NCBI RefSeq assembly: GCF_001579945.1
Contig: NZ_CP011971.1
Coordinates: 2,072,001-2,136,000, forward strand
Reading direction: 5' to 3'
Length of the DNA stretch: 64,000 nt
Source of the DNA: Steroidobacter denitrificans
Lineage (GTDB): Bacteria; Pseudomonadota; Gammaproteobacteria; Steroidobacterales; Steroidobacteraceae
In this document: piece after piece, positions 1 through 64,000 of the stretch
How the letters are laid out: each line of letters opens with the position of its first letter
How positions within the stretch are numbered: position 1 is the first letter of the stretch
Made by a program: the position numbers and the translations under genes
The notes under the pieces: model-generated
What the model saw: the letters and a program-made list of their open reading frames with translations, nothing else
Told to the model about the DNA's origin: nothing
Databases searched by the model: none

Positions 1-374
1 GAGGCTGAGCATCTTTTGCTTACTGGTGCCGCTACTCGCGGTGCGGCGCCATCCGAGTACCTCATCCATCACTTTGGGCCAGGCCGGCCGGCTTCCGAAT
101 CGGAAAAAGCGTTGGAATCAAGGCGTGCATTGTTGCGGTGGAATGACAGTGTGTCGCACCTTGGAGTGCTTGTCAGCGGCTGGAGTTTATTCCTACACTT
201 GGTCGTAGTTGATTGAAAATTATCCGACTTCATACGGTGGAGAAACTGCATGCAGCTTAACGACTGGGCGACAACCCGTCTTCGGGACACTCAAGCTCGA
301 TGCCAATGGCATGCTGGACGACCGGCAAAACCGCATCCGCCGAAATCGCTTCGTTGCGTGAGCGCGTGAAGACG
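1..374. other. non-coding lead-in upstream of the catabolic cluster
   Basis: I see no convincing gene in this stretch. The short open frames here have no recognisable domain and no good ribosome-binding site. AT-richer sequence around 205-235 could hold the promoter of the CoA-transferase operon, but I could not find a properly spaced -35/-10 pair. An in-frame ATG at 300 would extend the next gene by 25 residues that do not resemble the family N-terminus. Confidence 0.4.
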
Positions 375-1598
375 ATGACTGCCAAGAATCTTCCCCTCGC
401 CGGAATCAAGGTCGTCGAAGTCTCCATGTGGGCCTTCGTGCCGGCGGCAGGCGCCGTGCTTGCCGATATGGGTGCCGAGGTAGTAAAGATCGAGCCGCAT
501 ACCGGTGATCCGATGCGCGGACTCACTTATCAGGGCATCGCTCCTGGTACCGGAGGTTTCACCTTCCTCTGGGATATTTTCAATCGCGGCAAACGCAGCG
601 TCGCGATGGACCTGAACGTCGAGGGTGCCACGGATGTGTTGCACCGGCTCTTGGAAGATGCCGATGTTTTTCTGGTAAGTCTACTGCCGTCGGCGCGCCG
701 GAAACTGAAGATCGACATCGAGGATATCTGCAGCCGCCATCCCAGGCTCATTTATGCTGTGGGCAGCGGGCAAGGCGCCCATGGTCCCGAGGCGGACAAG
801 GGCGGCTATGACGCGCTCTCCTTCTGGGCGCGCGGCGGTGTAGCCTCTGCGGTAACGCCGGACGACTCGCCGCACGTTCTCCTGCAACCGACCGGCGCCT
901 TCGGCGACAGCATCAGCGGCGCGATCCTGGCCGGCGGCGTTGCAGCGGCACTCGCGCAGCGGGCAATGACCGGCAAGATTTCAGTCGTCGATACCTCACT
1001 GCTCGGTACATCCATGTGGGTGATGCAGACCGGCATCATCGGCGCAACGCTCGCCGGCGTAAACGAGTTGCCCAAGCTAAGCCGCGACATCGTGCCGAAT
1101 CCGCTGGTGAATAGCTACCGCACATCCGATGGACGTTTCATTGCCCTCTGCATGCTGCAAAGCCAGCGCTATTGGCCGGGCTTCTGCAAAGCCGCCGGCC
1201 GTCCTGAGCTGATCAACGATCCACGTTTCGATACCGACGAGAACCGCACCGCGAACCTGAAGGCCTGTGTGACCATGCTCGATGAGCTGTTTGCAACACG
1301 CACGCTGGCCGAATGGGAGACGATCCTTGCAAGCCAGGAAGGCCAGTGGAACATCGTGCAGCAGGCCGGTGAACTTGCACGGGATCCGCAGGCAGTGGCC
1401 AACCGCTTCATCCAGGAGGTCGATTACGGCGACAGCCGGGCACTCAAGATGGTCAGCACGCCCCTGCAGTTCGACCGCCAGGCACTCAATGCCCGTCCGG
1501 CCCCCGATCTCGGGGCGCATAACGACCAGGTGCTCGCCGAGCTCGGCTATGACGAGGAACAGATTCTCAACTTGAAGATAGCCGGCATCGTTTCCTGA
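375..1598 (+). CDS. CaiB/BaiF (class III) CoA-transferase
   Basis: 407-residue protein of the family III CoA-transferases, which move CoA between a thioester donor and a free carboxylic acid and usually activate a substrate for catabolism. The N-terminus (PLAGIKVVEVSMW, then ADMGAEVVKIE) is the standard Rossmann-like start, and the motif GGYDALSFWARGG carries the expected catalytic aspartate, about D146. Length is close to the usual 380-430. ATG 375 was chosen because the family fold starts there; ATG 300 is possible but adds an unrelated stretch. It is the first gene of a plus-strand cluster, 42 bp before a P450, which suggests CoA activation of a hydroxylated or carboxylated substrate. The substrate cannot be told from sequence. 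Confidence 0.88.
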   Translation: MTAKNLPLAGIKVVEVSMWAFVPAAGAVLADMGAEVVKIEPHTGDPMRGLTYQGIAPGTGGFTFLWDIFNRGKRSVAMDLNVEGATDVLHRLLEDADVFLVSLLPSARRKLKIDIEDICSRHPRLIYAVGSGQGAHGPEADKGGYDALSFWARGGVASAVTPDDSPHVLLQPTGAFGDSISGAILAGGVAAALAQRAMTGKISVVDTSLLGTSMWVMQTGIIGATLAGVNELPKLSRDIVPNPLVNSYRTSDGRFIALCMLQSQRYWPGFCKAAGRPELINDPRFDTDENRTANLKACVTMLDELFATRTLAEWETILASQEGQWNIVQQAGELARDPQAVANRFIQEVDYGDSRALKMVSTPLQFDRQALNARPAPDLGAHNDQVLAELGYDEEQILNLKIAGIVS

Positions 1599-1640
1599 GA
1601 CGGCAGCCGACGCACCGAAGATTCGCGTAAGGAGCATTCG

Positions 1641-2933
1641 ATGGCTGAAAGCCTACGACGGTCGACCAGTCCTTTGGCCGAAAAGCTATCCCGAGAGGAT
1701 TCCTGTCCGCACAAGGGAACTTCGGCATTGGCATCCAACCAGGCCGATCAGGCTGCATCGCATACGGCGGCCGGCGTTCCCAATGGGATCGAGACCGACT
1801 GGGATCCAAGGTCTGCCGAAGTTCTGCGCGATCAACGCGCCGCCTATGACTCCATGCGCGAACGCTGTCCCGTCGCCTTCAGCGAGTTCATGCACTGGTC
1901 TTTGTTCCGTCACGAGGACATCGAACGTGCGCTCCTGGATCATGAAACCTTCAGCAATGCGGTATCCCAGCATCTCACCGTACCGAACGGCATGGATCCG
2001 CCTGAACACACGGCTTACCGCGCCATCATTGATCGCTGTTTCACACCGGAACGCGTCGATGCATTTGCACCCGTCTGCCGCGGGATCGCTGCCGACCTGG
2101 TGCGCAACATGCTGGGACGCGACGAGGTGGAGTTGATAGCGGATCTGGCCTTGCCGTTCTCGGTATACGTGCAGTGCGCTCATCTCAACTGGCCGACGAC
2201 CCTGCATGAGCCGTTGATCCGCTGGACGCGAAGAAACTACGAAGCCAATCTCAAGCGGGATCGGCATATCACCTCGGAAATAGCCCGGGAATTCGAGGCG
2301 CTCATCGACGACATGATCGAAGCCCGGTCGCAAGGACAGTCGAAGCCTGAAGACGATCTTACCGCCGTCCTGCTCAATGAGCGCGTGTGGGGACGGCCGC
2401 TCAGCAACGAGGAAATCGCCAGCATCCTGCGAAACTGGACTGTCGGTGAGATCGGTTCCATCTCAGCGGCAGTGGGCATCGTGGCCTACTATCTGGCGCA
2501 GCATGTCGACTTGCAGCAGCAACTCAGGACACAACCTTCCCTGCTGGATGCCGCTATCGATGAAATCCTGCGCATGTTCGGCCCGTTGGTGGCCAATCGG
2601 CGGATCACGACCCGTCCGGTAGAAATCGGCGGCCGGAAGATCGGCGCCGGTGAACGGATATCGCTCATGTGGATCGCCGGCAACAGAGACGGGCGCGTCT
2701 TCGATGATCCCGACAGCTTCCGTCTGGATCGCGACCCGGCAAAGAATCTCCTGTATGGGGCGGGCGTTCATGTCTGTCCAGGTGCGCCGCTGGCCAGGCT
2801 GGAGTTGCGGATGATCACCGAGGAACTGCTCAGACAGACCACGGCGATCGAGCCAGTGCCCGGTAAAACCCCTGTCAATGCCATTTTCCCTTCGAGTGGA
2901 TATGCCACGCTGCCGCTGTGTATCAAACGTTGA
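1641..2933 (+). CDS. cytochrome P450
   Basis: 430-residue soluble bacterial P450 with no membrane anchor. The K-helix ExxR is E308-R311 and the heme loop YGAGVHVCPG gives the thiolate ligand C379; a Tyr stands where Phe is usual. The I-helix segment near residues 265-275 reads NWTVGEIGSIS, so the usual acid-Thr pair (AGxDT/ET) is not present in its normal form. A clear AAGGAG ribosome-binding site precedes ATG 1641. The first 45 or so residues are Ser/Ala-rich and look disordered. It sits between a CoA-transferase and an amidohydrolase, so a catabolic hydroxylation is likely. The only ferredoxin in the cluster is the 2[4Fe-4S] protein at 8201, and no ferredoxin reductase is visible. Confidence 0.93.
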   Translation: MAESLRRSTSPLAEKLSREDSCPHKGTSALASNQADQAASHTAAGVPNGIETDWDPRSAEVLRDQRAAYDSMRERCPVAFSEFMHWSLFRHEDIERALLDHETFSNAVSQHLTVPNGMDPPEHTAYRAIIDRCFTPERVDAFAPVCRGIAADLVRNMLGRDEVELIADLALPFSVYVQCAHLNWPTTLHEPLIRWTRRNYEANLKRDRHITSEIAREFEALIDDMIEARSQGQSKPEDDLTAVLLNERVWGRPLSNEEIASILRNWTVGEIGSISAAVGIVAYYLAQHVDLQQQLRTQPSLLDAAIDEILRMFGPLVANRRITTRPVEIGGRKIGAGERISLMWIAGNRDGRVFDDPDSFRLDRDPAKNLLYGAGVHVCPGAPLARLELRMITEELLRQTTAIEPVPGKTPVNAIFPSSGYATLPLCIKR

Positions 2934-3035
2934 TTACAGAATTTGCTGGCTTGCCGAGCGAGCAGGTTTCCTGAAGTTCCAGATCCTGCAGTTCGGTGCA
3001 GGCAATTGTCAGTCAAAGATAGAGGAGTTTCTGAA

Positions 3036-4172
3036 ATGAGTGCCATCCCCGTAAAACTATTATCGTGCGACACCCACCTTGAGCACTGGGGTACGGTGCT
3101 CGAGAATTACATTCCGCAAAAACATCATCCTCTGTTCGAACAGGCGCCCTACAAGATCAAGATTCACGGCCACACTCCCTGTTATGGGGACGATGGCGTG
3201 AACGTCGCGGCCATCGGCGGCTATCGCGACTACTGGAAGATCAGAAAGGGAACCATCGACATCAAGAAGGACAAGATTCCAGGAACCTATGGCGGACCGG
3301 ATGAATATGCCGAATGGATGAAGATCGACGGCATCACGGCGGCCGTACTGCTTCCCGGCGGGCCGACGGGCTCTGTCATCGGCGTGGCCCGCGGCACGCT
3401 CGATCGGGCTGAATATCTGGACGTGCTGCGGGGTTACAACAACTTCGCCAGCGATTTCTCCAAAGCCTATCCCGATATGTTCCTTGGCGGCGCCTGTATT
3501 CCGACGACCGGAATCGATGATGCCATCGCCGAGTTGCAGCGGGTAAGCAAGTTGCCGGGTATTCGTACGGTCGCACCGGCTGCCTTCCCCAATGGTTCGG
3601 CCAGTCCGCAACCCGAAGACGATCGTTTCTACCAGGAGGCGATGAATCTTGGCATGCCCATCACCATGCACGGCGGCTGGTCCAGCCCGATCGGCGGCTG
3701 CAAGAACGACCAGGACGTGGCTGCCTGGATCATCGGTCATATCGAGGTCGTCACCGGCGGACCCTACAGCGCGACGCAGATGATCCTGTCAGGCGTGTTC
3801 GACCGTCTGCCGAACCTGCGCATCATCGTGCTTGAGGCCGGTGCCGGTTGGCTGCCCTTCTCCATGGATGTCATGGATCACTTCTACGATCGCCAGCGCC
3901 ATTGGGCGGGTATCGACCTGAAGAATCCTCCCTCCTGGTACTGCACCAGCGGCAATTTCCTATGGAACGTCATTGCCGACAGGCACGCCATCAAGATGCG
4001 GAACTTCATCGGTGTCGACAACCTTTCCTGGGCATCGGACTTCCCGCATGGCAATTCCGAGTTTCCGGAAGATCGCGCCCGGGCCATGAAACTTGTCGCG
4101 GACTGCACTGCCGAGGAGCGTAACAAGATCCTCTGGAGCAATGCCGCCCAATTCTACGGGCTGGAGACCTGA
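3036..4172 (+). CDS. amidohydrolase-2 family metal-dependent hydrolase/decarboxylase
   Basis: 378-residue TIM-barrel protein of the amidohydrolase-2 family, whose members hydrolyse or decarboxylate small, often aromatic, acids with one bound metal. The N-terminal strand has CDTHLEHW (D12, H14) in place of the classical HxH; PITMHGGW gives a mid-barrel His near residue 211, and WASDFPHGNSEFP gives the late Asp near 334, as in decarboxylase-type members. ATG 3036 is preceded by AGAGGAG and was preferred to an upstream in-frame start at 2943. It lies 102 bp after the P450 in the same direction. A role in cleaving a ring or side-chain intermediate is inference; the exact reaction is unknown. Confidence 0.85.
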   Translation: MSAIPVKLLSCDTHLEHWGTVLENYIPQKHHPLFEQAPYKIKIHGHTPCYGDDGVNVAAIGGYRDYWKIRKGTIDIKKDKIPGTYGGPDEYAEWMKIDGITAAVLLPGGPTGSVIGVARGTLDRAEYLDVLRGYNNFASDFSKAYPDMFLGGACIPTTGIDDAIAELQRVSKLPGIRTVAPAAFPNGSASPQPEDDRFYQEAMNLGMPITMHGGWSSPIGGCKNDQDVAAWIIGHIEVVTGGPYSATQMILSGVFDRLPNLRIIVLEAGAGWLPFSMDVMDHFYDRQRHWAGIDLKNPPSWYCTSGNFLWNVIADRHAIKMRNFIGVDNLSWASDFPHGNSEFPEDRARAMKLVADCTAEERNKILWSNAAQFYGLET

Positions 4173-4197
4173 GGTATTCCCTTGGCGGGAAGGCGGC

Positions 4198-4224
4198 GCC
4201 CGGACTTCATCCTATGATCCGGGC
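4198..4224. repeat. inverted repeat after the amidohydrolase gene
   Basis: GCCCGGA (4198-4204) pairs with TCCGGGC (4218-4224), and an inner TCAT/ATGA pair extends the stem after a two-base bulge. No T-run follows, so it is not a standard intrinsic terminator. It may be an mRNA-stabilising or attenuating hairpin between the amidohydrolase and the DGC gene. Confidence 0.4.
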
Positions 4225-4261
4225 TGCCGCTCCCGTCTTCTGAACCTTGTGAGGATACTGT

Positions 4262-4672
4262 ATGAACACCGTGCATAGTGCAGATACGGGTACGGCAACT
4301 GTCGATCGATCGAAGCTGCCGCTGGTTTATTCCTGTTCCGGTTGCTCGAGCGCAGCCCAGACCAGCAATAGCGTGGCAATCGCGCTCGATCGCCGCAACC
4401 TGGCGGAGATGTCCTGCATCGCCGGCGTGGGTGGTGATGTCAAGAAGCTGGTCAAGGTTGCCAAGTCCGGCCGGCCGATCATTGCGATCGACGGTTGTCC
4501 CTTGGCCTGCGTGAAGAACTCTCTGGCACGTCACGGGGTGGAACCGGCAGTCTGGCACGAACTCTCCCAGTATGAGGTGGAAAAGGTCTATCAGGCCGAT
4601 CCGAATCCTGAACTGGTGAAGAAAGTGATAGGCATCGTGACCGACTCGCTGAGTTCGATACCGCAGAAGTAA
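4262..4672 (+). CDS. putative zinc-binding protein, DGC domain
   Basis: 136-residue protein of the DGC family, named for a conserved Asp-Gly-Cys motif and predicted to bind zinc through four cysteines. Visible candidates are C25 and C28 (YSCSGCSS), the Cys of EMSCIAGVGG near residue 55, and IDGCPLAC near residue 80. Length is typical. A GAGGAT ribosome-binding site precedes ATG 4262. Biochemical function is not established for the family. Here it lies directly upstream of a 2-oxoacid oxidoreductase, so a metal-handling or Fe-S-related accessory role for that enzyme is a reasonable but unproven idea. Confidence 0.85.
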   Translation: MNTVHSADTGTATVDRSKLPLVYSCSGCSSAAQTSNSVAIALDRRNLAEMSCIAGVGGDVKKLVKVAKSGRPIIAIDGCPLACVKNSLARHGVEPAVWHELSQYEVEKVYQADPNPELVKKVIGIVTDSLSSIPQK

Positions 4673-4683
4673 GCCTTTGCCGC

Positions 4684-4705
4684 CCGGGATGCAGTCGCAT
4701 CCCGG
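4684..4705. terminator. perfect 9-bp hairpin after the DGC gene
   Basis: CCGGGATGC (4684-4692) and GCATCCCGG (4697-4705) form a perfect stem with a 4-nt loop, 11 bases after the DGC stop codon. It lacks the T-tract of an intrinsic terminator and could instead be an RNA-processing or partial attenuation hairpin inside the 205-bp gap before the oxidoreductase genes. Confidence 0.35.
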
Positions 4706-4877
4706 CCGGACTCGAGATCTCGCCGCCGGCATGAAACCCGTAAGCCGTTTTCGCTCCCAAGCTGTTTTCGCCATGAAAGATTCGAGTTCGAGGGCGAATA
4801 TGCATGGGATCGCCGTGACCTGCACGGTCGCGGACAAGGGCTTATCAGACGAAGGAATCTGTTGCTAAACGACACTG

Positions 4878-6653
4878 ATGATGACTACGAATATTCAGGA
4901 TAGAAATTCAGCGCGTTTGGAAGGAACCGGTTCCTCGATTTCCGTCGCACTGGCCGGCAGCGGTGGAACAGGCGCCATCTCGGCAGCCACCATGCTGGTG
5001 GATGCCGCCGGAAAGGCGCAGTGGTACGCGTTGATGACCCGATCGGTCGGTGCGCAGATCCGGGGCGGTGAGACCGCTGCGCTGATCCGCTTCAGCACCG
5101 ATCCCGTGGCGGGTCACGGCGATGATTTTCAGGTTCTGCTGGCCTTTGACTGGCAGAATCTCGAACGCTTCGCCAGTGAAATCCCCTTATCGGCGAACAG
5201 CCTGGTCATTGGCGATCTGGACCATGGAGCGGCGCCGGAGGTGATCGCCGCAACCGGCGCCCGCTATGTCGGGCTGCCGCTCAAACAGCTTGCCAGGACG
5301 ATTCCCGGCGGGCGTCCGAATATGGTGGGCATGGGAGTCGTTGCCGGGCTGATCGGGCTGCCGCTTGAGCCCTTGTATTCCGTACTCGAGAATTTTTTCG
5401 CCGATAAAGGCGATAAGATCCTGGCCGTCAGCAAACAGACGGTAGCGGTCGGTTATGAAGCGGCGGCAGCGCTCGGCGATGAATATCGGCTGCCGCCGGC
5501 TCATACACCGTCATCGGGAAAACGCTGGAGTATCAGCGGCAATCAGGCTACGGGCCTGGGCGCCCTCAGGGGAGGCATCCGCTTCGTTGCCGCATATCCC
5601 ATCACGCCGGCCACCGAAGTTCTGGAGTGGATGGCGGGGGCATTGCCCGGGGTCGGAGGCGCGCTGGTCCAGGTCGAAGATGAACTGGCGGCAATCAACC
5701 AGATCGTCGGCGCCTCATACGGCGGTACGCCGGCACTCACCGCCACCGCCGGTCCAGGCCTGTCATTGATGATCGAGTCGCTGGGTCTGGCCGTCGCTGC
5801 GGAAGTCCCGCTGGTCGTGGTGGATGTCATGCGCGGCGGTCCATCGACCGGCATCCCTGCGAAATCGGAGCAGGCGGATCTCAATATCGCGATTTACGGC
5901 CTGCATGGAGATGCCCCGCACCTGGTGCTGGCACCGAATTCCGTAACGGACTGCATCTTCACTACACAATGGGCCACGCATCTATCGGAGACTCTGCAGG
6001 CACCGGCGATCGTGCTTTCCGATCAATATCTCGGACAGACGAAAGCGGTGTTGGACAGGCCTCCCGATATCGTTTTTCCGACCCGGCGTGAATTGGCTAG
6101 CGAACCTGCCGACGGCCGGAAGTATCTGCGCTACGCGGATACGCCTTCCGGTGTTTCGCCCATGGCGACCCCGGGTATGCCGGGTTGTCAATATACGGCG
6201 GACGGTCTCGAGCATGATCAAAGCGGTGCGCCCTCCTCGCGTGCCGAGGACCATCTTGCTCAGATGAACAAACGTGCCCGCAAGCTTGCCGACCACGACT
6301 ACGGAGACTACTGGGCGGATCTCGACGGCGAAGGGGATCTGGCCATCGTTACCTGGGGCTCATCCACCGGCGCGGTACGAGAAGCGGCGAGTAGATGGCG
6401 AAAGGAAGGCGGCAAGGTCAGAGTGCTCAGCGTTCGCCTGCTGGCGCCGGTACAGCCGGAAAAATTTCAGCAGGCCCTTGCCGGCGTATCTCGCATACTC
6501 GTGGTCGAGCAGAGCCACGGTGCACAGTTCTACCGCTACTTGCGGGCTTATTACGACCTGCCGCAGCAGACCAGGATCCTGCATCAACCCGGTCCGTTAC
6601 CGTTTCGGCCGCACCAGATCTGCGAACAACTTTCCAGCTGGAGAGCGACGTGA
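4878..6653 (+). CDS. 2-oxoacid:acceptor oxidoreductase, alpha subunit (fused gamma-alpha)
   Basis: 591-residue large subunit of a CoA-dependent 2-oxoacid:ferredoxin oxidoreductase, which oxidatively decarboxylates a 2-oxoacid to acyl-CoA and passes low-potential electrons to ferredoxin. Residues about 20-190 are the gamma domain (GSGGTGAISAATMLVDAAG; RSVGAQIRGGETAALIRFS). From about 219 comes the alpha pyrimidine-binding domain (SGNQATGLGALRGG, AAYPITPATEVLEWM, GIPAKSEQADL), then the C-terminal domain from about 480. This is the KorA-type fusion layout; the substrate (2-oxoglutarate, pyruvate, aryl pyruvate) cannot be assigned. ATG 4878 is followed by ATG 4881 and preceded by an in-frame stop at 4866; the ribosome-binding site is weak. 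Its stop overlaps the GTG of the beta subunit. Confidence 0.92.
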   Translation: MMTTNIQDRNSARLEGTGSSISVALAGSGGTGAISAATMLVDAAGKAQWYALMTRSVGAQIRGGETAALIRFSTDPVAGHGDDFQVLLAFDWQNLERFASEIPLSANSLVIGDLDHGAAPEVIAATGARYVGLPLKQLARTIPGGRPNMVGMGVVAGLIGLPLEPLYSVLENFFADKGDKILAVSKQTVAVGYEAAAALGDEYRLPPAHTPSSGKRWSISGNQATGLGALRGGIRFVAAYPITPATEVLEWMAGALPGVGGALVQVEDELAAINQIVGASYGGTPALTATAGPGLSLMIESLGLAVAAEVPLVVVDVMRGGPSTGIPAKSEQADLNIAIYGLHGDAPHLVLAPNSVTDCIFTTQWATHLSETLQAPAIVLSDQYLGQTKAVLDRPPDIVFPTRRELASEPADGRKYLRYADTPSGVSPMATPGMPGCQYTADGLEHDQSGAPSSRAEDHLAQMNKRARKLADHDYGDYWADLDGEGDLAIVTWGSSTGAVREAASRWRKEGGKVRVLSVRLLAPVQPEKFQQALAGVSRILVVEQSHGAQFYRYLRAYYDLPQQTRILHQPGPLPFRPHQICEQLSSWRAT

Positions 6654-7510
6654 TTCATGAACCCTTGCTGCAGCAGAAAGAACCCGATGCCGTCATGAAG
6701 GATCCGGACAGCTATCGTTCCGGGGTCAAGCCGGTCTGGTGTCCCGGATGTGGCGACTATTCTGTGCTGAGCGCTCTGACCAACGCCATGAGTGCGCTGC
6801 AGCTGCCGCCTGAACAGGTCGCCTTGATTTCGGGCATCGGCTGCTCATCGCGAATACCGACATATGTCAACGTCTATGGTTTTCATGGCGTGCATGGGCG
6901 TGCCCTGCCGCTGGCCACCGGACTCAAGCTGGCGCGGCCCGATCTGACCGTACTGGCAGCCGGAGGCGATGGTGACGGTTTTTCGATCGGCGGCAATCAT
7001 TTTCTGCACGCCTGCCGCCGCAATGTGGACATGACCTATATCATCATGGACAACGAGGTCTACGGCATGACGAAAGGCCAGGCCTCGCCGACCACCGCGC
7101 CGGACTGGACCGGAAGCGATCTAACCCCGGCGGGAACCGGCTTGACCGCTTTTCAACCCTTGTTGCTGGCATTGGTGACCGGCGCCAACTTCATCGCCCG
7201 CTGCTTCAGCGGCGACCCGGCCAATTTGGCGGAAATTCTGGTCGAGGCGATTCGACACCCGGGCTTCTCGGTCGTACAGATCCTGAGTCCCTGTCCGACT
7301 TTTCGCCCGGAGCAGCGCCAGTGGAAAAATCAGGTGCGTGAGATCCCCGACAGCGCAACAGCCGATTTTCGCAGCGCCGCCCGTTTTTTGATGGAAGATG
7401 ACGGCCTGAGCGTGGGGCGGATCCTTTATCGCACAGATCGTAAGCCATTCGCGCTCTCGAAGAACCGGCGCGGTGATATCAGCGAGTTAGACATGGAATT
7501 CGTACTATGA
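6650..7510 (+). CDS. 2-oxoacid:acceptor oxidoreductase, beta subunit (thiamine-PP binding)
   Basis: 286-residue KorB-type subunit holding thiamine diphosphate and a [4Fe-4S] cluster. The four expected cluster cysteines are present: C31 and C34 (WCPGCGDY), C65 (GIGCSS) and C215 (SPCPTF). The Mg-TPP site is GGDGDGFSIGGNH with DNEVYGMTKGQ. The start is taken as GTG 6650, which overlaps the alpha stop as GTGA and follows GGAGAG; a longer frame from 6395 would run inside the alpha gene. The stop overlaps the next ATG as ATGA, so the beta subunit and the ferritin-like protein are translationally coupled. It should form the catalytic dimer with the alpha subunit in the cytoplasm. Confidence 0.92.
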   Translation: MIHEPLLQQKEPDAVMKDPDSYRSGVKPVWCPGCGDYSVLSALTNAMSALQLPPEQVALISGIGCSSRIPTYVNVYGFHGVHGRALPLATGLKLARPDLTVLAAGGDGDGFSIGGNHFLHACRRNVDMTYIIMDNEVYGMTKGQASPTTAPDWTGSDLTPAGTGLTAFQPLLLALVTGANFIARCFSGDPANLAEILVEAIRHPGFSVVQILSPCPTFRPEQRQWKNQVREIPDSATADFRSAARFLMEDDGLSVGRILYRTDRKPFALSKNRRGDISELDMEFVL

Positions 7511-8037
7511 CTGCAAGCGGCAATATCAAACCGGAGCGTTCCCTCGAGGATCTGTTGGCCTATGCCGAGATCATGGAACGTGCTGCCGCCAATCGTTATG
7601 CGGAGTTGGCCGATATCATGACGGTCCACAACAACCCGGAGGTCTCGGAATTATTCCGCAAGATGGCTGCCATCGAATGGCTGCATGTGAATAATGTCAA
7701 TGAACTGTCACGTGAACTGACGACCCCGGTTGATGCGGTGCAGGCCGGCGGCGGTGATCGCCTGCGCGGCGCCGAGATTCCGGATTCGGAAGACATGCAT
7801 TATCTGCACACGCCGCACCATGCATTAAAACTGGCGCAGAAATATGAGCAAAACGCTCTGGATTTTTATCGCCAATTGGCCGAGTCGGCGAAGAGCGACG
7901 AGTTGCGTGCCGCGGCGCTGCGGCTGGCGGCCGAGGAGGAATCTCATCTGCGTGAATTGGATAGCTGGCTGCTTCAGTATCCCGAACCGGAACCCGGTTG
8001 GGATAAGGACTTTGATCCGCCGAATGCAATTGATTGA
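7507..8037 (+). CDS. ferritin-like/rubrerythrin-type diiron protein
   Basis: 176-residue four-helix-bundle protein with a complete diiron ligand set: E24, E57-x2-H60, E114 and E144-x2-H147, the two-fold E/ExxH pattern of ferritin-like and rubrerythrin proteins. There is no C-terminal rubredoxin domain (no CxxC pairs), so it is an erythrin-only form. It overlaps the oxidoreductase beta gene by ATGA. Known relatives act as peroxidases, iron stores or oxygenases. Coupling to an oxygen-sensitive Fe-S enzyme suggests peroxide or oxygen protection, or a redox partner fed by the same ferredoxin. That role is inference; the diiron fold itself is well supported. Confidence 0.85.
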   Translation: MTASGNIKPERSLEDLLAYAEIMERAAANRYAELADIMTVHNNPEVSELFRKMAAIEWLHVNNVNELSRELTTPVDAVQAGGGDRLRGAEIPDSEDMHYLHTPHHALKLAQKYEQNALDFYRQLAESAKSDELRAAALRLAAEEESHLRELDSWLLQYPEPEPGWDKDFDPPNAID

Positions 8038-8200
8038 CTCGTACAAGCACAGCAGGACAACACCGGCACCCGCTGTCCAGGTGATGATCTGCGGATACAC
8101 TTGATGTTCATGCTGGATCGGCAGGCCAATGCGAAGTCTGTCGCAGCAAATCGCCGGGAACGCTCGGCATACTTCGATATTGACCGATAGGTGGCAAGTC

Positions 8201-8410
8201 ATGAGTCTGAGAATCACGGAACTGTGCAGCGCCTGTGATGCGTGTCTGTCTGAATGCCCTACGGAAGCCATTACCGCCGGAAGACCCTACGTAATCGATC
8301 AGGACAAGTGCGTCGAATGCGTCGGCTTCTTCGATGAACCTCAATGCATGGATGTCTGTCCGGTCAACGGAGCAATCGTGCCGGCAACGATGCAGTCCGG
8401 TGCCGGTTGA
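8201..8410 (+). CDS. 2[4Fe-4S] ferredoxin, Chromatium/YfhL type
   Basis: 69-residue small ferredoxin. The first cluster motif is CSACDACLSECP (C-x2-C-x2-C-x3-CP). The second has an enlarged loop, C-x2-C-x8-C-x3-CP (CVEC...CMDVCP), the signature of Allochromatium vinosum-type ferredoxins, which work at very low potential. ATG 8201 follows AGGTGG; a longer frame from 8129 adds residues unlike a ferredoxin. It is the likely electron acceptor of the 2-oxoacid oxidoreductase encoded just upstream, and possibly the donor to the P450 or the diiron protein. It lies 163 bp after the diiron gene and 14 bp before the flavin reductase. Confidence 0.92.
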   Translation: MSLRITELCSACDACLSECPTEAITAGRPYVIDQDKCVECVGFFDEPQCMDVCPVNGAIVPATMQSGAG

Positions 8411-8424
8411 CGAAGATATCGCCG

Positions 8425-9390
8425 ATGCAGGCAGTCGCCATGAGCACCGACCCGGGAGATCTGCGCCGGGCGTTCGGTACCTTTGCCACCGGAGTGACGA
8501 TCGTTACCGCCCGCAGCGTGACCGGACAGGACGTAGGCTTGACGGTCAACAGCTTCAGTTCCGTTTCGCTGGATCCCCCGATGGTGCTCTGGAGTCTCGC
8601 CAAAACCTCGGGAAACCGTGCCACTTTCATGGAAACGGACTCTTTTGCCGTACATATCCTGGCCCAGGAACAGGCTGATCTCGCCGCGATATTCGCCCAG
8701 CGCGGTGTTGATAAATTCGCCGGGCTCGAGCTTGATCGCGGTATCGAACAGGTCCCTTTGCTCGATAACTGCAGTGCCCGCTTCCAGTGTAAGACGGTTT
8801 TCCGCTTCGATGGCGGCGATCATGACATTCTAGGCGGCGAGATCGTCGCCTATGAGCATTTCGAGCGCCCTCCCCTGGTCTTCCTCTCCGGCCGGTATGC
8901 GATTGCCATGGAGCATCCCGAGGAGGGCCCGGCAGCCGAGGATCAAGAGCCGTTCGCCACCAGTACACTGATGTCGTTGCAGTATCTGGTGGCCAAGGCG
9001 CACTATCAATGTCAGCTTGCTCTACGGCCCGAGCTGGCCCGGGCGGATCTCACCGAGGTCGAGTTCTATCTGCTGGCGGTTGTAGCAATGACCAGTCCCT
9101 GTACAGTGGATTATCTCCTGCGGCGGGTAGAAACCTCGGGGGCCGAGGTCAGCAAGGTGAATATCGACCGTCTCGTGAATCGAGGCTTTCTGGTCAGGCA
9201 GAGCGCGGCGCGGGAAGATTTACGTATCACTATCGAAGGCGGCAAAATTCTGATGCGGCTCGCCGCCGTCAGAAAGACCATCGAAAGCGATGCCCTCAAG
9301 GACTTCAGTTTGACCGAGATCGGCGTCTTCAAACAAATGCTGCGCAGGGTGGTCCAGCGAACCATGCCGGCAGAGCACAGCCTGGCATGA
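8425..9390 (+). CDS. flavin reductase with C-terminal MarR-like domain (HPAH C1-like)
   Basis: 321-residue two-domain protein. Residues 1-170 are a flavin reductase of the HpaC family (AFGTFATGVTIVTA, LTVNSFSSVSLDPPMVLWSL, SFAVHILAQEQ, then GGDHDILGGEI), which uses NAD(P)H to make free reduced FMN/FAD for a partner monooxygenase. Residues about 200-320 look like a MarR winged helix. This layout is that of the C1 reductase of Acinetobacter p-hydroxyphenylacetate hydroxylase, where the extra domain senses the aromatic substrate. ATG 8425 and ATG 8440 are both possible starts; neither has a strong ribosome-binding site. No C2-type oxygenase is encoded next to it, so the partner lies elsewhere or is unusual. 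Confidence 0.87.
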   Translation: MQAVAMSTDPGDLRRAFGTFATGVTIVTARSVTGQDVGLTVNSFSSVSLDPPMVLWSLAKTSGNRATFMETDSFAVHILAQEQADLAAIFAQRGVDKFAGLELDRGIEQVPLLDNCSARFQCKTVFRFDGGDHDILGGEIVAYEHFERPPLVFLSGRYAIAMEHPEEGPAAEDQEPFATSTLMSLQYLVAKAHYQCQLALRPELARADLTEVEFYLLAVVAMTSPCTVDYLLRRVETSGAEVSKVNIDRLVNRGFLVRQSAAREDLRITIEGGKILMRLAAVRKTIESDALKDFSLTEIGVFKQMLRRVVQRTMPAEHSLA

Positions 9391-9473
9391 CGGCTCCCGC
9401 CGGAAATCGCCGTTCCCGATCCTCGGCGATCCCTGCCTCCTCGACCTCCCGCCCGAACCGCTGATGCCGCCGC

Positions 9474-9500
9474 GAGGTTGGATGCTACGCATCCAACCTC
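9474..9500. terminator. perfect 12-bp hairpin between convergent genes
   Basis: GAGGTTGGATGC (9474-9485) and GCATCCAACCTC (9489-9500) form a perfect stem with a 3-nt loop. It sits between the flavin reductase (plus) and dnaE (minus) and includes the last dnaE codons and its stop. No T-tract follows on either strand, so it would act as a transcript-end stabiliser or a non-canonical bidirectional terminator. Confidence 0.5.
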
Positions 9501-12500
9501 GATGCATACACCAGCCGCAGGCCGTCATGGCCGAATAATCGACTCAAACGCTCGGTCAGCTCGCAGGTCGGCGTCACCGACCATTCATCCGGCAGCACCA
9601 CTTCCGCGCGCGCCTCGATATTTCGGTAGCGTATCGCCACTTGGCAGCGTCCGCCGCGAAACGGCTGCAGCGTCTCGTGCAATGACTCGACGAACCGGCG
9701 ATCGACCCCGCGGTCGGCCTCGCCATCGGCATTGACGGGCCAGCGCAGCACCAGGCGGCGGCCATATCGTTCACGCGCCTGATCGATGTCCATCACGTGT
9801 TTGGCAGTCAGGCGCCAGTCCTCAATGTAATCATCGAAGCGCAGCGAGCCTTCGACTATCAGGATCGCACCCTTCGCGACCCGGCTGCGGTACTCCTGCC
9901 AGACATCCTCGAACATGGAGACCTCCATGCGGCCGCTGCGATCATCGAGCGTAAAAGTCGTACGCTGGCCGCGCTTGCCGGTTTCGAACACCATGCCGGC
10001 CACGGATACGGGTCTGCCCTTGAAATGAAATCCCTCGTTGCTTCCGGGTGCCGGCCGCTCTCCGATGATATCGGCGATGCGGCCGCTGATGATGGGACGC
10101 AGTTCGGCGGCGAATTCCTCGAATGGATGTCCGGTGAGATACAGCCCCAGAGTCTCGCGCTCCCCCTCCAGGCGCACGCGGGAACTCCAGTCCGGCAGCA
10201 CCTCCACCGGCACCGGCGCCTCGCTCTGTGTATTCGTATCCAGGAGGCCGAACATATCGTCCTGGCCGACGGCGCGTGCACGCAGAGTCTGGTCCGCAAG
10301 CTGCATCGCCGCCGGCAGACTGTGCATCAAGGTGGCACGGTTCGGCCCCAATGAATCGGCGGCGCCGGCGCGGATCAGCGCCTCCAGCACGCGGCGATTC
10401 ATGCGATTGATATCGGAGCGCCGGCATAGATCGGCCAGGTCGCGATAGGGACCGCCGCTGTCGCGTTGGGCAACCAGCATTTCCACGACGCCCTGGCCGA
10501 CGCCCTTGATCGCACCGAGTCCATAGCGAATACGGCGTTCGCCCGATACCGTGAACATGTAGTGCGAAGCGTTGACATCGGGCGGCTCGACCTCGAGCCG
10601 CATACGGCGCGCCTCATCGATCAGAGTCACGACCTTGTCGGTCTTGTCCATGTCCGCCGACAACACCGCTGCCATGAAGGCGGCTGGATAATGCGTCTTG
10701 AGCCAGGCGGTCTGATAGGACAGCAGCGCGTAAGCGGCGGAGTGGGACTTGTTGAAGCCGTACCCCGCAAATTTTTCCATGAGATCGAAGATATGTTCCG
10801 CCGTGCGCTGTGCGACACCACGGCCGGTCGCGCCGGTCACGAAGATCGAACGCTGCTGCGCCATTTCCTCGGGCTTTTTCTTGCCCATCGCCCGGCGCAA
10901 CAGGTCGGCTCCGCCCAGCGTATAGCCGGCCAGCACCTGGGCAATCTGCATGACCTGTTCCTGGTACAGGATGACACCGTAGGTCGGGGCCAGTACAGGC
11001 TGTAGATCGGGATGCAGATAGTCGATCGGCCCGGTGATCTTGCCATGCTTGCGGGCGATGAAGTCATCGACCATGCCCGATTGCAGCGGTCCCGGCCGGA
11101 ACAAGGCCACGAGCGCGATGATGTCCTCGAAGCAGTCCGGCTGCAGACGCCGGATGAGATCCTTCATGCCGCGCGATTCGAGCTGGAATACTGCAGTGGT
11201 TGTACAGCGCTTGAGCAGATCGTAGGTGGCCGTATCGTCCATGGGCAGTGCGGCCATGTCCAGCAACGCTTCGCCGTGCTGCAAGCGCTGCGCATTGATG
11301 GTCTTGACGGCCCAGTCGATGATCGTCAGGGTGCGCAGGCCCAGAAAATCGAACTTGACGAGCCCGACTGCTTCCACATCATCCTTGTCGAATTGGGTGA
11401 CGACGCTGCCGCCGGAGGCATCACAGAACAGCGGGGTGAAATCCGTCAGCATCGAGGGCGCGATCACCACGCCGCCGGCATGCATGCCGGCGTTGCGGAC
11501 CAGGCCTTCCAGCGACATGGCCATATCCAGCAGTGCGCGCGTCTCCTCCTCCTCGCGATAGCGGCGCCGCAGTTCCTCCTCCTTCTCCATGGCTGCCTTC
11601 AGCGTGATGCCGAGTTCAAACGGTATCAGCTTGGCGATCGAATCGGCGTAGCCGTAACTCTGGCCGAAGATCCGCGCGACGTCGCGCACCACCGCCTTGG
11701 CGGCCATGGTGCCGTAGGTAATGATCTGGGAGACGCGCTCGCGCCCGTAGCGCTGCGCCACATAGTCGATGACCCGATCACGGCCGTCCATGCAGAAGTC
11801 GATATCGAAGTCGGGCATGGAGACGCGTTCCGGATTGAGGAAGCGTTCGAACAGCAGATCGTAGCGCAGCGGGTCAAGATCGGTAATGCCAAGGGCGTAC
11901 GCCACCAGGGATCCGGCGCCCGAACCGCGGCCGGGGCCGACCGGCACACCATTGTCGCGTGCCCAGCGAATGAAGTCCGCTACGATCAGAAAATAGCCGG
12001 CGAAGCCCATCGGGCAGATGACGCCGAGTTCCGCATCCAGGCGTTCCTGATATTCCCGCGGGGTGATCACGCGCGCCTTCATGGGTGCGGCACCGAGCCG
12101 GAGCAGTCTTTGCTGCAGCCCCCGCTGCGACTCCTCACGCAAAAAATCCTCCATGCTCATGCCGGAAGGCACGGGATACGGCGGCAGCACCGACTTGCCG
12201 AGGGTCAGTTGCAGGGTGCAGCGCCGGGCGATCTCGACGGAATTCGTCAGCGCCTCGGGCAGCTCCTTGAACAAGGCCGCCATTTCCTGCGGCGACTTGA
12301 GATACTGCTCGCGGCTGTAATGCCGCGACCGCTTGGGATCATCGAGCAGGCTGCCTTCCTGGATGCATACGCGCGCTTCATGCGCATCGAAGTCCGTGGG
12401 CCGCAGAAAACGTACGTCGTTCGTGGCGACGATCGGCACACCCCGCTCGCAGGCGAGTTCGAGCGAGCCCTGGATGAGCCGCTCTTCCGCCTCGCGGCCG

Positions 12501-13030
12501 GTACGCTGTAATTCCAGATAAAAGCGATCGCCGAACAGATCGAGCCAGAAGCCCAGTGCCGTGCGGGCGTCCTCGGGACGCCCGTTGACGATTGCCCGGC
12601 CCACATCTCCCGCGCGCGCGCCCGACAAGGCGATCAGCCCGGCCAGGTCTTCGCGGGTCAGCCAGCCGCGGTCGACCATCGGTATGCCTTTGCTTTGCCC
12701 TTCCTGCCAGCTGCGGCTGACCAGGCGCGTGAGATTGCGGTAACCGGTCTCGTTCTGGCACAGCATGACCAGCGTCGAGGGATCCGCGCGCTCGTCCGGT
12801 TCGCGCACTCGCAGATCGACGCCGATGAGCGGCTTGACGCCGCGGGCGAGCGCCGCCTTGTAGAACTTCACCATGGCGAACAAATTGCCCTGGTCCGTCA
12901 GCGCTACCGCAGGCATGCCGGCGGCTGCGACCGCGTCCATCAATCCGCCCTGTTGACCCTCGCTCGTGATCCGCACCACGCTGTCGGCCAGCGAGTATTC
13001 GGTATGCAGATGCAAATGGATGAAGTTCAT
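9485..13030 (-). CDS. dnaE: DNA polymerase III alpha subunit
   Basis: 1181-residue replicative polymerase, close to the E. coli length of 1160. It starts with the PHP domain motif HLHLHTEYSLADS. The catalytic aspartates are in PDFDIDFCMDGRD near residue 405, and the internal beta-clamp-binding motif QDDMF is near residue 922, where E. coli has QADMF. The finger, OB and C-terminal tau-binding regions are present by length. It follows rnhB by 75 bp, as in the conserved lpxA-lpxB-rnhB-dnaE order, but accA is not next to it. The 3' end lies in a strong hairpin. Confidence 0.98.
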   Translation of the reverse strand: MNFIHLHLHTEYSLADSVVRITSEGQQGGLMDAVAAAGMPAVALTDQGNLFAMVKFYKAALARGVKPLIGVDLRVREPDERADPSTLVMLCQNETGYRNLTRLVSRSWQEGQSKGIPMVDRGWLTREDLAGLIALSGARAGDVGRAIVNGRPEDARTALGFWLDLFGDRFYLELQRTGREAEERLIQGSLELACERGVPIVATNDVRFLRPTDFDAHEARVCIQEGSLLDDPKRSRHYSREQYLKSPQEMAALFKELPEALTNSVEIARRCTLQLTLGKSVLPPYPVPSGMSMEDFLREESQRGLQQRLLRLGAAPMKARVITPREYQERLDAELGVICPMGFAGYFLIVADFIRWARDNGVPVGPGRGSGAGSLVAYALGITDLDPLRYDLLFERFLNPERVSMPDFDIDFCMDGRDRVIDYVAQRYGRERVSQIITYGTMAAKAVVRDVARIFGQSYGYADSIAKLIPFELGITLKAAMEKEEELRRRYREEEETRALLDMAMSLEGLVRNAGMHAGGVVIAPSMLTDFTPLFCDASGGSVVTQFDKDDVEAVGLVKFDFLGLRTLTIIDWAVKTINAQRLQHGEALLDMAALPMDDTATYDLLKRCTTTAVFQLESRGMKDLIRRLQPDCFEDIIALVALFRPGPLQSGMVDDFIARKHGKITGPIDYLHPDLQPVLAPTYGVILYQEQVMQIAQVLAGYTLGGADLLRRAMGKKKPEEMAQQRSIFVTGATGRGVAQRTAEHIFDLMEKFAGYGFNKSHSAAYALLSYQTAWLKTHYPAAFMAAVLSADMDKTDKVVTLIDEARRMRLEVEPPDVNASHYMFTVSGERRIRYGLGAIKGVGQGVVEMLVAQRDSGGPYRDLADLCRRSDINRMNRRVLEALIRAGAADSLGPNRATLMHSLPAAMQLADQTLRARAVGQDDMFGLLDTNTQSEAPVPVEVLPDWSSRVRLEGERETLGLYLTGHPFEEFAAELRPIISGRIADIIGERPAPGSNEGFHFKGRPVSVAGMVFETGKRGQRTTFTLDDRSGRMEVSMFEDVWQEYRSRVAKGAILIVEGSLRFDDYIEDWRLTAKHVMDIDQARERYGRRLVLRWPVNADGEADRGVDRRFVESLHETLQPFRGGRCQVAIRYRNIEARAEVVLPDEWSVTPTCELTERLSRLFGHDGLRLVYASRLDA

Positions 13031-13105
13031 TTCATATCGTCGTTACTGCTCATGGCCATCATCTTCCCGGGTATGCGCCGGATAACGGTGCCTTGCGAGC
13101 GAATC

Positions 13106-13744
13106 TCAGGCGCCAGGCCAACTCGCGGGTCTTCCCTCCAGAGCAAGCCTGACAGGCGCGAAACTGCGCCGGTGTATCGGACTCGCGCCCCAGCGCGCCA
13201 GTGCGCGATAATGCATTGCGGTACCGTAGCCCTTGTGCTTTGCCAATCCGTAATGCGGATAAATCGTATCCAGAGCCGTCATCATGTGATCGCGGGTGGA
13301 TTTCGCAAGAATGGAAGCCGCGCTGATGCATTGCTCCAGCCGATCGCCGCCGACGATCGCCTCGAAGCTGCAACCCAGCGCCAGACCCGCAAACGACGGA
13401 CAACGGTTACCGTCGACCTTTACATGTGCCGGACGCACCCGTAGCCCCAGCAGCGCCCGTCGCATCGCCAGATGGGTCGCCTCCAGGATATTGAGCGTAT
13501 CGATTTCCTCGACATCGGCCCACGCCACCGACCAGGCCAGCGCCACGCTGCGTATCTTGCCGGCCAGATGCCGGCGTGCCTGCTCGCCGAGCTGCTTCGA
13601 GTCACGGATGCCACGAATACGCCGGCGCGGATCGAGGATCACCGCCGCCGCTACGACCGGTCCGGCGAGCGGACCACGGCCGGCCTCATCGACACCGGCC
13701 AGCAGCCCCTCGCGAGCCCGATCCAGCGCCCATTGAGAGTTCAT
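13106..13744 (-). CDS. rnhB: ribonuclease HII
   Basis: 212-residue RNase HII, which nicks RNA-DNA hybrids and single ribonucleotides in DNA. The family motif [19 protein letters not shown] holds the D-E catalytic pair; further acidic residues (ACVKVDGN-like VKVDGNRCP, then [11 protein letters not shown]) follow in order. The start at 13744 is preferred to an in-frame start at 13771 because it overlaps the lpxB stop as ATGA, giving coupling. Length matches the family (about 200). It lies in the lpxB-rnhB-dnaE operon. Confidence 0.96.
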
Positions 13745-14931
13745 GCCCGCCGTTCCCCGTGCGCCTCGCACTCGGTCCCATCATCGATCAGCGCAACGAT
13801 CGCCGCCGCCGCGCTGGCGCTCGCGTCACGCCGCAGCATGCCGTGCATGTCTGTGAAAGTTTGCATCAGCTGCTCGCGATCCGCACGCTCGAGCTGTGCC
13901 AGCAGGGCCGGTCCGAGCACCTCCGCGCGCACTTGCCGGTTGAAGTACTCGGGAACGATCTGCCGGCCCGCCAACAGGTTGGGCTGAGCAAAGAAAGGAG
14001 CCCTGAAAAGCTGCAAGGTCTTGAGCAAAAAGCTGGTCGGCCAGCCCAGGCGATAGGCCACGACCATCGGTCGCTTCACCAAAGCAGCCTCCAGGGTGGC
14101 CGTGCCGGACGCCAGCAGCAGCACATCCGCGGCGGCCATCACCTGCTGGGCCTGCCCGTCCGCCAGGCGCACCCGCTCCGCCACGCCAGCCTCGGCCAGT
14201 GCGGCGGTCAGGATCCGGCGGGCCGGTTCATTCGCCGGCGCCGCGATGAACTGCAGCTGTGGCCTTCGCTCCAGCAGCCACTTGACGGTCGCCGCGAAGG
14301 GCGGTGCCAGACGTGCCACCTCCCCTCGCCGGCTGCCCGGCAAAAGACCGATGCAAATTTGCTGCCGGACCAATCCCAGCGCATCGCGCGCCTCGTAAGG
14401 GTCCAGATGCAGGGGAATCCGGTCGGCCAGTGGATGACCGACGAAAACCGCGGGTACACCATGCGCGTCATAGAATGGCTTCTCGAACGGCAGCAGGCAC
14501 AGGATGAGATCCACGGCGCGTCCGATCGTGCGTACCCGGCCCTGACGCCAGGCCCATACCTGCGGGCTGACATACTGGACGGTGGGGATGCCATGCGCCT
14601 TGATGACCGGTGCCAGGCGAAGATTGAACTCCTTGGCGTCCACGCCGATGTATACGTCGGGGCGCTGCTCCAGCACACGTGCCCGCAGCCTGCGGCGGAT
14701 ACGCAGCAGGCGCGGCAAATGCGGAACGATCTCGAACAGCCCCATCAGGGCCAGTTCCTCGGCGCGTTCCCAGGGCTCGCAGCCAGCCGCAATCATCCGC
14801 GGTCCGGCAATGCCGGCGAAGCGGGCCTGCGGCAGCCTGGCGCGCAAGGCATCGATCAGCTGGGCTCCGAGGTTGTCGCCGGAGGCCTCGCCGGCCACCA
14901 GAACGATGAACGGCGCTGCCCTACTGGACAC
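13741..14931 (-). CDS. lpxB: lipid-A-disaccharide synthase
   Basis: 396-residue glycosyltransferase that joins UDP-diacylglucosamine and lipid X to form the lipid A disaccharide at the inner membrane. It shows the N-terminal signature [14 protein letters not shown], then [13 protein letters not shown] and the sugar-nucleotide-binding [10 protein letters not shown], with [16 protein letters not shown] near the C-terminus. The start codon is GTG at 14931; no ATG precedes the conserved strand. It follows lpxA by 39 bp and overlaps rnhB by ATGA. Confidence 0.97.
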
Positions 14932-14970
14932 GGTCGCAGAGGTGCCTGTCGAGGCCGGGGGAACCTGTGT

Positions 14971-15759
14971 TCACCGAACGATTCCGACCCGCTCACGCCG
15001 GGGCGTGGAGTCGTTCAGGAAGTCCACCAGGGGCAGGAGCTCCGGCTGGCGGGCGCTGCGCTGTACGAGTTCGGCGCTCGCCTGGGACAACTTGAGTTTC
15101 GAGCGATAAAGGATCTTGTAGGCATCCTTGATGTTGCGGATCTGCTCCGGCGTATAGCCGCGCCGCTTCAGTCCTTCGGCATTGACGCTATGCGGCTCGG
15201 CCGGACGTCCGACCGCCATCACGAACGGCGGCACGTCCCGCGTGACCGCCGTATTGTTGGCGATGAATGCATGCGGTCCGACCTTGCAGAACTGATGCAC
15301 ACCGGAGAACCCGCCCATGTGCACCCAGTCGCCTAACTCGACATGCCCGCCCAGAGTCGCATAGTTCGCGAACACGCAATGCGAACCGATAACGCAATCG
15401 TGTCCCACATGCGCCCCCGCCATGAACAGATTGTCATTGGCGATGCAGGTGACCAGCCGGTCCTTGGTCGTGCCGCGGTTGATCGTGCAGTTTTCGCGAA
15501 AACAATTGCGATCGCCGATTTCCAGGCGTGTCGGCTCGCCGCGGTACATCAGATCCTGCGGCGCCGCGCCGATCGAGGCAAACTGGAAAATCCTGTTATC
15601 GCAGCCGATCGTCGTGGGACCGTCGATCACGACATGTGCGCCGATCCAGGTTCCCGCGCCGATCTTCACGCCGGCACCGATCACCGTGTAGGCTCCGACC
15701 TCGACTCCCTCCGCCAGTTCGGCGTCCGGGGCGATCAATGCAGTCGAATGGATCGGCAT
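14971..15759 (-). CDS. lpxA: UDP-N-acetylglucosamine acyltransferase
   Basis: 262-residue left-handed beta-helix trimeric acyltransferase for the first step of lipid A synthesis. It starts IHSTALIAPDAELAEGVEVG with hexapeptide repeats throughout, and has the catalytic His region FMAGAHVGHDCVIG and the C-terminal helical part (GVHQFCKVGPHAFI, LKRRGYTPEQIRNIKDAYK). Length matches E. coli (262). It lies 32 bp after fabZ and 39 bp before lpxB. Confidence 0.98.
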   Translation of the reverse strand: MPIHSTALIAPDAELAEGVEVGAYTVIGAGVKIGAGTWIGAHVVIDGPTTIGCDNRIFQFASIGAAPQDLMYRGEPTRLEIGDRNCFRENCTINRGTTKDRLVTCIANDNLFMAGAHVGHDCVIGSHCVFANYATLGGHVELGDWVHMGGFSGVHQFCKVGPHAFIANNTAVTRDVPPFVMAVGRPAEPHSVNAEGLKRRGYTPEQIRNIKDAYKILYRSKLKLSQASAELVQRSARQPELLPLVDFLNDSTPRRERVGIVR

Positions 15760-15791
15760 GTAGCTGTCTCGATATTTCGCGAACGGCGCCT

Positions 15792-16256
15792 TCAGGAACC
15801 CAAAGCGATCATGATTTCCGCGCTGGCGACTTCCTCGCCGTCGACATCGGCTATCGTGGAAAATTTCCAGATGCCGCGCAATGAGCGCTCCAGCTTCGCC
15901 TGGAGAATCAGCGAGTCGCCCGGCACCACGGGACGCCGGAAACGCGACTTGTCGACACCTACGAAATACAGCTGGCTCTGTCCATCCGGATAGATTCCGG
16001 CGGTGACGAAACCCAGGATGCCCGCGGCCTGGGCCAGCGCCTCCAGAATGATGACTCCCGGAAACACGGGACGATTGGGGAAGTGGCCGGTAAAGAACGG
16101 TTCATTGAAAGTCACGTTCTTGAGCGCACGGATGCTCACGCCCGGTCGGCATTCCAGCACTCGATCGACCAGCAGGAAAGGATAGCGATGCGGTAGACGC
16201 CGCATCACTTCCTGGATATCCATGGTCAAGACTTCTGACGTCAAGGCTTCTGACAT
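15792..16256 (-). CDS. fabZ: 3-hydroxyacyl-ACP dehydratase
   Basis: 154-residue hot-dog dehydratase of fatty-acid synthesis, giving trans-2-enoyl-ACP. Motifs are [13 protein letters not shown], the catalytic-His segment [22 protein letters not shown], and [11 protein letters not shown]. The start is set at ATG 16256, which has GAGGT 7 bases upstream. A longer frame reaches an ATG at 16319 overlapping the lpxD stop, but that has no ribosome-binding site and adds a non-conserved stretch. ATG 16223 is a third option. It competes with lpxA for hydroxyacyl-ACP, consistent with their adjacency. Confidence 0.96.
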
Positions 16257-16315
16257 TATGACCTCGTGTCTGATCGTTGAGCCGGAGGGGCCAAGGCTCC
16301 GGCCATCGGAACCGT

Positions 16316-17539
16316 TCATCGGCGGCGACGGGCGATACGATTTCGCTTCCTGCCCTTGGGATCGGCTCCCGCGCCCGCAGAGGGAGCAGCGGGCGGCTCC
16401 GGCGGCGGTTCGAAGAGCGGTCGATGCGATGATTCCGGCGAGGATTCCTGGGACGATACGGCCGGTGATCCACGGGGCGTGGCGCGAACCGCATCATCCG
16501 GAAGATCCGTGGGTGCATCCTGAAATCGCGAACGCAGTTTGCGCACGGTGCGCGCCAGTTCATCCAGTTGATAGAACCGCGCGGCATTCCGTCGAAAGCG
16601 GCTGGTGGGCTCCACCGGCAAGCCGCTCGAATAATAGCCTGGCTGATGAATGCTGCTGGAAACGAACGACCGGCCGGTCAGCACCACATCGTCACAGATG
16701 GTCAGGTGTCCGGCGATGCCGACCTGTCCGCCGACCATGCAGCGCCGCCCGATGGTGGTACTGCCCGACACTCCGGCGCAACCGGCGATGACGGTGTGTG
16801 CACCGATGCGTACGTTGTGCGCGATCTGGATCTGATTATCCAACTTCACCCCATCCTCGATGACCGTATCTTCGATCGCGCCGCGGTCGATCGTGGTATT
16901 CGCGCCGATCTCGACATCGTCGCCGACACGCACGCTGCCTACCTGCGGCACTTTGATCCACTCGCCTTGCTCGGGCGCCAGGCCGAAGCCGTCGGCACCG
17001 ATCACCGCCCCCGGATGCAGCAGGCAGCGCTTTCCGAGCCGCACGTCCTCGCACACGGTCACACGTGCGACCAGACGAGTATCCGCACCGATGCGCGCAT
17101 CGTCCAGAACGATACAGCCCGGACCCAGGACGACATGCGCCCCGATCACCACCCGTGGCCCCACCATGCAATGCGGACCGATCGATGCACTGGGATCGAT
17201 GCTCGCCGATGGATCCACGATCGCACTGGGATGACGGCCTGCCGGACGCGCTGCGGGAGGATGCAGCCACTGCGCGATGCGTGCATACACCGCACGAGGA
17301 TTGGAGCAAAGCAGTGCCGGCACCGGACATTCGTCGGCATAGCGTGGCTCCAGCACGACGGCACCGACGCCGGTGGATGCCAGGACGCGGCGATGACGTG
17401 CCTCCGCCAGAAAACTGATCGCATCGGCATCGGCGCTTTCCAAGGTAGCCACGCGTCTGACGCGTGCTTCCGGATCGCCTCTGAGCGTGCAGCCGAAGCG
17501 GACCGCCAGTTCTCCCAGGCTCGTACCCGTCTCGGTCAT
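16316..17539 (-). CDS. lpxD: UDP-3-O-acylglucosamine N-acyltransferase, long C-terminal tail
   Basis: 407-residue third enzyme of lipid A synthesis. The N-terminal uridine-binding domain is followed by a hexapeptide beta-helix (VIGADGFGLAPEQGEW, GANTTIDRGAIEDTVI, and the catalytic-His segment NQIQIAHNVRIG), then the short helix with QLDELARTVRKLR near residue 335. E. coli LpxD has 341 residues. Here about 60 extra residues follow, rich in Ser, Pro and Glu and ending in a basic cluster (KGRKRNRIARRRR). The tail looks disordered. It is in the skp-lpxD-fabZ operon, 51 bp after skp. Confidence 0.96.
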   Translation of the reverse strand: MTETGTSLGELAVRFGCTLRGDPEARVRRVATLESADADAISFLAEARHRRVLASTGVGAVVLEPRYADECPVPALLCSNPRAVYARIAQWLHPPAARPAGRHPSAIVDPSASIDPSASIGPHCMVGPRVVIGAHVVLGPGCIVLDDARIGADTRLVARVTVCEDVRLGKRCLLHPGAVIGADGFGLAPEQGEWIKVPQVGSVRVGDDVEIGANTTIDRGAIEDTVIEDGVKLDNQIQIAHNVRIGAHTVIAGCAGVSGSTTIGRRCMVGGQVGIAGHLTICDDVVLTGRSFVSSSIHQPGYYSSGLPVEPTSRFRRNAARFYQLDELARTVRKLRSRFQDAPTDLPDDAVRATPRGSPAVSSQESSPESSHRPLFEPPPEPPAAPSAGAGADPKGRKRNRIARRRR

Positions 17540-17590
17540 GAGGCGCCAATCATGAAGGTTACTGCCCGCGCCGATGGCACGGGGTGGATA

Positions 17591-18133
17591 TCAAGGCTTC
17601 GATGCGGGCTTGGCCGCGCCGGAGCGAGCCTGCAAGGCACTGAGCACCTGCGGGGTGATATCCAGGGATTCGTTCACGTACAACACGCCGTCGCCGACCA
17701 CCAGATCGTAGCTGGAAGAGCGCGCGAACGTCTGCACCTCCTGCAACAACGAACGCTGCAGCTTACCGAGTTCTTCATTACGGCGCAGATTCAGATCCTC
17801 GACATACTCGTTCTGTTTGCGCGCCAGATCGCGCTGCCCATCCCGCAGTTCCTTCTCTGCATTGCGACGCTCGTTCTCGGCCATGACCGCGCCGTCGCGC
17901 TGCAGTTTTTCCTCCTTTCCCTTCAGATTCTTCTGCTGCGCAAGGATGTCGCGCTGACGGGGAGCGAACTCGTCCTGCAGCGCCTGCATGGCCTGCTTGG
18001 CCTGCGGCGCTTCCTCCAGCAGCCGCGGGATATTGACCACTGCGATCTTGGTCTGCGCGGACGCGGTACCCCCGGACGCCAGCAGCACCGCCGAAATCAA
18101 TGCGACCGTACCCAGTCTGCTCAAACGTGCCAT
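17591..18133 (-). CDS. skp: periplasmic chaperone Skp/OmpH
   Basis: 180-residue periplasmic chaperone that escorts outer-membrane proteins to the BAM complex. It has a signal peptide (hydrophobic segment, cleavage after about ASAQ, residues 24-27), then KIAVVNIPRLLEEAPQ, a long charged coiled-coil from about 50 to 125 (the tentacles), and the strand SSYDLVVGDGVLYVN. Length is near the usual 161-180. It follows bamA by 57 bp, as in most gammaproteobacteria. Confidence 0.95.
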   Translation of the reverse strand: MARLSRLGTVALISAVLLASGGTASAQTKIAVVNIPRLLEEAPQAKQAMQALQDEFAPRQRDILAQQKNLKGKEEKLQRDGAVMAENERRNAEKELRDGQRDLARKQNEYVEDLNLRRNEELGKLQRSLLQEVQTFARSSSYDLVVGDGVLYVNESLDITPQVLSALQARSGAAKPASKP

Positions 18134-18190
18134 AAGCGATGGACCTCGAAGTTCGATATTGAGAAATAACCTAGTCCAGATGGCCCGGAT

Positions 18191-20758
18191 TCAAAATGCC
18201 TGGCCGATCGAGAACTGGAAACCTTCACGCTCATCTCCATACTTGATGCCATCGCCGCTCTTGGCATTGAGCGCGACGGCATAGCTGAAGCGAAACACGC
18301 CCAGCGGCGCCAGCCATTGCACGGCGATACCCGCCGACTGCTTCAGATCATCATAACTGAACTTGTAATCCACCGGGGTGCCGACCCGGTTCCCATCGCT
18401 GTCGATCGTCTGATCGGCACCGAGAAAATTGATGTGCTGGTCGGAGAATACGTTGCCGATATCGAAGAACAGGCTGAAACGGGCGCTGTTGGCCCATTTA
18501 TCGGGCATCGGCAGCAGCAATTCGGTCTGTGCCACGAGCTTCATGTTGCCGCCGTAGGGCCGGCCGAAGCTGTCCTTGGGTCCCAGGCGCGACTCGCGGT
18601 AGCCGCGTACCGAGTCCGGGCCGCCGGCAAAAAACTGGCGATACGGCGGCAACGCCGTGGCATCACCCAGCGCCCTGCCGTAAGCCGCCTCGAAATTGAA
18701 CATCAAGGTGAGGCCGCGCCAGACCGGTACGAACTGCAGATAGTCATAGGACGTCGTCCAGAACTCCACCTCGCTGCCGGGCAGCGTATAGCCCACGTTG
18801 AAGCGATGCCGCGCCCCGCGCGTGGCGAAAATCGCCCGATTGCGCGAATCGTAACGCCAGCCCAGGTTCAGCTCGAAGGTGTCGAACTTGCTGCTGACCA
18901 CCTCGTAGTCGTACTCGTCGTCGCAGTCACCGTCGATCGTCACATATTCGATGCAGCGTGAACGCGGATTGCCGTTGTTGCGCACCCAATCGACCGCCTC
19001 CATGGCGCTGCCGCCTTCCGTGGTCGCCAGTTCGGCGCGCTGAGCCGATACGCCGATGCCCAGATACTGGAATTCGGTAATCGGCCAATCATAATTCAGC
19101 CCCAGAGTAATCGTCTCGGTACTGAAATCCGAGGCTGCGGAAGTGAACTGCGTCACGTCACGATAGCCCAGGGAAACGGAGCGCTGCATTTCATCGATCG
19201 TGGTATAGCGATCGGTGTGCGAGAAGCTGAAGGACTTCGCGTAGCGGCCTGAATTGATTTCCGCAGCGATCCGATTGCCCGTGCCCATGAAATTCGAATG
19301 CACGAAGTTGCCGTTCAGGATGACGGACTGGGATTCGGAATAGCCCACGCCGCCGCCGAACTGGCCCGGCAATCCCTCTTCAATCTGGAAGTTCACGTCC
19401 ACCAGGTCGGCTGCGCCCGGCACCTGAGCCGTCTCCACATCCACCTTCTGGATGAAAGGCAGCCGTTGAATACGCACCTTGGAGCGCTCCACCGCCGCAT
19501 TGGACAGGTAGGCGCCTTCCAGCTGGCGCATTTCGCGCCGGAAGACTTCGTCGTTCACGCCGCTGGTGCCGTTGAAGTTCACGCGCCGCACATACACCCG
19601 GCTGTGAGGATCGACGACAAAGGTCAGCGAGATCTCCTTGGTTTCCGGATCGCCCTGAGGCACCGGATCGATCGTCGCGAACGCGTAGCCATCCACGCCC
19701 AGGCGCAGCTTCATGGCCTCGCTGGAGCTGGTGATCTGGCGCAAAGAATAAGTGTCGCCGGGCTTGATGAAAATCAACCGACGCAGCTCTGATTCCGGCA
19801 CGACCGTGTTACCGGCGATCTTGATGTCCGAAATCCGGAATACATCGCCTTCATGCACGTTGATCGTGATGAATATGTCGTCCTTCTCCGGTGCGATCGC
19901 CACCTGTGTGGAGGTTACGCCGAAGTTGGCATAGCCGCGATCCATGTAGTAGGAGCGCAGCTTCTCCAGATCGCCCGACAGAGCCTCGCGCGCATAGCGA
20001 TCGTTCTGTTTGTACCAGGAGAGCCAGTACGGGGTTCGCAGTTCGAACTGTTCCAGGAGCTCCTTGTCGTCAAAGGCAGTATTGCCGGCGATATTGATCT
20101 GGCGAATGCGCGCACGCTTGCCTTCGTTTACATCGATCGTCAGTTTCACCTTGTTGCCCGGAACCTCCTCGACCGTCGTATCGATGCGCACGGCATACTT
20201 GCCCCGGGAGAAATACTGGTCCGTGAGGTACTGCTTGACCTCATCGAGCACCGACTGGTCGAAGGTCTTGCCGGTCGCCAATCCCACGTTGCGCAAGGAC
20301 TTCTGCAAGTCCTCGGTCTTGATATCCTTGTTGCCCTTGATCTCGAAGCTTTCGATCGAAGGCCGTTCGAGAACCGCGATCACCAGGGTGCCGCCGTCGC
20401 GGCGAATCTCCACGTCGCGAAAAAATCCGGTCGCGTACATCGCTCGCAAGGCTTCGGCGATACGGCGCTCATCCAACCGATCACCGATATTGACCGGCAG
20501 GTAGTTATAGACCGTACCTTCCGAAATACGCTGCAGACCCTCGATGCGGATGTCTCCCACGACGAAACCGGGCGCCGCGGGAAGCGGCGCGGCGGGCGCC
20601 GCAGATCCCTGGTCGGATATTTGGCCGGATATTTGGCCGGATGTCTGGCCTGATATCTGCTCCGGACCGGCAACGATGCTTTGCGCAAGCGTGCTGTCGG
20701 CACACGCGCCCGAGGCGGCGACCGCCAGCGTCGCGTGGATGATGGCTCTCAAACGCAT
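18191..20758 (-). CDS. bamA: outer-membrane protein assembly factor BamA
   Basis: 855-residue core of the beta-barrel assembly machine. A signal peptide (to about AQS, residue 27) is followed by a low-complexity linker, residues about 34-50, made by a 12-bp tandem repeat (SGQT/SGQI units). Five POTRA domains come next, starting FVVGDIRIEGLQRISEGTV. The C-terminal 16-strand barrel has the conserved VRGYRESRLGP loop and ends in Phe (SIGQAF). Length is slightly above E. coli (810), partly because of the linker. It lies 8 bp after rseP. Confidence 0.98.
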   Translation of the reverse strand: MRLRAIIHATLAVAASGACADSTLAQSIVAGPEQISGQTSGQISGQISDQGSAAPAAPLPAAPGFVVGDIRIEGLQRISEGTVYNYLPVNIGDRLDERRIAEALRAMYATGFFRDVEIRRDGGTLVIAVLERPSIESFEIKGNKDIKTEDLQKSLRNVGLATGKTFDQSVLDEVKQYLTDQYFSRGKYAVRIDTTVEEVPGNKVKLTIDVNEGKRARIRQINIAGNTAFDDKELLEQFELRTPYWLSWYKQNDRYAREALSGDLEKLRSYYMDRGYANFGVTSTQVAIAPEKDDIFITINVHEGDVFRISDIKIAGNTVVPESELRRLIFIKPGDTYSLRQITSSSEAMKLRLGVDGYAFATIDPVPQGDPETKEISLTFVVDPHSRVYVRRVNFNGTSGVNDEVFRREMRQLEGAYLSNAAVERSKVRIQRLPFIQKVDVETAQVPGAADLVDVNFQIEEGLPGQFGGGVGYSESQSVILNGNFVHSNFMGTGNRIAAEINSGRYAKSFSFSHTDRYTTIDEMQRSVSLGYRDVTQFTSAASDFSTETITLGLNYDWPITEFQYLGIGVSAQRAELATTEGGSAMEAVDWVRNNGNPRSRCIEYVTIDGDCDDEYDYEVVSSKFDTFELNLGWRYDSRNRAIFATRGARHRFNVGYTLPGSEVEFWTTSYDYLQFVPVWRGLTLMFNFEAAYGRALGDATALPPYRQFFAGGPDSVRGYRESRLGPKDSFGRPYGGNMKLVAQTELLLPMPDKWANSARFSLFFDIGNVFSDQHINFLGADQTIDSDGNRVGTPVDYKFSYDDLKQSAGIAVQWLAPLGVFRFSYAVALNAKSGDGIKYGDEREGFQFSIGQAF
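20611..20658. repeat. 12-bp tandem repeat inside bamA
   Basis: Four 12-bp units (consensus GGCCGGATATTT on the plus strand) lie at 20611-20622, 20623-20634, 20635-20646 and 20647-20658, the first two nearly identical. In bamA they encode repeated Ser-Gly-Gln-Ile/Thr blocks between the signal peptide and the first POTRA domain. Copy-number change would keep the frame. Confidence 0.85.
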
Positions 20759-20766
20759 GCGGCGCC

Positions 20767-22170
20767 TTAGTTCAAATGTCTTGCGATATCGTTATAAAAG
20801 GCCAGGCTCATCACCAGTATCAGCATCATGATGCCGATCTGCTGACCTAGCAGCTGTGCACGCTCTGAGACCGGTCGCCCCTTCACCAGTTCCGCGAGTT
20901 GGTAGACGATCTGTCCGCCGTCCAGAATCGGTATCGGCAACAGATTCAGCACGCCCAGGCTGATACTGATCAGTGCCAAGGTACTCAGGAAAATACGCCA
21001 GCCCTGACGCGCGGCATAACCTGTCGTTTCGGCGATACTGATCGGGCCGGAAATCGCTTTCAGCGATACGTTGCCGGTCACCATGCGCCCGATGATGCGC
21101 AGCGTGAACAGGGAGGTATCCCAGGTCTTCGCCGCCGCCTGCCTAACCGCCGCCAGCATCCCATATTTTTGCACGGCGAGCATATCCTGTACCGTCAGGC
21201 CGCTTTCGCTGGGCAACAGCTGGTTGGCCGGCGCAATGCCGATACGCCCGACCGGTCGGCCGGCCACGAAGTCCTCGCCGATGGTGATCGGCAGTTCCAG
21301 GATCCGGCCATCCCGGCGCAGTTCGAGTTCGACGGTCCGGCCCATACCGGGTTCGACCAGTCCGACCAGGGCTGCAAAGTCGCCGACCGGCTCGCCGTCG
21401 AACGCCAGGATTTCGTCGCCCTCGCGCAAGCCGGCGCGCTCCCCTGCGCTTCCCGGCATGACCCGCCCGACGATCGCCGCCACGCGCGGACGCCAAATGT
21501 CGAATCCCAGTCCAGCCAGCAGCGCGCCGGGCTGGGTCAGTTCGCGGCTGCGATCCCCCGCATACAGCGTGAGCGTGCGCTCCTCGCCTGCCTTGCCGCG
21601 AACCCGCAAACGAATCGTACCGTCGTCGATCAAGTCCTCGAGGATGCGCAGCCCGACGGCCTCCAGGGTCGGCGTGGGTGTTCCTGCAACCGCCAGGATC
21701 TCGTCTTCTTCGCGCAGGTCGGCGCGCGCGGCGATGGAATCCGGCGCCACGACCCCCACGATCGGCCTGAGTCCAGGCACGCCCGCCGCGAACAGCACCC
21801 AGTACAGCAGTATTGCGAAGATCAGATTGGACGCCGGGCCGGCGAGCAGCACGATGATGCGCTTCCAGACAGGCTGACGATTGAATGTTCGCGGCAATTC
21901 ATGCGGCGCGACATCACCCTCGCGCTCGTCCAGCATCTTCACGTAACCGCCCAGCGGAATCGCCGCCACGACGTACTCGACCGCATCCCGGCCATGGACG
22001 CGTTTCCACAGCGGCCTGCCGAAGCCGATCGAGAATCGCAGTACCCGGATCCCCAGGCGGCGAGCGGCCCAGAAATGTCCGAACTCATGCACCGCCACGA
22101 GCACGCCGATCGCCACCACGAACGTGACGATCGCGATCAAAAATTCCAGCGGACTATCGGTCGATATCAT
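20767..22170 (-). CDS. rseP: RIP zinc metalloprotease RseP
   Basis: 467-residue inner-membrane site-2 protease that cuts the anti-sigma factor RseA within the membrane to release sigma-E. It has the zinc motif HEFGH in [16 protein letters not shown] near residue 26, two PDZ domains (about 120-310), and the third metal ligand in [13 protein letters not shown] near residue 415. Hydrophobic segments flank these motifs. E. coli RseP has 450 residues. The ATG overlaps the dxr stop as ATGA. Its place next to bamA and skp fits the envelope-stress role. Confidence 0.97.
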
Positions 22171-23414
22171 GCACTTACTCCTGCCGCGGCGATCACCGCG
22201 GCCTGCGCCTCGCGCCGTGCCCAGGCGTCGGCGGCCAACACGTCGTCGAGCGAATGCGCCGCTGCCTCATCATGGCGTTCCAGGACCGTCTCGACCACCA
22301 CCGGGATATCCATGAACGCGAGGCGCCGCTCCAGGAAAGCTCCCACGGCGATCTCATTGGCTGCATTGAGCGCCGCCGGCGTGGTGCCTCCAGCCTCCGC
22401 CACCGCCCGCGCCAGCCGCAGACTCGGAAAGCGCTCGAGGTCCGGTGCCTCGAAATCCAGCGGCGCCGCTCGCAGGATATCCAGGGATTCTACACCGGAG
22501 GCCAGCCGTGACGGCCACCCCAGCGCGTGAGCGATCGGGGTGCGCATGTCGGGATTGCCCATCTGCGCCAGCACCGAGCCGTCCACGTATTCGACCAGCG
22601 AGTGCACGATGCTCTGCGGATGCACGACGATCTCGATCTGCGCGGGCGGCAGGTCGAACAGCAGACAGGCTTCGATCAGTTCCAGCCCCTTGTTCATCAG
22701 AGTCGCAGAATCCACCGAAATTTTGCGGCCCATGACCCAGCGGGGATGTGCGCAGGCCTGCTCGGGCGTGACCGTGCGCAGCGCCCGGACCGGGGTGCGC
22801 AAAAAAGGTCCGCCGGAAGCCGTCAAGAGAACCCGGCGTACCCCTTGCGGTGCCCGCCCCGAGCCCGGCAACCCGCCGGCCATGCATTGAAAGATGGCAT
22901 TGTGCTCGCTGTCCACCGGTACCAGGGTGGCGCCGCCTTCACGCACCGCCTGCATGAACAGAGGGCCGGACATGACCAGCGCCTCCTTGTTCGCCAGTAG
23001 GATGCGCTTGCCGGCGCGTGCCGCGGCCAAGCTGGACGCCAGCCCCGCTGCGCCCACGATGGCGGCCATGACGATCCCGACATCCTCATGCGCCGCGATC
23101 TGGATCAGCGCCTGGGCGCCCTGCAGCACCTGGGTGCCGGAACCTGCAGCACGCAGCGTCTGCGCCAGGACATCGGCGGCGGCGGCATCGACCACTACCG
23201 CAAAGCGCGGCCGATACATCAGGCATTGCTGGCGCAGACGCTCGACATTGCTGTTCGCCGCCAGCGCCACGACACGATAGCGGTCACGATGCCGCCCCAG
23301 CACGTCCAGCGTATGTACGCCGATGCTGCCCGTCGATCCCAACACGGCGACGCCGATGGGCTCCGCTGGATCGGCCGGCTCCGGTACGGTGGACAGGATG
23401 CGATTCGGCTTCAC
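22167..23414 (-). CDS. dxr: 1-deoxy-D-xylulose-5-phosphate reductoisomerase
   Basis: 415-residue enzyme of the MEP isoprenoid pathway, making MEP from DXP with NADPH. It has the NADPH-binding start [40 protein letters not shown] and the substrate loop SGGPFLRTP. The start is GTG 23414, which overlaps the cdsA stop as GTGA. It has about 20 extra N-terminal residues before the conserved strand. In E. coli dxr precedes uppS; the frr-uppS-cdsA-dxr-rseP order here is the pseudomonad arrangement. Confidence 0.97.
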
Positions 23415-24223
23415 TTGAGCAACAGCCCCAGCCGTTCCAATCCCAGCAGGAACATGGGTGCGGCCGCCGTGATGCTGTCGATGCGATCCAGGACGCCTCC
23501 GTGTCCCGGCAGCAAGGTTCCGCTATCCTTCAATCCGGCGTGCCGCTTGAACATGCTTTCAGTCAGATCTCCGATGATCGAGGCCGCCACCACCGCCACG
23601 CACAGGCCGATGAACCCGGCCGGATTCGTCAAGCCGGGATCCGCCGAGAACCATGCCACGCCGATCGCCGCCATCCCTGCAGAGGCCAGCAACCCGCCGC
23701 ACACGCCTTCCCAGGTCTTACCCGGACTGACCTGCGGAGCCAGCTTATGGCGCCCATAGCGGCGGCCGACGAAATAGGCGCCGATATCGGCGGACACCGC
23801 CAGCAGCAGTAGAAACAACATCAATGCAGGCGCCATCGCATGCAAGCGAACCAGTGCCAGCCAGGCGGGTACCAGCACGAACAGTCCGGCGACCCCGGCG
23901 CTGAGCCGGTTCACGCGGCGCGGCGCCACGACCACCCAGATCAAGGCAAGCAGCCACCACGCCAGCGTGACGTACAACAGCCCGTGCAGCGCTCCGCCGC
24001 GGTCCAGCCACCACCACGCGGCTGCCAGACAGACGGCGATGCAGCCTACATAGGCCCATCGAGCTGAATGCCGCGTGAAGCCGGGAAACACGGACCATTC
24101 CCATGCGCCGGCCAGCACTGCCGCCGCCAGTACCGCCATCAATATCATCTGCGGCAGAAACAGGATCGCCAGGACAGCCGCGGGTCCCAGGATCAGGGCC
24201 GTGATGACGCGTTGGCGCAGCAT
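23411..24223 (-). CDS. cdsA: phosphatidate cytidylyltransferase
   Basis: 270-residue polytopic membrane enzyme that makes CDP-diacylglycerol from phosphatidate and CTP. Several hydrophobic segments are followed by the C-terminal CDS signature: [20 protein letters not shown] then GVLDRIDS. Length fits (E. coli 285). ATG 24223 abuts the uppS stop with no gap. GTGA overlap with dxr downstream. Confidence 0.96.
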
Positions 24224-24973
24224 CTAGGGGTGCTCGTCCGCACGGCGGACGGAGGGTCCGGGAACACGTCCGAAACGCCGCTGGCGCCCGCCAAAGTATT
24301 CGATCGCGGCATCCAGTTCCTGTTCGTCGAAATCCGGCCAGAGCGTGTCGCAAAAATACAGTTCCGTATAAGCCAGATTCCACAACAGGAAATTGCTGAT
24401 ACGCCGTTCTCCGCCGGTACGGATCAACAAGTCCGGATCCGGCAGTCCGTGCAATGCCAGTTGTGCCTCCAGGCAATCCTCATCGATCGCCTCGATCGCC
24501 AATTCGCCGGCCACGCAGCGGCGCGCCAGCGATCTGGCCGCCTGGGTGATATCCCAGCGTCCTCCGTAGGCGATCGCGACGACCAGGATCATGCGCCGGT
24601 TGCCGGCCGTCAGTGCCGCCGCCGCCGCCATGCGCTCGCGCAGTCCGGCATTCAACTGCTGCGCATCACCGACAAAACACAGGCGGATATCGTTGCGATG
24701 CAGTTGTTCGACTTCCTGATCCAGCGCTTCGAGAAAACGCCTCATCAGCATGGAGACTTCGTCCCGCGGCCGTTGCCAGTTCTCACTCGAAAACGCGAAC
24801 AGGGTGAGTACCTCGACGCCGCGTCGAGCGCAGTTCTCGACGATCCGCTTGACCGCCCGCACCCCCATGTGATGACCGGCGGGGCGAGGCAAGGCGCGTG
24901 CCGCGGCCCAGCGGCCGTTGCCGTCCATGATGACCGCTATATGCCGCGGTAGCGCGCGTGTCCTGCCAGTCAC
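24224..24973 (-). CDS. uppS: (2E,6E)-farnesyl-PP-specific undecaprenyl diphosphate synthase
   Basis: 249-residue cis-prenyltransferase that makes the C55 lipid carrier for peptidoglycan and O-antigen. It has the family start HIAVIMDGNGRWA with the catalytic Asp, then LTLFAFSSENWQRP and the late motif DLLIRTGGERRISNFLLWN. Length matches E. coli (253). The start codon is GTG 24973 with a weak ribosome-binding site. It lies 111 bp after frr. Confidence 0.97.
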   Translation of the reverse strand: MTGRTRALPRHIAVIMDGNGRWAAARALPRPAGHHMGVRAVKRIVENCARRGVEVLTLFAFSSENWQRPRDEVSMLMRRFLEALDQEVEQLHRNDIRLCFVGDAQQLNAGLRERMAAAAALTAGNRRMILVVAIAYGGRWDITQAARSLARRCVAGELAIEAIDEDCLEAQLALHGLPDPDLLIRTGGERRISNFLLWNLAYTELYFCDTLWPDFDEQELDAAIEYFGGRQRRFGRVPGPSVRRADEHP

Positions 24974-25084
24974 CGTACGGGATCCGCTGCTTCGAGCGCT
25001 GGGAGGATCTGCCTCGGTGAGCTGTTTCGGCCGGAATTCGTCATGAGAATCCTCGGGGAGGGAGGCGAGCGGAAGTGCGAGCCT

Positions 25085-25642
25085 TCAAACCTGCATCAGT
25101 TCTTTTTCTTTCTCTTCCAGAACCTGCTCGATCTCGGCGATGTGCTTGTCGGTCAATTTTTGTACATCTTCCTGGGCTCGCCGTTCATCATCCTGCGACA
25201 GCAGCTTCTCTTTTTCCATTTCCTTGAGATCGCTCATCACGTCCCGGCGTACGTTACGTACGGCAACGCGAGCATTCTCCGCCTCGTGGCGCACGACCTT
25301 GGCCAGATCGCGGCGGCGCTCCTCGGTCAACGGCGGCATGGGCACGCGAATGACCGTGCCCGCGGTCGCCGGCATCAATCCCAGGTCCGATTTCATGATG
25401 GCTTTTTCGATGGCCTGCACCATGGTCTTCTCCCACGGCGTGACCGTCAGCGTCCGCGCGTCCTCCAGTGCGATATTGGCGACCTGTGTCAGCGGAACGT
25501 CGCTGCCGTAGTAGTCCACCCGGATATGCTCGAGCAGGCTGGTGTGGGCCCGGCCGGTACGCAGGCGCTTCAGTTCGTTGCGCAGGGAGGTCACGCACTT
25601 CTGCATGCGCTCCGCAGCGTCTTTCTTGATGTCATCCAGCAT
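25085..25642 (-). CDS. frr: ribosome recycling factor
   Basis: 185-residue RRF that, with EF-G, splits the post-termination ribosome. Typical segments are [32 protein letters not shown], and [20 protein letters not shown]; the length is exactly the family norm. It lies 45 bp after pyrH in the same direction. Confidence 0.98.
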
Positions 25643-25687
25643 GACTGTTCTCCCGGGGCGTTCGGTGGGGGCGTTCGGTGAGGGCGT

Positions 25688-26473
25688 TCAGGCGTTGGTG
25701 ACGAGCGTGCCGACATCCTCGCCGCGCACGATGCGCAGCAATTCCCCTGGCGCCGTCAGGTCGAACACTCGCAGCGGCAGATCGTTGTCGCGGCACATGA
25801 CGATCGCGGTGGCATCCATGACATCGAGACGATCGGCCAGCACCTGATCGAAAGTCAGGCGCGAGTAGCGTGTGGCGGCCGGATTGCGCATGGGATCATC
25901 GGAATAGATGCCGTTCACCTTGGTCGCTTTCAGCAACAGATCGGCATTGATCTCGATCGCCCGCAGGCTCGCCGCGGTATCGGTGGTAAAGAAAGGATTG
26001 CCGGTTCCTGCCGCCATGATGGTGACCCGGCCTTTTTCCAGATGCCGTACGGCGCGGCGGCGAATATATTCCTCGCATACCTCGTTGATGCGGATCGCGG
26101 ACATCACTCGCACATATGAACCCAGGGCCTCGAGAGCATCCTGCATCGCCAGGGAATTCATCACCGTGGCCAGCATGCCCATGTGATCGCCCGTGACCCG
26201 GTCCATGCCGACGCGGGCCAGGCCGGCACCGCGAAAAATATTACCCCCGCCGATGACGACGGCCACTTGCATGCCCAGGCGGGTGACCTCGCGGATCTCC
26301 AAGGCGATACGCTTGAGCATCTTGGGATCGATGCCGTAATCCGCCTCCCCCATCAGCGCCTCGCCGGACAGTTTGAGCAGAATGCGCTGCAGTCCCGCGC
26401 CCCCTGCGGATCCCGACCGCGATCCCTTGCTCGGCTGCGTACCGGTCTGTCCTGCCTGGACCGTAGTGCTCAT
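25688..26473 (-). CDS. pyrH: UMP kinase
   Basis: 261-residue bacterial UMP kinase of the amino-acid-kinase fold, making UDP. It has [45 protein letters not shown] and [16 protein letters not shown]. The usual length is 240; about 28 Ser/Gly-rich residues precede the fold. The start is ATG 26473; further in-frame starts upstream would run back through the terminator palindrome. It is separated from tsf by that palindrome. Confidence 0.97.
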
Positions 26474-26525
26474 CGTGAATGCCCGCCCGACCTGTGAATC
26501 ATTGCGCCATGGTATCCCCGTCATT

Positions 26526-26561
26526 ATATGAAGAACCCCGCCGCGGCGGGGTTCTTCATAT
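26526..26561 (-). terminator. 36-bp perfect palindrome between tsf and pyrH
   Basis: The 36 bases are their own reverse complement: an A-rich arm with GAAGAACCCCGCC, then GGCGGGGTTCTTC running into CATAT. This GC core with A- and T-rich flanks is a good intrinsic terminator or attenuator, downstream of tsf in the direction of transcription. It probably ends or reduces rpsB-tsf transcripts before pyrH. Confidence 0.75.
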
Positions 26562-26618
26562 CGGTTGCGGCTCGCAAGGTCGCTCTTCCGAGGCGCCGTC
26601 CGCCGGCCCCGTGAGCCG

Positions 26619-27518
26619 CTAGGGCGTCGACTTCGCGCTTTCCACCTGTTTGCGGACTTCCTCGGCGAAGTCCTCCTGTTTTTTCTCGATGCCGGCACCC
26701 ACCTCGTAGCGCACGATCGATGCGACTTCTCCGCCCGCGTTGCGCAGGTATTGTTCGACCGTCTGCTTGTCATCCTTCACGAAAGGCTGGCCGAGCAAGG
26801 TGATCTCGCCGAGCCACTTGCGCACCTTGCCCTCGACGATCTTGTCGACGATCTCCTGGGGCTTGCCTGCGCTCTTGGGGTCGTTGCGTGCCTGTCCGGC
26901 AAAGATGTCCCGTTCACGGGCGATATCCTCGGCGGGTACTTCGGCGGCGGAAACGCGCAGCGGATTGGTCGCCGCCACGTGCATGGCAATGTCCTTGGCC
27001 ACGGCGTCATCGCCGCTCTTCATGGCGACCAGCGCGCCGATACGCGTACCGTGCAGATAGCTGCCGACGATCGCCGCCTCCACCAGTTCGAAACGGCGCA
27101 CGCTCATGTTCTCACCGATCTTCGCGATCAGCGCCCGGCGCGTATCTTCGATCGAGGACCCGCCGTCGACGGGCAGTGCCGCGAGCGCCTCCAGATCCGC
27201 CGGCCGGCTCGCCAGCGCCGCGCGGGCAACGGCCGCGGCGAACTGGATGAAGTCGTTCTCGCGGGCGACGAAGTCCGTCTCGCAGTTGACCTCGACGATG
27301 GCGGCACATTTGCCGTCCGTGGAGCGTTCGATGGCGATGACGCCTTCGGCAGCGATCCGCGAGGCTTTCTTGTCGGCTTTCGCCAGGCCGGCCTTGCGCA
27401 TCATCTCGGCCGCGGCATCGAGATCGCCCTGGGTTTCGACCAGCGCTCTCTTGCATTCCATCATTCCTGCGCCGGTGCGTTCGCGCAGCAACTTCACCGC
27501 TTCAGCTGTAACGGCCAT
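26619..27518 (-). CDS. tsf: elongation factor Ts
   Basis: 299-residue nucleotide-exchange factor for EF-Tu. The N-terminal domain has [19 protein letters not shown], and the core has [16 protein letters not shown] and HVAATNPL. E. coli EF-Ts is 283. It lies 3 bases after the rpsB stop, the usual rpsB-tsf pair. Transcription then meets the palindrome at 26526. Confidence 0.98.
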
Positions 27519-27521
27519 GGA

Positions 27522-28553
27522 TCACTCCGCTCCCGCATCACCGCCGGCCGGAGCCGCGGGGACGCTCTCAGCTGCCGCGGCCTCAGCTGCCGCGGCGGCC
27601 GGCTTGTGCTTGGCCAGCGCCGCCTGGCGCCGCGCCATGAACTCTTCCGGCGAGACATCCGCCTCGACGTCATCGACTTCCGCCGCCACGACCGCCTCGA
27701 CCGGCTCACCGACCGCCAGTTCCGGCGTCTTGCGGCGCGTCGGCGTTTTCTTTTTCACGGCGGCGGTCCTGGCCGGCGCGGCACGGCGTGCCGGGGCACC
27801 CGGCTTGGCCCTGGGCCGACCTTCCTCGTCGAGCTCGACAAATTCATCCTCGCCCGCCGGCACTTCCGGCAGTGCCGAACGGCCCTCCAGCACGGCATCC
27901 GCCATGCCTTCGGCGTACAGTTGGATGGCGCGCATGGCATCATCGTTGCCCGGTACGACGTAGTCCACATCGTCGGGCATGCAGTTCGTGTCGACGATCG
28001 CAACGACTGGAATGCCCAACTTCCTTGCTTCGTGGATCGCAATGCGCTCGTGGCCGACGTCGATCACGAACAACACGTCGGGCAGGGATTCCATGGCCTT
28101 GATGCCGCCCAGGCTGCGCTCGAGCTTTTCGCGCTCGCGGCGCAGGCCCTGTGCTTCGCGTTTGCTGTGCTGCTCGAGCAGGCCGTTGCTGGCCATCTCG
28201 TCCAGCGTCATCAGGCGCTTGATGGACTGACGCACGGTCTTGAAGTTCGTCAGCATACCGCCCAGCCAGCGATGGCTGACATGGGGCATGCCGCAGCGAT
28301 TCGCCGCTTCCCGAACGGCTTCGCGCGCCGAGCGCTTGGTGCCGACGAAAAGAATCCGTCCGCCGTCGGCGGCGACCTGGCGAATGAAAGCCGCGGCCTC
28401 GTTGTACAGCGGCAGGGATTTTTCCAGATTGATGATATGGATGCGATTGCGTTCCCCGAAGATGTAAGGCGCCATCTTGGGGTTCCAGAAGCGGGTCTGG
28501 TGTCCGAAATGGACACCCGCTTCCAGCATCTGCCGCATGGACATGCTGGCCAT
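27522..28553 (-). CDS. rpsB: 30S ribosomal protein S2, long C-terminal extension
   Basis: 343-residue S2. The core matches the family ([67 protein letters not shown]). E. coli S2 has 241 residues; here about 100 residues follow the core. They are basic then acidic, Ala-rich and low-complexity ([12 protein letters not shown], then an Ala/Glu tail), with a 15-bp duplication at 27568-27597. ATG 28553 follows AAGGAG at 8-base spacing and was preferred to an upstream start at 28658. Its 5' leader of about 150 bases may carry S2 autoregulation, as known in gammaproteobacteria. Confidence 0.97.
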
Positions 28554-28969
28554 GAGAAAATCTCCTTGCAGGGGTTGAGCCTCCACCCGCCCCATGCGAC
28601 GACCCGTCCGGATTCGCGCGTTCGAACCGCGCATTCCAGGGTGGGCACCCCGTCGCATGTGCCGGTCAGGTGTGAGAGTTGATGAAGTGAGAATTCATTG
28701 CGAAAAAAGCGCGCGCTTTATACCATGAACTCCATGATCATCCAAAAGTTTTTTGAGTCGGACGGCAGCGGCCCGCCGGGGTGGGCCGATAGCTGATGCG
28801 CGATCTGCTGAAATCTCTCTCGCGCCGGTCCGGCGCCTTGCCCGCCGAGCAGGAATCCCAAGCCGTTGCGGCCCGGGCAGGTGAAATTCGAACCGGCGCA
28901 GACGCACCGGCGGGCTCACCGGTGAACGACCCGGCAATCGTCTCTCGCCCAAGAACCCTGTTGGAGACG
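28554..28969. other. divergent rpsB/map intergenic region
   Basis: This 416-bp gap holds the rpsB leader and promoter (28717-28745) and the unassigned start of map transcription. GGCCCGCC (28770-28777) pairs with GGTGGGCC (28780-28787) around a two-base loop. An open frame in phase with map extends back to 28796, but it lacks family resemblance and I treat it as leader. Confidence 0.5.
28717..28745 (-). promoter_or_regulatory. probable rpsB promoter with GC-rich discriminator
   Basis: Read on the minus strand, TTGGAT (28745-28740) and TATAAA (28722-28717) are separated by 17 bases. The -10 is followed at once by GCGCGC, the GC-rich discriminator typical of promoters repressed by ppGpp. Transcription would start near 28709, leaving about 155 bases of leader before rpsB. 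The -35 match is weak (3 of 6). Confidence 0.5.
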
Positions 28970-29737
28970 ATGATCAAGACCGATACCGAACAGGAGCAAA
29001 TGCGCCTCGCCGGACGCCTGGCAGCCGACGTCCTGGATATGATCACGCCCCATATCGTCCCGGGCGTGACGACGGAAGAGCTGAACACCCGCTGCCACGA
29101 CTATATCGTCGGGGTGCAGCAGGCCGTCCCTGCGACGCTCGGCTATCGAGGGTTTCCCAAGTCGATCTGCACCTCCATCAATCACGTGGTCTGCCATGGC
29201 ATTCCCAGCCCGGACAAGCGCCTGAAATCCGGCGATATCATCAATATCGACGTCACGGTCATCAAGGACGGCTGGCACGGCGACACCAGCCGCATGTATA
29301 CCCTCGGCAAGGTATCCCAGGCCGCCCAGCGGCTGGTGGACCTGACTCGGGAGGCGATGTGGCTGGGTATCCGCGAGATCCGCCCGGGCGCGCACCTCGG
29401 CGATATCGGCGCGGCGATCCAGGCATTTGCCGAACCCCGGCACCTGAGCGTCGTGCGGGAGTATTGCGGGCACGGTATCGGCCGCGCCTTTCATGAGGAT
29501 CCGCAAGTGCTGCACTATGGACAACGCGGCCAGGGTATGGAACTGCGGCCAGGCATGATTTTTACGGTCGAGCCCATGCTGAATGTGGGCAAACGCCATG
29601 TGCGCCTGCTGCCGGACGGCTGGACGGTCATTACCAAGGATCATTCTTTGTCGGCGCAGTGGGAGCATACCGTGCTCGTCACCGACGCCGGCTACGAAGT
29701 GCTCACGCTCGGCGCGGCCGAGCGTGAGCAGTCGTAG
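28970..29737 (+). CDS. map: type I methionine aminopeptidase
   Basis: 255-residue enzyme that removes initiator Met. The five metal ligands appear in order: DVTVIKDGWHGDTSRMY (two Asp), the His of GHGIGRAFHEDP, the Glu of FTVEPML and the Glu of WEHTVLVT; substrate His is in NHVVCHGIP. The start is ATG 28970 with GGAG five bases upstream; an in-frame ATG at 28796 would add 58 unrelated residues. Map divergent from rpsB and followed by glnD is the standard gammaproteobacterial layout. Confidence 0.97.
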   Translation: MIKTDTEQEQMRLAGRLAADVLDMITPHIVPGVTTEELNTRCHDYIVGVQQAVPATLGYRGFPKSICTSINHVVCHGIPSPDKRLKSGDIINIDVTVIKDGWHGDTSRMYTLGKVSQAAQRLVDLTREAMWLGIREIRPGAHLGDIGAAIQAFAEPRHLSVVREYCGHGIGRAFHEDPQVLHYGQRGQGMELRPGMIFTVEPMLNVGKRHVRLLPDGWTVITKDHSLSAQWEHTVLVTDAGYEVLTLGAAEREQS

Positions 29738-29755
29738 CCGCAGTTCTTCTCCTGC

Positions 29756-32449
29756 ATGCCCGCCGTCACTCCCGAGGACCTGGAAGATCCGGTCCCCGCC
29801 TGCGGTGACCCTCCCTGGGACTACCTCGCCTCGCTGCAATCGCTCACGGCGGCGCCGGCCCGGAACGTAGCGGCCTTTCGCCAGGCGCTGCAGGAAGGCG
29901 CCGAGCGGCTCAAGAAGCGTTTCGGCGACGACGAACCGGTGGAACGGCTGGTGCGCGACCGTGCCTGCCTCGTCGACACCCTGCTGAAAAGCGCCTGGAC
30001 ACTGCATGTCGGGGAGTACGCCCAGGAAGTGGCGTTGATCGCGGTGGGTGGCTATGGCCGCGGCGAGCTGAACCTGTGCTCGGACATCGACCTGATGATC
30101 CTGATGCCCAAGAGCGCGGCCTGGCCCTGGCAGTCGCGCATCGAGCAATTCCTGGCCTTCACCTGGGACATCGGGCTGGAGATCGGCCACAGCGTGCGCA
30201 CGATCGACGATTGCCAGCGCGAATGCGCCGCCGACGTCAGCGTGGCGACGACCTTGATCGAGGCGCGTCTCCTGACCGGCCCGCAAGCTCTGTTCGAGGC
30301 CATGCGGCGTGCGTTGGCGCCGGCACGGGTATGGCCGACTCGCGAGTTCTTTGAAGCAAAAGTCGCCGAGCAGGCGGGCAGGCATCGCCGCTACCACGAC
30401 ACCGCCTACAATCTGGAACCGAATGTCAAATCCAGCCCCGGCGGGTTGCGCGACATCCAGACGATCGGCTGGGTCGCCAAGCGGCATTTCGGCGCGGAAT
30501 CCCTCGATGAACTGGTCGATCATGGTTTTCTGACTCGCGCCGAACTGCGCAAACTGAAGACCGCCCAGGCTTTCTTGTGGAAAGTTCGCTTTGCGCTGCA
30601 TGTGCTGACCAACCGGCGCGAGGACCGGCTGCTGTTCGATCATCAGATCCGGCTGGCGGCCATGTTCGGCTACGAGGATGCCACCTACACCCTGGCGGTC
30701 GAGCAGTTCATGCAGCGCTATTATCGCACGGCCATGGATGTGAGCCTGCTGAACGAAATGCTGCTGCAGCTGTTTCGTGAGGCGATCCTCTCCGCTCCCA
30801 ACAGCGCACCTCGGCCCGTCAACGCACGCTTCCAGATCCGCAACGATTTTCTGGAGATCAGCAGCGAGGATGTCTTCGACCGCTATCCGTCGGCACTGCT
30901 GGAACTGTTCGTGATCACCGGGCAGCATCCGGAAATTCACGGTGTGTGCGCCCAGACCGTGCGGCAGGTGACACGGCATCTATGGCTGATCGACGAAGAA
31001 TTCCGTCAGCATCCGAGAAATCACCGGCTGTTTTTCGAGGTCCTCAGCGCGCCGACAGGTGTGACGCACGAACTGCGACGCATGAATCTGTATGGCGTAC
31101 TGGGCCGCTATATCCCCACCTTCGGCCGTATCGTCGGCCGCATGCAGTATGACCTGTTCCATGCCTATACGGTCGATGCCCACACCTTGTTCGTGGTGAG
31201 CAACCTGCGGCGCATGGCGATGCCTAAATACGATCATGAGCTGCCGCAGCTCTCGCGGGTCATGCAGTCGCTCGAACAACCCGAGCTGGCCTACATGGCG
31301 GCGCTGTTCCATGACATCGCCAAGGGCCGCGGCGGCGATCATTCCGAGCTCGGAGCGGTCGATGCGGAAGCCTTCTGCCTGGAGCAGGGGCTGTCCCGAT
31401 ATGATGCCCGCCTGGTCGCCTGGCTGGTGCGCCATCATCTGGTCCTGTCGGTGACCGCGCAAAAGAAGGATATTTCCGCTCCCCATGTGGTTCATGAATT
31501 CGCGCGCCTGGTCGGCGACCAGACGCACCTGGACTACTTATACGTGCTGACCGTCGCCGACATACGCGGCACCAACCCGAAGCTGTGGAACAACTGGAAG
31601 GCATCGCTGTTCGCTGAGTTCTATGAACGCGTACGCCAGGCGCTGCGGCGTGGACTGGAACGCCCGATCGATCAGGAAGAGTTGATCGCCGAGATACAGG
31701 CGCGCGCCCATGAACTGGCCGCCCGGGAGAACCTGGATGAGGCCATCCTGCAATCGGTATGGCGGCACTTCACGGACGCCTACTTCCTGCGCCACACCCC
31801 CGGGGAAATCATCTGGCACACGCGCATGCTGGCTGGACGTGCCGCCGGAGACACCAGCGCCCTGATATCGGTACAACAGCAGTCCGGGCGCGGCGGCACC
31901 GGCATCTCGACCTATACGCCGCAATCGCAGCACAGCTTCGCCCGCACGACGGCCCAACTCGACCAGCTCGGACTGAACATCGTCGATGCGCGCATCACCC
32001 CCATGGCGGACGGCTTCAGCCTGGACGTCTACCACGTCCTGGAGGATACCGGCGCGGCGATCACCGATACGGCTCGAATCCTGGACATCGAACAAAAACT
32101 GACTCGCGCCCTGGAAAGGCGCGACGATGACGATGCGCCCGTCAATCGCCGCACACCGCGTCAGGTACGGATGTTCTCGACTCCGACCCAGATTTCTTTC
32201 AGCGAGGATCCGGACAACCAGCGTACGATCCTCGAACTCATCGCGGGTGACCGCCCTGGACTGCTGTCCAGGGTGGCGCGTGTCTTCATGGCGCAGCACA
32301 TCGACGTGCATGCCTCGAAGATCATGACGGTCGGGGAACGCGCCGAGGACGTGTTCTATGTCGCCGATGAATCCGGCCGTCCGCTGAGCGAGGAAGCGCT
32401 CGGGCGCCTCTCGCTCGGCCTGCACAAAGCGCTCGATAACGACGCCTGA
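29756..32449 (+). CDS. glnD: [protein-PII] uridylyltransferase / uridylyl-removing enzyme
   Basis: 897-residue nitrogen sensor that uridylylates PII when glutamine is low and removes UMP when it is high. The nucleotidyltransferase site is GGYGRGELNLCSDIDLMIL near residue 100. The HD hydrolase domain has LFHDIAKGRGGDHSE near residue 515. Two ACT domains occupy the last 200 residues (TAQLDQLGLNIVDARIT; ELIAGDRPGLLSRVARVF). Length is near E. coli (890). It starts 18 bp after map. Confidence 0.98.
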   Translation: MPAVTPEDLEDPVPACGDPPWDYLASLQSLTAAPARNVAAFRQALQEGAERLKKRFGDDEPVERLVRDRACLVDTLLKSAWTLHVGEYAQEVALIAVGGYGRGELNLCSDIDLMILMPKSAAWPWQSRIEQFLAFTWDIGLEIGHSVRTIDDCQRECAADVSVATTLIEARLLTGPQALFEAMRRALAPARVWPTREFFEAKVAEQAGRHRRYHDTAYNLEPNVKSSPGGLRDIQTIGWVAKRHFGAESLDELVDHGFLTRAELRKLKTAQAFLWKVRFALHVLTNRREDRLLFDHQIRLAAMFGYEDATYTLAVEQFMQRYYRTAMDVSLLNEMLLQLFREAILSAPNSAPRPVNARFQIRNDFLEISSEDVFDRYPSALLELFVITGQHPEIHGVCAQTVRQVTRHLWLIDEEFRQHPRNHRLFFEVLSAPTGVTHELRRMNLYGVLGRYIPTFGRIVGRMQYDLFHAYTVDAHTLFVVSNLRRMAMPKYDHELPQLSRVMQSLEQPELAYMAALFHDIAKGRGGDHSELGAVDAEAFCLEQGLSRYDARLVAWLVRHHLVLSVTAQKKDISAPHVVHEFARLVGDQTHLDYLYVLTVADIRGTNPKLWNNWKASLFAEFYERVRQALRRGLERPIDQEELIAEIQARAHELAARENLDEAILQSVWRHFTDAYFLRHTPGEIIWHTRMLAGRAAGDTSALISVQQQSGRGGTGISTYTPQSQHSFARTTAQLDQLGLNIVDARITPMADGFSLDVYHVLEDTGAAITDTARILDIEQKLTRALERRDDDDAPVNRRTPRQVRMFSTPTQISFSEDPDNQRTILELIAGDRPGLLSRVARVFMAQHIDVHASKIMTVGERAEDVFYVADESGRPLSEEALGRLSLGLHKALDNDA

Positions 32450-32473
32450 ATCCTGACCGATGACCCCTGACCG

Positions 32474-33727
32474 ATGAATCCCTTTCTACAGAAACTGCAC
32501 CCCTATCCTTTCGAGCGCCAGCGCGCCCTGCTTGCCGGTGCGAACCCGCCGCACGATCTGGCGCATATTTCCCTATCGATCGGCGAACCGCGGCACGCGC
32601 CGCCGGAATTCGTCCTGCGCAAGCTCATCGACAGCCTTCAAGGCCTGGGCAGCTACCCTCAGACCGCCGGCATCGCGCCGCTGCGCGCCGCGATCGCCGC
32701 CTGGCTGACGCGCCGTTTTCATCTGCCCGCCGGTTCCTTGGATCCGGAAACCATGGTGTTGCCCGTCAACGGCACGCGCGAGGCCTTGTTCGCCTTCGCA
32801 CAGTGCATGGTCGATCCTGCGGGAGGAACCGGCCGGCCCGCCGTGGTGATGCCCAATCCCTTCTATCAGATCTACGAAGGCGCAGCGCTCCTGGCCGGTG
32901 CGGAACCCTGCTTCATGGCCAATCCAGGCACAACCGGCGCCGCCTCCGCACAATGGTTGCCCGATCTGACATCGGTGTCCGAGGCCATCTGGCGGCGCTG
33001 CCAATTGCTGTATCTGTGCTCACCGGGCAATCCGACCGGTGCGGTCGCCGGCATCGATTATCTGCGCCAGGCATTGGCACTGGCGGACCGGTATGACTTC
33101 GTCATTGCCGCCGATGAATGCTACAGCGAAATTTTCATGGACGAATCCCGGCCGCCGGCCGGTCTGCTGCAGGCGGCACTCGCAGCCGGACATACGGCCT
33201 ACGAGCGCTGCATGGTTTTCCACAGCCTCTCGAAGCGTTCCAGCGTTCCCGGTCTGCGCTCAGGATTCGTTGCCGGCGATCCTGCACTGATCGCCGCCTT
33301 TCTGCTCTATCGCACCTATCACGGCTGCGCGATGCCGCTGCCCACGCAGATGGCCAGCATGGCAGCATGGAACGATGATCAACATGTCATCGACAACCGC
33401 GTTCTATACCGGCGAAAGTTCGAACAGGTGCTGCCGATTCTGCGCAGCGTCATGCCGGTCGAAGCGCCGCAGGCAGGCTTTTATTTGTGGCCTGATATCG
33501 GTACCGCATCCGGGGCCGGTATCGAAACCGGACTCGGGGATGACGAACGCTTCACGCGCGAACTGTTCGAACGCAAGCATGTGACGGTGCTGCCGGGCAG
33601 CTACCTGGCACGCTCGACCCCGCATGGCAACCCGGGACGCGGGCGGGTACGCATCTCGCTCGTAGCCACCCTGGAGGAGTGTGTAGATGCCGCAATGCGC
33701 ATCCGGGATTACATGATGGAGCGTTGA
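32474..33727 (+). CDS. dapC: succinyldiaminopimelate transaminase
   Basis: 417-residue class I/II aminotransferase that makes N-succinyl-LL-diaminopimelate in the lysine and peptidoglycan pathway. Features are [14 protein letters not shown], the substrate-loop [37 protein letters not shown], and the PLP lysine in [17 protein letters not shown]. Context with dapD next supports DapC over other aminotransferases. It starts 24 bp after glnD. Confidence 0.95.
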
Positions 33728-33797
33728 ACGGCTACACTCCTGCTTCGCAGCCGGCTTGCGCCGCCGACCATCCACGACCGACGATAGTTTCAATACC

Positions 33798-34643
33798 ATG
33801 CCCGATACCGCCGCTCATTCCGTTCATGCCGCCCTGGCCGATACGATCGGCTCCGCTTTCGAAGATCGCGCACGATTCAGCCCCGACAATGCCCCACAGG
33901 AGGTGCGCACCGCGGTCGAACAGGCCCTGGATCTGCTCGACCGCGGCCAGGTACGCGTCGCCGAGAAGCGAGATGATGGTTGGCAAGTCAATCAATGGCT
34001 CAAGAAGGCCGTACTGCTGTCGTTTCGGCTGCAGGACAACCGGCCGGTCGATGCCGGTTTCACCCGTTTTTTCGATAAGGTGGCGTTGAAGTATGCCGAC
34101 TACGATGAGGCTCGCTTTCGCGCCGACGGCGTTCGCGTCGTGCCGCACGCCATAGTGCGTCGCGGTGCATTCGTCGGCGCCAATACGGTATTGATGCCCT
34201 CCTATGTCAATGTCGGCGCCTATGTCGGCGAGGGCACGATGGTCGACACCTGGGCTACCGTGGGATCCTGTGCGCAAATCGGCCGGAATGTCCATCTGTC
34301 CGGCGGTGCCGGCATCGGCGGCGTACTGGAGCCGCTGCAGGCGAATCCGACGATCATCGAGGACGATTGTTTCATCGGTGCACGCTCCGAGGTCGTGGAA
34401 GGCGTCATCGTGGAACAGGGCGCCGTCATTTCCATGGGCGTATTCATCGGCGCCAGCACCCGCATCTATGATCGCGAACGCGATGAGGTGCTCTATGGCC
34501 GAGTGCCTGCGGGCGCGGTCGTCGTACCGGGCAGCCTGCCTGCCGCCAACGGCAAGTACGGCTTGTACTGTGCCGTCATCGTCAAGCGAGTCGATGCTCA
34601 GACACGCGCCAAGGTCGGTATCAACGAATTGCTGCGTGAATGA
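33798..34643 (+). CDS. dapD: tetrahydrodipicolinate N-succinyltransferase
   Basis: 281-residue hexapeptide-repeat trimeric enzyme of the succinylase lysine pathway. It has [48 protein letters not shown] and the C-terminal [20 protein letters not shown]. coli DapD has 274 residues. The start is ATG 33798; an upstream in-frame ATG at 33756 adds 14 unrelated residues. The stop codon overlaps the outer arm of a convergent-gene hairpin. Confidence 0.97.
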
Positions 34644-34731
34644 GGCCGAGTCTGGAGGACGGCGGTACATTGTGCATCCAGTTGCGAATCCCGGTTGCGC
34701 ACACCCCGTGCCGGGGATTCGCCGGCCTCAT
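34640..34731. terminator. nested hairpin between convergent dapD and pstB
   Basis: An outer stem ATGAGGCCG (34640-34648) with CGGCCTCAT (34723-34731) encloses an inner stem CGAATCCC (34685-34692) with GGGATTCG (34714-34721). It spans the dapD stop and the whole convergent gap. There is no T-tract, so it is a probable bidirectional transcript-end structure, not a certain terminator. Confidence 0.45.
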
Positions 34732-34748
34732 CGAATGTACCCCTCCGC

Positions 34749-35648
34749 TCAGCCATAGCGCCCGGTAATGTAATCCTCAGTAGCCTTCTTGCTAGGGTTG
34801 GTGAAGATTTTCGCCGCCTCGTCGAATTCGATCAGCTCACCGAGATACATGAAGGCCGTATAATCGGACACCCGTGCAGCCTGCTGCATGTTGTGAGTGA
34901 CGATCAGCACGGTGACCTGATCGCGCAATACGGAAATCAATTCTTCGATCTTGGCCGTCGCAATCGGATCGAGTGCGGAAGTCGGCTCGTCGAACAACAG
35001 GATTTCCGGTGTCGTAGCCAGCGCCCGGGCGATGCACAGACGCTGCATCTGTCCGCCGGATAGTGCCAGTGCGGAATCCTGCAGACGATCCTTGACCTCG
35101 TCCCACAAGGCCGCTCCGCGCAAAGCCTTCTCGACCTCGTCCGCCAGGATCGCTCTGTTGCGCACCCCGCGCAGGCGCAGGCCGTAGGCGACATTCTCGA
35201 AGATCGACTTTGGAAAGGGATTGGGTTTCTGAAACACCATGCCTATACGCATGCGGACCTCGATGGGATCCACACCGCTGCCCACCAGGTTCAGATTATC
35301 CGGGTGCAGCATGATGCTGCCCTCGTAGCGTGTTCCCGGCTGCAAATCGTGCATCCGGTTGAAACAGCGCAGGAACGTGCTCTTACCGCAGCCCGACGGG
35401 CCGATCAGCGCGGTCACCTGACGGTCCGCGATCGGAATCGTCAGATTCTTCAGTGCCTGAGACTGTCCATAATAAAAATTGAGATCCTTGACGGCCGCCT
35501 TGATGGCGAACGGACGCGATTGGCGCGCTTCCCCCACGGTCACGGAGATGCGTTGCGGTGCGCCGGGCGGCGGTGCGGAACCATCGCCGCCGGTGCGCGG
35601 CGTGCCCGGGGATGCCTGAGCGATCGAGGAGCGGACGGTGGATTCCAT
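34749..35648 (-). CDS. pstB: phosphate ABC transporter, ATP-binding protein
   Basis: 299-residue ATPase of the high-affinity phosphate importer. Walker A is GPSGCGKST, then the Q-loop FQKPNPFP, the signature LSGGQMQRL and Walker [15 protein letters not shown]. About 45 extra N-terminal residues, rich in Ser/Pro/Gly, precede the ABC fold (usual length about 257). ATG 35648 has GAAGG upstream and was preferred to a TTG at 35672. It follows pstA by 83 bp. Confidence 0.97.
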
Positions 35649-35731
35649 GGGCAGGACCTTCAGCACAATCAAAGACTCTTCGGCAGCGAGCCGTCACCCG
35701 GTGAGGCTTGCGGACCAGCCTCATTCCGGCC

Positions 35732-36700
35732 TCACCAATTGATCTTTTTTCGAAAACGATAACGGATCCAGATCGCCACACCGTTCATGATCAAGGTCAT
35801 GCCCAGCAGGATCGCACCGGCAGCCGCCGCATTCGCCTGAAACGCCTGGTCGGGCCGTGAAATCCAGTTAAACATCTGAATCGGCATGGCCGTGAAGGGA
35901 TCGTTCAGCCAGTCGAAGGAAATGAAGGGAAACTCGCTCTTGAACGGCGACTCCGGCAGGAAGGCGATGAAGCTCAAGGCACCGATGGTAATGATGGGAG
36001 CAGTCTCGCCGATGGCACGCGATAACCCCAGGATCATGCCGGTGAGAATGCCGCCGGTGGAGTACGGCAGGACATGATCCTTGGTCACTTCCCAGCGAGT
36101 CGCGCCCAGTCCATACGCCGCTTCCCGGATCGCCTTCGGCACCGCACGGATGGCCTCGCGCGTTGCCACGATCACGATGGGCAGGATCAGCAGCGCAAGT
36201 GTCAGGCCCGCCGCCGCGATACTTTGACCAAGATCGAATTGATAGACGAACAGGCCCAGCGCCAGCAAGCCGAAAATGATGGACGGCACGCCGGCAAGAT
36301 TCGTCACATTGATCTCGATGATGGCGGTCATCCAGTTTTTGGGCGCGTACTCCTCCAGATAGATCGCCGCCGCCACCCCGATGGGCACGGCGCATATCGC
36401 CGTCACCGCCATGATCAGGGTGGTGCCGACCCAGGCGGCGAGAATGCCGGCACGCTCGGCGTGCCTGGAGGCGAAATGCGTGAAGAAATCCCAGCTGAAG
36501 CGTTCCCAACCATCGCGCACCAGGTCGATGAACAGCACCGCCAGGATCATAAGACAGGCAAGCATCACTACCAGGCCGGTCAACACGAATATCCGGTCGA
36601 GCACCTCACGGCGCGCAAGATCCCGCCGCATGCCTTCCATCGTCACCATCGCGGCGATACCTGCCGGTTGCTGCGCGTTTGGGAACGCCTGGCGGCTCAT
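35732..36700 (-). CDS. pstA: phosphate ABC transporter permease PstA
   Basis: 322-residue permease with about six membrane segments and the coupling helix EAAYGLGATRWEVTKDHVLP that contacts PstB. The ITNVTNLAGVPSIIFGLL-like segment (NVTNLAGVPSIIFGLLALG) is typical of PstA. The ATG overlaps the pstC stop by one base (TGATG), so the two permeases are coupled. Confidence 0.96.
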   Translation of the reverse strand: MSRQAFPNAQQPAGIAAMVTMEGMRRDLARREVLDRIFVLTGLVVMLACLMILAVLFIDLVRDGWERFSWDFFTHFASRHAERAGILAAWVGTTLIMAVTAICAVPIGVAAAIYLEEYAPKNWMTAIIEINVTNLAGVPSIIFGLLALGLFVYQFDLGQSIAAAGLTLALLILPIVIVATREAIRAVPKAIREAAYGLGATRWEVTKDHVLPYSTGGILTGMILGLSRAIGETAPIITIGALSFIAFLPESPFKSEFPFISFDWLNDPFTAMPIQMFNWISRPDQAFQANAAAAGAILLGMTLIMNGVAIWIRYRFRKKINW

Positions 36701-37731
36701 CAGTAGGCCTCGCGGAAACGCCGCGTCAGGAAGAACCCGACGACGTTGAACACCAGGGTCATCAGGACTAGAACCAGACCCGCCGCAAAAATACTTTGAT
36801 AGCCGATACTGCCGTGCGGCAGATCGCCCAGACTCACTTGTACGATGTACGCCGTGATGGTCGCGGCGGGCTCGCGCGGATCGAACGTGAAATTCGGCTG
36901 CATGCCGGCAGCGATGGCCACCACCATGGTCTCGCCCACGGCACGGGAAATGCCGAGAATGAAAGCCGCCGCAAGGCCGGAGAATGCGCCCGGCACGACC
37001 ACCCGCAATGCCGTCTGCAGGCGTGTCGCACCCATCGCATAAGATCCTTCGCGCATATAGCGCGGCACCGCACGCATGGCGTCCTCGCTCAACGAACTGA
37101 CATAAGGCACGATCATCAGGCCGATGACCAGGCCGGCGCTGAGCATGTTGAAGCCCGGCAGTTCGGGCATCAGCACCCGCAACGCAGGCGTCACCATCGT
37201 CAAGGCGAAATAGCCGTAGACCACGGTCGGCACGGCGCCCAGCAGTTCGAGAATCGGCTTGACGGTCTCGCGCACTCGGTGCGGCGCGAACTCACTCAAG
37301 TAGATTGCGATCGTGATGCCCAGCGGAACGGCCACCAGCAGCGCGACCAGCGTGGTCGTGAGCGTGCCGGCCACCAGCGGCAGAATACCGTAGTGCGCAT
37401 CGGCAAACAGCGGCGTCCACATCGTGCCCGTCATGAACTCGACGATCGAGACATGCGCAAAGAACGCCATCGATTCGTACAAAAGCACGGCCACGATGGC
37501 CAGCGTCGTAAAGACCGCCACCAGGCCTGCGACGAGCAGCAATGTCTCGACGATGCGATCACGCAGCCTGCGATAACGCAAGACATTGCGCGAAACGACC
37601 GATCGGAACGCCGACTGATCCGTAAACGGCCCCGGCGGCGAACCGTGAGGCGAACCGTGAGGCGAACCGTGAGGCGAACCATGGGATGAACTCAGCGATG
37701 AATTCAAATGCTTGCTCTTTCGTGCGGGCAT
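36700..37731 (-). CDS. pstC: phosphate ABC transporter permease PstC, His-rich N-terminal repeat
   Basis: 343-residue permease partner of PstA, with six membrane segments, LLGAVPTVVYGYFAL and the coupling helix EGSYAMGATRLQTALRVVVP. The cytoplasmic N-terminus (about residues 16-32) has repeated Gly-Ser-Pro-His units from a 12-bp DNA repeat at 37637-37684. It is the first gene of a pstC-pstA-pstB operon. pstS, which usually comes first, is not in front of it. A Pho-box-like site lies about 185 bp upstream. Confidence 0.96.
   Translation of the reverse strand: MPARKSKHLNSSLSSSHGSPHGSPHGSPHGSPPGPFTDQSAFRSVVSRNVLRYRRLRDRIVETLLLVAGLVAVFTTLAIVAVLLYESMAFFAHVSIVEFMTGTMWTPLFADAHYGILPLVAGTLTTTLVALLVAVPLGITIAIYLSEFAPHRVRETVKPILELLGAVPTVVYGYFALTMVTPALRVLMPELPGFNMLSAGLVIGLMIVPYVSSLSEDAMRAVPRYMREGSYAMGATRLQTALRVVVPGAFSGLAAAFILGISRAVGETMVVAIAAGMQPNFTFDPREPAATITAYIVQVSLGDLPHGSIGYQSIFAAGLVLVLMTLVFNVVGFFLTRRFREAY
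37637..37684. repeat. 12-bp tandem repeat in the 5' end of pstC
   Basis: Four units of GGCGAACCGTGA lie at 37637-37648, 37649-37660, 37661-37672 and 37673-37684, the first three identical and the last with changes at its end. They encode the Gly-Ser-Pro-His blocks of PstC. Twelve bases keep the frame, so copy number could vary without breaking the gene. Confidence 0.9.
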
Positions 37732-37770
37732 ATCCCGTGCGGCGTTTCACACCGGCGCGGCGGACGTAAA

Positions 37771-37830
37771 CGCAACCGGAAACGCAACCGGAAACGCAGC
37801 CGGAAACGCAGCCGGAAACCCAGCCGGTCC
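37771..37830. repeat. 12-bp tandem repeat in the pstC leader
   Basis: Units GCAACCGGAAAC (37771-37782, 37783-37794) and GCAGCCGGAAAC (37795-37806, 37807-37818) are followed by a degenerate fifth unit (37819-37830). The array lies between the Pho-box-like site and the pstC start, so it is probably in the mRNA leader. It is a different 12-mer from the one inside pstC, 87 bp away. Confidence 0.85.
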
Positions 37831-37915
37831 GGCACCGGAAAATCATGCTGCGCGGGTACGGCTGGCGCAGCACCGGTTCGCCCTGTACCTGGTGCTTCCA
37901 GTGTGCCGCGGCCGG

Positions 37916-37933
37916 ATGACAGTATTGTTACAA
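37916..37933 (-). promoter_or_regulatory. Pho-box-like PhoB site upstream of pstC
   Basis: On the minus strand the site reads TTGTAAC-AATA-CTGTCAT: two 7-base half sites 11 bases apart with an AT-rich 4-base spacer. The second half is the consensus CTGTCAT; the first is weaker (TGT.A conserved). This is the 7-4-7 pattern bound by PhoB, upstream of a phosphate-transport operon and in a genome segment that encodes PhoB. I did not find a strong -10 downstream. Confidence 0.55.
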
Positions 37934-38113
37934 CGCGGCCGTTACGCCGCGGAGGCGCCGTAATGAATTTTCACGCAACGAGCACCGATTCCTTCGCCTG
38001 GCACCGGCAGCCGCGCGGCCGCGCGGCGCACGACCGTGCCATTCTCGCGTAATATAAGCAGCCCGCTCGGAGCAATCTGATCGATCGTTCCCTCGCCCCT
38101 GGAGCCGATACCC

Positions 38114-39253
38114 TTGCCGACCGCCGATCCCGCGCTCGAACTCACCCAGGAACTGATCCGCCGCCCGTCCGTCAGCCCGGAGGATCATGGCTGCCTGGAA
38201 ATCATTGCCGAACGGCTCCAGGTGCTGGGTTTTCGCCTCGAACGCATGCCTTTCGGCCCGGTTGCGAACCTGTGGACCATGCACGGCGAGGCGGCACCCT
38301 TGCTGTGTTTCGCCGGCCATTCGGATGTGGTGCCCAGCGGACCGCGGGAAGAATGGAAAACCGATCCCTTCGAACCGGTCGTCAAGGACGGCATATTGTA
38401 CGGACGCGGCGCTGCCGACATGAAAAGCGGCCTGGCCGCCATGGTGACCGCCGCGGAACGCTTCATCCAGGCGCACCCCCGGCACAACGGCACCCTCGCC
38501 TTCCTGCTGACCAGCGACGAGGAAGGCCCGTCCGTGGACGGAACACGGCGCGTCATGTCGGTCCTCGAGGCGCGCGGACAAAAAATCGACTGGTGCGTCG
38601 TGGGTGAGCCGAGCAGCAGCGAGATTCTCGGTGACACCGTGAAGATCGGCCGCCGCGGCTCGCTATCGGGAAAACTGACGGTACATGGAGTCCAGGGCCA
38701 CGTAGCCTATCCTCATCTGGCCGACAATCCCGTGCATGCCCTGGCGCCGGCACTGGCCGAACTCAGCTGCCGGACCTGGGATCGGGGCAACGAGTATTTC
38801 CAGCCCACGACCTTGCAGTTCTCGAATCTCAATGCCGGCACCGGCGCGCCGAACGTGATCCCCGGGGAGCTGCGGGCACGGTTCAATGTGCGCTTTTCGA
38901 CCGAACAAACCGTCGAAAGACTACAAAACACCATCACGGAAATCCTGGATCGCCACCAAGTGAACTACACCCTGGAATGGTTCATCTCCGGACTACCCTT
39001 TTTCACTCCCCGGGGCCGGCTCTCGGAGGCGGTGGAACGCGCCGTGCGGGAGATCTCCGGCATCGAGCCGCAGCTGTCCACCACGGGCGGCACCTCGGAT
39101 GGCCGCTTCATCGCACCGACCGGCGCGCAAGTCGTGGAATTAGGCGTATGCAACGCCAGTATCCACAAGGTCAACGAAAACGTACGCGTGGCCGATATCG
39201 GCACACTGTCCATGATGTATGAGCGCATCATGGAACTGCTGCTCACACCCTGA
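38114..39253 (+). CDS. dapE: succinyl-diaminopimelate desuccinylase
   Basis: 379-residue dinuclear zinc hydrolase that releases LL-diaminopimelate. The start matches E. coli DapE (LELTQELIRRPSVSPEDHG). Metal and catalytic residues are in CFAGHSDVVPSGP, YGRGAADMKSGLA, TSDEEGPSVDGT and VGEPSS, with the late His in ASIHKVNENV. The start codon is TTG 38114 with GGAG nine bases upstream; no ATG fits. It lies alone on the plus strand between the pst and pho minus-strand groups, away from dapC and dapD. Confidence 0.96.
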   Translation: MPTADPALELTQELIRRPSVSPEDHGCLEIIAERLQVLGFRLERMPFGPVANLWTMHGEAAPLLCFAGHSDVVPSGPREEWKTDPFEPVVKDGILYGRGAADMKSGLAAMVTAAERFIQAHPRHNGTLAFLLTSDEEGPSVDGTRRVMSVLEARGQKIDWCVVGEPSSSEILGDTVKIGRRGSLSGKLTVHGVQGHVAYPHLADNPVHALAPALAELSCRTWDRGNEYFQPTTLQFSNLNAGTGAPNVIPGELRARFNVRFSTEQTVERLQNTITEILDRHQVNYTLEWFISGLPFFTPRGRLSEAVERAVREISGIEPQLSTTGGTSDGRFIAPTGAQVVELGVCNASIHKVNENVRVADIGTLSMMYERIMELLLTP

Positions 39254-39342
39254 AATCCGCCGGATCCTGCGGCCGGGCCGCGCCATGCAACGAGTGCGGC
39301 GCTCGAAAGGTGCATACCGGCAAGGCCGGCAGCCGGGCGAAA

Positions 39343-39846
39343 TCAGCGGGATGACAGGCGGCGTAAATTCAGCCACAACGCCCAGATGCCCAACCCCGCC
39401 AATGCGATCAGGACCCACCAGGGCATCGACAAGCCCAGCAGGGTCCAGTCGATCTTGCCGCATTCACCCGAACCGGTGAGCACCTTGGCGATCACTTCGG
39501 TGACCGGCATGATTTCCAGTAGATAATCCAGATCCGCGCCGCAGGCGGCCACGCTGCCCGGCGGCTGCGCCTGAATCCAGACATGGCGGCCCGCGACCAG
39601 CATACCGGCCAGCGCCGCCAGCCCCAACAGGACTCCATAGATGCGCGCACCGGCCCGCCCGGGGTTCTGCAGCGCAGCGAGCAGAAACAGCACACCGAGC
39701 ACGATCACGGCCACACGCTGAAAGATGCACAGCGGACAAGGCGCCAGCCCCAGCACAAGCTCGGCATACAGTGCATAGGCCAGCAACACGACGCAGGCAA
39801 GAAAACCCAGGGCATTGCCCAGGCGGCGAAAGGATACGGCAGCCAT
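39343..39846 (-). CDS. dsbB: disulfide bond formation protein DsbB
   Basis: 167-residue four-helix membrane protein that reoxidises DsbA and passes electrons to quinone. The first periplasmic pair is C37-C40 (APCPLCIFQR). The second pair is in the 100-130 loop (VAACGADLDYLL and GSGECGKIDW). Length fits E. coli (176). The ATG overlaps the phoU stop by one base (TGATG), so it is coupled to phoU, an unusual operon partner. Confidence 0.94.
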   Translation of the reverse strand: MAAVSFRRLGNALGFLACVVLLAYALYAELVLGLAPCPLCIFQRVAVIVLGVLFLLAALQNPGRAGARIYGVLLGLAALAGMLVAGRHVWIQAQPPGSVAACGADLDYLLEIMPVTEVIAKVLTGSGECGKIDWTLLGLSMPWWVLIALAGLGIWALWLNLRRLSSR

Positions 39847-40592
39847 CAGCTGGACGCCGCTTCGTCGCCGCTCTGGGTACGCGTGCGCAGGTGACGTTCC
39901 ACCTCGTCCACGGACAAGTGCCGGATATCCTTGCCATGCACCATGTAGACGACGTATTCGCAGACATTCTTGGCGTGATCGCCGATACGCTCCAGTGCCC
40001 GCGCCACCCACAACACATCCAGCGCGCGCCGGATGGTGCGCGGATCCTCCATCATGAACGTGATGCACTGGCGCTGCAGCGCCTCGTATTCCTCGTCGAT
40101 CAGCCGATCTTTCCTGGCCACCTGGACCGCACCTTCCGGATCCAGCCGCGCGAATGCGTCCAATGCCTCGTGCAGCATCTCACCCACCAACCGGCCTAGA
40201 TTCTTGATCTCGCGATACCGGTCCGCAGGCCGTTCGACCGTTGCAAGCCGCGAACCGATGTAGCCGATCTTCTCCGCCTCGTCACCGATGCGCTCCAGGT
40301 CGGTGATCGTCTTGATCACCGCGACGATCAGGCGCAGATCGGATGCAGCCGGGTTGCGAGTCGCCAGGATACGGCTGCAGTCATCATCGATCGCCACCTC
40401 CATGGCATTGACTTGAGCGTCACCGCGCGCCACCTGTTCGCCCAGGCGGCTGTCGCCTTCCACCAGCGCGGCCACGGCCTGTTTGAGCTGCTCCTCCACG
40501 AAGCCGCCCATCTCCAGCACATTGGTGCGCACCCGCTCCAGATCATCGTTATAGCGGCTGAGGATATGATGTGACAGATCGGATTTTTCCAT
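39846..40592 (-). CDS. phoU: phosphate signalling protein PhoU
   Basis: 248-residue PhoU with two copies of the three-helix PhoU domain (about 15-105 and 115-220). Matching segments include RYNDDLERVRTNVLEMGGFV, DLRLIVAVIKTITDLERIGD and a second ALERIGDHAKNVCEYVVYMV. PhoU lowers Pho signalling through PstB and PhoR. It lies 62 bp after phoR, separated from pstB, where it is more often found. Confidence 0.96.
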   Translation of the reverse strand: MEKSDLSHHILSRYNDDLERVRTNVLEMGGFVEEQLKQAVAALVEGDSRLGEQVARGDAQVNAMEVAIDDDCSRILATRNPAASDLRLIVAVIKTITDLERIGDEAEKIGYIGSRLATVERPADRYREIKNLGRLVGEMLHEALDAFARLDPEGAVQVARKDRLIDEEYEALQRQCITFMMEDPRTIRRALDVLWVARALERIGDHAKNVCEYVVYMVHGKDIRHLSVDEVERHLRTRTQSGDEAASS

Positions 40593-40654
40593 GATGCATC
40601 CAGTATGGCCTGACGTATGGTTGCACAGGATCGCGCGGCCAGATATCGGATCCT

Positions 40655-42001
40655 TCAGGAATCCTGTTTCGCGCCGCGTGTTTGCACGGGCGCCGGCAGG
40701 ACGCGCTGCACGGGAAAATGGCAGGTGAAGGTGCTGCCCCGCCCCTCCTCGCTTTGCACCTCGAGCACCGCACCGTGGCGCTGCAGCGCATGCTTGACGA
40801 TGGCCAGCCCCAGGCCTGAACCGCCAAGCTCACGCGAGCGGCCCGAATCCACCCGATAGAAGCGTTCGGTGAGCCGCGGAAGATGCTCTGCCGCGATACC
40901 CGCGCCGGTGTCTCGCACCGCCAGATGGCCGCCGAGTTCATCCGTCCACCAGCGCAGTTCCACCGTACCCTCCGGCGGCGTGTATTTCACCGCGTTCGAC
41001 AATAGATTCGCCACCACCGAGTGAATGTCGCTTTCGGCGCCCTCGAGCCAGGCATCGCTGTCCAGCCTCAGGGTCAGCTCGCGCGGATGATGCTCCTGGG
41101 CCATCAGGTCCCGGCGCATCAGCGTCAGCATCGCAGCAATATCAACCGGCCGATCCTCGGGCCTGTTGTCGTTGGATTCCAGCTTCGAGAGCTCCAGCAG
41201 ATCATCGATGATGGTCTGCATGCGGACCGCCTGGCGGCGCATTTCCATGACCGGCGGGCGCCATGCCGGATCCAGTGCTTCATCATCCGCCAGGGTGTCC
41301 AGATATCCGCTGATCACGGTCAACGGCGAACACAGTTCGTGCGAGGCGTTGGCAACGAAATCCTTGCGCATCGATGCCAGCCGATGCTCCTGAGTGACAT
41401 CGCGGACGATCAGCAACTGACGCAATTTTTCATCGGTGCGCACCAGATGAAACGAAAACCAGCGCGAACGATCGCCGCCGGCTCCCTGTATGACGACGCC
41501 CTCGGCCGGCAGCCCGGTACGCAGATAGTCGACGAAATCGGGGTGCCGCACCAGGTTCTCGATCCGAAAGCCCAGATCACGCTTGCGCCGCAGCCCCAGC
41601 CAGGCGGACACACGAGGGTTGAACCAAAGAATTTCATGCTCCGGTCCCAGCAATACCGCACCCTCGGGCATGGCATGGGTCAAGCGCCGGAACTCTCGCA
41701 GCAGATCCGTGACATGCGCCTTGTGGTATTGCTTGCGCCGATCGATGCGCCCGACGATCGCCACCACCTCTGCCCATGAGCCGCGCATATCCGGCGCCGC
41801 CTCGATACGCCGATGGCTCAGCCAATATTCCACACGCAGTAGATTCACGATTTGCGCCGTCAGGTAGATTGCCAGAACCATGGCAAGCACCGCGGCAGTC
41901 CGGCCTATGATCAGGCCGATGAGCAGCGCGACGAACAATACGACGCCCAGCCGCAGGATCGTGCCCCAGCCTGCCGGGGATATCGCACCGATAAACTTCA
42001 A
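40655..42001 (-). CDS. phoR: phosphate regulon sensor kinase PhoR
   Basis: 448-residue membrane histidine kinase. It has two N-terminal membrane segments (about 12-50), a PAS domain (about 105-200), the H-box ASHELCSPLTV with H221, then the N-box VVANLLSNAVKYTPP and G-boxes DTGAGIAAEHLPRL and GGSGLGLAIVKHALQRHG. In the H-box a Cys (C224) stands where Arg or Lys is usual. The start is TTG 42001, with GGAG six bases upstream inside the end of phoB. Order phoB-phoR-phoU supports the assignment. Confidence 0.96.
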   Translation of the reverse strand: MKFIGAISPAGWGTILRLGVVLFVALLIGLIIGRTAAVLAMVLAIYLTAQIVNLLRVEYWLSHRRIEAAPDMRGSWAEVVAIVGRIDRRKQYHKAHVTDLLREFRRLTHAMPEGAVLLGPEHEILWFNPRVSAWLGLRRKRDLGFRIENLVRHPDFVDYLRTGLPAEGVVIQGAGGDRSRWFSFHLVRTDEKLRQLLIVRDVTQEHRLASMRKDFVANASHELCSPLTVISGYLDTLADDEALDPAWRPPVMEMRRQAVRMQTIIDDLLELSKLESNDNRPEDRPVDIAAMLTLMRRDLMAQEHHPRELTLRLDSDAWLEGAESDIHSVVANLLSNAVKYTPPEGTVELRWWTDELGGHLAVRDTGAGIAAEHLPRLTERFYRVDSGRSRELGGSGLGLAIVKHALQRHGAVLEVQSEEGRGSTFTCHFPVQRVLPAPVQTRGAKQDS

Positions 42002-42004
42002 GGC

Positions 42005-42700
42005 TTACTCCATACGAGTGGAAAACCGATAGCCGGCTCCGCGCACGGTTTGAATGAAACCATCGTAATCGAAGGCTTCGAGCGCCTTGCGCAGACGACG
42101 AATATGCACATCTACGGTGCGCTCCTCGACATAGACATTGCCGCCCCAGACCCGATCCAGCAATTGAGCACGACTGTATACCCGCTCGGCATGTGTCATG
42201 AAGAATGCCAGCAGGCGATACTCGGTCGGTCCCAACGGGATCGATCGATCCCCGACACTCACCCGGTGACCCGCGGTGTCCAGCACCAGACCCTGCGCCT
42301 CGATCAGTTCCTCGCCGCCGCCCGGACTCGAACGGCGCAGCACCGCATTGATACGAGCCAGCAGTTCCCGGGGCGAAAACGGCTTGGTGACATAGTCGTC
42401 CGCGCCGCTGTCCAGACCCATGATCTTGTCCTGTTCATGCGCACGCGCCGTCAGCATGATGACCGGGATGTCCCGTGTTTCCCGGTCACGCTTGAGCAAG
42501 CGCGTCAGCTCCAGCCCGCTCATCTCCGGCAGCATCCAGTCGATCAGCACCAGGTCGGGATGCCGATCGACGATGCTGGCGCGTGCCGCGCCGACATCCG
42601 CGGCCTCACGGACTTCGAAGCCGCCGCGGCGCAGGCCAAAAACGATCATATCGCGTATGGGGCGTTCATCCTCGACCACCAGAATTTGCTTGGCTGACAT
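42005..42700 (-). CDS. phoB: phosphate regulon response regulator PhoB
   Basis: 231-residue OmpR-family regulator. The receiver has E10-D11, phospho-acceptor D54 ([13 protein letters not shown]), and [12 protein letters not shown] with the conserved Lys. The winged-helix domain has [14 protein letters not shown] and a C-terminal [10 protein letters not shown]. coli PhoB has 229. The start is ATG 42700; a longer frame to 42820 lacks homology. It is the first gene of phoB-phoR-phoU-dsbB, with 3 bases between phoB and phoR. Confidence 0.97.
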
Positions 42701-42838
42701 TATCCTATCGAATTCAACGTGTTGGTAAATCTCGTTAGATTGCACCGCAGCATTATTGCAGTTCATGTCATGGCATTCGTGAAAATGCCTTCCGAGCCGG
42801 TACGGATATCGAATATTCATGAATGATCCAGTTCAGGA

Positions 42839-43507
42839 TCAGCCCGGCGGCTTGGGAACGGCGACCCGATCTCGTAGATACACCGGTGCAGCCAGGTGCG
42901 CCGGCTCGCCCTGGCCGGCCCGCAGCTTCGCCACGGCAAGTCTGGCGATATCGCCGGCCAGCGGCAGCACGGCATCGTGGATGGGTGCGCCTTGGGCGAG
43001 CAGGCGCAGTTCCGGATAGACGGCGAAACCGCTGCCCGCGAACATGTCGGCGCCCGCCGCACTCACCGCGGCGGGAGAATCCACCCGCTCGGGGCCTGCC
43101 GCCTGCACCAGAGCGCTGTCATGCGGCTGCTCGAACAGGCCCCGGTAGACCTCCGACATGCGCGCATCCATGCACACCAAGATTCGCGCCCCGGGCGCCG
43201 AGACCTGCTGCGCGACCGCCGCCAGATCGGAAATACCCACCGTCGGCAAACCGGCTCCGAACGCCAGGCCCTGCGCCACGCCCACGGCGATACGCACCCC
43301 CGTGAAGGCGCCCGGTCCCCGGCCATAGGCCAGCGCATCCAGATCGCGTAGCCGCAGCCCCGCCTCCGACAGCACCGAGGCCACCATCGGCAGGATCAGA
43401 TCCGCATGCCCGCGGGGCGCATCCGCACGGCGCTCGATGAGGCGATCATCCAGCTGCAACGCGACGGAACAGCGCTCGGTCGCCGTATCGATGGCGAGAA
43501 TTCTCAT
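42839..43507 (-). CDS. tsaB: tRNA threonylcarbamoyladenosine biosynthesis protein TsaB
   Basis: 222-residue member of the ASKHA fold that scaffolds TsaD and TsaE in making t6A37 of ANN-decoding tRNAs. It starts MRILAIDTATERCSVAL and has GRGPGAFTGVRIAVGVAQGL. Length is close to E. coli (231). ATG 43507 has GGGAG upstream. It follows a YoaA-type helicase by 25 bp, as in E. coli, where the two are also neighbours. Confidence 0.95.
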   Translation of the reverse strand: MRILAIDTATERCSVALQLDDRLIERRADAPRGHADLILPMVASVLSEAGLRLRDLDALAYGRGPGAFTGVRIAVGVAQGLAFGAGLPTVGISDLAAVAQQVSAPGARILVCMDARMSEVYRGLFEQPHDSALVQAAGPERVDSPAAVSAAGADMFAGSGFAVYPELRLLAQGAPIHDAVLPLAGDIARLAVAKLRAGQGEPAHLAAPVYLRDRVAVPKPPG

Positions 43508-43532
43508 CCGCTCTCCCGGGTTCCCATCCTCA

Positions 43533-45683
43533 TCATCCCTGCTCCTGGCCATTCTCGTTGCCGCACTGCGAGTCGCCATTCGGCCTCAAGCCTGGCGTAT
43601 CCGCCGCGATCGGCACCGCTGCGGAAGGCGGCGAGTCCACTGTATGCTGAAAAAACCGCTCGACATCTTCGAGCCGCCGCGTACGCGGCATCGGCGGCAG
43701 GCTATCCAGGAAGATTCTCCCATAGGCACGGGTGTGCAGCCGCTGATCACACAGCATGATCACACCGGCATCTCCCGTATCGCGGATCAGGCGCCCCACA
43801 CCCTGCTTGAGGGTGATCACCGCCTGGGGGATCTGTTCCTCGAAGAAGGGATTGCCGCCGCGCCGTTCGATGGCCTCCAGGCGGGCCTTGAGCACCGGAT
43901 CATCCGGCACCGCGAACGGCAGCTTGTCGATCACCACCAGCGACAGCGCCCCGCCCTTGACGTCCACCCCCTCCCAGAAACTGCTGGTGCCCAGCAATAC
44001 GGCGTTGCCTAAATCCCGGAAGCGGGCCAGCAGGGCTTCACGCGGCGCATCTCCCTGAACCAGTATCGGGAAGCCCGGCGGCGGCGGCGTCCGGCCGCTC
44101 AGATGCTGCGCCGCCTGGCGCAGCGCACGATGACTGGTGAACAACAGGAATGCACGGCCGCCGCTGGCCCGCAGCACCGGCAGCACCGCCTGCATCAGCT
44201 GCTGGGTGTAACGCGGCGAGGATGGTTCGGGCAGGCCGCGCGGCAGGTACAGCAACGCCTGGCGCGCATAGTCGAACGGACTGCCGAAACGTACCGTGCG
44301 CGGATCCTTCATGCCGATGCGACCGATGAAATGATCGAAGCGTTCGCCCACCGCCAAAGTTGCCGAGGTACAGATCCAGGTGCCGGCCTGTGTTTCGATC
44401 AGCTCACCCAGCTGTTGCGCCACATCGACGGGCACATAGTGCAGCGAGGTGCCCTGGTGGCCGCTTTGCGCCCAGCGCACGCCGGCAGCCTGCCCGGCCA
44501 GCTCCGTCTCGTTCGCCAGCATGGCCCTCAGCCGCGTGGAGGATTCGAGGCTGCGCCGGCGCAGACTCGCCAATCCCGCATGATCGTGGGCCGCCTCGGC
44601 CAGCGCATCCGACAACTCATCCAGCAACCTCTGCAGCCGCTCCAGGGATTCGATGACGCCTGCCGGCCAATCCTTGAATTCGATACGGCTACCCGGGGAT
44701 CTACCGGCTCCCATGCCGGCATGGGACGATTCGCCCGTCCCGCCTCCAGGCGCCCCCCGGCCGGATGAGACATCGCCGCGCCAGGTGCTGCCCGAAGGCC
44801 GCCGCTCTCCCAGGGCATCCTGCAGATCGGCCAGGCATCGATCCATGGTCTGCGCAAAGCTGGCCGGAATCTCGCCGCGCACCTGGCCACTGACGACCTC
44901 CGAGGCCAGATCCCGCCCCAGGGATTGCAGCTGGCGGCTGGAGACCATGAACCCAAGAAAGCCTGCGGCCACCTCCGGCAGCTGATGAGCCTCGTCGATG
45001 ATGATGGCATCCGCCCCAGGCAACAGGTCGCCGAAACCCTCCTCCTTGAGCAGCAGATCGGCCATCAACAAATGATGACTCACGACCACCACATCGGCGG
45101 CCTGGGCTTCGCGGCGTGCCTGTACCAGGTGGCAGCCATCGAAAGACGGGCACTCCGGTCCCAGGCAGTTCTCCCGGGTCGAGGTCACCCAGGGCCACAG
45201 CGGATCCGCATCGCCGAGACTGCCGAATTCGGCGATATCCCCCCGACGGGTGAATTGCGCCCACTCCCGCAGCCCGGGCAAGGCCAGGGCGACCTCCCGG
45301 GGCAGTCCGCGTGCCACCGCCTGCTGTTCGGCCAGTGCCAGCCGGTGCAGGCACAGGTAGTTGGCACGCCCTTTCAACAAGGCGACATGCACCGGGCGGC
45401 CCAAAGCGCGGGTCACCACCGCCAAGTCGCGATGAAACAACTGGTCCTGCAGGTTGCGGGTACCGGTTGCGATGATTACGCGCCGTCCCGACAGCAGTGC
45501 CGGCACCAGGTAGGCGAATGTCTTGCCGGTACCCGTGCCGGCCTCGACGATGAGCCGCCCGCGCGTGCGCAGGGCGTGCTCCACCTCGATCGCCATATCG
45601 ATCTGCTCGCGGCGCACGGCGAATCCGGGAATCGCGGCCGCCAGGGGGCCCTGCGCGCCGAAGATATCCGCCAGATCGACCAT
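43533..45683 (-). CDS. yoaA: DinG/XPD-family Fe-S DNA helicase YoaA
   Basis: 716-residue superfamily 2 helicase. Motif I is VEAGTGTGKTFAYL near residue 50. A cysteine-rich Fe-S region follows (YLCLHRLAL near 110; CLGPECPSFDGC near 175). Motif II is IIDEAHQLPEV, and the C-terminal motif VI is LKQGVGRLIRD. E. coli YoaA is 636, so about 80 residues are extra, including a Gly/Ser-rich stretch near residues 300-330. YoaA acts at stalled forks with the HolC clamp-loader subunit. Its neighbour tsaB supports YoaA over DinG. Confidence 0.93.
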   Translation of the reverse strand: MVDLADIFGAQGPLAAAIPGFAVRREQIDMAIEVEHALRTRGRLIVEAGTGTGKTFAYLVPALLSGRRVIIATGTRNLQDQLFHRDLAVVTRALGRPVHVALLKGRANYLCLHRLALAEQQAVARGLPREVALALPGLREWAQFTRRGDIAEFGSLGDADPLWPWVTSTRENCLGPECPSFDGCHLVQARREAQAADVVVVSHHLLMADLLLKEEGFGDLLPGADAIIIDEAHQLPEVAAGFLGFMVSSRQLQSLGRDLASEVVSGQVRGEIPASFAQTMDRCLADLQDALGERRPSGSTWRGDVSSGRGAPGGGTGESSHAGMGAGRSPGSRIEFKDWPAGVIESLERLQRLLDELSDALAEAAHDHAGLASLRRRSLESSTRLRAMLANETELAGQAAGVRWAQSGHQGTSLHYVPVDVAQQLGELIETQAGTWICTSATLAVGERFDHFIGRIGMKDPRTVRFGSPFDYARQALLYLPRGLPEPSSPRYTQQLMQAVLPVLRASGGRAFLLFTSHRALRQAAQHLSGRTPPPPGFPILVQGDAPREALLARFRDLGNAVLLGTSSFWEGVDVKGGALSLVVIDKLPFAVPDDPVLKARLEAIERRGGNPFFEEQIPQAVITLKQGVGRLIRDTGDAGVIMLCDQRLHTRAYGRIFLDSLPPMPRTRRLEDVERFFQHTVDSPPSAAVPIAADTPGLRPNGDSQCGNENGQEQG

Positions 45684-45685
45684 AC

Positions 45686-46198
45686 TCAGTTGAAAATCGC
45701 CTGGAAACGCGCCAGCGCCACGGCCCCCGGCGCCAGCGGGTGACGCAGCTGCCAGCGGATATGGGTATAGCGCTCGGGCGGCGCGAGCCGTGTTCCGCCC
45801 TCATCCGTCACCTGCAATCCCCTGGGCACGGCGAAGCTTTGTCCGCCATCGATCGAGAACTCGACCTGTGCGCCGGGCGCCGCGGCGGAGCCGGCGACAT
45901 AGGCTGTGTTGGCGGGGATCTTTTGGACCACCATCACCTCGGCGGCGTAGACTATGGAAGGGTTGCGTATCCGCAAGGTGTAATACACGACGTCACCCTG
46001 GGATAAATGGGTCGCAGGAACGAACGGACGAAATTGGCTGCCCGGTGGGCCGTCCAGTGGTGCGAGGGGATCGCGGCGCACCTCGGCCACCAGTTCGCAT
46101 TCCAGTTGCACGCCCCCGGCGGCAGTACTGTCCGCAGCCTGCGCCAAGGGTATGAAAGCAGACATTAACCCACTTAGAAACAATAGCTTTGCTATCAT
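45686..46198 (-). CDS. small secreted protein with DUF11-like repeat fold
   Basis: 170-residue exported protein. A signal peptide is clear (hydrophobic LLFLSGLMSAFIPLAQA, cleavage near residue 21). The rest resembles a single DUF11-type beta domain: GDVVYYTLRIRNPS, VVQKIPANTAYVAGS, VEFSIDGGQSFAVPRG and a C-terminal HIRWQLRHPLAPGAVALARF. Such domains are common in large surface proteins; as a stand-alone protein its role is unknown. The start codon has no good ribosome-binding site. It ends 2 bases before yoaA. Confidence 0.8.
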   Translation of the reverse strand: MIAKLLFLSGLMSAFIPLAQAADSTAAGGVQLECELVAEVRRDPLAPLDGPPGSQFRPFVPATHLSQGDVVYYTLRIRNPSIVYAAEVMVVQKIPANTAYVAGSAAAPGAQVEFSIDGGQSFAVPRGLQVTDEGGTRLAPPERYTHIRWQLRHPLAPGAVALARFQAIFN

Positions 46199-46264
46199 AT
46201 ATAATCTATTTTCACACTAAATTTCCGACCTAGACAATGATCCAGGGCAATGTACCGTGCTGGC

Positions 46265-46279
46265 GCTGCAGACTGCAGC
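46265..46279. promoter_or_regulatory. 15-bp palindrome upstream of the pckG promoter
   Basis: GCTGCAG (46265-46271), a central A, and CTGCAGC (46273-46279) form a perfect dyad ending 18 bp before the -35 element of the pckG promoter. It has the size of a dimeric regulator site. No regulator can be named. Confidence 0.35.
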
Positions 46280-46297
46280 AGACGTGAGCAGGTCGTC

Positions 46298-46325
46298 ATG
46301 ACAGGCCGCCGCAGCACGGTATAAT
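46298..46325 (+). promoter_or_regulatory. sigma-70 promoter of pckG
   Basis: ATGACA (46298-46303, 5 of 6 consensus) and TATAAT (46320-46325, perfect) are separated by 16 bases. Transcription would begin near 46332, leaving about 75 bases of leader before the pckG start. A second perfect TATAAT at 46200-46205 has no good -35. Confidence 0.65.
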
Positions 46326-46406
46326 TTGATGTTTCCACTTGATCGACTTGAAGACCATGCATCCTGCCAGAACGGGTGCCGGGTATTGCTGGAGGATGCA
46401 GTTGTA

Positions 46407-48149
46407 ATGAGTACGTCCAACGTATCGCTGAAAAATTGGGTAGATGAGGTCGCGCGGCTGACCCAGCCGGCATCGATATACTGGTGCACGGGATCGGATG
46501 CCGAGAACTCCAACCTGATCGAGGCGATGCTGGAAAGCGGCGATCTTATCAAGCTCAACCAGACCACCCACCCGAATTGTTACTTGCATCGATCCGATCC
46601 CTCGGATGTTGCCCGCGTCGAGCATCTGACTTTCGTATGCACCCGCTCGAAGGAGGATGCCGGGCCGAACAACAACTGGATGGAACCCGGCGAAGCCCAC
46701 CGCAAGGTAGACGCCTTGTTCGCAGGTGCGATGCGCGGACGCACGCTGTATGTCATTCCCTACTGCATGGGGCCGATCGATTCCCCCTATTCGCGCTGCG
46801 GCGTGGAGATCACCGACAGCCCCTACGTGGTCGCAAACATGCGCATCATGACCCGTATGGGTACCGAGGCGCTGCGCCGGATCGAGCGCGAAGGTTCATT
46901 CGTGAAGGGCTTGCATTCCATCGGCGATCTGAGTCCCGAGCGCCGCTACATCATGCATTTTCCCGAAGAACTGACGATCAAAAGTATCGGCTCGGGCTAT
47001 GGCGGCAACGCGCTGCTGGGCAAGAAATGCCATGCTCTGCGCATCGCCAGCTGGCAGGCGCGTGACGAGGGCTGGCTGGCAGAACACATGCTGATCATGG
47101 GCCTGCAAAACCCGGAAGGCCGCACGCATTATATCGCCGCAGCCTTCCCCTCGGCCTGCGGCAAGACGAATCTGGCCATGCTGGTGCCGCCGGCAAGCAT
47201 GCCCGGCTGGAAGATCTGGACCGTGGGCGACGACATCTGCTGGATGCAGGTCGACGATGAGGGCCGGTTGCGCGCCATCAATCCGGAAGCCGGCTATTTC
47301 GGGGTTGTACCGGGCACGAACAGCAAGACGAATCACAACGCCTACGACATGATCCGGCGCGACACGATCTTCACGAACGTCGCTGTGACGGCCGACGGCC
47401 AACCCTGGTGGGAAGGCCTGGAAGAAGGCACGCCGACGACCAACTGGAAAGGTCAGCCCTACACGCCCGGCGATGGTCCTGCGGCGCATCCGAACTCCCG
47501 CTTTACGGTATCGGCAAAACGCAATCCCATCTATTCCACCCTGGCGGACGCGCCGGAAGGCGTACCCATCTCCGCAATTCTGTTCGGCGGCCGACGCCGC
47601 GAAGTCGCCCCCCTGGTGTATGAAGCGCATGACTGGGCGCACGGGGTGTTGGTCGGCGCCGGCATGGCCTCGGAAACCACCGCCGCCGCCGTAGGCCAGA
47701 CAGGCGTAGTGCGTCGCGATTCGATGGCCATGAAGCCTTTTTGCGGCTACAACTTCGGTGATTACTGGCAGCATTGGCTGTCGTTCGAGCACAAGGCGAA
47801 ACAACTGCCGCGCATTTTCCATGTCAACTGGTTTCGCCGCGATGCCCAGGGGCGGTTCATGTGGCCCGGCTTCGGCGAGAACCTGCGCGTCCTGCGCTGG
47901 ATTACCGAGCGCTGCGAAGGCAAGGTCGGCGCACAGGAAACGGCCATCGGCCATCTGCCCCGCCGGCAGGATTTCGATCTCTACGGCCTGGATGTCGACA
48001 CAGCGACTCTGGACGCGCTGTTGTCGGTCGATGCGGCCGCCTGGCGCACTGAAATGCAGGAAATCGGCACCTACCTCGATCAGTTCGGAGCGCGGGTACC
48101 TGACGCCTTGCGGGCACAACAGCGCAAGGTACTGGCGGCATTGGGCTGA
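46407..48149 (+). CDS. pckG: phosphoenolpyruvate carboxykinase (GTP)
   Basis: 580-residue GTP-dependent PEPCK, converting oxaloacetate to PEP for gluconeogenesis. It has the kinase-1 P-loop FPSACGKTNLAML with the reactive Cys near residue 251, the kinase-2 WTVGDDICWM, RDTIFTNVAVTADG, and the guanine-pocket region MKPFCGYNFGDYWQHW. ATG 46407 is used, with GGAGG 11 bases upstream; an in-frame ATG at 46326 would start at or before the predicted transcription start and adds unrelated residues. GTP-type PEPCK differs from the ATP type of enteric bacteria. It fits growth on acids. Confidence 0.97.
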   Translation: MSTSNVSLKNWVDEVARLTQPASIYWCTGSDAENSNLIEAMLESGDLIKLNQTTHPNCYLHRSDPSDVARVEHLTFVCTRSKEDAGPNNNWMEPGEAHRKVDALFAGAMRGRTLYVIPYCMGPIDSPYSRCGVEITDSPYVVANMRIMTRMGTEALRRIEREGSFVKGLHSIGDLSPERRYIMHFPEELTIKSIGSGYGGNALLGKKCHALRIASWQARDEGWLAEHMLIMGLQNPEGRTHYIAAAFPSACGKTNLAMLVPPASMPGWKIWTVGDDICWMQVDDEGRLRAINPEAGYFGVVPGTNSKTNHNAYDMIRRDTIFTNVAVTADGQPWWEGLEEGTPTTNWKGQPYTPGDGPAAHPNSRFTVSAKRNPIYSTLADAPEGVPISAILFGGRRREVAPLVYEAHDWAHGVLVGAGMASETTAAAVGQTGVVRRDSMAMKPFCGYNFGDYWQHWLSFEHKAKQLPRIFHVNWFRRDAQGRFMWPGFGENLRVLRWITERCEGKVGAQETAIGHLPRRQDFDLYGLDVDTATLDALLSVDAAAWRTEMQEIGTYLDQFGARVPDALRAQQRKVLAALG

Positions 48150-48168
48150 TACCGAAAGTGCTTCCGGC

Positions 48169-48192
48169 TCCGGGAGGGGTTCGCCTCCCGGA
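48169..48192. terminator. hairpin after pckG
   Basis: TCCGGGAGG (48169-48177) and CCTCCCGGA (48184-48192) form a 9-bp stem with a 6-base loop, 19 bases after the pckG stop and followed by a short T-rich stretch (GGTTCTTT). It lies between convergent pckG and the cyclase gene and is a likely terminator for pckG. Confidence 0.55.
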
Positions 48193-48281
48193 ACGGTTCT
48201 TTCCCGGAACCGGTGCCAGGCACCCTTCCCCGGGAAAACACCCTTCCAAGGCTCCGCAGGGACCGGCCACAGCCGGCCGGC

Positions 48282-49193
48282 TCATTCTTCGCAGATGTAT
48301 CGCAAGATCAGGGACGAGCCGCTCTCGGGCGCGCGGCCGAAACCGATCAGACCCTCTCCCTTCAACTGCGCCGTGTCGCGGCGGACGAAGGACTCTTCCC
48401 CCTCATGCGTCGTCACAAAAGTGCCGTTGGTACTCTGGTCGACAAGCACGAACTTGTTGCGGTTCAGCTCGATACGCGCATGCAGACGCGAGATCAGATT
48501 GCCCTTCACGACCACATCGTTTTCCTCGGCACGTCCGATCGCCAGCGTGGGGTTGGCGTCATCCACCAGCACTTCGCGTCCCTGGAAGCGTATCCTCAAC
48601 CGGCGGGGCCGCTGCCTCTCGCGCGCGACGCCCGAGCCCAGGGCGATTGCCGGCAGCATGCTCGTGGCATCTTCCTTCTGCCACAATACCTCGAACAATT
48701 CGTCCTCATTGCTCTTGCCTTTGAGTGTGGCCACGTCGATCTGGCGCACCGCGGACCTCCACTCCGGCGCCAGACGCTGCACCACTGCGCTGGTCACCAT
48801 GATCTGCCCGGCCTTCGCCTGGCTGGTCATCCGATTCGCCGTATGCACGGCGGCACCGAAGATATCGCGGTTCTCCAGCACCACCGGGCCGAAATGCCCG
48901 CCGATGCGGATCGCCACGGCCTGACCTTCGACCTTGAGCTCGCTGCGGGAGTTGATGTCGTGCTGCATCCTGCTGGCGGCGTTCAGCGCATCGTTGGCGG
49001 TTGGAAACGTCGCCATGATCTCATCGCCGATCGTCTTGATGACCGTGCCGTGATTCTGCTCGGTCGCCGAGCGCATGATCTCGACGCAGGTCAGCACCAT
49101 GTCACGGGCGAGCAGATCGCCCATGACTTCATAGATACGAGTGCTGCCGACCACGTCGGCAAACAAAATGGCCAGTTCTATGTCTTTGCCCAT
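48282..49193 (-). CDS. class III adenylate/guanylate cyclase with C-terminal FHA domain
   Basis: 303-residue cytoplasmic protein. Residues about 5-175 are a class III cyclase catalytic domain with metal-binding D13 (LFADVVGSTRI) and D57 (KTIGDEIMA), and K53 at the adenine-specifying position. In the transition-state motif, usually VNxAxR, it has VHTANRM, so a His (about residue 116) replaces Asn while the Arg is kept. Residues about 205-295 are an FHA phosphothreonine-binding domain (LAIGRAEENDVVV, ISRLHARIEL, VLVDQSTNGTFV). It probably makes cAMP in response to Ser/Thr kinase signalling, if active. Confidence 0.9.
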   Translation of the reverse strand: MGKDIELAILFADVVGSTRIYEVMGDLLARDMVLTCVEIMRSATEQNHGTVIKTIGDEIMATFPTANDALNAASRMQHDINSRSELKVEGQAVAIRIGGHFGPVVLENRDIFGAAVHTANRMTSQAKAGQIMVTSAVVQRLAPEWRSAVRQIDVATLKGKSNEDELFEVLWQKEDATSMLPAIALGSGVARERQRPRRLRIRFQGREVLVDDANPTLAIGRAEENDVVVKGNLISRLHARIELNRNKFVLVDQSTNGTFVTTHEGEESFVRRDTAQLKGEGLIGFGRAPESGSSLILRYICEE

Positions 49194-49385
49194 GTGCCCT
49201 TATGCGCTCGCCGCCATCCTGGTCCGCCGATGCGGGAGGAACCGCGCGAGGATATTATATACACACCGGACGCTACATAATGCCGCAGCGCTCCCGGTCA
49301 ACGGAGTCTTTTGCGCCACCTTGGCATACACCCCAATTCCGCCCGACATGACCGGCACCGGCCTTGCTGCGGTCTGCCTCCGCCC

Positions 49386-50372
49386 TTATGCCGCCGCCCG
49401 CACGATACGCAAAGAATCGACCAGCACATCCGTGTCGGCTGCCGGGCGGGCTGCCTGCTCGACCAGAAAACGGCGCCAGGAACGCGCCCGCGGCAGGCCC
49501 GCATACAAGCCCTGGATATGGCGGATCATGCCGCTCAGGCGATGGCCCTCTTTCAGTCGCGCTTGCACATAGGGCACGAACTGCTCGATCACCTGCTCCC
49601 GCGAGGGCGCCGTCCATTGCGGATCACAGACCGCCTGGTGCAATTGCGCCATGAGGTAGGGATTCTGATAGGCCTCGCGTCCGATCATCACGCCATCGAA
49701 TACCCGCAGGTGCTCGCGCACCGCCTGAAGCGTACGCACGCCGCCGTTGAGGATCAGCGTCAGCGCAGGAAAGTCCGCGCGCAGACGCTCGACCACGTCG
49801 TACTGCAACGGGGGAATCTCGCGATTCTGCTTCGGACTCAGGCCTCCGAGCACCGCCCGGCGCGCATGAACCACAAAAACATCGCAGCCGCTCTGCGCGA
49901 CACGGTGTATGAACCGCGTAAGGAAACCGTACTCATCGGCGGCATCCGCAGGCATCGGATCGATGCCGGTACGGCACTTCACCGTGACCGGAATGTCCAC
50001 GGCCTCGCGCATCGCCTGGATACAATCCGCGACCAGCGCCGGCTGGCTCATGAGACAGGCGCCGAAACGGCCGCTGCGCACCCGGTCGCTCGGGCAGCCG
50101 CAATTCAGGTTGATCTCATCATAGCCGAACTGCTCGCCGATGCGCGCCGCCTGCGCCAGTTCGCGCGCATCGCAGCCGCCCAATTGCAGTGCGAGCGGAT
50201 GTTCGGCCGGATCGAACGCCAGCAGGCGCTGCGCATCGCCACGCACGATGGCTGCTGCCGTGATCATTTCCGAGTACAGCAAGGCCCCGGGAGTGAGCAA
50301 CCGTAAAAAATATCTGCAGTGACTGTCCGTATACGCCAGCATGGGCGCGACGCTTATCTTCGGTCGTGCCAT
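49386..50372 (-). CDS. dusA: tRNA-dihydrouridine(20/20a) synthase
   Basis: 328-residue FMN enzyme that reduces U20/U20a in the tRNA D-loop. It has ISVAPMLAYTDSHCRYFLRL, LQLGGCDAREL, the signature INLNCGCPSDRVRSGRFGAC with the catalytic Cys, and VKCRTGID. DusA is distinguished from DusB/C by the SGRFGAC form. E. coli DusA has 330-345 residues. ATG 50372 starts at the fold; longer frames to 50609 use non-ATG starts and lack homology. Confidence 0.96.
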   Translation of the reverse strand: MARPKISVAPMLAYTDSHCRYFLRLLTPGALLYSEMITAAAIVRGDAQRLLAFDPAEHPLALQLGGCDARELAQAARIGEQFGYDEINLNCGCPSDRVRSGRFGACLMSQPALVADCIQAMREAVDIPVTVKCRTGIDPMPADAADEYGFLTRFIHRVAQSGCDVFVVHARRAVLGGLSPKQNREIPPLQYDVVERLRADFPALTLILNGGVRTLQAVREHLRVFDGVMIGREAYQNPYLMAQLHQAVCDPQWTAPSREQVIEQFVPYVQARLKEGHRLSGMIRHIQGLYAGLPRARSWRRFLVEQAARPAADTDVLVDSLRIVRAAA

Positions 50373-50631
50373 GGGGCATGTTGACTTCCCTATCGATTTT
50401 CCTGCATCGATCCAGGAGGCCGCGAGTTTCACCGGTATTTGCATGCTGTCATCCACGACGACATTATAGCGATTAACCGTGCTACCGGCCTTCCACAGGA
50501 GTCGTTTTCCAGCCGCAGCGGCGCTGGAATTCGCCAGCCGAACAATTCGCTTCCCGGTCCAGGCATGCCGCCTGGCTGAAAACCGCCGGTGAGTTGCACC
50601 ACCGTACAATCAGCCGCTACCATCGCCTGAC

Positions 50632-51540
50632 ATGTTCCACTGGGATGATGTTCGTTATTTTCTAGCACTCTATCGTGCAGGAACCGTTTCCGGCGCTTCC
50701 AAGCGGCTATCCGTCAACTATACGACGATCATGAGGCGGATCCGTGTGCTGGAAGCCTTCGTCGGCGCACCGCTGTTCAAGAAACAGGCTTCGCATTACT
50801 CGCTGACGGGTAAGGGGCAGGAACTCCTGTCGACGTTCGAAGAAATCGAAAGATCGTTCACGCGGCTTGAACAACATGCGATCCAGCCCTGCACATCGCT
50901 ACGCGGCGTAGTGCGGATCTCGCTGTCGGAATCCATGTTGAGGCTGATCGCCCTGCAGCTGGCCGGATTTCAGCAGCTGCATCCGGAAATCGTCTGGCAA
51001 CTCGACATGACCAACGATTTCGTGGACGTCAACAAGGGTCTCGCCGATCTTCACATATTTCCGCGCTTTGCTCCGTTTGAAAACATCGACCGCTTCGAGC
51101 GTATCTCGCTCGGCCGCTACCGCGTCCGACCCTACATTCATCGCAACTATCCCGGCCGCCGCAGCAAACCGCTTTATGCGCACGATGTGGACTGGATCGC
51201 CTGGGATACATCGCAGATCACCGATGAATTGTCGCGGCGGCCTTCTTCCTCACTCGACGTCGGCCTGAAGATCGTCGCCATGGCATCTTCCGGCACGGTC
51301 ACGCTGCAGTTGGCCCGTGCCGGCCTGGGCGCCGCTCTGGCGTGGGACTTTCTCGCCGGTGACGATCCAGAATTGGTGTCACTCGATCTTCCGGAACTCA
51401 CCCGCAGCGTGGAGATCTGTCTCTACGCGCTTCCCGAGACGCTGCGTCGAGCCGCAGTCCGCGCCTTTGCGGACTACCTGACCAACGAACTCGCCACAAG
51501 GAATTCACCGGGACATCCAACCGCCGCCAGCGGCAGCTGA
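50632..51540 (+). CDS. LysR-family transcriptional regulator
   Basis: 302-residue regulator. The N-terminal winged helix (residues 1-60) has VRYFLALYRAGTVSGASKRL and IRVLEAFVGAPLFKK; a linker helix and a substrate-binding domain follow (about 90-290). No ribosome-binding site is obvious before ATG 50632. It is convergent with the TonB receptor, which ends 75 bp away. It may control that receptor, the secreted SnoaL-like protein, or a distant target; the ligand is unknown. Confidence 0.92.
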   Translation: MFHWDDVRYFLALYRAGTVSGASKRLSVNYTTIMRRIRVLEAFVGAPLFKKQASHYSLTGKGQELLSTFEEIERSFTRLEQHAIQPCTSLRGVVRISLSESMLRLIALQLAGFQQLHPEIVWQLDMTNDFVDVNKGLADLHIFPRFAPFENIDRFERISLGRYRVRPYIHRNYPGRRSKPLYAHDVDWIAWDTSQITDELSRRPSSSLDVGLKIVAMASSGTVTLQLARAGLGAALAWDFLAGDDPELVSLDLPELTRSVEICLYALPETLRRAAVRAFADYLTNELATRNSPGHPTAASGS

Positions 51541-51615
51541 GGACATTCGTGCGGCCGCCTATCAGGTCCATACCGCAGCGTTCGATGCCGCAGCGGCTCG
51601 ACAACAAGGCGACGC

Positions 51616-54030
51616 TCAGAACTGGTATCCCGCCTCGATACCGAAGGTGCGTTCGGGGCCGAAGGTGCTGATAGCCCAGCCCATGGTGCCGAAGTCGATG
51701 CTCCATTCGCGCACCTTCTTGTTTGCCAGGTTGCGGCTCCAGAGCGCAACGAGCAGATTGCCTTTTTGCAGCGGAATATCACGCAACGTCAGGCGCGCAT
51801 CGATCAGGGTATGCGCCGGCGTCGCGGTGTACAAATAAAGCAACGGATCGAAGTCCCGGTGGCTGGCGTAAGTGGCCCCCGCCCACAATGCCCAGGTACC
51901 GTAGCTGGTCAGAGGAAATGTGTACTCGGCGCTTGCCGCCCCGGTATGCTCCGGCGCGTGCACCAGCGTCGATGCGCTGGCGGAAACATCGGCGGTGACG
52001 CCGGTACCGAGCCCGGTCACCGGATCGGAAATCGCAGTGATGTATTCATCGTACTTGACATCGAGGTAGCCGTAGCTCAACCGCAGTTCCAAGCCTTCGA
52101 CAGGCAGCACTGTGAAGTCCATCTCCACTCCTCGTGCGCTGCTCTTGCCGGCGTTGACGAAGCGCTGCGATGAGCCGCCGGTACCGGCCTCGAACTGCTT
52201 CACTTGACGATCCTTGTAGTCCATGTCGAACAGCGCCACATTGAAGCGGGCGCGGCGATCCCAGAATTCGGACTTCAAGCCAAGTTCATACGCCACCACC
52301 GTTTCGGCATCGACCGGAGACAGGAACGAGGCCACGGTCGTCGCGCGGGCATTGAAGCCGCCCGAGCGATAGGCGCTCGAAACCTTGAAATAAGTATTGA
52401 GGCCATCCCTGATCTTCCAGGACAGATTGCCGCTCGGACTGAAGTCGCTCCAGGATTTGCTGCCTGCCACCGTCTCTTGTATGCCGCCGAACAGGGTGGT
52501 CAGGGTCGCGGACCTGCGGTCCCTCGACCAGCGGCCACCGAGCGTGAAATCGACGGCATCATTGATCCCCCAGGTCGCCTGCCCGTAAAGCGCATAGGCT
52601 TCATTGTCGACCGCATAACGAAACACCGGATTGCCCAGACGTACGCTCTTGCCCAGACACGGCGTCGCCGAGACGAAATCCGCACACAGGAATCCCTGGG
52701 TTGCGGGCGGCTGACTGCCGAAGGCGAACTGTGCGGGCAGCACGTACGCCGTCGGATTGAATTCCTTGCCGTCCTCGCTGAAGTAGTAGGCTCCGAGGGT
52801 ATACGTCAGCCGATCTTCGAAGGCCGAGCCCAACAACTGCAGTTCCTGGCTCCACTGATCCTGATCGTCCCGGCGCGTGGAGTAGAAGCTCGAAACCCAC
52901 TCTCCGGCCGGGATGTAGGTTCCGGTCGAGCCATTGAGCACGGTATCGGCCTCGGCGACGACATCACCGAAACTGCTGCCCCGCTCGTTTTCTTTCCAGG
53001 CCCGGTATGAACTGATCGATTTCACGGACAGGTCGGCTGTCGGGCGCCATTCCAGAGTCAGCGCATGGCCATAGACATGAGACGAATTTTCATCATCGCT
53101 GTCCTGGATCAGGGGCAGCCTTTGCATGCGCCGCGGCGATGAGACGGCTGCAAGCTGCTCATAGAAACGGCCGCCGAGGTTGATCTGCAGCGGCCGCACA
53201 TGCACCAGCTGCGCGAATGCGTTGTTCGCCTGACGCTGCGACCAGTCGAATGCATAGTCGGCCGTGAAGCGCTCACCCGGCGTCCAGCGTAGAGCAAGGC
53301 GTGCAGCATCGGATTTGAAACCGCCGAGATCCTTGCCGCTGTACAGACTGTCTACATAACCGTCACGCTGCGTGTGGTTGTACGACAGCGAGGCGGCCAG
53401 CTGTTCAGACAGCGGCAGATTCACCCGGGTCGTGCTGCGAAGGAAATCCTCACTGCCGTAAGTCAAGGTTTGCGCAAACGCCAGTTCGTCACCCGGCCGG
53501 CGCGTCACCAGATTGATTGTACCGCCCGTCGAGTTGCGCCCATAAAGAGTGCCCTGGGGGCCGCGCAGCACCTCGATCCGCTCGAGATCGACAATATCGA
53601 ACACCGCGCCGGTATGCCGGCCGATATATACGCCGTCGAGATAGATGCCGACCGCGGGATCCATGGCGAGCTGGGTATCCGTCGCCGAGACGCCCCGGAT
53701 GCCGATGCCGATGTTCGACTGCGATCCGGCGACCGAATTGATGCGAACATTCGGTATCTGATCAGAGATGTTGCGGATCTCGAATGCGCCTATCGCCTTG
53801 ATCTGATCGACTCCCATGACAGCGAGCGAGATCGGCGTATCCTGCAAGGCCGTCTCGCGCCGTTCGGCGGTAACGACGATCTCCTCGAGCACCGCCGAGC
53901 CGGCCGAACCGGCTGGAATCGAGGTCTGCGCCTGCGCCGCCATGCTAGTGGCAGCCAGCGCCAGCGCAAGCAGTGACCTTAGAAGCTCCGGACTCGTGTT
54001 GCAACTGGCGCTTGGGCGATCGTTGATCAT
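51616..54030 (-). CDS. TonB-dependent outer-membrane receptor
   Basis: 804-residue receptor that uses TonB energy to import a large or scarce substrate. A signal peptide (to about AAQA, residue 35) is followed by the TonB box/plug start EEIVVTAERRETALQDTPIS, and the plug motif LRGPQGTLYGRNSTGGTINLV. The C-terminal 22-strand barrel ends in aromatic residues (GIEAGYQF). ATG 54030 has GAGGAG eight bases upstream. The type is common in degraders of lipids, steroids and polyphenols. It faces the SnoaL-like gene across a divergent region. Confidence 0.95.
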   Translation of the reverse strand: MINDRPSASCNTSPELLRSLLALALAATSMAAQAQTSIPAGSAGSAVLEEIVVTAERRETALQDTPISLAVMGVDQIKAIGAFEIRNISDQIPNVRINSVAGSQSNIGIGIRGVSATDTQLAMDPAVGIYLDGVYIGRHTGAVFDIVDLERIEVLRGPQGTLYGRNSTGGTINLVTRRPGDELAFAQTLTYGSEDFLRSTTRVNLPLSEQLAASLSYNHTQRDGYVDSLYSGKDLGGFKSDAARLALRWTPGERFTADYAFDWSQRQANNAFAQLVHVRPLQINLGGRFYEQLAAVSSPRRMQRLPLIQDSDDENSSHVYGHALTLEWRPTADLSVKSISSYRAWKENERGSSFGDVVAEADTVLNGSTGTYIPAGEWVSSFYSTRRDDQDQWSQELQLLGSAFEDRLTYTLGAYYFSEDGKEFNPTAYVLPAQFAFGSQPPATQGFLCADFVSATPCLGKSVRLGNPVFRYAVDNEAYALYGQATWGINDAVDFTLGGRWSRDRRSATLTTLFGGIQETVAGSKSWSDFSPSGNLSWKIRDGLNTYFKVSSAYRSGGFNARATTVASFLSPVDAETVVAYELGLKSEFWDRRARFNVALFDMDYKDRQVKQFEAGTGGSSQRFVNAGKSSARGVEMDFTVLPVEGLELRLSYGYLDVKYDEYITAISDPVTGLGTGVTADVSASASTLVHAPEHTGAASAEYTFPLTSYGTWALWAGATYASHRDFDPLLYLYTATPAHTLIDARLTLRDIPLQKGNLLVALWSRNLANKKVREWSIDFGTMGWAISTFGPERTFGIEAGYQF

Positions 54031-54343
54031 TACGTCAGCTCCTCGGTAACCCCATGGAAAACGGCATCGCGGAGATGCTCTATCGTCGCCGAAATCAGCA
54101 TCGGCGCCTGACCCGCGGCATGGAAAGGCTATGCCGGGCATATTGCCGCGCCAGCCCCTTTACCGTGTTCTACCGGCAGCTAAGCTTAAGCAGCCGCCAC
54201 AAGGTCGAAAACAGGAATTTTTGCAGAAATTCACTGCAGAATTGCTTGATGGACTGCATTCCATCCGCGGCGCTTCTGCCTCATTCTGATGAGTGAACGG
54301 ACCTGGTCCGATGGCACGACGATGATTCGAAGCGCTCCTGGCG
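54031..54343. other. divergent TonB-receptor/SnoaL regulatory gap
   Basis: This 313-bp gap has no gene I can support. It holds two overlapping dyads: GAATTT (54215-54220) with AAATTC (54227-54232), and TGCAG (54222-54226) with CTGCA (54234-54238). A third dyad, CGGACC-T-GGTCCG (54298-54310), lies 33 bp before the SnoaL-like start. These could be regulator sites, for example for the nearby LysR protein. Confidence 0.45.
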
Positions 54344-54886
54344 ATGAATAGCAGATATCTGTGGGCAATCACGGCGGTGCTCTGCGCCGTCATAGGCTAT
54401 GCGGCCGCCGGCGTCGATCGGGAGAGCGTAGAGGAGCGGCTACGCTCGGAAGCCGAGATAGGACGGCTAGCCGTCAACTATGCCTGGGCCGTCGACGAGA
54501 AAAAGATCGATGCCATGATGGCGCTATTCGCCGAGAACGCCGTGTACGATCTGTCCGCCTACGGACATGCGAGCGTAGCCGGACGAGCGGCCATCAGGGA
54601 GCTTTTCCTGCAGTCGGTCTTTCGTGCGGAACAATGCTCCTTCAGCAGTATTTCGAACCTCAGAACCGATATCCAAGGAACGCGGGCGAGCGGCGCCGAC
54701 TACTTTGTGCACCTCGGCTACAACAATCCGAACCACGGCGCCAACACCCGGCACTATGTGGAAGGCCGGCACTATTACGACTTCGTCAAAGAAAAAGGCG
54801 AATGGAAAATCTCGCGCATGCAGGGTCAGCCAACGTTCGAGAGGATCGAAAGTTTCCCTCCTGCCGCCATGAAACACTGTCCGTAG
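54344..54886 (+). CDS. secreted SnoaL/NTF2-like protein
   Basis: 180-residue protein with an N-terminal signal peptide or anchor (residues 1-22, WAITAVLCAVIGYAAAG) and an NTF2-fold domain (EAEIGRLAVNYAWAVDEKKI, MMALFAENAVYDLSAYG, then HYVEGRHYYDFVKEKGEW). SnoaL-like domains include ketosteroid-isomerase-like enzymes and small-molecule hydrolases. Many are cytoplasmic, so export is notable. It is divergent from a TonB receptor, so a periplasmic role on the imported substrate is a fair inference. The reaction is unknown. Confidence 0.85.
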   Translation: MNSRYLWAITAVLCAVIGYAAAGVDRESVEERLRSEAEIGRLAVNYAWAVDEKKIDAMMALFAENAVYDLSAYGHASVAGRAAIRELFLQSVFRAEQCSFSSISNLRTDIQGTRASGADYFVHLGYNNPNHGANTRHYVEGRHYYDFVKEKGEWKISRMQGQPTFERIESFPPAAMKHCP

Positions 54887-54934
54887 CAGCCGCGCGGGAT
54901 GCAGGCGGTTACGGCCGACGCAGACCGCGGGTCG

Positions 54935-55633
54935 TTACGGCCGGCGCGAGCTGCCGCGACAGCGGCGTGTCAGCGGCGCGGTCTTCGATACGGTGCCGGC
55001 AGGAACGAGCGGTCCCTCCTCGGGCTCCAGCAGCGCCGGCAGGATGAGGTGCAGCGCATCCTTGAGCAAGGCCTGATCGATCTGGGGCTCGCGGATGAGC
55101 CGCATCTTGATGCCCTCGAGCAGGCAGGTAAACAACAATACCCGCGTCGGCAAGGTGCTCTTCGGCAAACCGTACCCGCCCTGCGCCGGGCTGCCGCTCA
55201 GCCAGTTGCCGATTTCCACGCCCAACACGGTATCGAATTCGGCGAGCGCGGCGGCGGTCTGCGGATCGCGCGTGGCCTGCGCGGATATCTCCAGGAACAA
55301 TGTGGTGCCCATCGAATCCTCATCGACGGATTTGCGCTCGGCCAAAGACTCGACGATGCTCTCGGCCAGGTCGCCGGAGGGAACATGGACCTGAGCTAGT
55401 TCACGGCGAATCACTTCGAGCTGGCGCTCGATGATCGCCTGGATGATCTCGCTCTTGCTCTTGAAATACCGATAGATGAGCCCAGCGCTCATTTCCGCGG
55501 TATCGGCAATCATCGCCATGCTGGCGGCGTGAAACCCATGCTCGGTGAAACACTTCTGCGCAGCGGTAAGAATCCGGCGGCGCTGTGCTTCAGCCCTGGC
55601 GTCGATTCTGGACGTCTGCGAGTGCGACGTCAT
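54935..55633 (-). CDS. TetR/AcrR-family regulator of the RND efflux operon
   Basis: 232-residue repressor. Its N-terminal helix-turn-helix is AQRRRILTAAQKCFTEHGFH, then MSAGLIYRYFKSKSEIIQAI. The rest is the helical ligand-binding domain. The start is ATG 55633, which overlaps the outer-membrane gene stop as ATGA; a GTG at 55651 is less likely. It is the last gene of the MFP-RND-OMF-TetR operon, so it would be autoregulated through the palindrome at 61586-61603. Having the regulator last is less common than a divergent regulator. Confidence 0.93.
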   Translation of the reverse strand: MTSHSQTSRIDARAEAQRRRILTAAQKCFTEHGFHAASMAMIADTAEMSAGLIYRYFKSKSEIIQAIIERQLEVIRRELAQVHVPSGDLAESIVESLAERKSVDEDSMGTTLFLEISAQATRDPQTAAALAEFDTVLGVEIGNWLSGSPAQGGYGLPKSTLPTRVLLFTCLLEGIKMRLIREPQIDQALLKDALHLILPALLEPEEGPLVPAGTVSKTAPLTRRCRGSSRRP

Positions 55634-57081
55634 ATGCTGTTCTCGTTCCACCCGCCTCCCAGCACCTTGTACAGAACGACCCGATTGGATTGCTCGGCGA
55701 GCTGAGTGGCGATGAGCGACTGCTGGGCGGCGTACAGGGTGCGCTGCGCATCCAGGAGCACCAGGTAGCTGTCGCTGCCCGCCTCATAGCGTGCCCGCGA
55801 CAGCTCCTCGCCGCGCGTCGCAGCAGCCACCAGCGCTTCCTGGGATGCCTTCTGCTCGGCCAGCGTCCGGGTCAATGCGAGCGCATCAGCCACTTCGCGA
55901 AAACCAGCCTGAATCGACCTTTCGTACTGAGCCAGCGCGATGTCGCGATCCACCCTCGCCACGCCAAGACTGCCGCGCAGACGGCCGCCCTGGAATATCG
56001 GCAGATTGACCTGCGGTGAGAAGCTCCAGAATTTCGTGCCGTCGTCGAAAAGATCCGACAGCTCGTCGCTGGCATGGCCGACGGCACCGGTCAGCCTGAT
56101 CGAGGGAAAGAACGCGGCGCGAGCGGCGCCGATGCTGGCGTTGGCCGAGCGCAGCAGGTATTCGGCCTGCAGCACATCGGGACGGCGCAACAACACCTCC
56201 GACGGCAGGTTGGCCGGCAACGGACTCAGTCCGCTGACCTGCAGTTCGAATCGGGTCGGCAGCGACGCCGCTTCGATCGGGGCGCCGACGAGCAGGCTGA
56301 GCGCATTGATGTCCTGCGCCACGAAGCCGGCATAGCGCGACAAGTCGGTGCGTGCGGTCTCCACCGAAGTCTGCGCCTGGCTCAGATCCAGCGCCGATAC
56401 CGCCCCCAATTCGTAACGCTTCTCCGTCAAGCTCAGCGCCTGCTGGCGGTTGATCAACGCTTCACGAGCGACACGCTGCAATTCCTGGTCGGCGATCAAG
56501 GTCAGATAGGCGTTGGCGATCTCCGCCACCAGGCTGAGCTGCGCGCTGCGGCGCGCTTCCTCTTGGGCAAAGTATTGCTGCAGCGCCGCTTGACTGAGGT
56601 TGCGCACACGGCCGAACAGATCGAGTTCGAAATCGACGATCCCGACGCTCGCGGTAAACTCGTTGCTGGGTGAACGATCGTCCCCGCCGATGCGTGTCAT
56701 CGTCCCATTGATGCCTACCGACGGCAGCCGGTCGGCACGTTGGATCCGGTAGCGTGCGCGGGCGCGCTCGACATTGAGCACTGCTGTGCGCAGATCCCGG
56801 TTGTTCTCGAGGGCCCGCGCAATCAGTTCCTCGAGCCTGGCATCGACGAAGAAATCTCGCCAGCCGATGTCCGCGGCATAAACCTGAGTGAAATCCTGCG
56901 TCTGGACGGCTCCCGGCGTCGCCGCCATCGCCGTGGTCGGCGGCAACGGCCATTGTGCCGGGATCGCTGCATCGGCCTCGGGCAGTTTGGGTTCAAGGAT
57001 ACCGCAGCCCGCGACAGCCAGGCTCGCCAGCATGGCGAGCATCGGCACGGGAGCACGCTTGATCGTCAGCAAGTCACTCAT
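55630..57081 (-). CDS. RND efflux outer-membrane lipoprotein (NodT/OprM family)
   Basis: 483-residue trimeric outer-membrane channel of a tripartite pump. The lipobox is LAVAGC with C26, following a signal peptide. The body has the two OEP repeats ([38 protein letters not shown], then [19 protein letters not shown] and [12 protein letters not shown]). The ATG overlaps the RND pump stop as ATGA. It works with the two upstream genes. Confidence 0.94.
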
Positions 57082-60000
57082 GGGGTGTTGCCTCCTCCAG
57101 CCGGCGAACCTGCCGGGGCGGCACTCGCACCGGCCGATACGGCCGTGTGACGCCCGCCGAACAGACGCTGCACGACCACGAAAAACAAGGGGACAAAAAA
57201 CATGCCCAGCAAGGTGCCGACGATCATGCCGCCCAGCACACCTGTACCGATCGCGCGCTGCGCGCCGGAACCCGCGCCGCTGGCGATCGCCAGCGGCAAC
57301 ACGCCGAGGCCGAAGGCCAGCGAAGTCATGATGATCGGGCGCAGACGGATGCGGACCGCCTGCATGGTTGCCTCGATCAACCGCATGCCGCCTTCCAGAT
57401 TGGCCTTGGCGAATTCGACGATCAGGATGGCGTTCTTGCTGGTCAGGCCGACCGTCGTGAGCATCGCCACCTGAAAGTAGACGTCGCGCTCCATGCCGCG
57501 CAAGGTATTGGCCAGCACCGCGCCGAGGATGCCCAGCGGCGCTACCAGCAGCACCGCGGAGGGCACCGTCCAGCTCTCGTACAGCGCCGCCAGACACAGG
57601 AACACGACCAGCAGCGACAAGGTATACAACAGCGGTGCCTGCGCGCCCGAGCGGCGTTCCTGATACGACACGGCAGTCCACTCGATACCGAAACCCGCCG
57701 GCAGATCGGCCACCAGCCGCTCGATCTCCGCCATGGCGTCACCCGAGGCGACGCCGGGTCTGCCCTCACCCTGAATCTCCATCGCCGGCACACCGTTGTA
57801 GCGTTCCAGCCGCGGCGAGCCGTACTCCCAGCGATAGGTGGCAAATGCCGGAAAGGGCACCATTTCGCCCTCGTCGTTTCGTACCGACCACAAGTTGAAG
57901 TCCTCGGGGACCATGCGGTAGGGGGCATCGGCCTGCAGATAGACGCGTTTCACGCGGCCGCGATCGATGAAATCATCGACGTATTGGCCGCCCCAGGCCG
58001 CCGCCAGCGTCGTATTGACGTCGGCGATCGACAACCCCAGCGCACTGGCCTTCGCCTTGTCGACTTCGATCCGCAACTGCGGCGCGTCCCCCTGCCCGTT
58101 CGGGCGCACATTGACGATCAGCTTGCTGCGGGCCGCGGCGCCCAGCAGCTGGTTGCGCGCGCTCAGGAGTGCCTCATGACCGAGGCCGGCATTGTCCTGC
58201 AGGAAAAAGTTGAATCCTTGGGCGGTGCCGAGTTCCGGCATAGCCGGCACATTGAACGCAAAGGCGAGCGCATCCTGGATCCCGCCCAGGGCCCGCTGGG
58301 CTCGTTCGACCACGGCATCGATGCCGAGTTCTTTCGAGGTGCGCTCGCTCCAGTCTTTCAGGTCGATGAAGGCCATGCCGTTGTTCTGCCCCATGCCGGC
58401 GAAGCTGAAGCCCTGGATCGCGAACATGGATTTGACGGCATCCTTCTCGTTCTCCAGGTAGTGCTGCTCGATCTTCTTGATCGATTCCATCGTGCGCTCC
58501 TGGGTGGCGCCGACCGGCGCCTGTAGCATCGTCATGAATACGCCCTGATCCTCCAGCGGCAGGAACCCGCCGGGCAGGCGCATGAACAGAAGACCGGCCA
58601 CGACGGCCAATGCGCCAAACACGGTCATGAAGCGCGCTGGCCGGCCGAGGATGCCATGCACGCCGCGCTGATACCTGCCGCTGGCATCGTCGAAGGTACG
58701 GCTGAACCAACCGAAGAACGTCCCGAGGAGACCTTTCTCGTCATAGTGTCCGACGCTGTTCGAAGGCTTGAGCAGGGTGGCGCACAATGCCGGCGTCAGC
58801 ACGATCGCCACCAGCACCGACAAGGCCATCGCAGTCACGATCGTGGCCGAGAACTGCCGGTAGATGATGCCGGTGGAACCGCTCATGAACGCCATCGGTA
58901 CGAATACCGCCGACAGCACCAGACCGATGCCGACCAGCGCCCCGGTGATTTGATCCATCGACTTGCGGGTCGCCTCCAGCGGCGAGAGCCCCTCCTCGCT
59001 CATGATTCGTTCGACGTTCTCGACCACGACGATCGCATCGTCGACCAGCAGGCCGATAGCCAGCACCATGGCGAACATGGTCAACATGTTGATCGAGAAG
59101 CCGAGTACGGCCAGTACGCCGAAGGTTCCCAGCAGAACCACCGGCACCGCGATCGTCGGGATCAGGGTGGCGCGAAAATTCTGCAGGAACAGGTACATGA
59201 CCAGGAACACCAGCACGATCGCTTCTATCAGCGTCTCGACCACGTTCTTGATCGACACCTTGATGAAGGGCGTCGTATCGAACGGCACGATCGCTTTCAA
59301 CCCGGGCGGGAAGTAAGGAACCAGTTCATCGAGAGCGGCGCGCACATTGGCGGCCGTCTCCAGCGCGTTGGCGCCGCTCGCCATGGCGACACCGATACCG
59401 CTGGCGGGCTGGCCGTTGAAGCGGCTCAAAATATCGTAGGTTTCGGCGCCGAGTTCGACTCTGGCGACATCGCCGAGCTTGAGCACCGAGCCGTCGCGGT
59501 TGCTGCGCAAGATGATGTCGCGGAACTGTTCGGGCGTATGCAGGCGATCCTGCGCATTGATCGTGGCGTTGAGTTGCTGTCCCGCGGCTGCCGGCGTACC
59601 GCCGAGCTGACCGACAGCGACCTGCGCATTCTGGCTGCGCAGCGCGGCAATCACGTCGGTGATCCCGAGCCGATAGGTATTGAGCTTGTTCGGATCCAGC
59701 CAGATGCGCATGGCGTAGCTCGAACCGAATACATGCAGATTACCGACGCCGGGAACACGACTGAGCGGATCGACCAGATAGGTGGCGGCATAATCGGCGA
59801 TATCGCTGCGCATCATGTCGCCGTCTTCGGAAACGAAGGCCAGCACTATCAGGAAGCCCGATCTGGTCTTGGTGACACTGATGCCCTGGCGCTGCACTTC
59901 CTGCGGCATCAGCGGCATCGCCAGCTGCAGCTTGTTCTGCACCTGCACCTGTGCAATATCCGGATCGGTGTCGTTCTCGAATGTCAGCCTGATCGTGGCC

Positions 60001-60260
60001 TGGCCATTGGCAGCGCTGTTCGAGGAGAAGTACATGAGGCCGTCCAGGCCCTTCATATTCTGCTCGATGATCTGGGTCACGGAGTCTTCGACGACTTTGG
60101 CCGAGGCACCGGGATACAGCGCATGGATCTCGATCGAGGGCGGCGCGATGGTGGGATACATCGACACCGGCAGGGTAAAGACCGCCAGCGCGCCGGCCAG
60201 CATGATGACGATCGCGATGACCCAGGCGAAGATCGGGCGATCGATGAAGAAGCGTGCCAT
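57078..60260 (-). CDS. HAE-1 family RND efflux pump
   Basis: 1060-residue inner-membrane proton-driven drug exporter, AcrB/MexB type. It starts [20 protein letters not shown]. The proton-relay Asp pair is in [18 protein letters not shown] near residue 406. The TM9-12 region has [19 protein letters not shown] with the conserved Lys, and the porter domains lie in between. Length is as in AcrB (1049). It follows the membrane-fusion gene by 12 bp and overlaps the OMF by ATGA. Substrate range cannot be predicted. Confidence 0.96.
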
Positions 60261-60272
60261 GGGGACTCCGGA

Positions 60273-61505
60273 TCAGCGTCGAGGGGCCGCTGCGACGATC
60301 GTCGGGTCGATCCGGGATCCGCCGGCGTTCAGCGCCCTGGGCGTATCCTCCGGCATCTCCATTTCGGTGGCCTGCACGAGTGCGCCCGCCTGAACCTTCT
60401 GCAGGCCCGCGACGATCACCCTGTCCCCGGCCAGCAGACCACCCTCCACCAGCCACTGATCGGCGATCGCGCGGCTGACCTGCACCGATCGCACCTGGAC
60501 CGTGTTGTCCTCGCCGACCACCATGGCCGTGGTGTTGCCGCGCGGATCGCGCGCCACGGCTCGCTGCGGCACCAGCAGTGCGTTCTGACGCACGCCATGA
60601 CCGATGATGGCACGTACATACATGCCCGGAAGCAACACATGGTCCGGGTTGGGCACCACGACCCGCAGTGCAAAACTTCCGGTCGAAGGATCGACCGTAA
60701 CCTCGGAAAATGCCAGCTTGCCGTCATGTGCGTAGCGCTCTCCATCCTCCAGCAGGATCGTCACCGGAAGATTCTCGGTACTTTCCAGCCGGCCGGTATC
60801 CAGCGCCTTGCGCAGTGCCAGCAGTTCGGCGCTGGACTGGGTCACATCGACATAGATCGGATCGAGTTGCTGAACGGTGGCCAGGGGAACGGTCTGATTG
60901 GCGGTCACCAGCGCACCTGCGGTGACGGATGAGCGGCCGATACGACCGCTGATGGGCGAGTCGATCCGCCCGTAGCCGACCAGGATCTCGGCGCTGCGCA
61001 CCGCCGCCTTGGCAACCTCGACATCGGCCTCGGCCTGGCGCAATGCCGCGATCGCATTCTCCTCGTCCTGCTGGCTCACGGCATCGATCTTGGCCAGCTC
61101 CTGTGAGCGCGTGGCCGTGAGGTGTGCAGACTTCAGCGTCGCCTCGGCACGGGCAAGCGATGCCTTCGCCCTGGCCAGATCGGCACGGTAAGTGGCGTCA
61201 TCGATCTGGTACAGCCCCTGACCCGCCTTGACCCGGCCGCCTTCCGTGAACAGGCGCTGCTGCACGATGCCGGTGACCTGGGGACGCACCTCGGCCACCA
61301 GGAAGGGATGGGTTCGCCCCGGCAGTTCACGGGTCAGCGTAACCGAGGCCGGCTGTAGCGTCACCACCGTGACGGGGATGGCGGCGGGCGTCCGGGCATC
61401 CGGCGCCTGCCGGCCGCAGGCGCCCAATACGGCAAGCGCGACGCCGCTCGAAAGGACGAAGACTGTGCGGCGCAGGAAAAGGCGCCAGGACGTTGAACGT
61501 GACAT
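60273..61505 (-). CDS. RND efflux membrane-fusion lipoprotein (AcrA/MexA type)
   Basis: 410-residue periplasmic adaptor. The lipobox is LGAC with C30. It has VRPQVTGIVQQRLFTEGGRV, a coiled-coil hairpin (about 100-170), the barrel-sandwich part and the beta-barrel DPIYVDVTQSSAELLALRK. The start is set at ATG 61505, giving a normal-length signal peptide; ATG 61541 is in frame and possible, and neither has a strong ribosome-binding site. First gene of the operon, with a TetR-type operator about 80-100 bp upstream. Confidence 0.94.
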   Translation of the reverse strand: MSRSTSWRLFLRRTVFVLSSGVALAVLGACGRQAPDARTPAAIPVTVVTLQPASVTLTRELPGRTHPFLVAEVRPQVTGIVQQRLFTEGGRVKAGQGLYQIDDATYRADLARAKASLARAEATLKSAHLTATRSQELAKIDAVSQQDEENAIAALRQAEADVEVAKAAVRSAEILVGYGRIDSPISGRIGRSSVTAGALVTANQTVPLATVQQLDPIYVDVTQSSAELLALRKALDTGRLESTENLPVTILLEDGERYAHDGKLAFSEVTVDPSTGSFALRVVVPNPDHVLLPGMYVRAIIGHGVRQNALLVPQRAVARDPRGNTTAMVVGEDNTVQVRSVQVSRAIADQWLVEGGLLAGDRVIVAGLQKVQAGALVQATEMEMPEDTPRALNAGGSRIDPTIVAAAPRR

Positions 61506-61585
61506 GGGGGTCTCGGAGCTATGGACAGGGACAGAGGGCATCGGAATTCGATGAATTGCGCGAACTCAAACTGCCGCCGATGCAA

Positions 61586-61603
61586 AGAATGAACGATCAT
61601 TCT
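61586..61603. promoter_or_regulatory. TetR-type operator of the RND operon
   Basis: AGAATGA-ACGA-TCATTCT is an 18-bp dyad with perfect 7-bp arms. On the minus strand it starts 6 bases after a TTGACA -35 element and therefore lies in the promoter spacer and -10 zone, where a repressor would block RNA polymerase. The TetR protein encoded at the end of the operon is the natural candidate. Confidence 0.65.
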
Positions 61604-61609
61604 CCCTTC

Positions 61610-61615
61610 TGTCAA
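61610..61615 (-). promoter_or_regulatory. -35 element of the RND operon promoter
   Basis: On the minus strand this is a perfect TTGACA. A -10 16-18 bases downstream falls inside the dyad at 61586-61603 and is only a 3-of-6 match, so the promoter is likely weak. The first start codon is about 70-105 bases further on. Confidence 0.5.
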
Positions 61616-61994
61616 TCGGCTGTCGGTGAATATTCGCCGGATCTTGGTTCAAGCAGGGCTTTCGGCACCGCCGGATGCGAATACAGTGATCGGCTTCACA
61701 CTGAAAGGCCGCCGGCCGGGATCGGGCCGGAGCCGCGGCGGGGCCGGCTCGAGACCCGTCATACCGGGAAGACGTGTGCTTGTATTTGCATCGAATACCC
61801 CCAGATTGTAACCTTCGCGCCCCCGAAGGGCCGCGGATTCCGTGGAGTCGACCGAACTCACCACAGCGTGAGTTTTCTGGGCCTTTCATTCAGGGCCCGC
61901 AAGAGCCGCGGTACGCATGATGTACCGGGCACGGTTTCACCCAGATCCCCAGCCGAATCCTGGTGGATCGCGTAAGAGATCCTCCGGCGCCGAA
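61616..61994. other. intergenic region before the polyamine genes
   Basis: About 380 bases without a supported gene. A GC-rich dyad (CCGGCC with GGCCGG, around 61710-61730) is the only clear structure. A frame in phase with the decarboxylase reaches back to 61917 but lacks family resemblance. I found no convincing plus-strand promoter. Confidence 0.4.
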
Positions 61995-63092
61995 ATGATT
62001 CAGACCCCGTATTACCTCATCGACAAGCAGGAGCTGCTGCGCAATATGCGCATCCTGCAGCTCGTGCGCGAGCGTTCCGGCGCGAAGCTGCTGCTGGCCC
62101 TGAAATGCTTTGCGGCCTGGTCGGTGTTCGATCTCATGCGCCGGCACATGGACGGCACCACCTCTTCTTCATTGTATGAAGTCAGGCTGGGCCGCGAGAA
62201 ATTCGGCGGCGAGACGCATGCCTACAGCGTGGCCTATGCGGATCATGAAATCGACGAAGTGATCTCGTACGCCGACAAGATCATTTTCAATTCCATCGGC
62301 CAGCTGGAGCGTTATATGGATCGCACCGGCGAGCTGCCGCGCGGTCTGCGCCTGAATCCCGGCATGAGCAGCTCCAGCTTCGATCTCGCCGATCCCGCGC
62401 GCCCCTACAGCCGTCTGGGGGAGTGGGATATCGCCAAGGTCGAACCGTATTGCGAACGGATTTCCGGCTTCATGATCCACAACAATTGCGAAAACCGCAG
62501 TTTCGAGCTGTTCGATGACATGCTCGGCCGGATCGAGGCGCGCTTCGGCGCCTTGTTCGAGCGCGTCGAGTGGGTCAGCCTGGGCGGCGGCATACATTTC
62601 ACCGGCGCGGATTACCCGCTGGAAGCATTCTGCGAGCGGCTCAGGATGTTTGCACAACGCTATGGCGTACAGGTCTATCTCGAACCCGGCGAGGCGGCCA
62701 TCACGCGCAGCACGACCTTGGAAGTGAGTGTGCTGGACACTTTGTACAACGGCAAGCACCTGGCGATCGTCGACAGTTCGGTCGAGGCGCATATGCTCGA
62801 TCTGCTCATCTATCGGGAACGCGCCAGAATCGAGTCCGATACCGGTGCGCACACCTATATGGTCTGTGGAAAATCCTGCCTGGCGGGAGACATCTTCGGC
62901 GAGTTCCGCTTCGAGAATGCGCTGCAGGTGGGTGACCGGCTGTCCATCCAGGACGCTGCCGGTTACACGATGGTAAAAAAGAACTGGTTCAACGGCGTTC
63001 GCATGCCGGCGATCGTAGTTCGCGAACTCGATGGCACCCTCGAGGTACAGCGGGAATTCTCGTTCGAGGATTACGCGGCCAGCCTTTCCTGA
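61995..63092 (+). CDS. nspC: carboxynorspermidine/carboxyspermidine decarboxylase
   Basis: 365-residue PLP enzyme of the alanine-racemase fold that decarboxylates carboxy(nor)spermidine to (nor)spermidine. The PLP lysine is K37 in LLLALKCFAAW. Other signs are TTSSSLYEVRLGREKFG, GLRLNPGMSSS, EWVSLGGGIHFTG, YLEPGEAA and the C-terminal catalytic Cys in VCGKSCLAGDIFGEF. Length matches the family. ATG 61995 was chosen by homology; ATG 61917 is in frame. It lies 46 bp before its pathway partner, so the substrate is made next door. Spermidine versus norspermidine cannot be decided. Confidence 0.94.
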   Translation: MIQTPYYLIDKQELLRNMRILQLVRERSGAKLLLALKCFAAWSVFDLMRRHMDGTTSSSLYEVRLGREKFGGETHAYSVAYADHEIDEVISYADKIIFNSIGQLERYMDRTGELPRGLRLNPGMSSSSFDLADPARPYSRLGEWDIAKVEPYCERISGFMIHNNCENRSFELFDDMLGRIEARFGALFERVEWVSLGGGIHFTGADYPLEAFCERLRMFAQRYGVQVYLEPGEAAITRSTTLEVSVLDTLYNGKHLAIVDSSVEAHMLDLLIYRERARIESDTGAHTYMVCGKSCLAGDIFGEFRFENALQVGDRLSIQDAAGYTMVKKNWFNGVRMPAIVVRELDGTLEVQREFSFEDYAASLS

Positions 63093-63138
63093 AGACTGGC
63101 CGGCTTTCGTCAACTCCCAAAGGAGGTTCACACACGAA

Positions 63139-64000
63139 ATGAAAAAGAATGTTCTGATCATCGGCGCAGGCGGAGTCGCCCAGGTCGTGGCTCACAAGTG
63201 CGCACAGAACAACGATGTGCTTGGCGATGTGCATATTGCTTCCAGAACCGTGGAAAAGTGCCGCAAGATCGTCGAATCCGTCCACGAAAAGAAGGCTCTC
63301 AAGGTGGACGGCACGCTCGCGGCGCATACGCTCGATGCGCTGGATACCGAGGCCGTCAAGGCGCTGATCCGCTCCACGGGCAGCCAGATCGTGATCAACG
63401 TAGGCTCGGCCTTCGTCAACATGTCGGTGTTGTCCGCCTGCATCGACACGGGCGCCGCCTATCTGGATACCGCCATTCACGAAGATCCTCTCAAGATCTG
63501 TGAAGCACCGCCGTGGTATGCCAACTACGAATGGAAGCGCCGCGAGGAATGCGCGCGCAAGGGCATCACCGCCGTGCTAGGCGCGGGTTTCGATCCGGGA
63601 GTCGTCAACGCCTACGCGGCCCTCGCGCGCGATGAATATTTCGACAAGATCGAATCGGTGGACATCATCGACGTCAATGCCGGTGAGCATGGTCGTTGGT
63701 TCGCGACCAATTTCGATCCTGAAATCAACTTCCGTGAATTCACCGGGCAGGTCTGGTCCTGGCAGAACCGCCAATGGGTTTCGAACCAGATGTTCGAAGT
63801 CAAGAAGGTGTGGGACTTGCCGGTGGTGGGCGAGCGTACGACCTATATGACCGGCCACGATGAAATTCATTCCTTGTCGAAAAATCTGGACGTGCCGCAT
63901 GTGCGCTTCTGGATGGGTTTCGGCGAGCGCTACATCACTGTCTTCACGGTGCTGAAGAATCTTGGTCTGCTATCGGAACAGCCCATCACGACCGCCGAAG
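63139..64000 (+). CDS. carboxynorspermidine/carboxyspermidine dehydrogenase (saccharopine dehydrogenase family), partial
   Basis: The gene is open to the end of the window, so 287 codons are seen and the 3' end is missing. A perfect AGGAGG lies 12 bases before ATG 63139. The N-terminus MKKNVLIIGAGGVAQVVAHK is the NAD(P)-binding Rossmann motif of the Lys1/saccharopine family; later AYLDTAIHEDP, VLGAGFDPGVVNAYAA and VDIIDVNAGEHGRWFATNF are typical of the polyamine branch. It condenses an aspartate semialdehyde with a diamine, giving carboxy(nor)spermidine for the decarboxylase upstream. This pathway replaces S-adenosylmethionine-dependent SpeDE. Confidence 0.93.
   Translation, partial: MKKNVLIIGAGGVAQVVAHKCAQNNDVLGDVHIASRTVEKCRKIVESVHEKKALKVDGTLAAHTLDALDTEAVKALIRSTGSQIVINVGSAFVNMSVLSACIDTGAAYLDTAIHEDPLKICEAPPWYANYEWKRREECARKGITAVLGAGFDPGVVNAYAALARDEYFDKIESVDIIDVNAGEHGRWFATNFDPEINFREFTGQVWSWQNRQWVSNQMFEVKKVWDLPVVGERTTYMTGHDEIHSLSKNLDVPHVRFWMGFGERYITVFTVLKNLGLLSEQPITTAE

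Follow-up and report, generated by a model that had tools for sequence, protein, structure and literature searches.

The analyzed stretch of Steroidobacter denitrificans DNA (hereafter, the window; 64,000 nucleotides, positions 2,072,001-2,136,000 of a single 3.47 Mb contig) contains a run of nine genes on the plus strand that occupies the interval between sui1 and dnaE. The run starts with a CaiB-type class III CoA transferase (300..1598; PF02515, E 1.5e-86), followed by a cytochrome P450 (1641..2933; PF00067) with the heme cysteine motif YGAGVHVCPG, an amidohydrolase-2 protein close to DitZ and PtmU3 (3033..4172; PF04909) and a DGC-domain (AnvM-like) cysteine protein (4262..4672; PF08859, E 2.7e-31). 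Next come the two subunits of a 2-oxoacid:ferredoxin oxidoreductase (OFOR), namely the alpha-gamma subunit, a fused gamma-alpha protein of the KorA type (4878..6653; TIGR03710, 546.9 bits with a cut-off of 482.75), and the beta subunit (6650..7510; TIGR02177, 271.7 bits with a cut-off of 261.9). The remaining three genes encode a ferritin-like diiron protein, a likely OFOR-linked accessory (7507..8037; PF02915, Rubrerythrin), a YfhL-like 2[4Fe-4S] ferredoxin (8201..8410; NF033683, 80.3 bits, just below the cut-off of 86) and a flavin reductase with a C-terminal MarR-like region (8425..9390; PF01613, E 8.6e-40). The start of the latter was placed at the ATG at 8425; the open reading frame start at 8344 would overlap the ferredoxin gene. 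Matches above curated cut-offs were obtained for the DGC domain (PF08859), POR, POR_N, TPP_enzyme_C, Rubrerythrin (PF02915), Fer4, Flavin_Reduct, TIGR03710 and TIGR02177.

The original prediction delineated a module at 4262..9390 with five kinds of redox or metal proteins encoded in one direction; all the named genes are present on the plus strand, and the same-direction run is longer, beginning at 300 with the CaiB, P450 and amidohydrolase-2 genes without a change of strand. The predicted translational couplings are readily seen in the sequence as a GTGA overlap at 6650-6653 and an ATGA overlap at 7507-7510. Only the two OFOR genes and the diiron gene are tightly coupled, because the DGC gene is separated from OFOR alpha by 205 bp and the diiron gene from the ferredoxin gene by 163 bp; another gap, of 89 bp, precedes the DGC gene. 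Terminator-like matches on both strands of positions 1-9700 (8, compared to a mean of 6.8 in shuffled sequences) are not in excess of chance. The cluster and diiron ligands, which were claimed to be intact, were all located. The ferredoxin contains eight cysteines (9, 12, 15, 19, 37, 40, 49 and 53) and OFOR beta contains six (31, 34, 65, 122, 185 and 215), including a CxxC motif and two more that we take to be cluster ligands. The residues E24, E57xxH60, E114 and E144xxH147 of the diiron protein map to four long helices of the predicted model which, with its two ExxH motifs and four-helix bundle, has the Rubrerythrin-type fold.

The sui1-dnaE interval differs in length among congeners, comprising 838 bp in G012 and about 2.0, 4.0 and 4.2 kb in G010, G008 and G002, respectively, and neither the flavin reductase nor the CaiB query has a match in this interval of these four genomes. 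The diiron protein has no match with E 0.001 or better in any of the 13 same-genus genomes. The run is thus consistent with an island acquired at a variable location, the insertion being missing from the congeners examined. The G+C content of the cluster (58-63%), only slightly under that of the dnaE side, counts against acquisition. Here and below, neighborhoods (those of the relatives, Paraburkholderia dinghuensis, the DGC loci, the sui1-dnaE intervals and the plasmids with NnrS-linked P450s) were delineated with a home-made gene caller based on G+C by codon position, which produces false antisense calls; where no family search backs a gene name in them, the name is our reading of the sequence.

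The OFOR genes and the diiron gene are found together in many other genomes. In a survey of 60 genomes (the present one and 59 relatives), the diiron protein has a match in 6, and OFOR alpha is matched at 53-58% identity in 5 of the 59 relatives, with the diiron gene as its neighbor in all five. Diiron-like genes with no OFOR match nearby were also detected (G018:C80 and G042:C6). In G018 and G020, the OFOR-diiron pair adjoins genes of class I benzoyl-CoA reductase (BCR), that is, HGD-D, with the BcrAD family in G020; an adjacent gene in both genomes is presumably an Oah-type hydratase, as read from the sequence without a family search. The bcr run of G020 closes with a ferredoxin 61% identical to that of the window. 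HGD-D is missing in the other three cassette-bearing relatives (G036, G037 and G052), so the cassette occurs elsewhere without BCR; 7 of the 13 congeners, which have no cassette, contain HGD-D matches, which argues that BCR-family genes and the cassette are not coupled within the genus.

A broader, alignment-based scan of named genomes was evaluated for the best 80 of 461 related stretches, some of which end at contig ends. These loci come from Thauera, Azoarcus, Aromatoleum, Magnetospirillum, Azospirillum, Sedimenticola, Sulfuritalea and others, with an OFOR alpha identity of 55-64% (52-64% for related loci in general). Among these best 80, the diiron gene lies directly 3' of OFOR beta in 64; sequence of at least 3.2 kb is present 3' of the OFOR alpha start in 75, and 13 have no diiron match despite such a length. 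A ferredoxin match is found anywhere in 46 loci of the 80 and just downstream in 18. Matches to bcrC, bcrA or bcrD are present in 32 loci; with Oah counted too, 36 loci are of the BCR type (33 with the diiron gene), 11 more contain an aldehyde ferredoxin oxidoreductase (11 with the diiron gene), one more has only UbiD, again with the diiron gene, and 32 have none of these, 19 of them with the diiron gene. Thus, the diiron gene follows OFOR next to BCR, next to aldehyde ferredoxin oxidoreductase or next to neither, and appears to track OFOR and no particular electron sink. Other searches were less productive: plasmids yielded no diiron matches and only OFOR matches under 60%, a first contig scan with the diiron protein as the query recovered no relatives, and among 398 genomes from the P. 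dinghuensis family (itself included, with at most 8 first-look candidates scored in each), the only strong diiron match is in P. dinghuensis, and two genomes gave weak ones.

In Thauera aromatica, electrons for benzoyl-CoA reductase are described as coming from KorAB (PMC9973337). By homology, the core of the run is an electron supply of this KorAB type, as found in anaerobic aromatic degraders, and hence is not new. The OFOR falls in the same clade (60% identity to three Thauera loci), the ferredoxin nearby is of the same YfhL/Alv type, and the same ferritin-like gene follows OFOR beta in the KorAB/BCR clusters of Thauera and Azoarcus. The predicted role of the OFOR as a low-potential electron source for the neighboring ferredoxin is therefore well supported, by homology and by a clade that is linked to BCR in 32 of the best 80 of 461 loci. 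What differs is the sink: the HGD-D profile has no match in the S. denitrificans genome (completeness 100), and the run instead includes genes for the DGC protein, the flavin reductase, the P450 and the amidohydrolase.

Matches to the DGC protein, the flavin reductase and amidohydrolase-2 are confined to one of the best 80 of 461 loci, that of P. dinghuensis; the window P450 is matched in none of the 80. The P. dinghuensis row consists of the DGC protein (71% identity), OFOR alpha (64%), OFOR beta (75%), the diiron protein (53%) and the ferredoxin (70%). A second set on the opposite strand includes the DGC protein (79%), the diiron protein (48%), the ferredoxin (72%) and the flavin reductase (30%), with an OFOR alpha match limited to the first ~100 residues and no OFOR beta match; it keeps the window order of DGC, (short) OFOR, diiron protein, ferredoxin and flavin reductase. 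The search for this order in other genomes, proposed as a check in the original prediction, was accordingly successful, and the two sets rule out that the five-family order is unique to S. denitrificans. Among the surveyed genomes, the cassette form with DGC is found only in these two. In the OFOR tree, the window and P. dinghuensis copies are sisters with modest support (SH-aLRT 80) and form a branch of their own, both being long; the BCR-linked copies of Thauera and Azoarcus are the nearest to this branch by path. The CaiB-P450-amidohydrolase genes are not found in the window order beside the P. dinghuensis cassette, and the cassette stretch contains no P450 match, the nearest one being at C3:24644. 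The contig encodes five further P450 matches and, on our reading of the sequence without a family search, what we take to be Rieske-type genes, a combination that fits an aerobic pathway. An anaerobic ribonucleotide reductase gene lies within 5 kb of the cassette. The original remark that no described system with this exact set is known holds for the joining of these partners, which is a new setting, and fails for the OFOR-ferritin-like core and for the class of OFOR-ferredoxin-P450 systems, both of which are known.

The DGC protein may point to anoxic physiology. AnvM (PA3880) of Pseudomonas aeruginosa, a member of the same family, is reported to interact with the anaerobic regulator Anr and to contain an oxidation-sensitive Cys44 (PMC6650552); a P. 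aeruginosa record annotated anvM matches the window protein at 62% over 70% of the query, but the gene neighborhood in the window is different. The neighborhood (within 6 kb) of a DGC homolog on plasmid pHG1 of C. necator includes nosZ along with a Crp/Fnr gene, a hemerythrin gene and two genes for U32 peptidases. The DGC gene was rejected as a marker that would single out the module: its query matched 14 of the 369 genomes surveyed from the class, the present one included, and no OFOR match was found in three other DGC loci (L155-L157, one of which is only 8 kb long). The flavin reductase (PDB 5zc2, E 9e-47) resembles the reductase component (C1) of p-hydroxyphenylacetate 3-hydroxylase, including the MarR-like region, but its MarR_2 region scores below the cut-off, the equivalog threshold is not reached (NF045919, 212.3 bits with a cut-off of 340) and no oxygenase partner is encoded in the cluster.

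The P450 is unusual in that the I-helix acid is replaced by Gly272; the alcohol is retained as Ser273. It is 46-58% identical, in the alignment, to six plasmid-encoded P450s, and glycine occupies the acid position in all seven aligned rows, the window included (a second Caballeronia copy was left out). Among the matches listed, seven plasmid relatives reach 46% or more, and the neighborhoods of all seven were inspected. Those of P. fungorum and two Caballeronia records are inside narGHJI-transporter runs, that of Ciceribacter adjoins a multicopper oxidase gene, which we take to be NirK, and those of Ensifer and Shinella are at most two genes away from NnrS; the exception is Sphaerospermopsis, where the P450 is not among denitrification genes. 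The Ensifer sequence (L222) matches in two pieces, out of register near the end, so this copy may be interrupted.

With a probability of roughly one half, the run can be interpreted as a horizontally acquired cluster built around the low-potential electron cassette of anaerobic benzoyl-CoA degraders, which has come to reside in a BCR-less genome and likely delivers electrons to another product of the run. In a CoA-dependent reaction, the OFOR would most likely transfer electrons from a 2-oxoacid (probably 2-oxoglutarate) to the ferredoxin, as its family affiliation suggests. Given its constancy beside OFOR, the diiron protein would protect or service the O2-sensitive OFOR and ferredoxin, either as a scavenger of O2, peroxide or NO or through a role in iron handling, and the DGC protein would connect the cassette with anoxia or denitrification. 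The reduced ferredoxin would most likely feed a putative sink in the same run, with the P450 as the first candidate, ahead of the amidohydrolase-fold protein and the flavin reductase. Most likely, then, an already known cassette operates here in a new setting, under low oxygen or during denitrification. The low-oxygen link comes from the DGC homolog near nosZ and the Crp/Fnr gene on pHG1, the AnvM-Anr interaction, the P450 relatives in the company of nar, NnrS and multicopper oxidase genes, and the anaerobic ribonucleotide reductase gene in P. dinghuensis; against it, the cluster holds kinds of proteins that are usually O2-dependent (the P450, the flavin reductase and the oxygenase-like amidohydrolase). 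These observations suggest that the system that supplies low-potential ferredoxin in anaerobic aromatic degraders is a mobile cassette, which can be joined to other enzymes.

A less likely explanation is that the run brings together chance neighbors: the CaiB, P450 and amidohydrolase genes would comprise a catabolic set with redox partners of its own, and the OFOR cassette would serve an enzyme encoded elsewhere. Outside the cluster, the genome has genes for a [2Fe-2S] ferredoxin (C1:2781469) and for a protein that shares 37% identity with a CamA-like reductase (C1:554243), so the P450, whose sequence retrieves a single match in this genome at E 0.001, need not depend on the cassette; judging by these homologs, a reductase missing from the cluster need not be missing from the cell. 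The 89 and 205 bp gaps that flank the DGC gene and the different arrangement in P. dinghuensis are compatible with this explanation, which is at odds with the arrangement of nine genes in one direction in one insertion with no more terminator-like matches than expected by chance. As far as gene order can tell, the grouping as such is more than chance, given that a betaproteobacterium shows the same order and that OFOR and the diiron gene are paired in many genomes.

An aerobic, class IV-like version of the cassette hypothesis, in which OFOR and ferredoxin feed the P450, the amidohydrolase-fold protein acting as an oxygenase, or both, in a pathway whose substrate would be a terpenoid or steroid acid activated with CoA, while the diiron protein guards the OFOR from O2, appears doubtful. 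The best matches of amidohydrolase-2 are DitZ and PtmU3, both by sequence (PDB; E 1.2e-21 and 5e-19) and by fold (E 1.4e-16 and 1.7e-14, followed by AibH1H2 and decarboxylases at ~1e-12, using a model with a mean pLDDT of only 70). The metal ligands D13, H15, H213, E268, D336 and H339, invariant in six aligned rows, correspond to the D, H, H, E, D, H set given for amidohydrolase-related dinuclear oxygenases (PMC7782822), such as PtmU3, AibH2, SfbO and DitZ, the last counted among them from fold and motif only. Such oxygenases are described as drawing electrons from a neighboring ferredoxin (PMC7782822, PMC10811679), and all three amidohydrolase-2 genes around the P. dinghuensis cassettes have the dinuclear motif. 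However, the acid two residues past the last histidine, reportedly kept, as Asp or Glu, only in binuclear members (PMC7782822), is Asn in the window protein (DFPHGN versus DYPHx[E/D] in 4 of 4 P. dinghuensis proteins), and the described ferredoxin partners are of the Rieske type, whereas the cluster encodes a 2[4Fe-4S] ferredoxin and no Rieske one. An assignment of substrate from the CaiB or amidohydrolase protein was dropped as unproven, the long amidohydrolase matches being only ~22-30% identical. Also against aerobic function are the lack of the I-helix acid in the P450 and the fact that OFORs are generally O2-sensitive.

The chain from OFOR through ferredoxin to a P450 is already a named P450 class, class IV (PMC9112060), exemplified by the CYP119 system of Sulfolobus (PMC9962201), so the idea of such a chain is not undescribed. 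The archaeal OFOR and ferredoxins are reported outside P450 operons (PMC9962201), whereas here all three components are encoded together within 6.8 kb (1641-8410). The window system differs from that of Sulfolobus in being bacterial and clustered, with a P450 that lacks the I-helix acid; it offers a bacterial candidate, encoded in one gene cluster, for a P450 driven by an OFOR. A full operon-encoded chain of this kind, with electrons from a 2-oxoacid and not from NAD(P)H, a ferritin-like guard and a P450 engaged in NO or anoxic chemistry, seems unlikely.

It is also quite unlikely that the whole run is devoted to NO handling, with a denitrification-linked P450 that reduces or scavenges NO using ferredoxin electrons and the diiron and DGC proteins as parts of the same response. 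The linkage of 6 of the 7 closest plasmid P450s listed to nar, NirK-like multicopper oxidase or NnrS genes, the invariant glycine in the I-helix and the DGC homolog near nosZ are all in line with this possibility, in which the P450 family would presumably be likened to P450nor, but the neighboring CaiB, amidohydrolase and flavin reductase genes are not NO genes. The analysis points to a P450 family that is found among nar, nirK-like and nnrS genes.

The best relative of the diiron protein, both by sequence (E 3e-28) and by fold, is PDB 2oh3, an uncharacterized ferritin-like protein, and the listings of an open-access literature search showed no account of this protein beside KorAB or BCR. Its constancy beside OFOR across different sinks makes it look like an OFOR accessory, and the 2oh3 family thereby gains a frequent genomic partner, so that its role becomes testable. 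The originally proposed role as the terminal catalyst fed by the ferredoxin is very unlikely, notwithstanding the intact ligands and the translational overlap with OFOR beta, considering that the gene comes right after OFOR beta in 64 of the best 80 of 461 loci, BCR-type, aldehyde ferredoxin oxidoreductase-type and others, that the protein contains no cysteines and hence no rubredoxin FeS4 domain, and that ligand position 57 is variable. Over 70 sequences, this position is Glu in 51, Ser in 13 and Gln in 6; Glu is common to the window and P. dinghuensis proteins, and Ser is found in L043, L045 and L110.

In Sulfuritalea-like genomes, genes for aldehyde ferredoxin oxidoreductase are found in the same locus as the 2-oxoacid:ferredoxin oxidoreductase (OFOR)-diiron protein sets (L075 and the related loci L067, L073, L074, L077, L078, L080, L082, L085, L090 and L093), most of which also include a ferredoxin. 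Aldehyde ferredoxin oxidoreductase is a possible second electron sink for the same cassette, in addition to benzoyl-CoA reductase. In the Aromatoleum loci L061, L064 and L068, the ferredoxin directly follows OFOR, and no match to the diiron protein was detected. In L044 (5603-9242; genome G018), two additional genes, read as an indolepyruvate-type OFOR pair, are located immediately past the KorAB-diiron set.

The two OFOR cassettes of Paraburkholderia dinghuensis are flanked by three amidohydrolase-2 proteins (L060, 8088-9257, 14135-15271 and about 16163-17311). These three and a fourth amidohydrolase-2 protein of this species (L167, 5465-6775) all contain the binuclear motif DYPHx[E/D].

The P450 encoded in the window (1641-2933) belongs to a family in which the I-helix acid is replaced by Gly. 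The other members (plasmid loci L217, L218, L219, L222, L223 and L225) are 46-58% identical to it, and their surroundings recurrently include nar genes, NnrS genes and genes for a NirK-like multicopper oxidase.

The sui1-dnaE interval (segments 1-300 and 9390-9485 of the window) spans about 9.5 kb here. Four congeners were compared, and in each of them its length is different, ranging from 838 bp up to 4.2 kb; given this variation, the interval may be an insertion hotspot.
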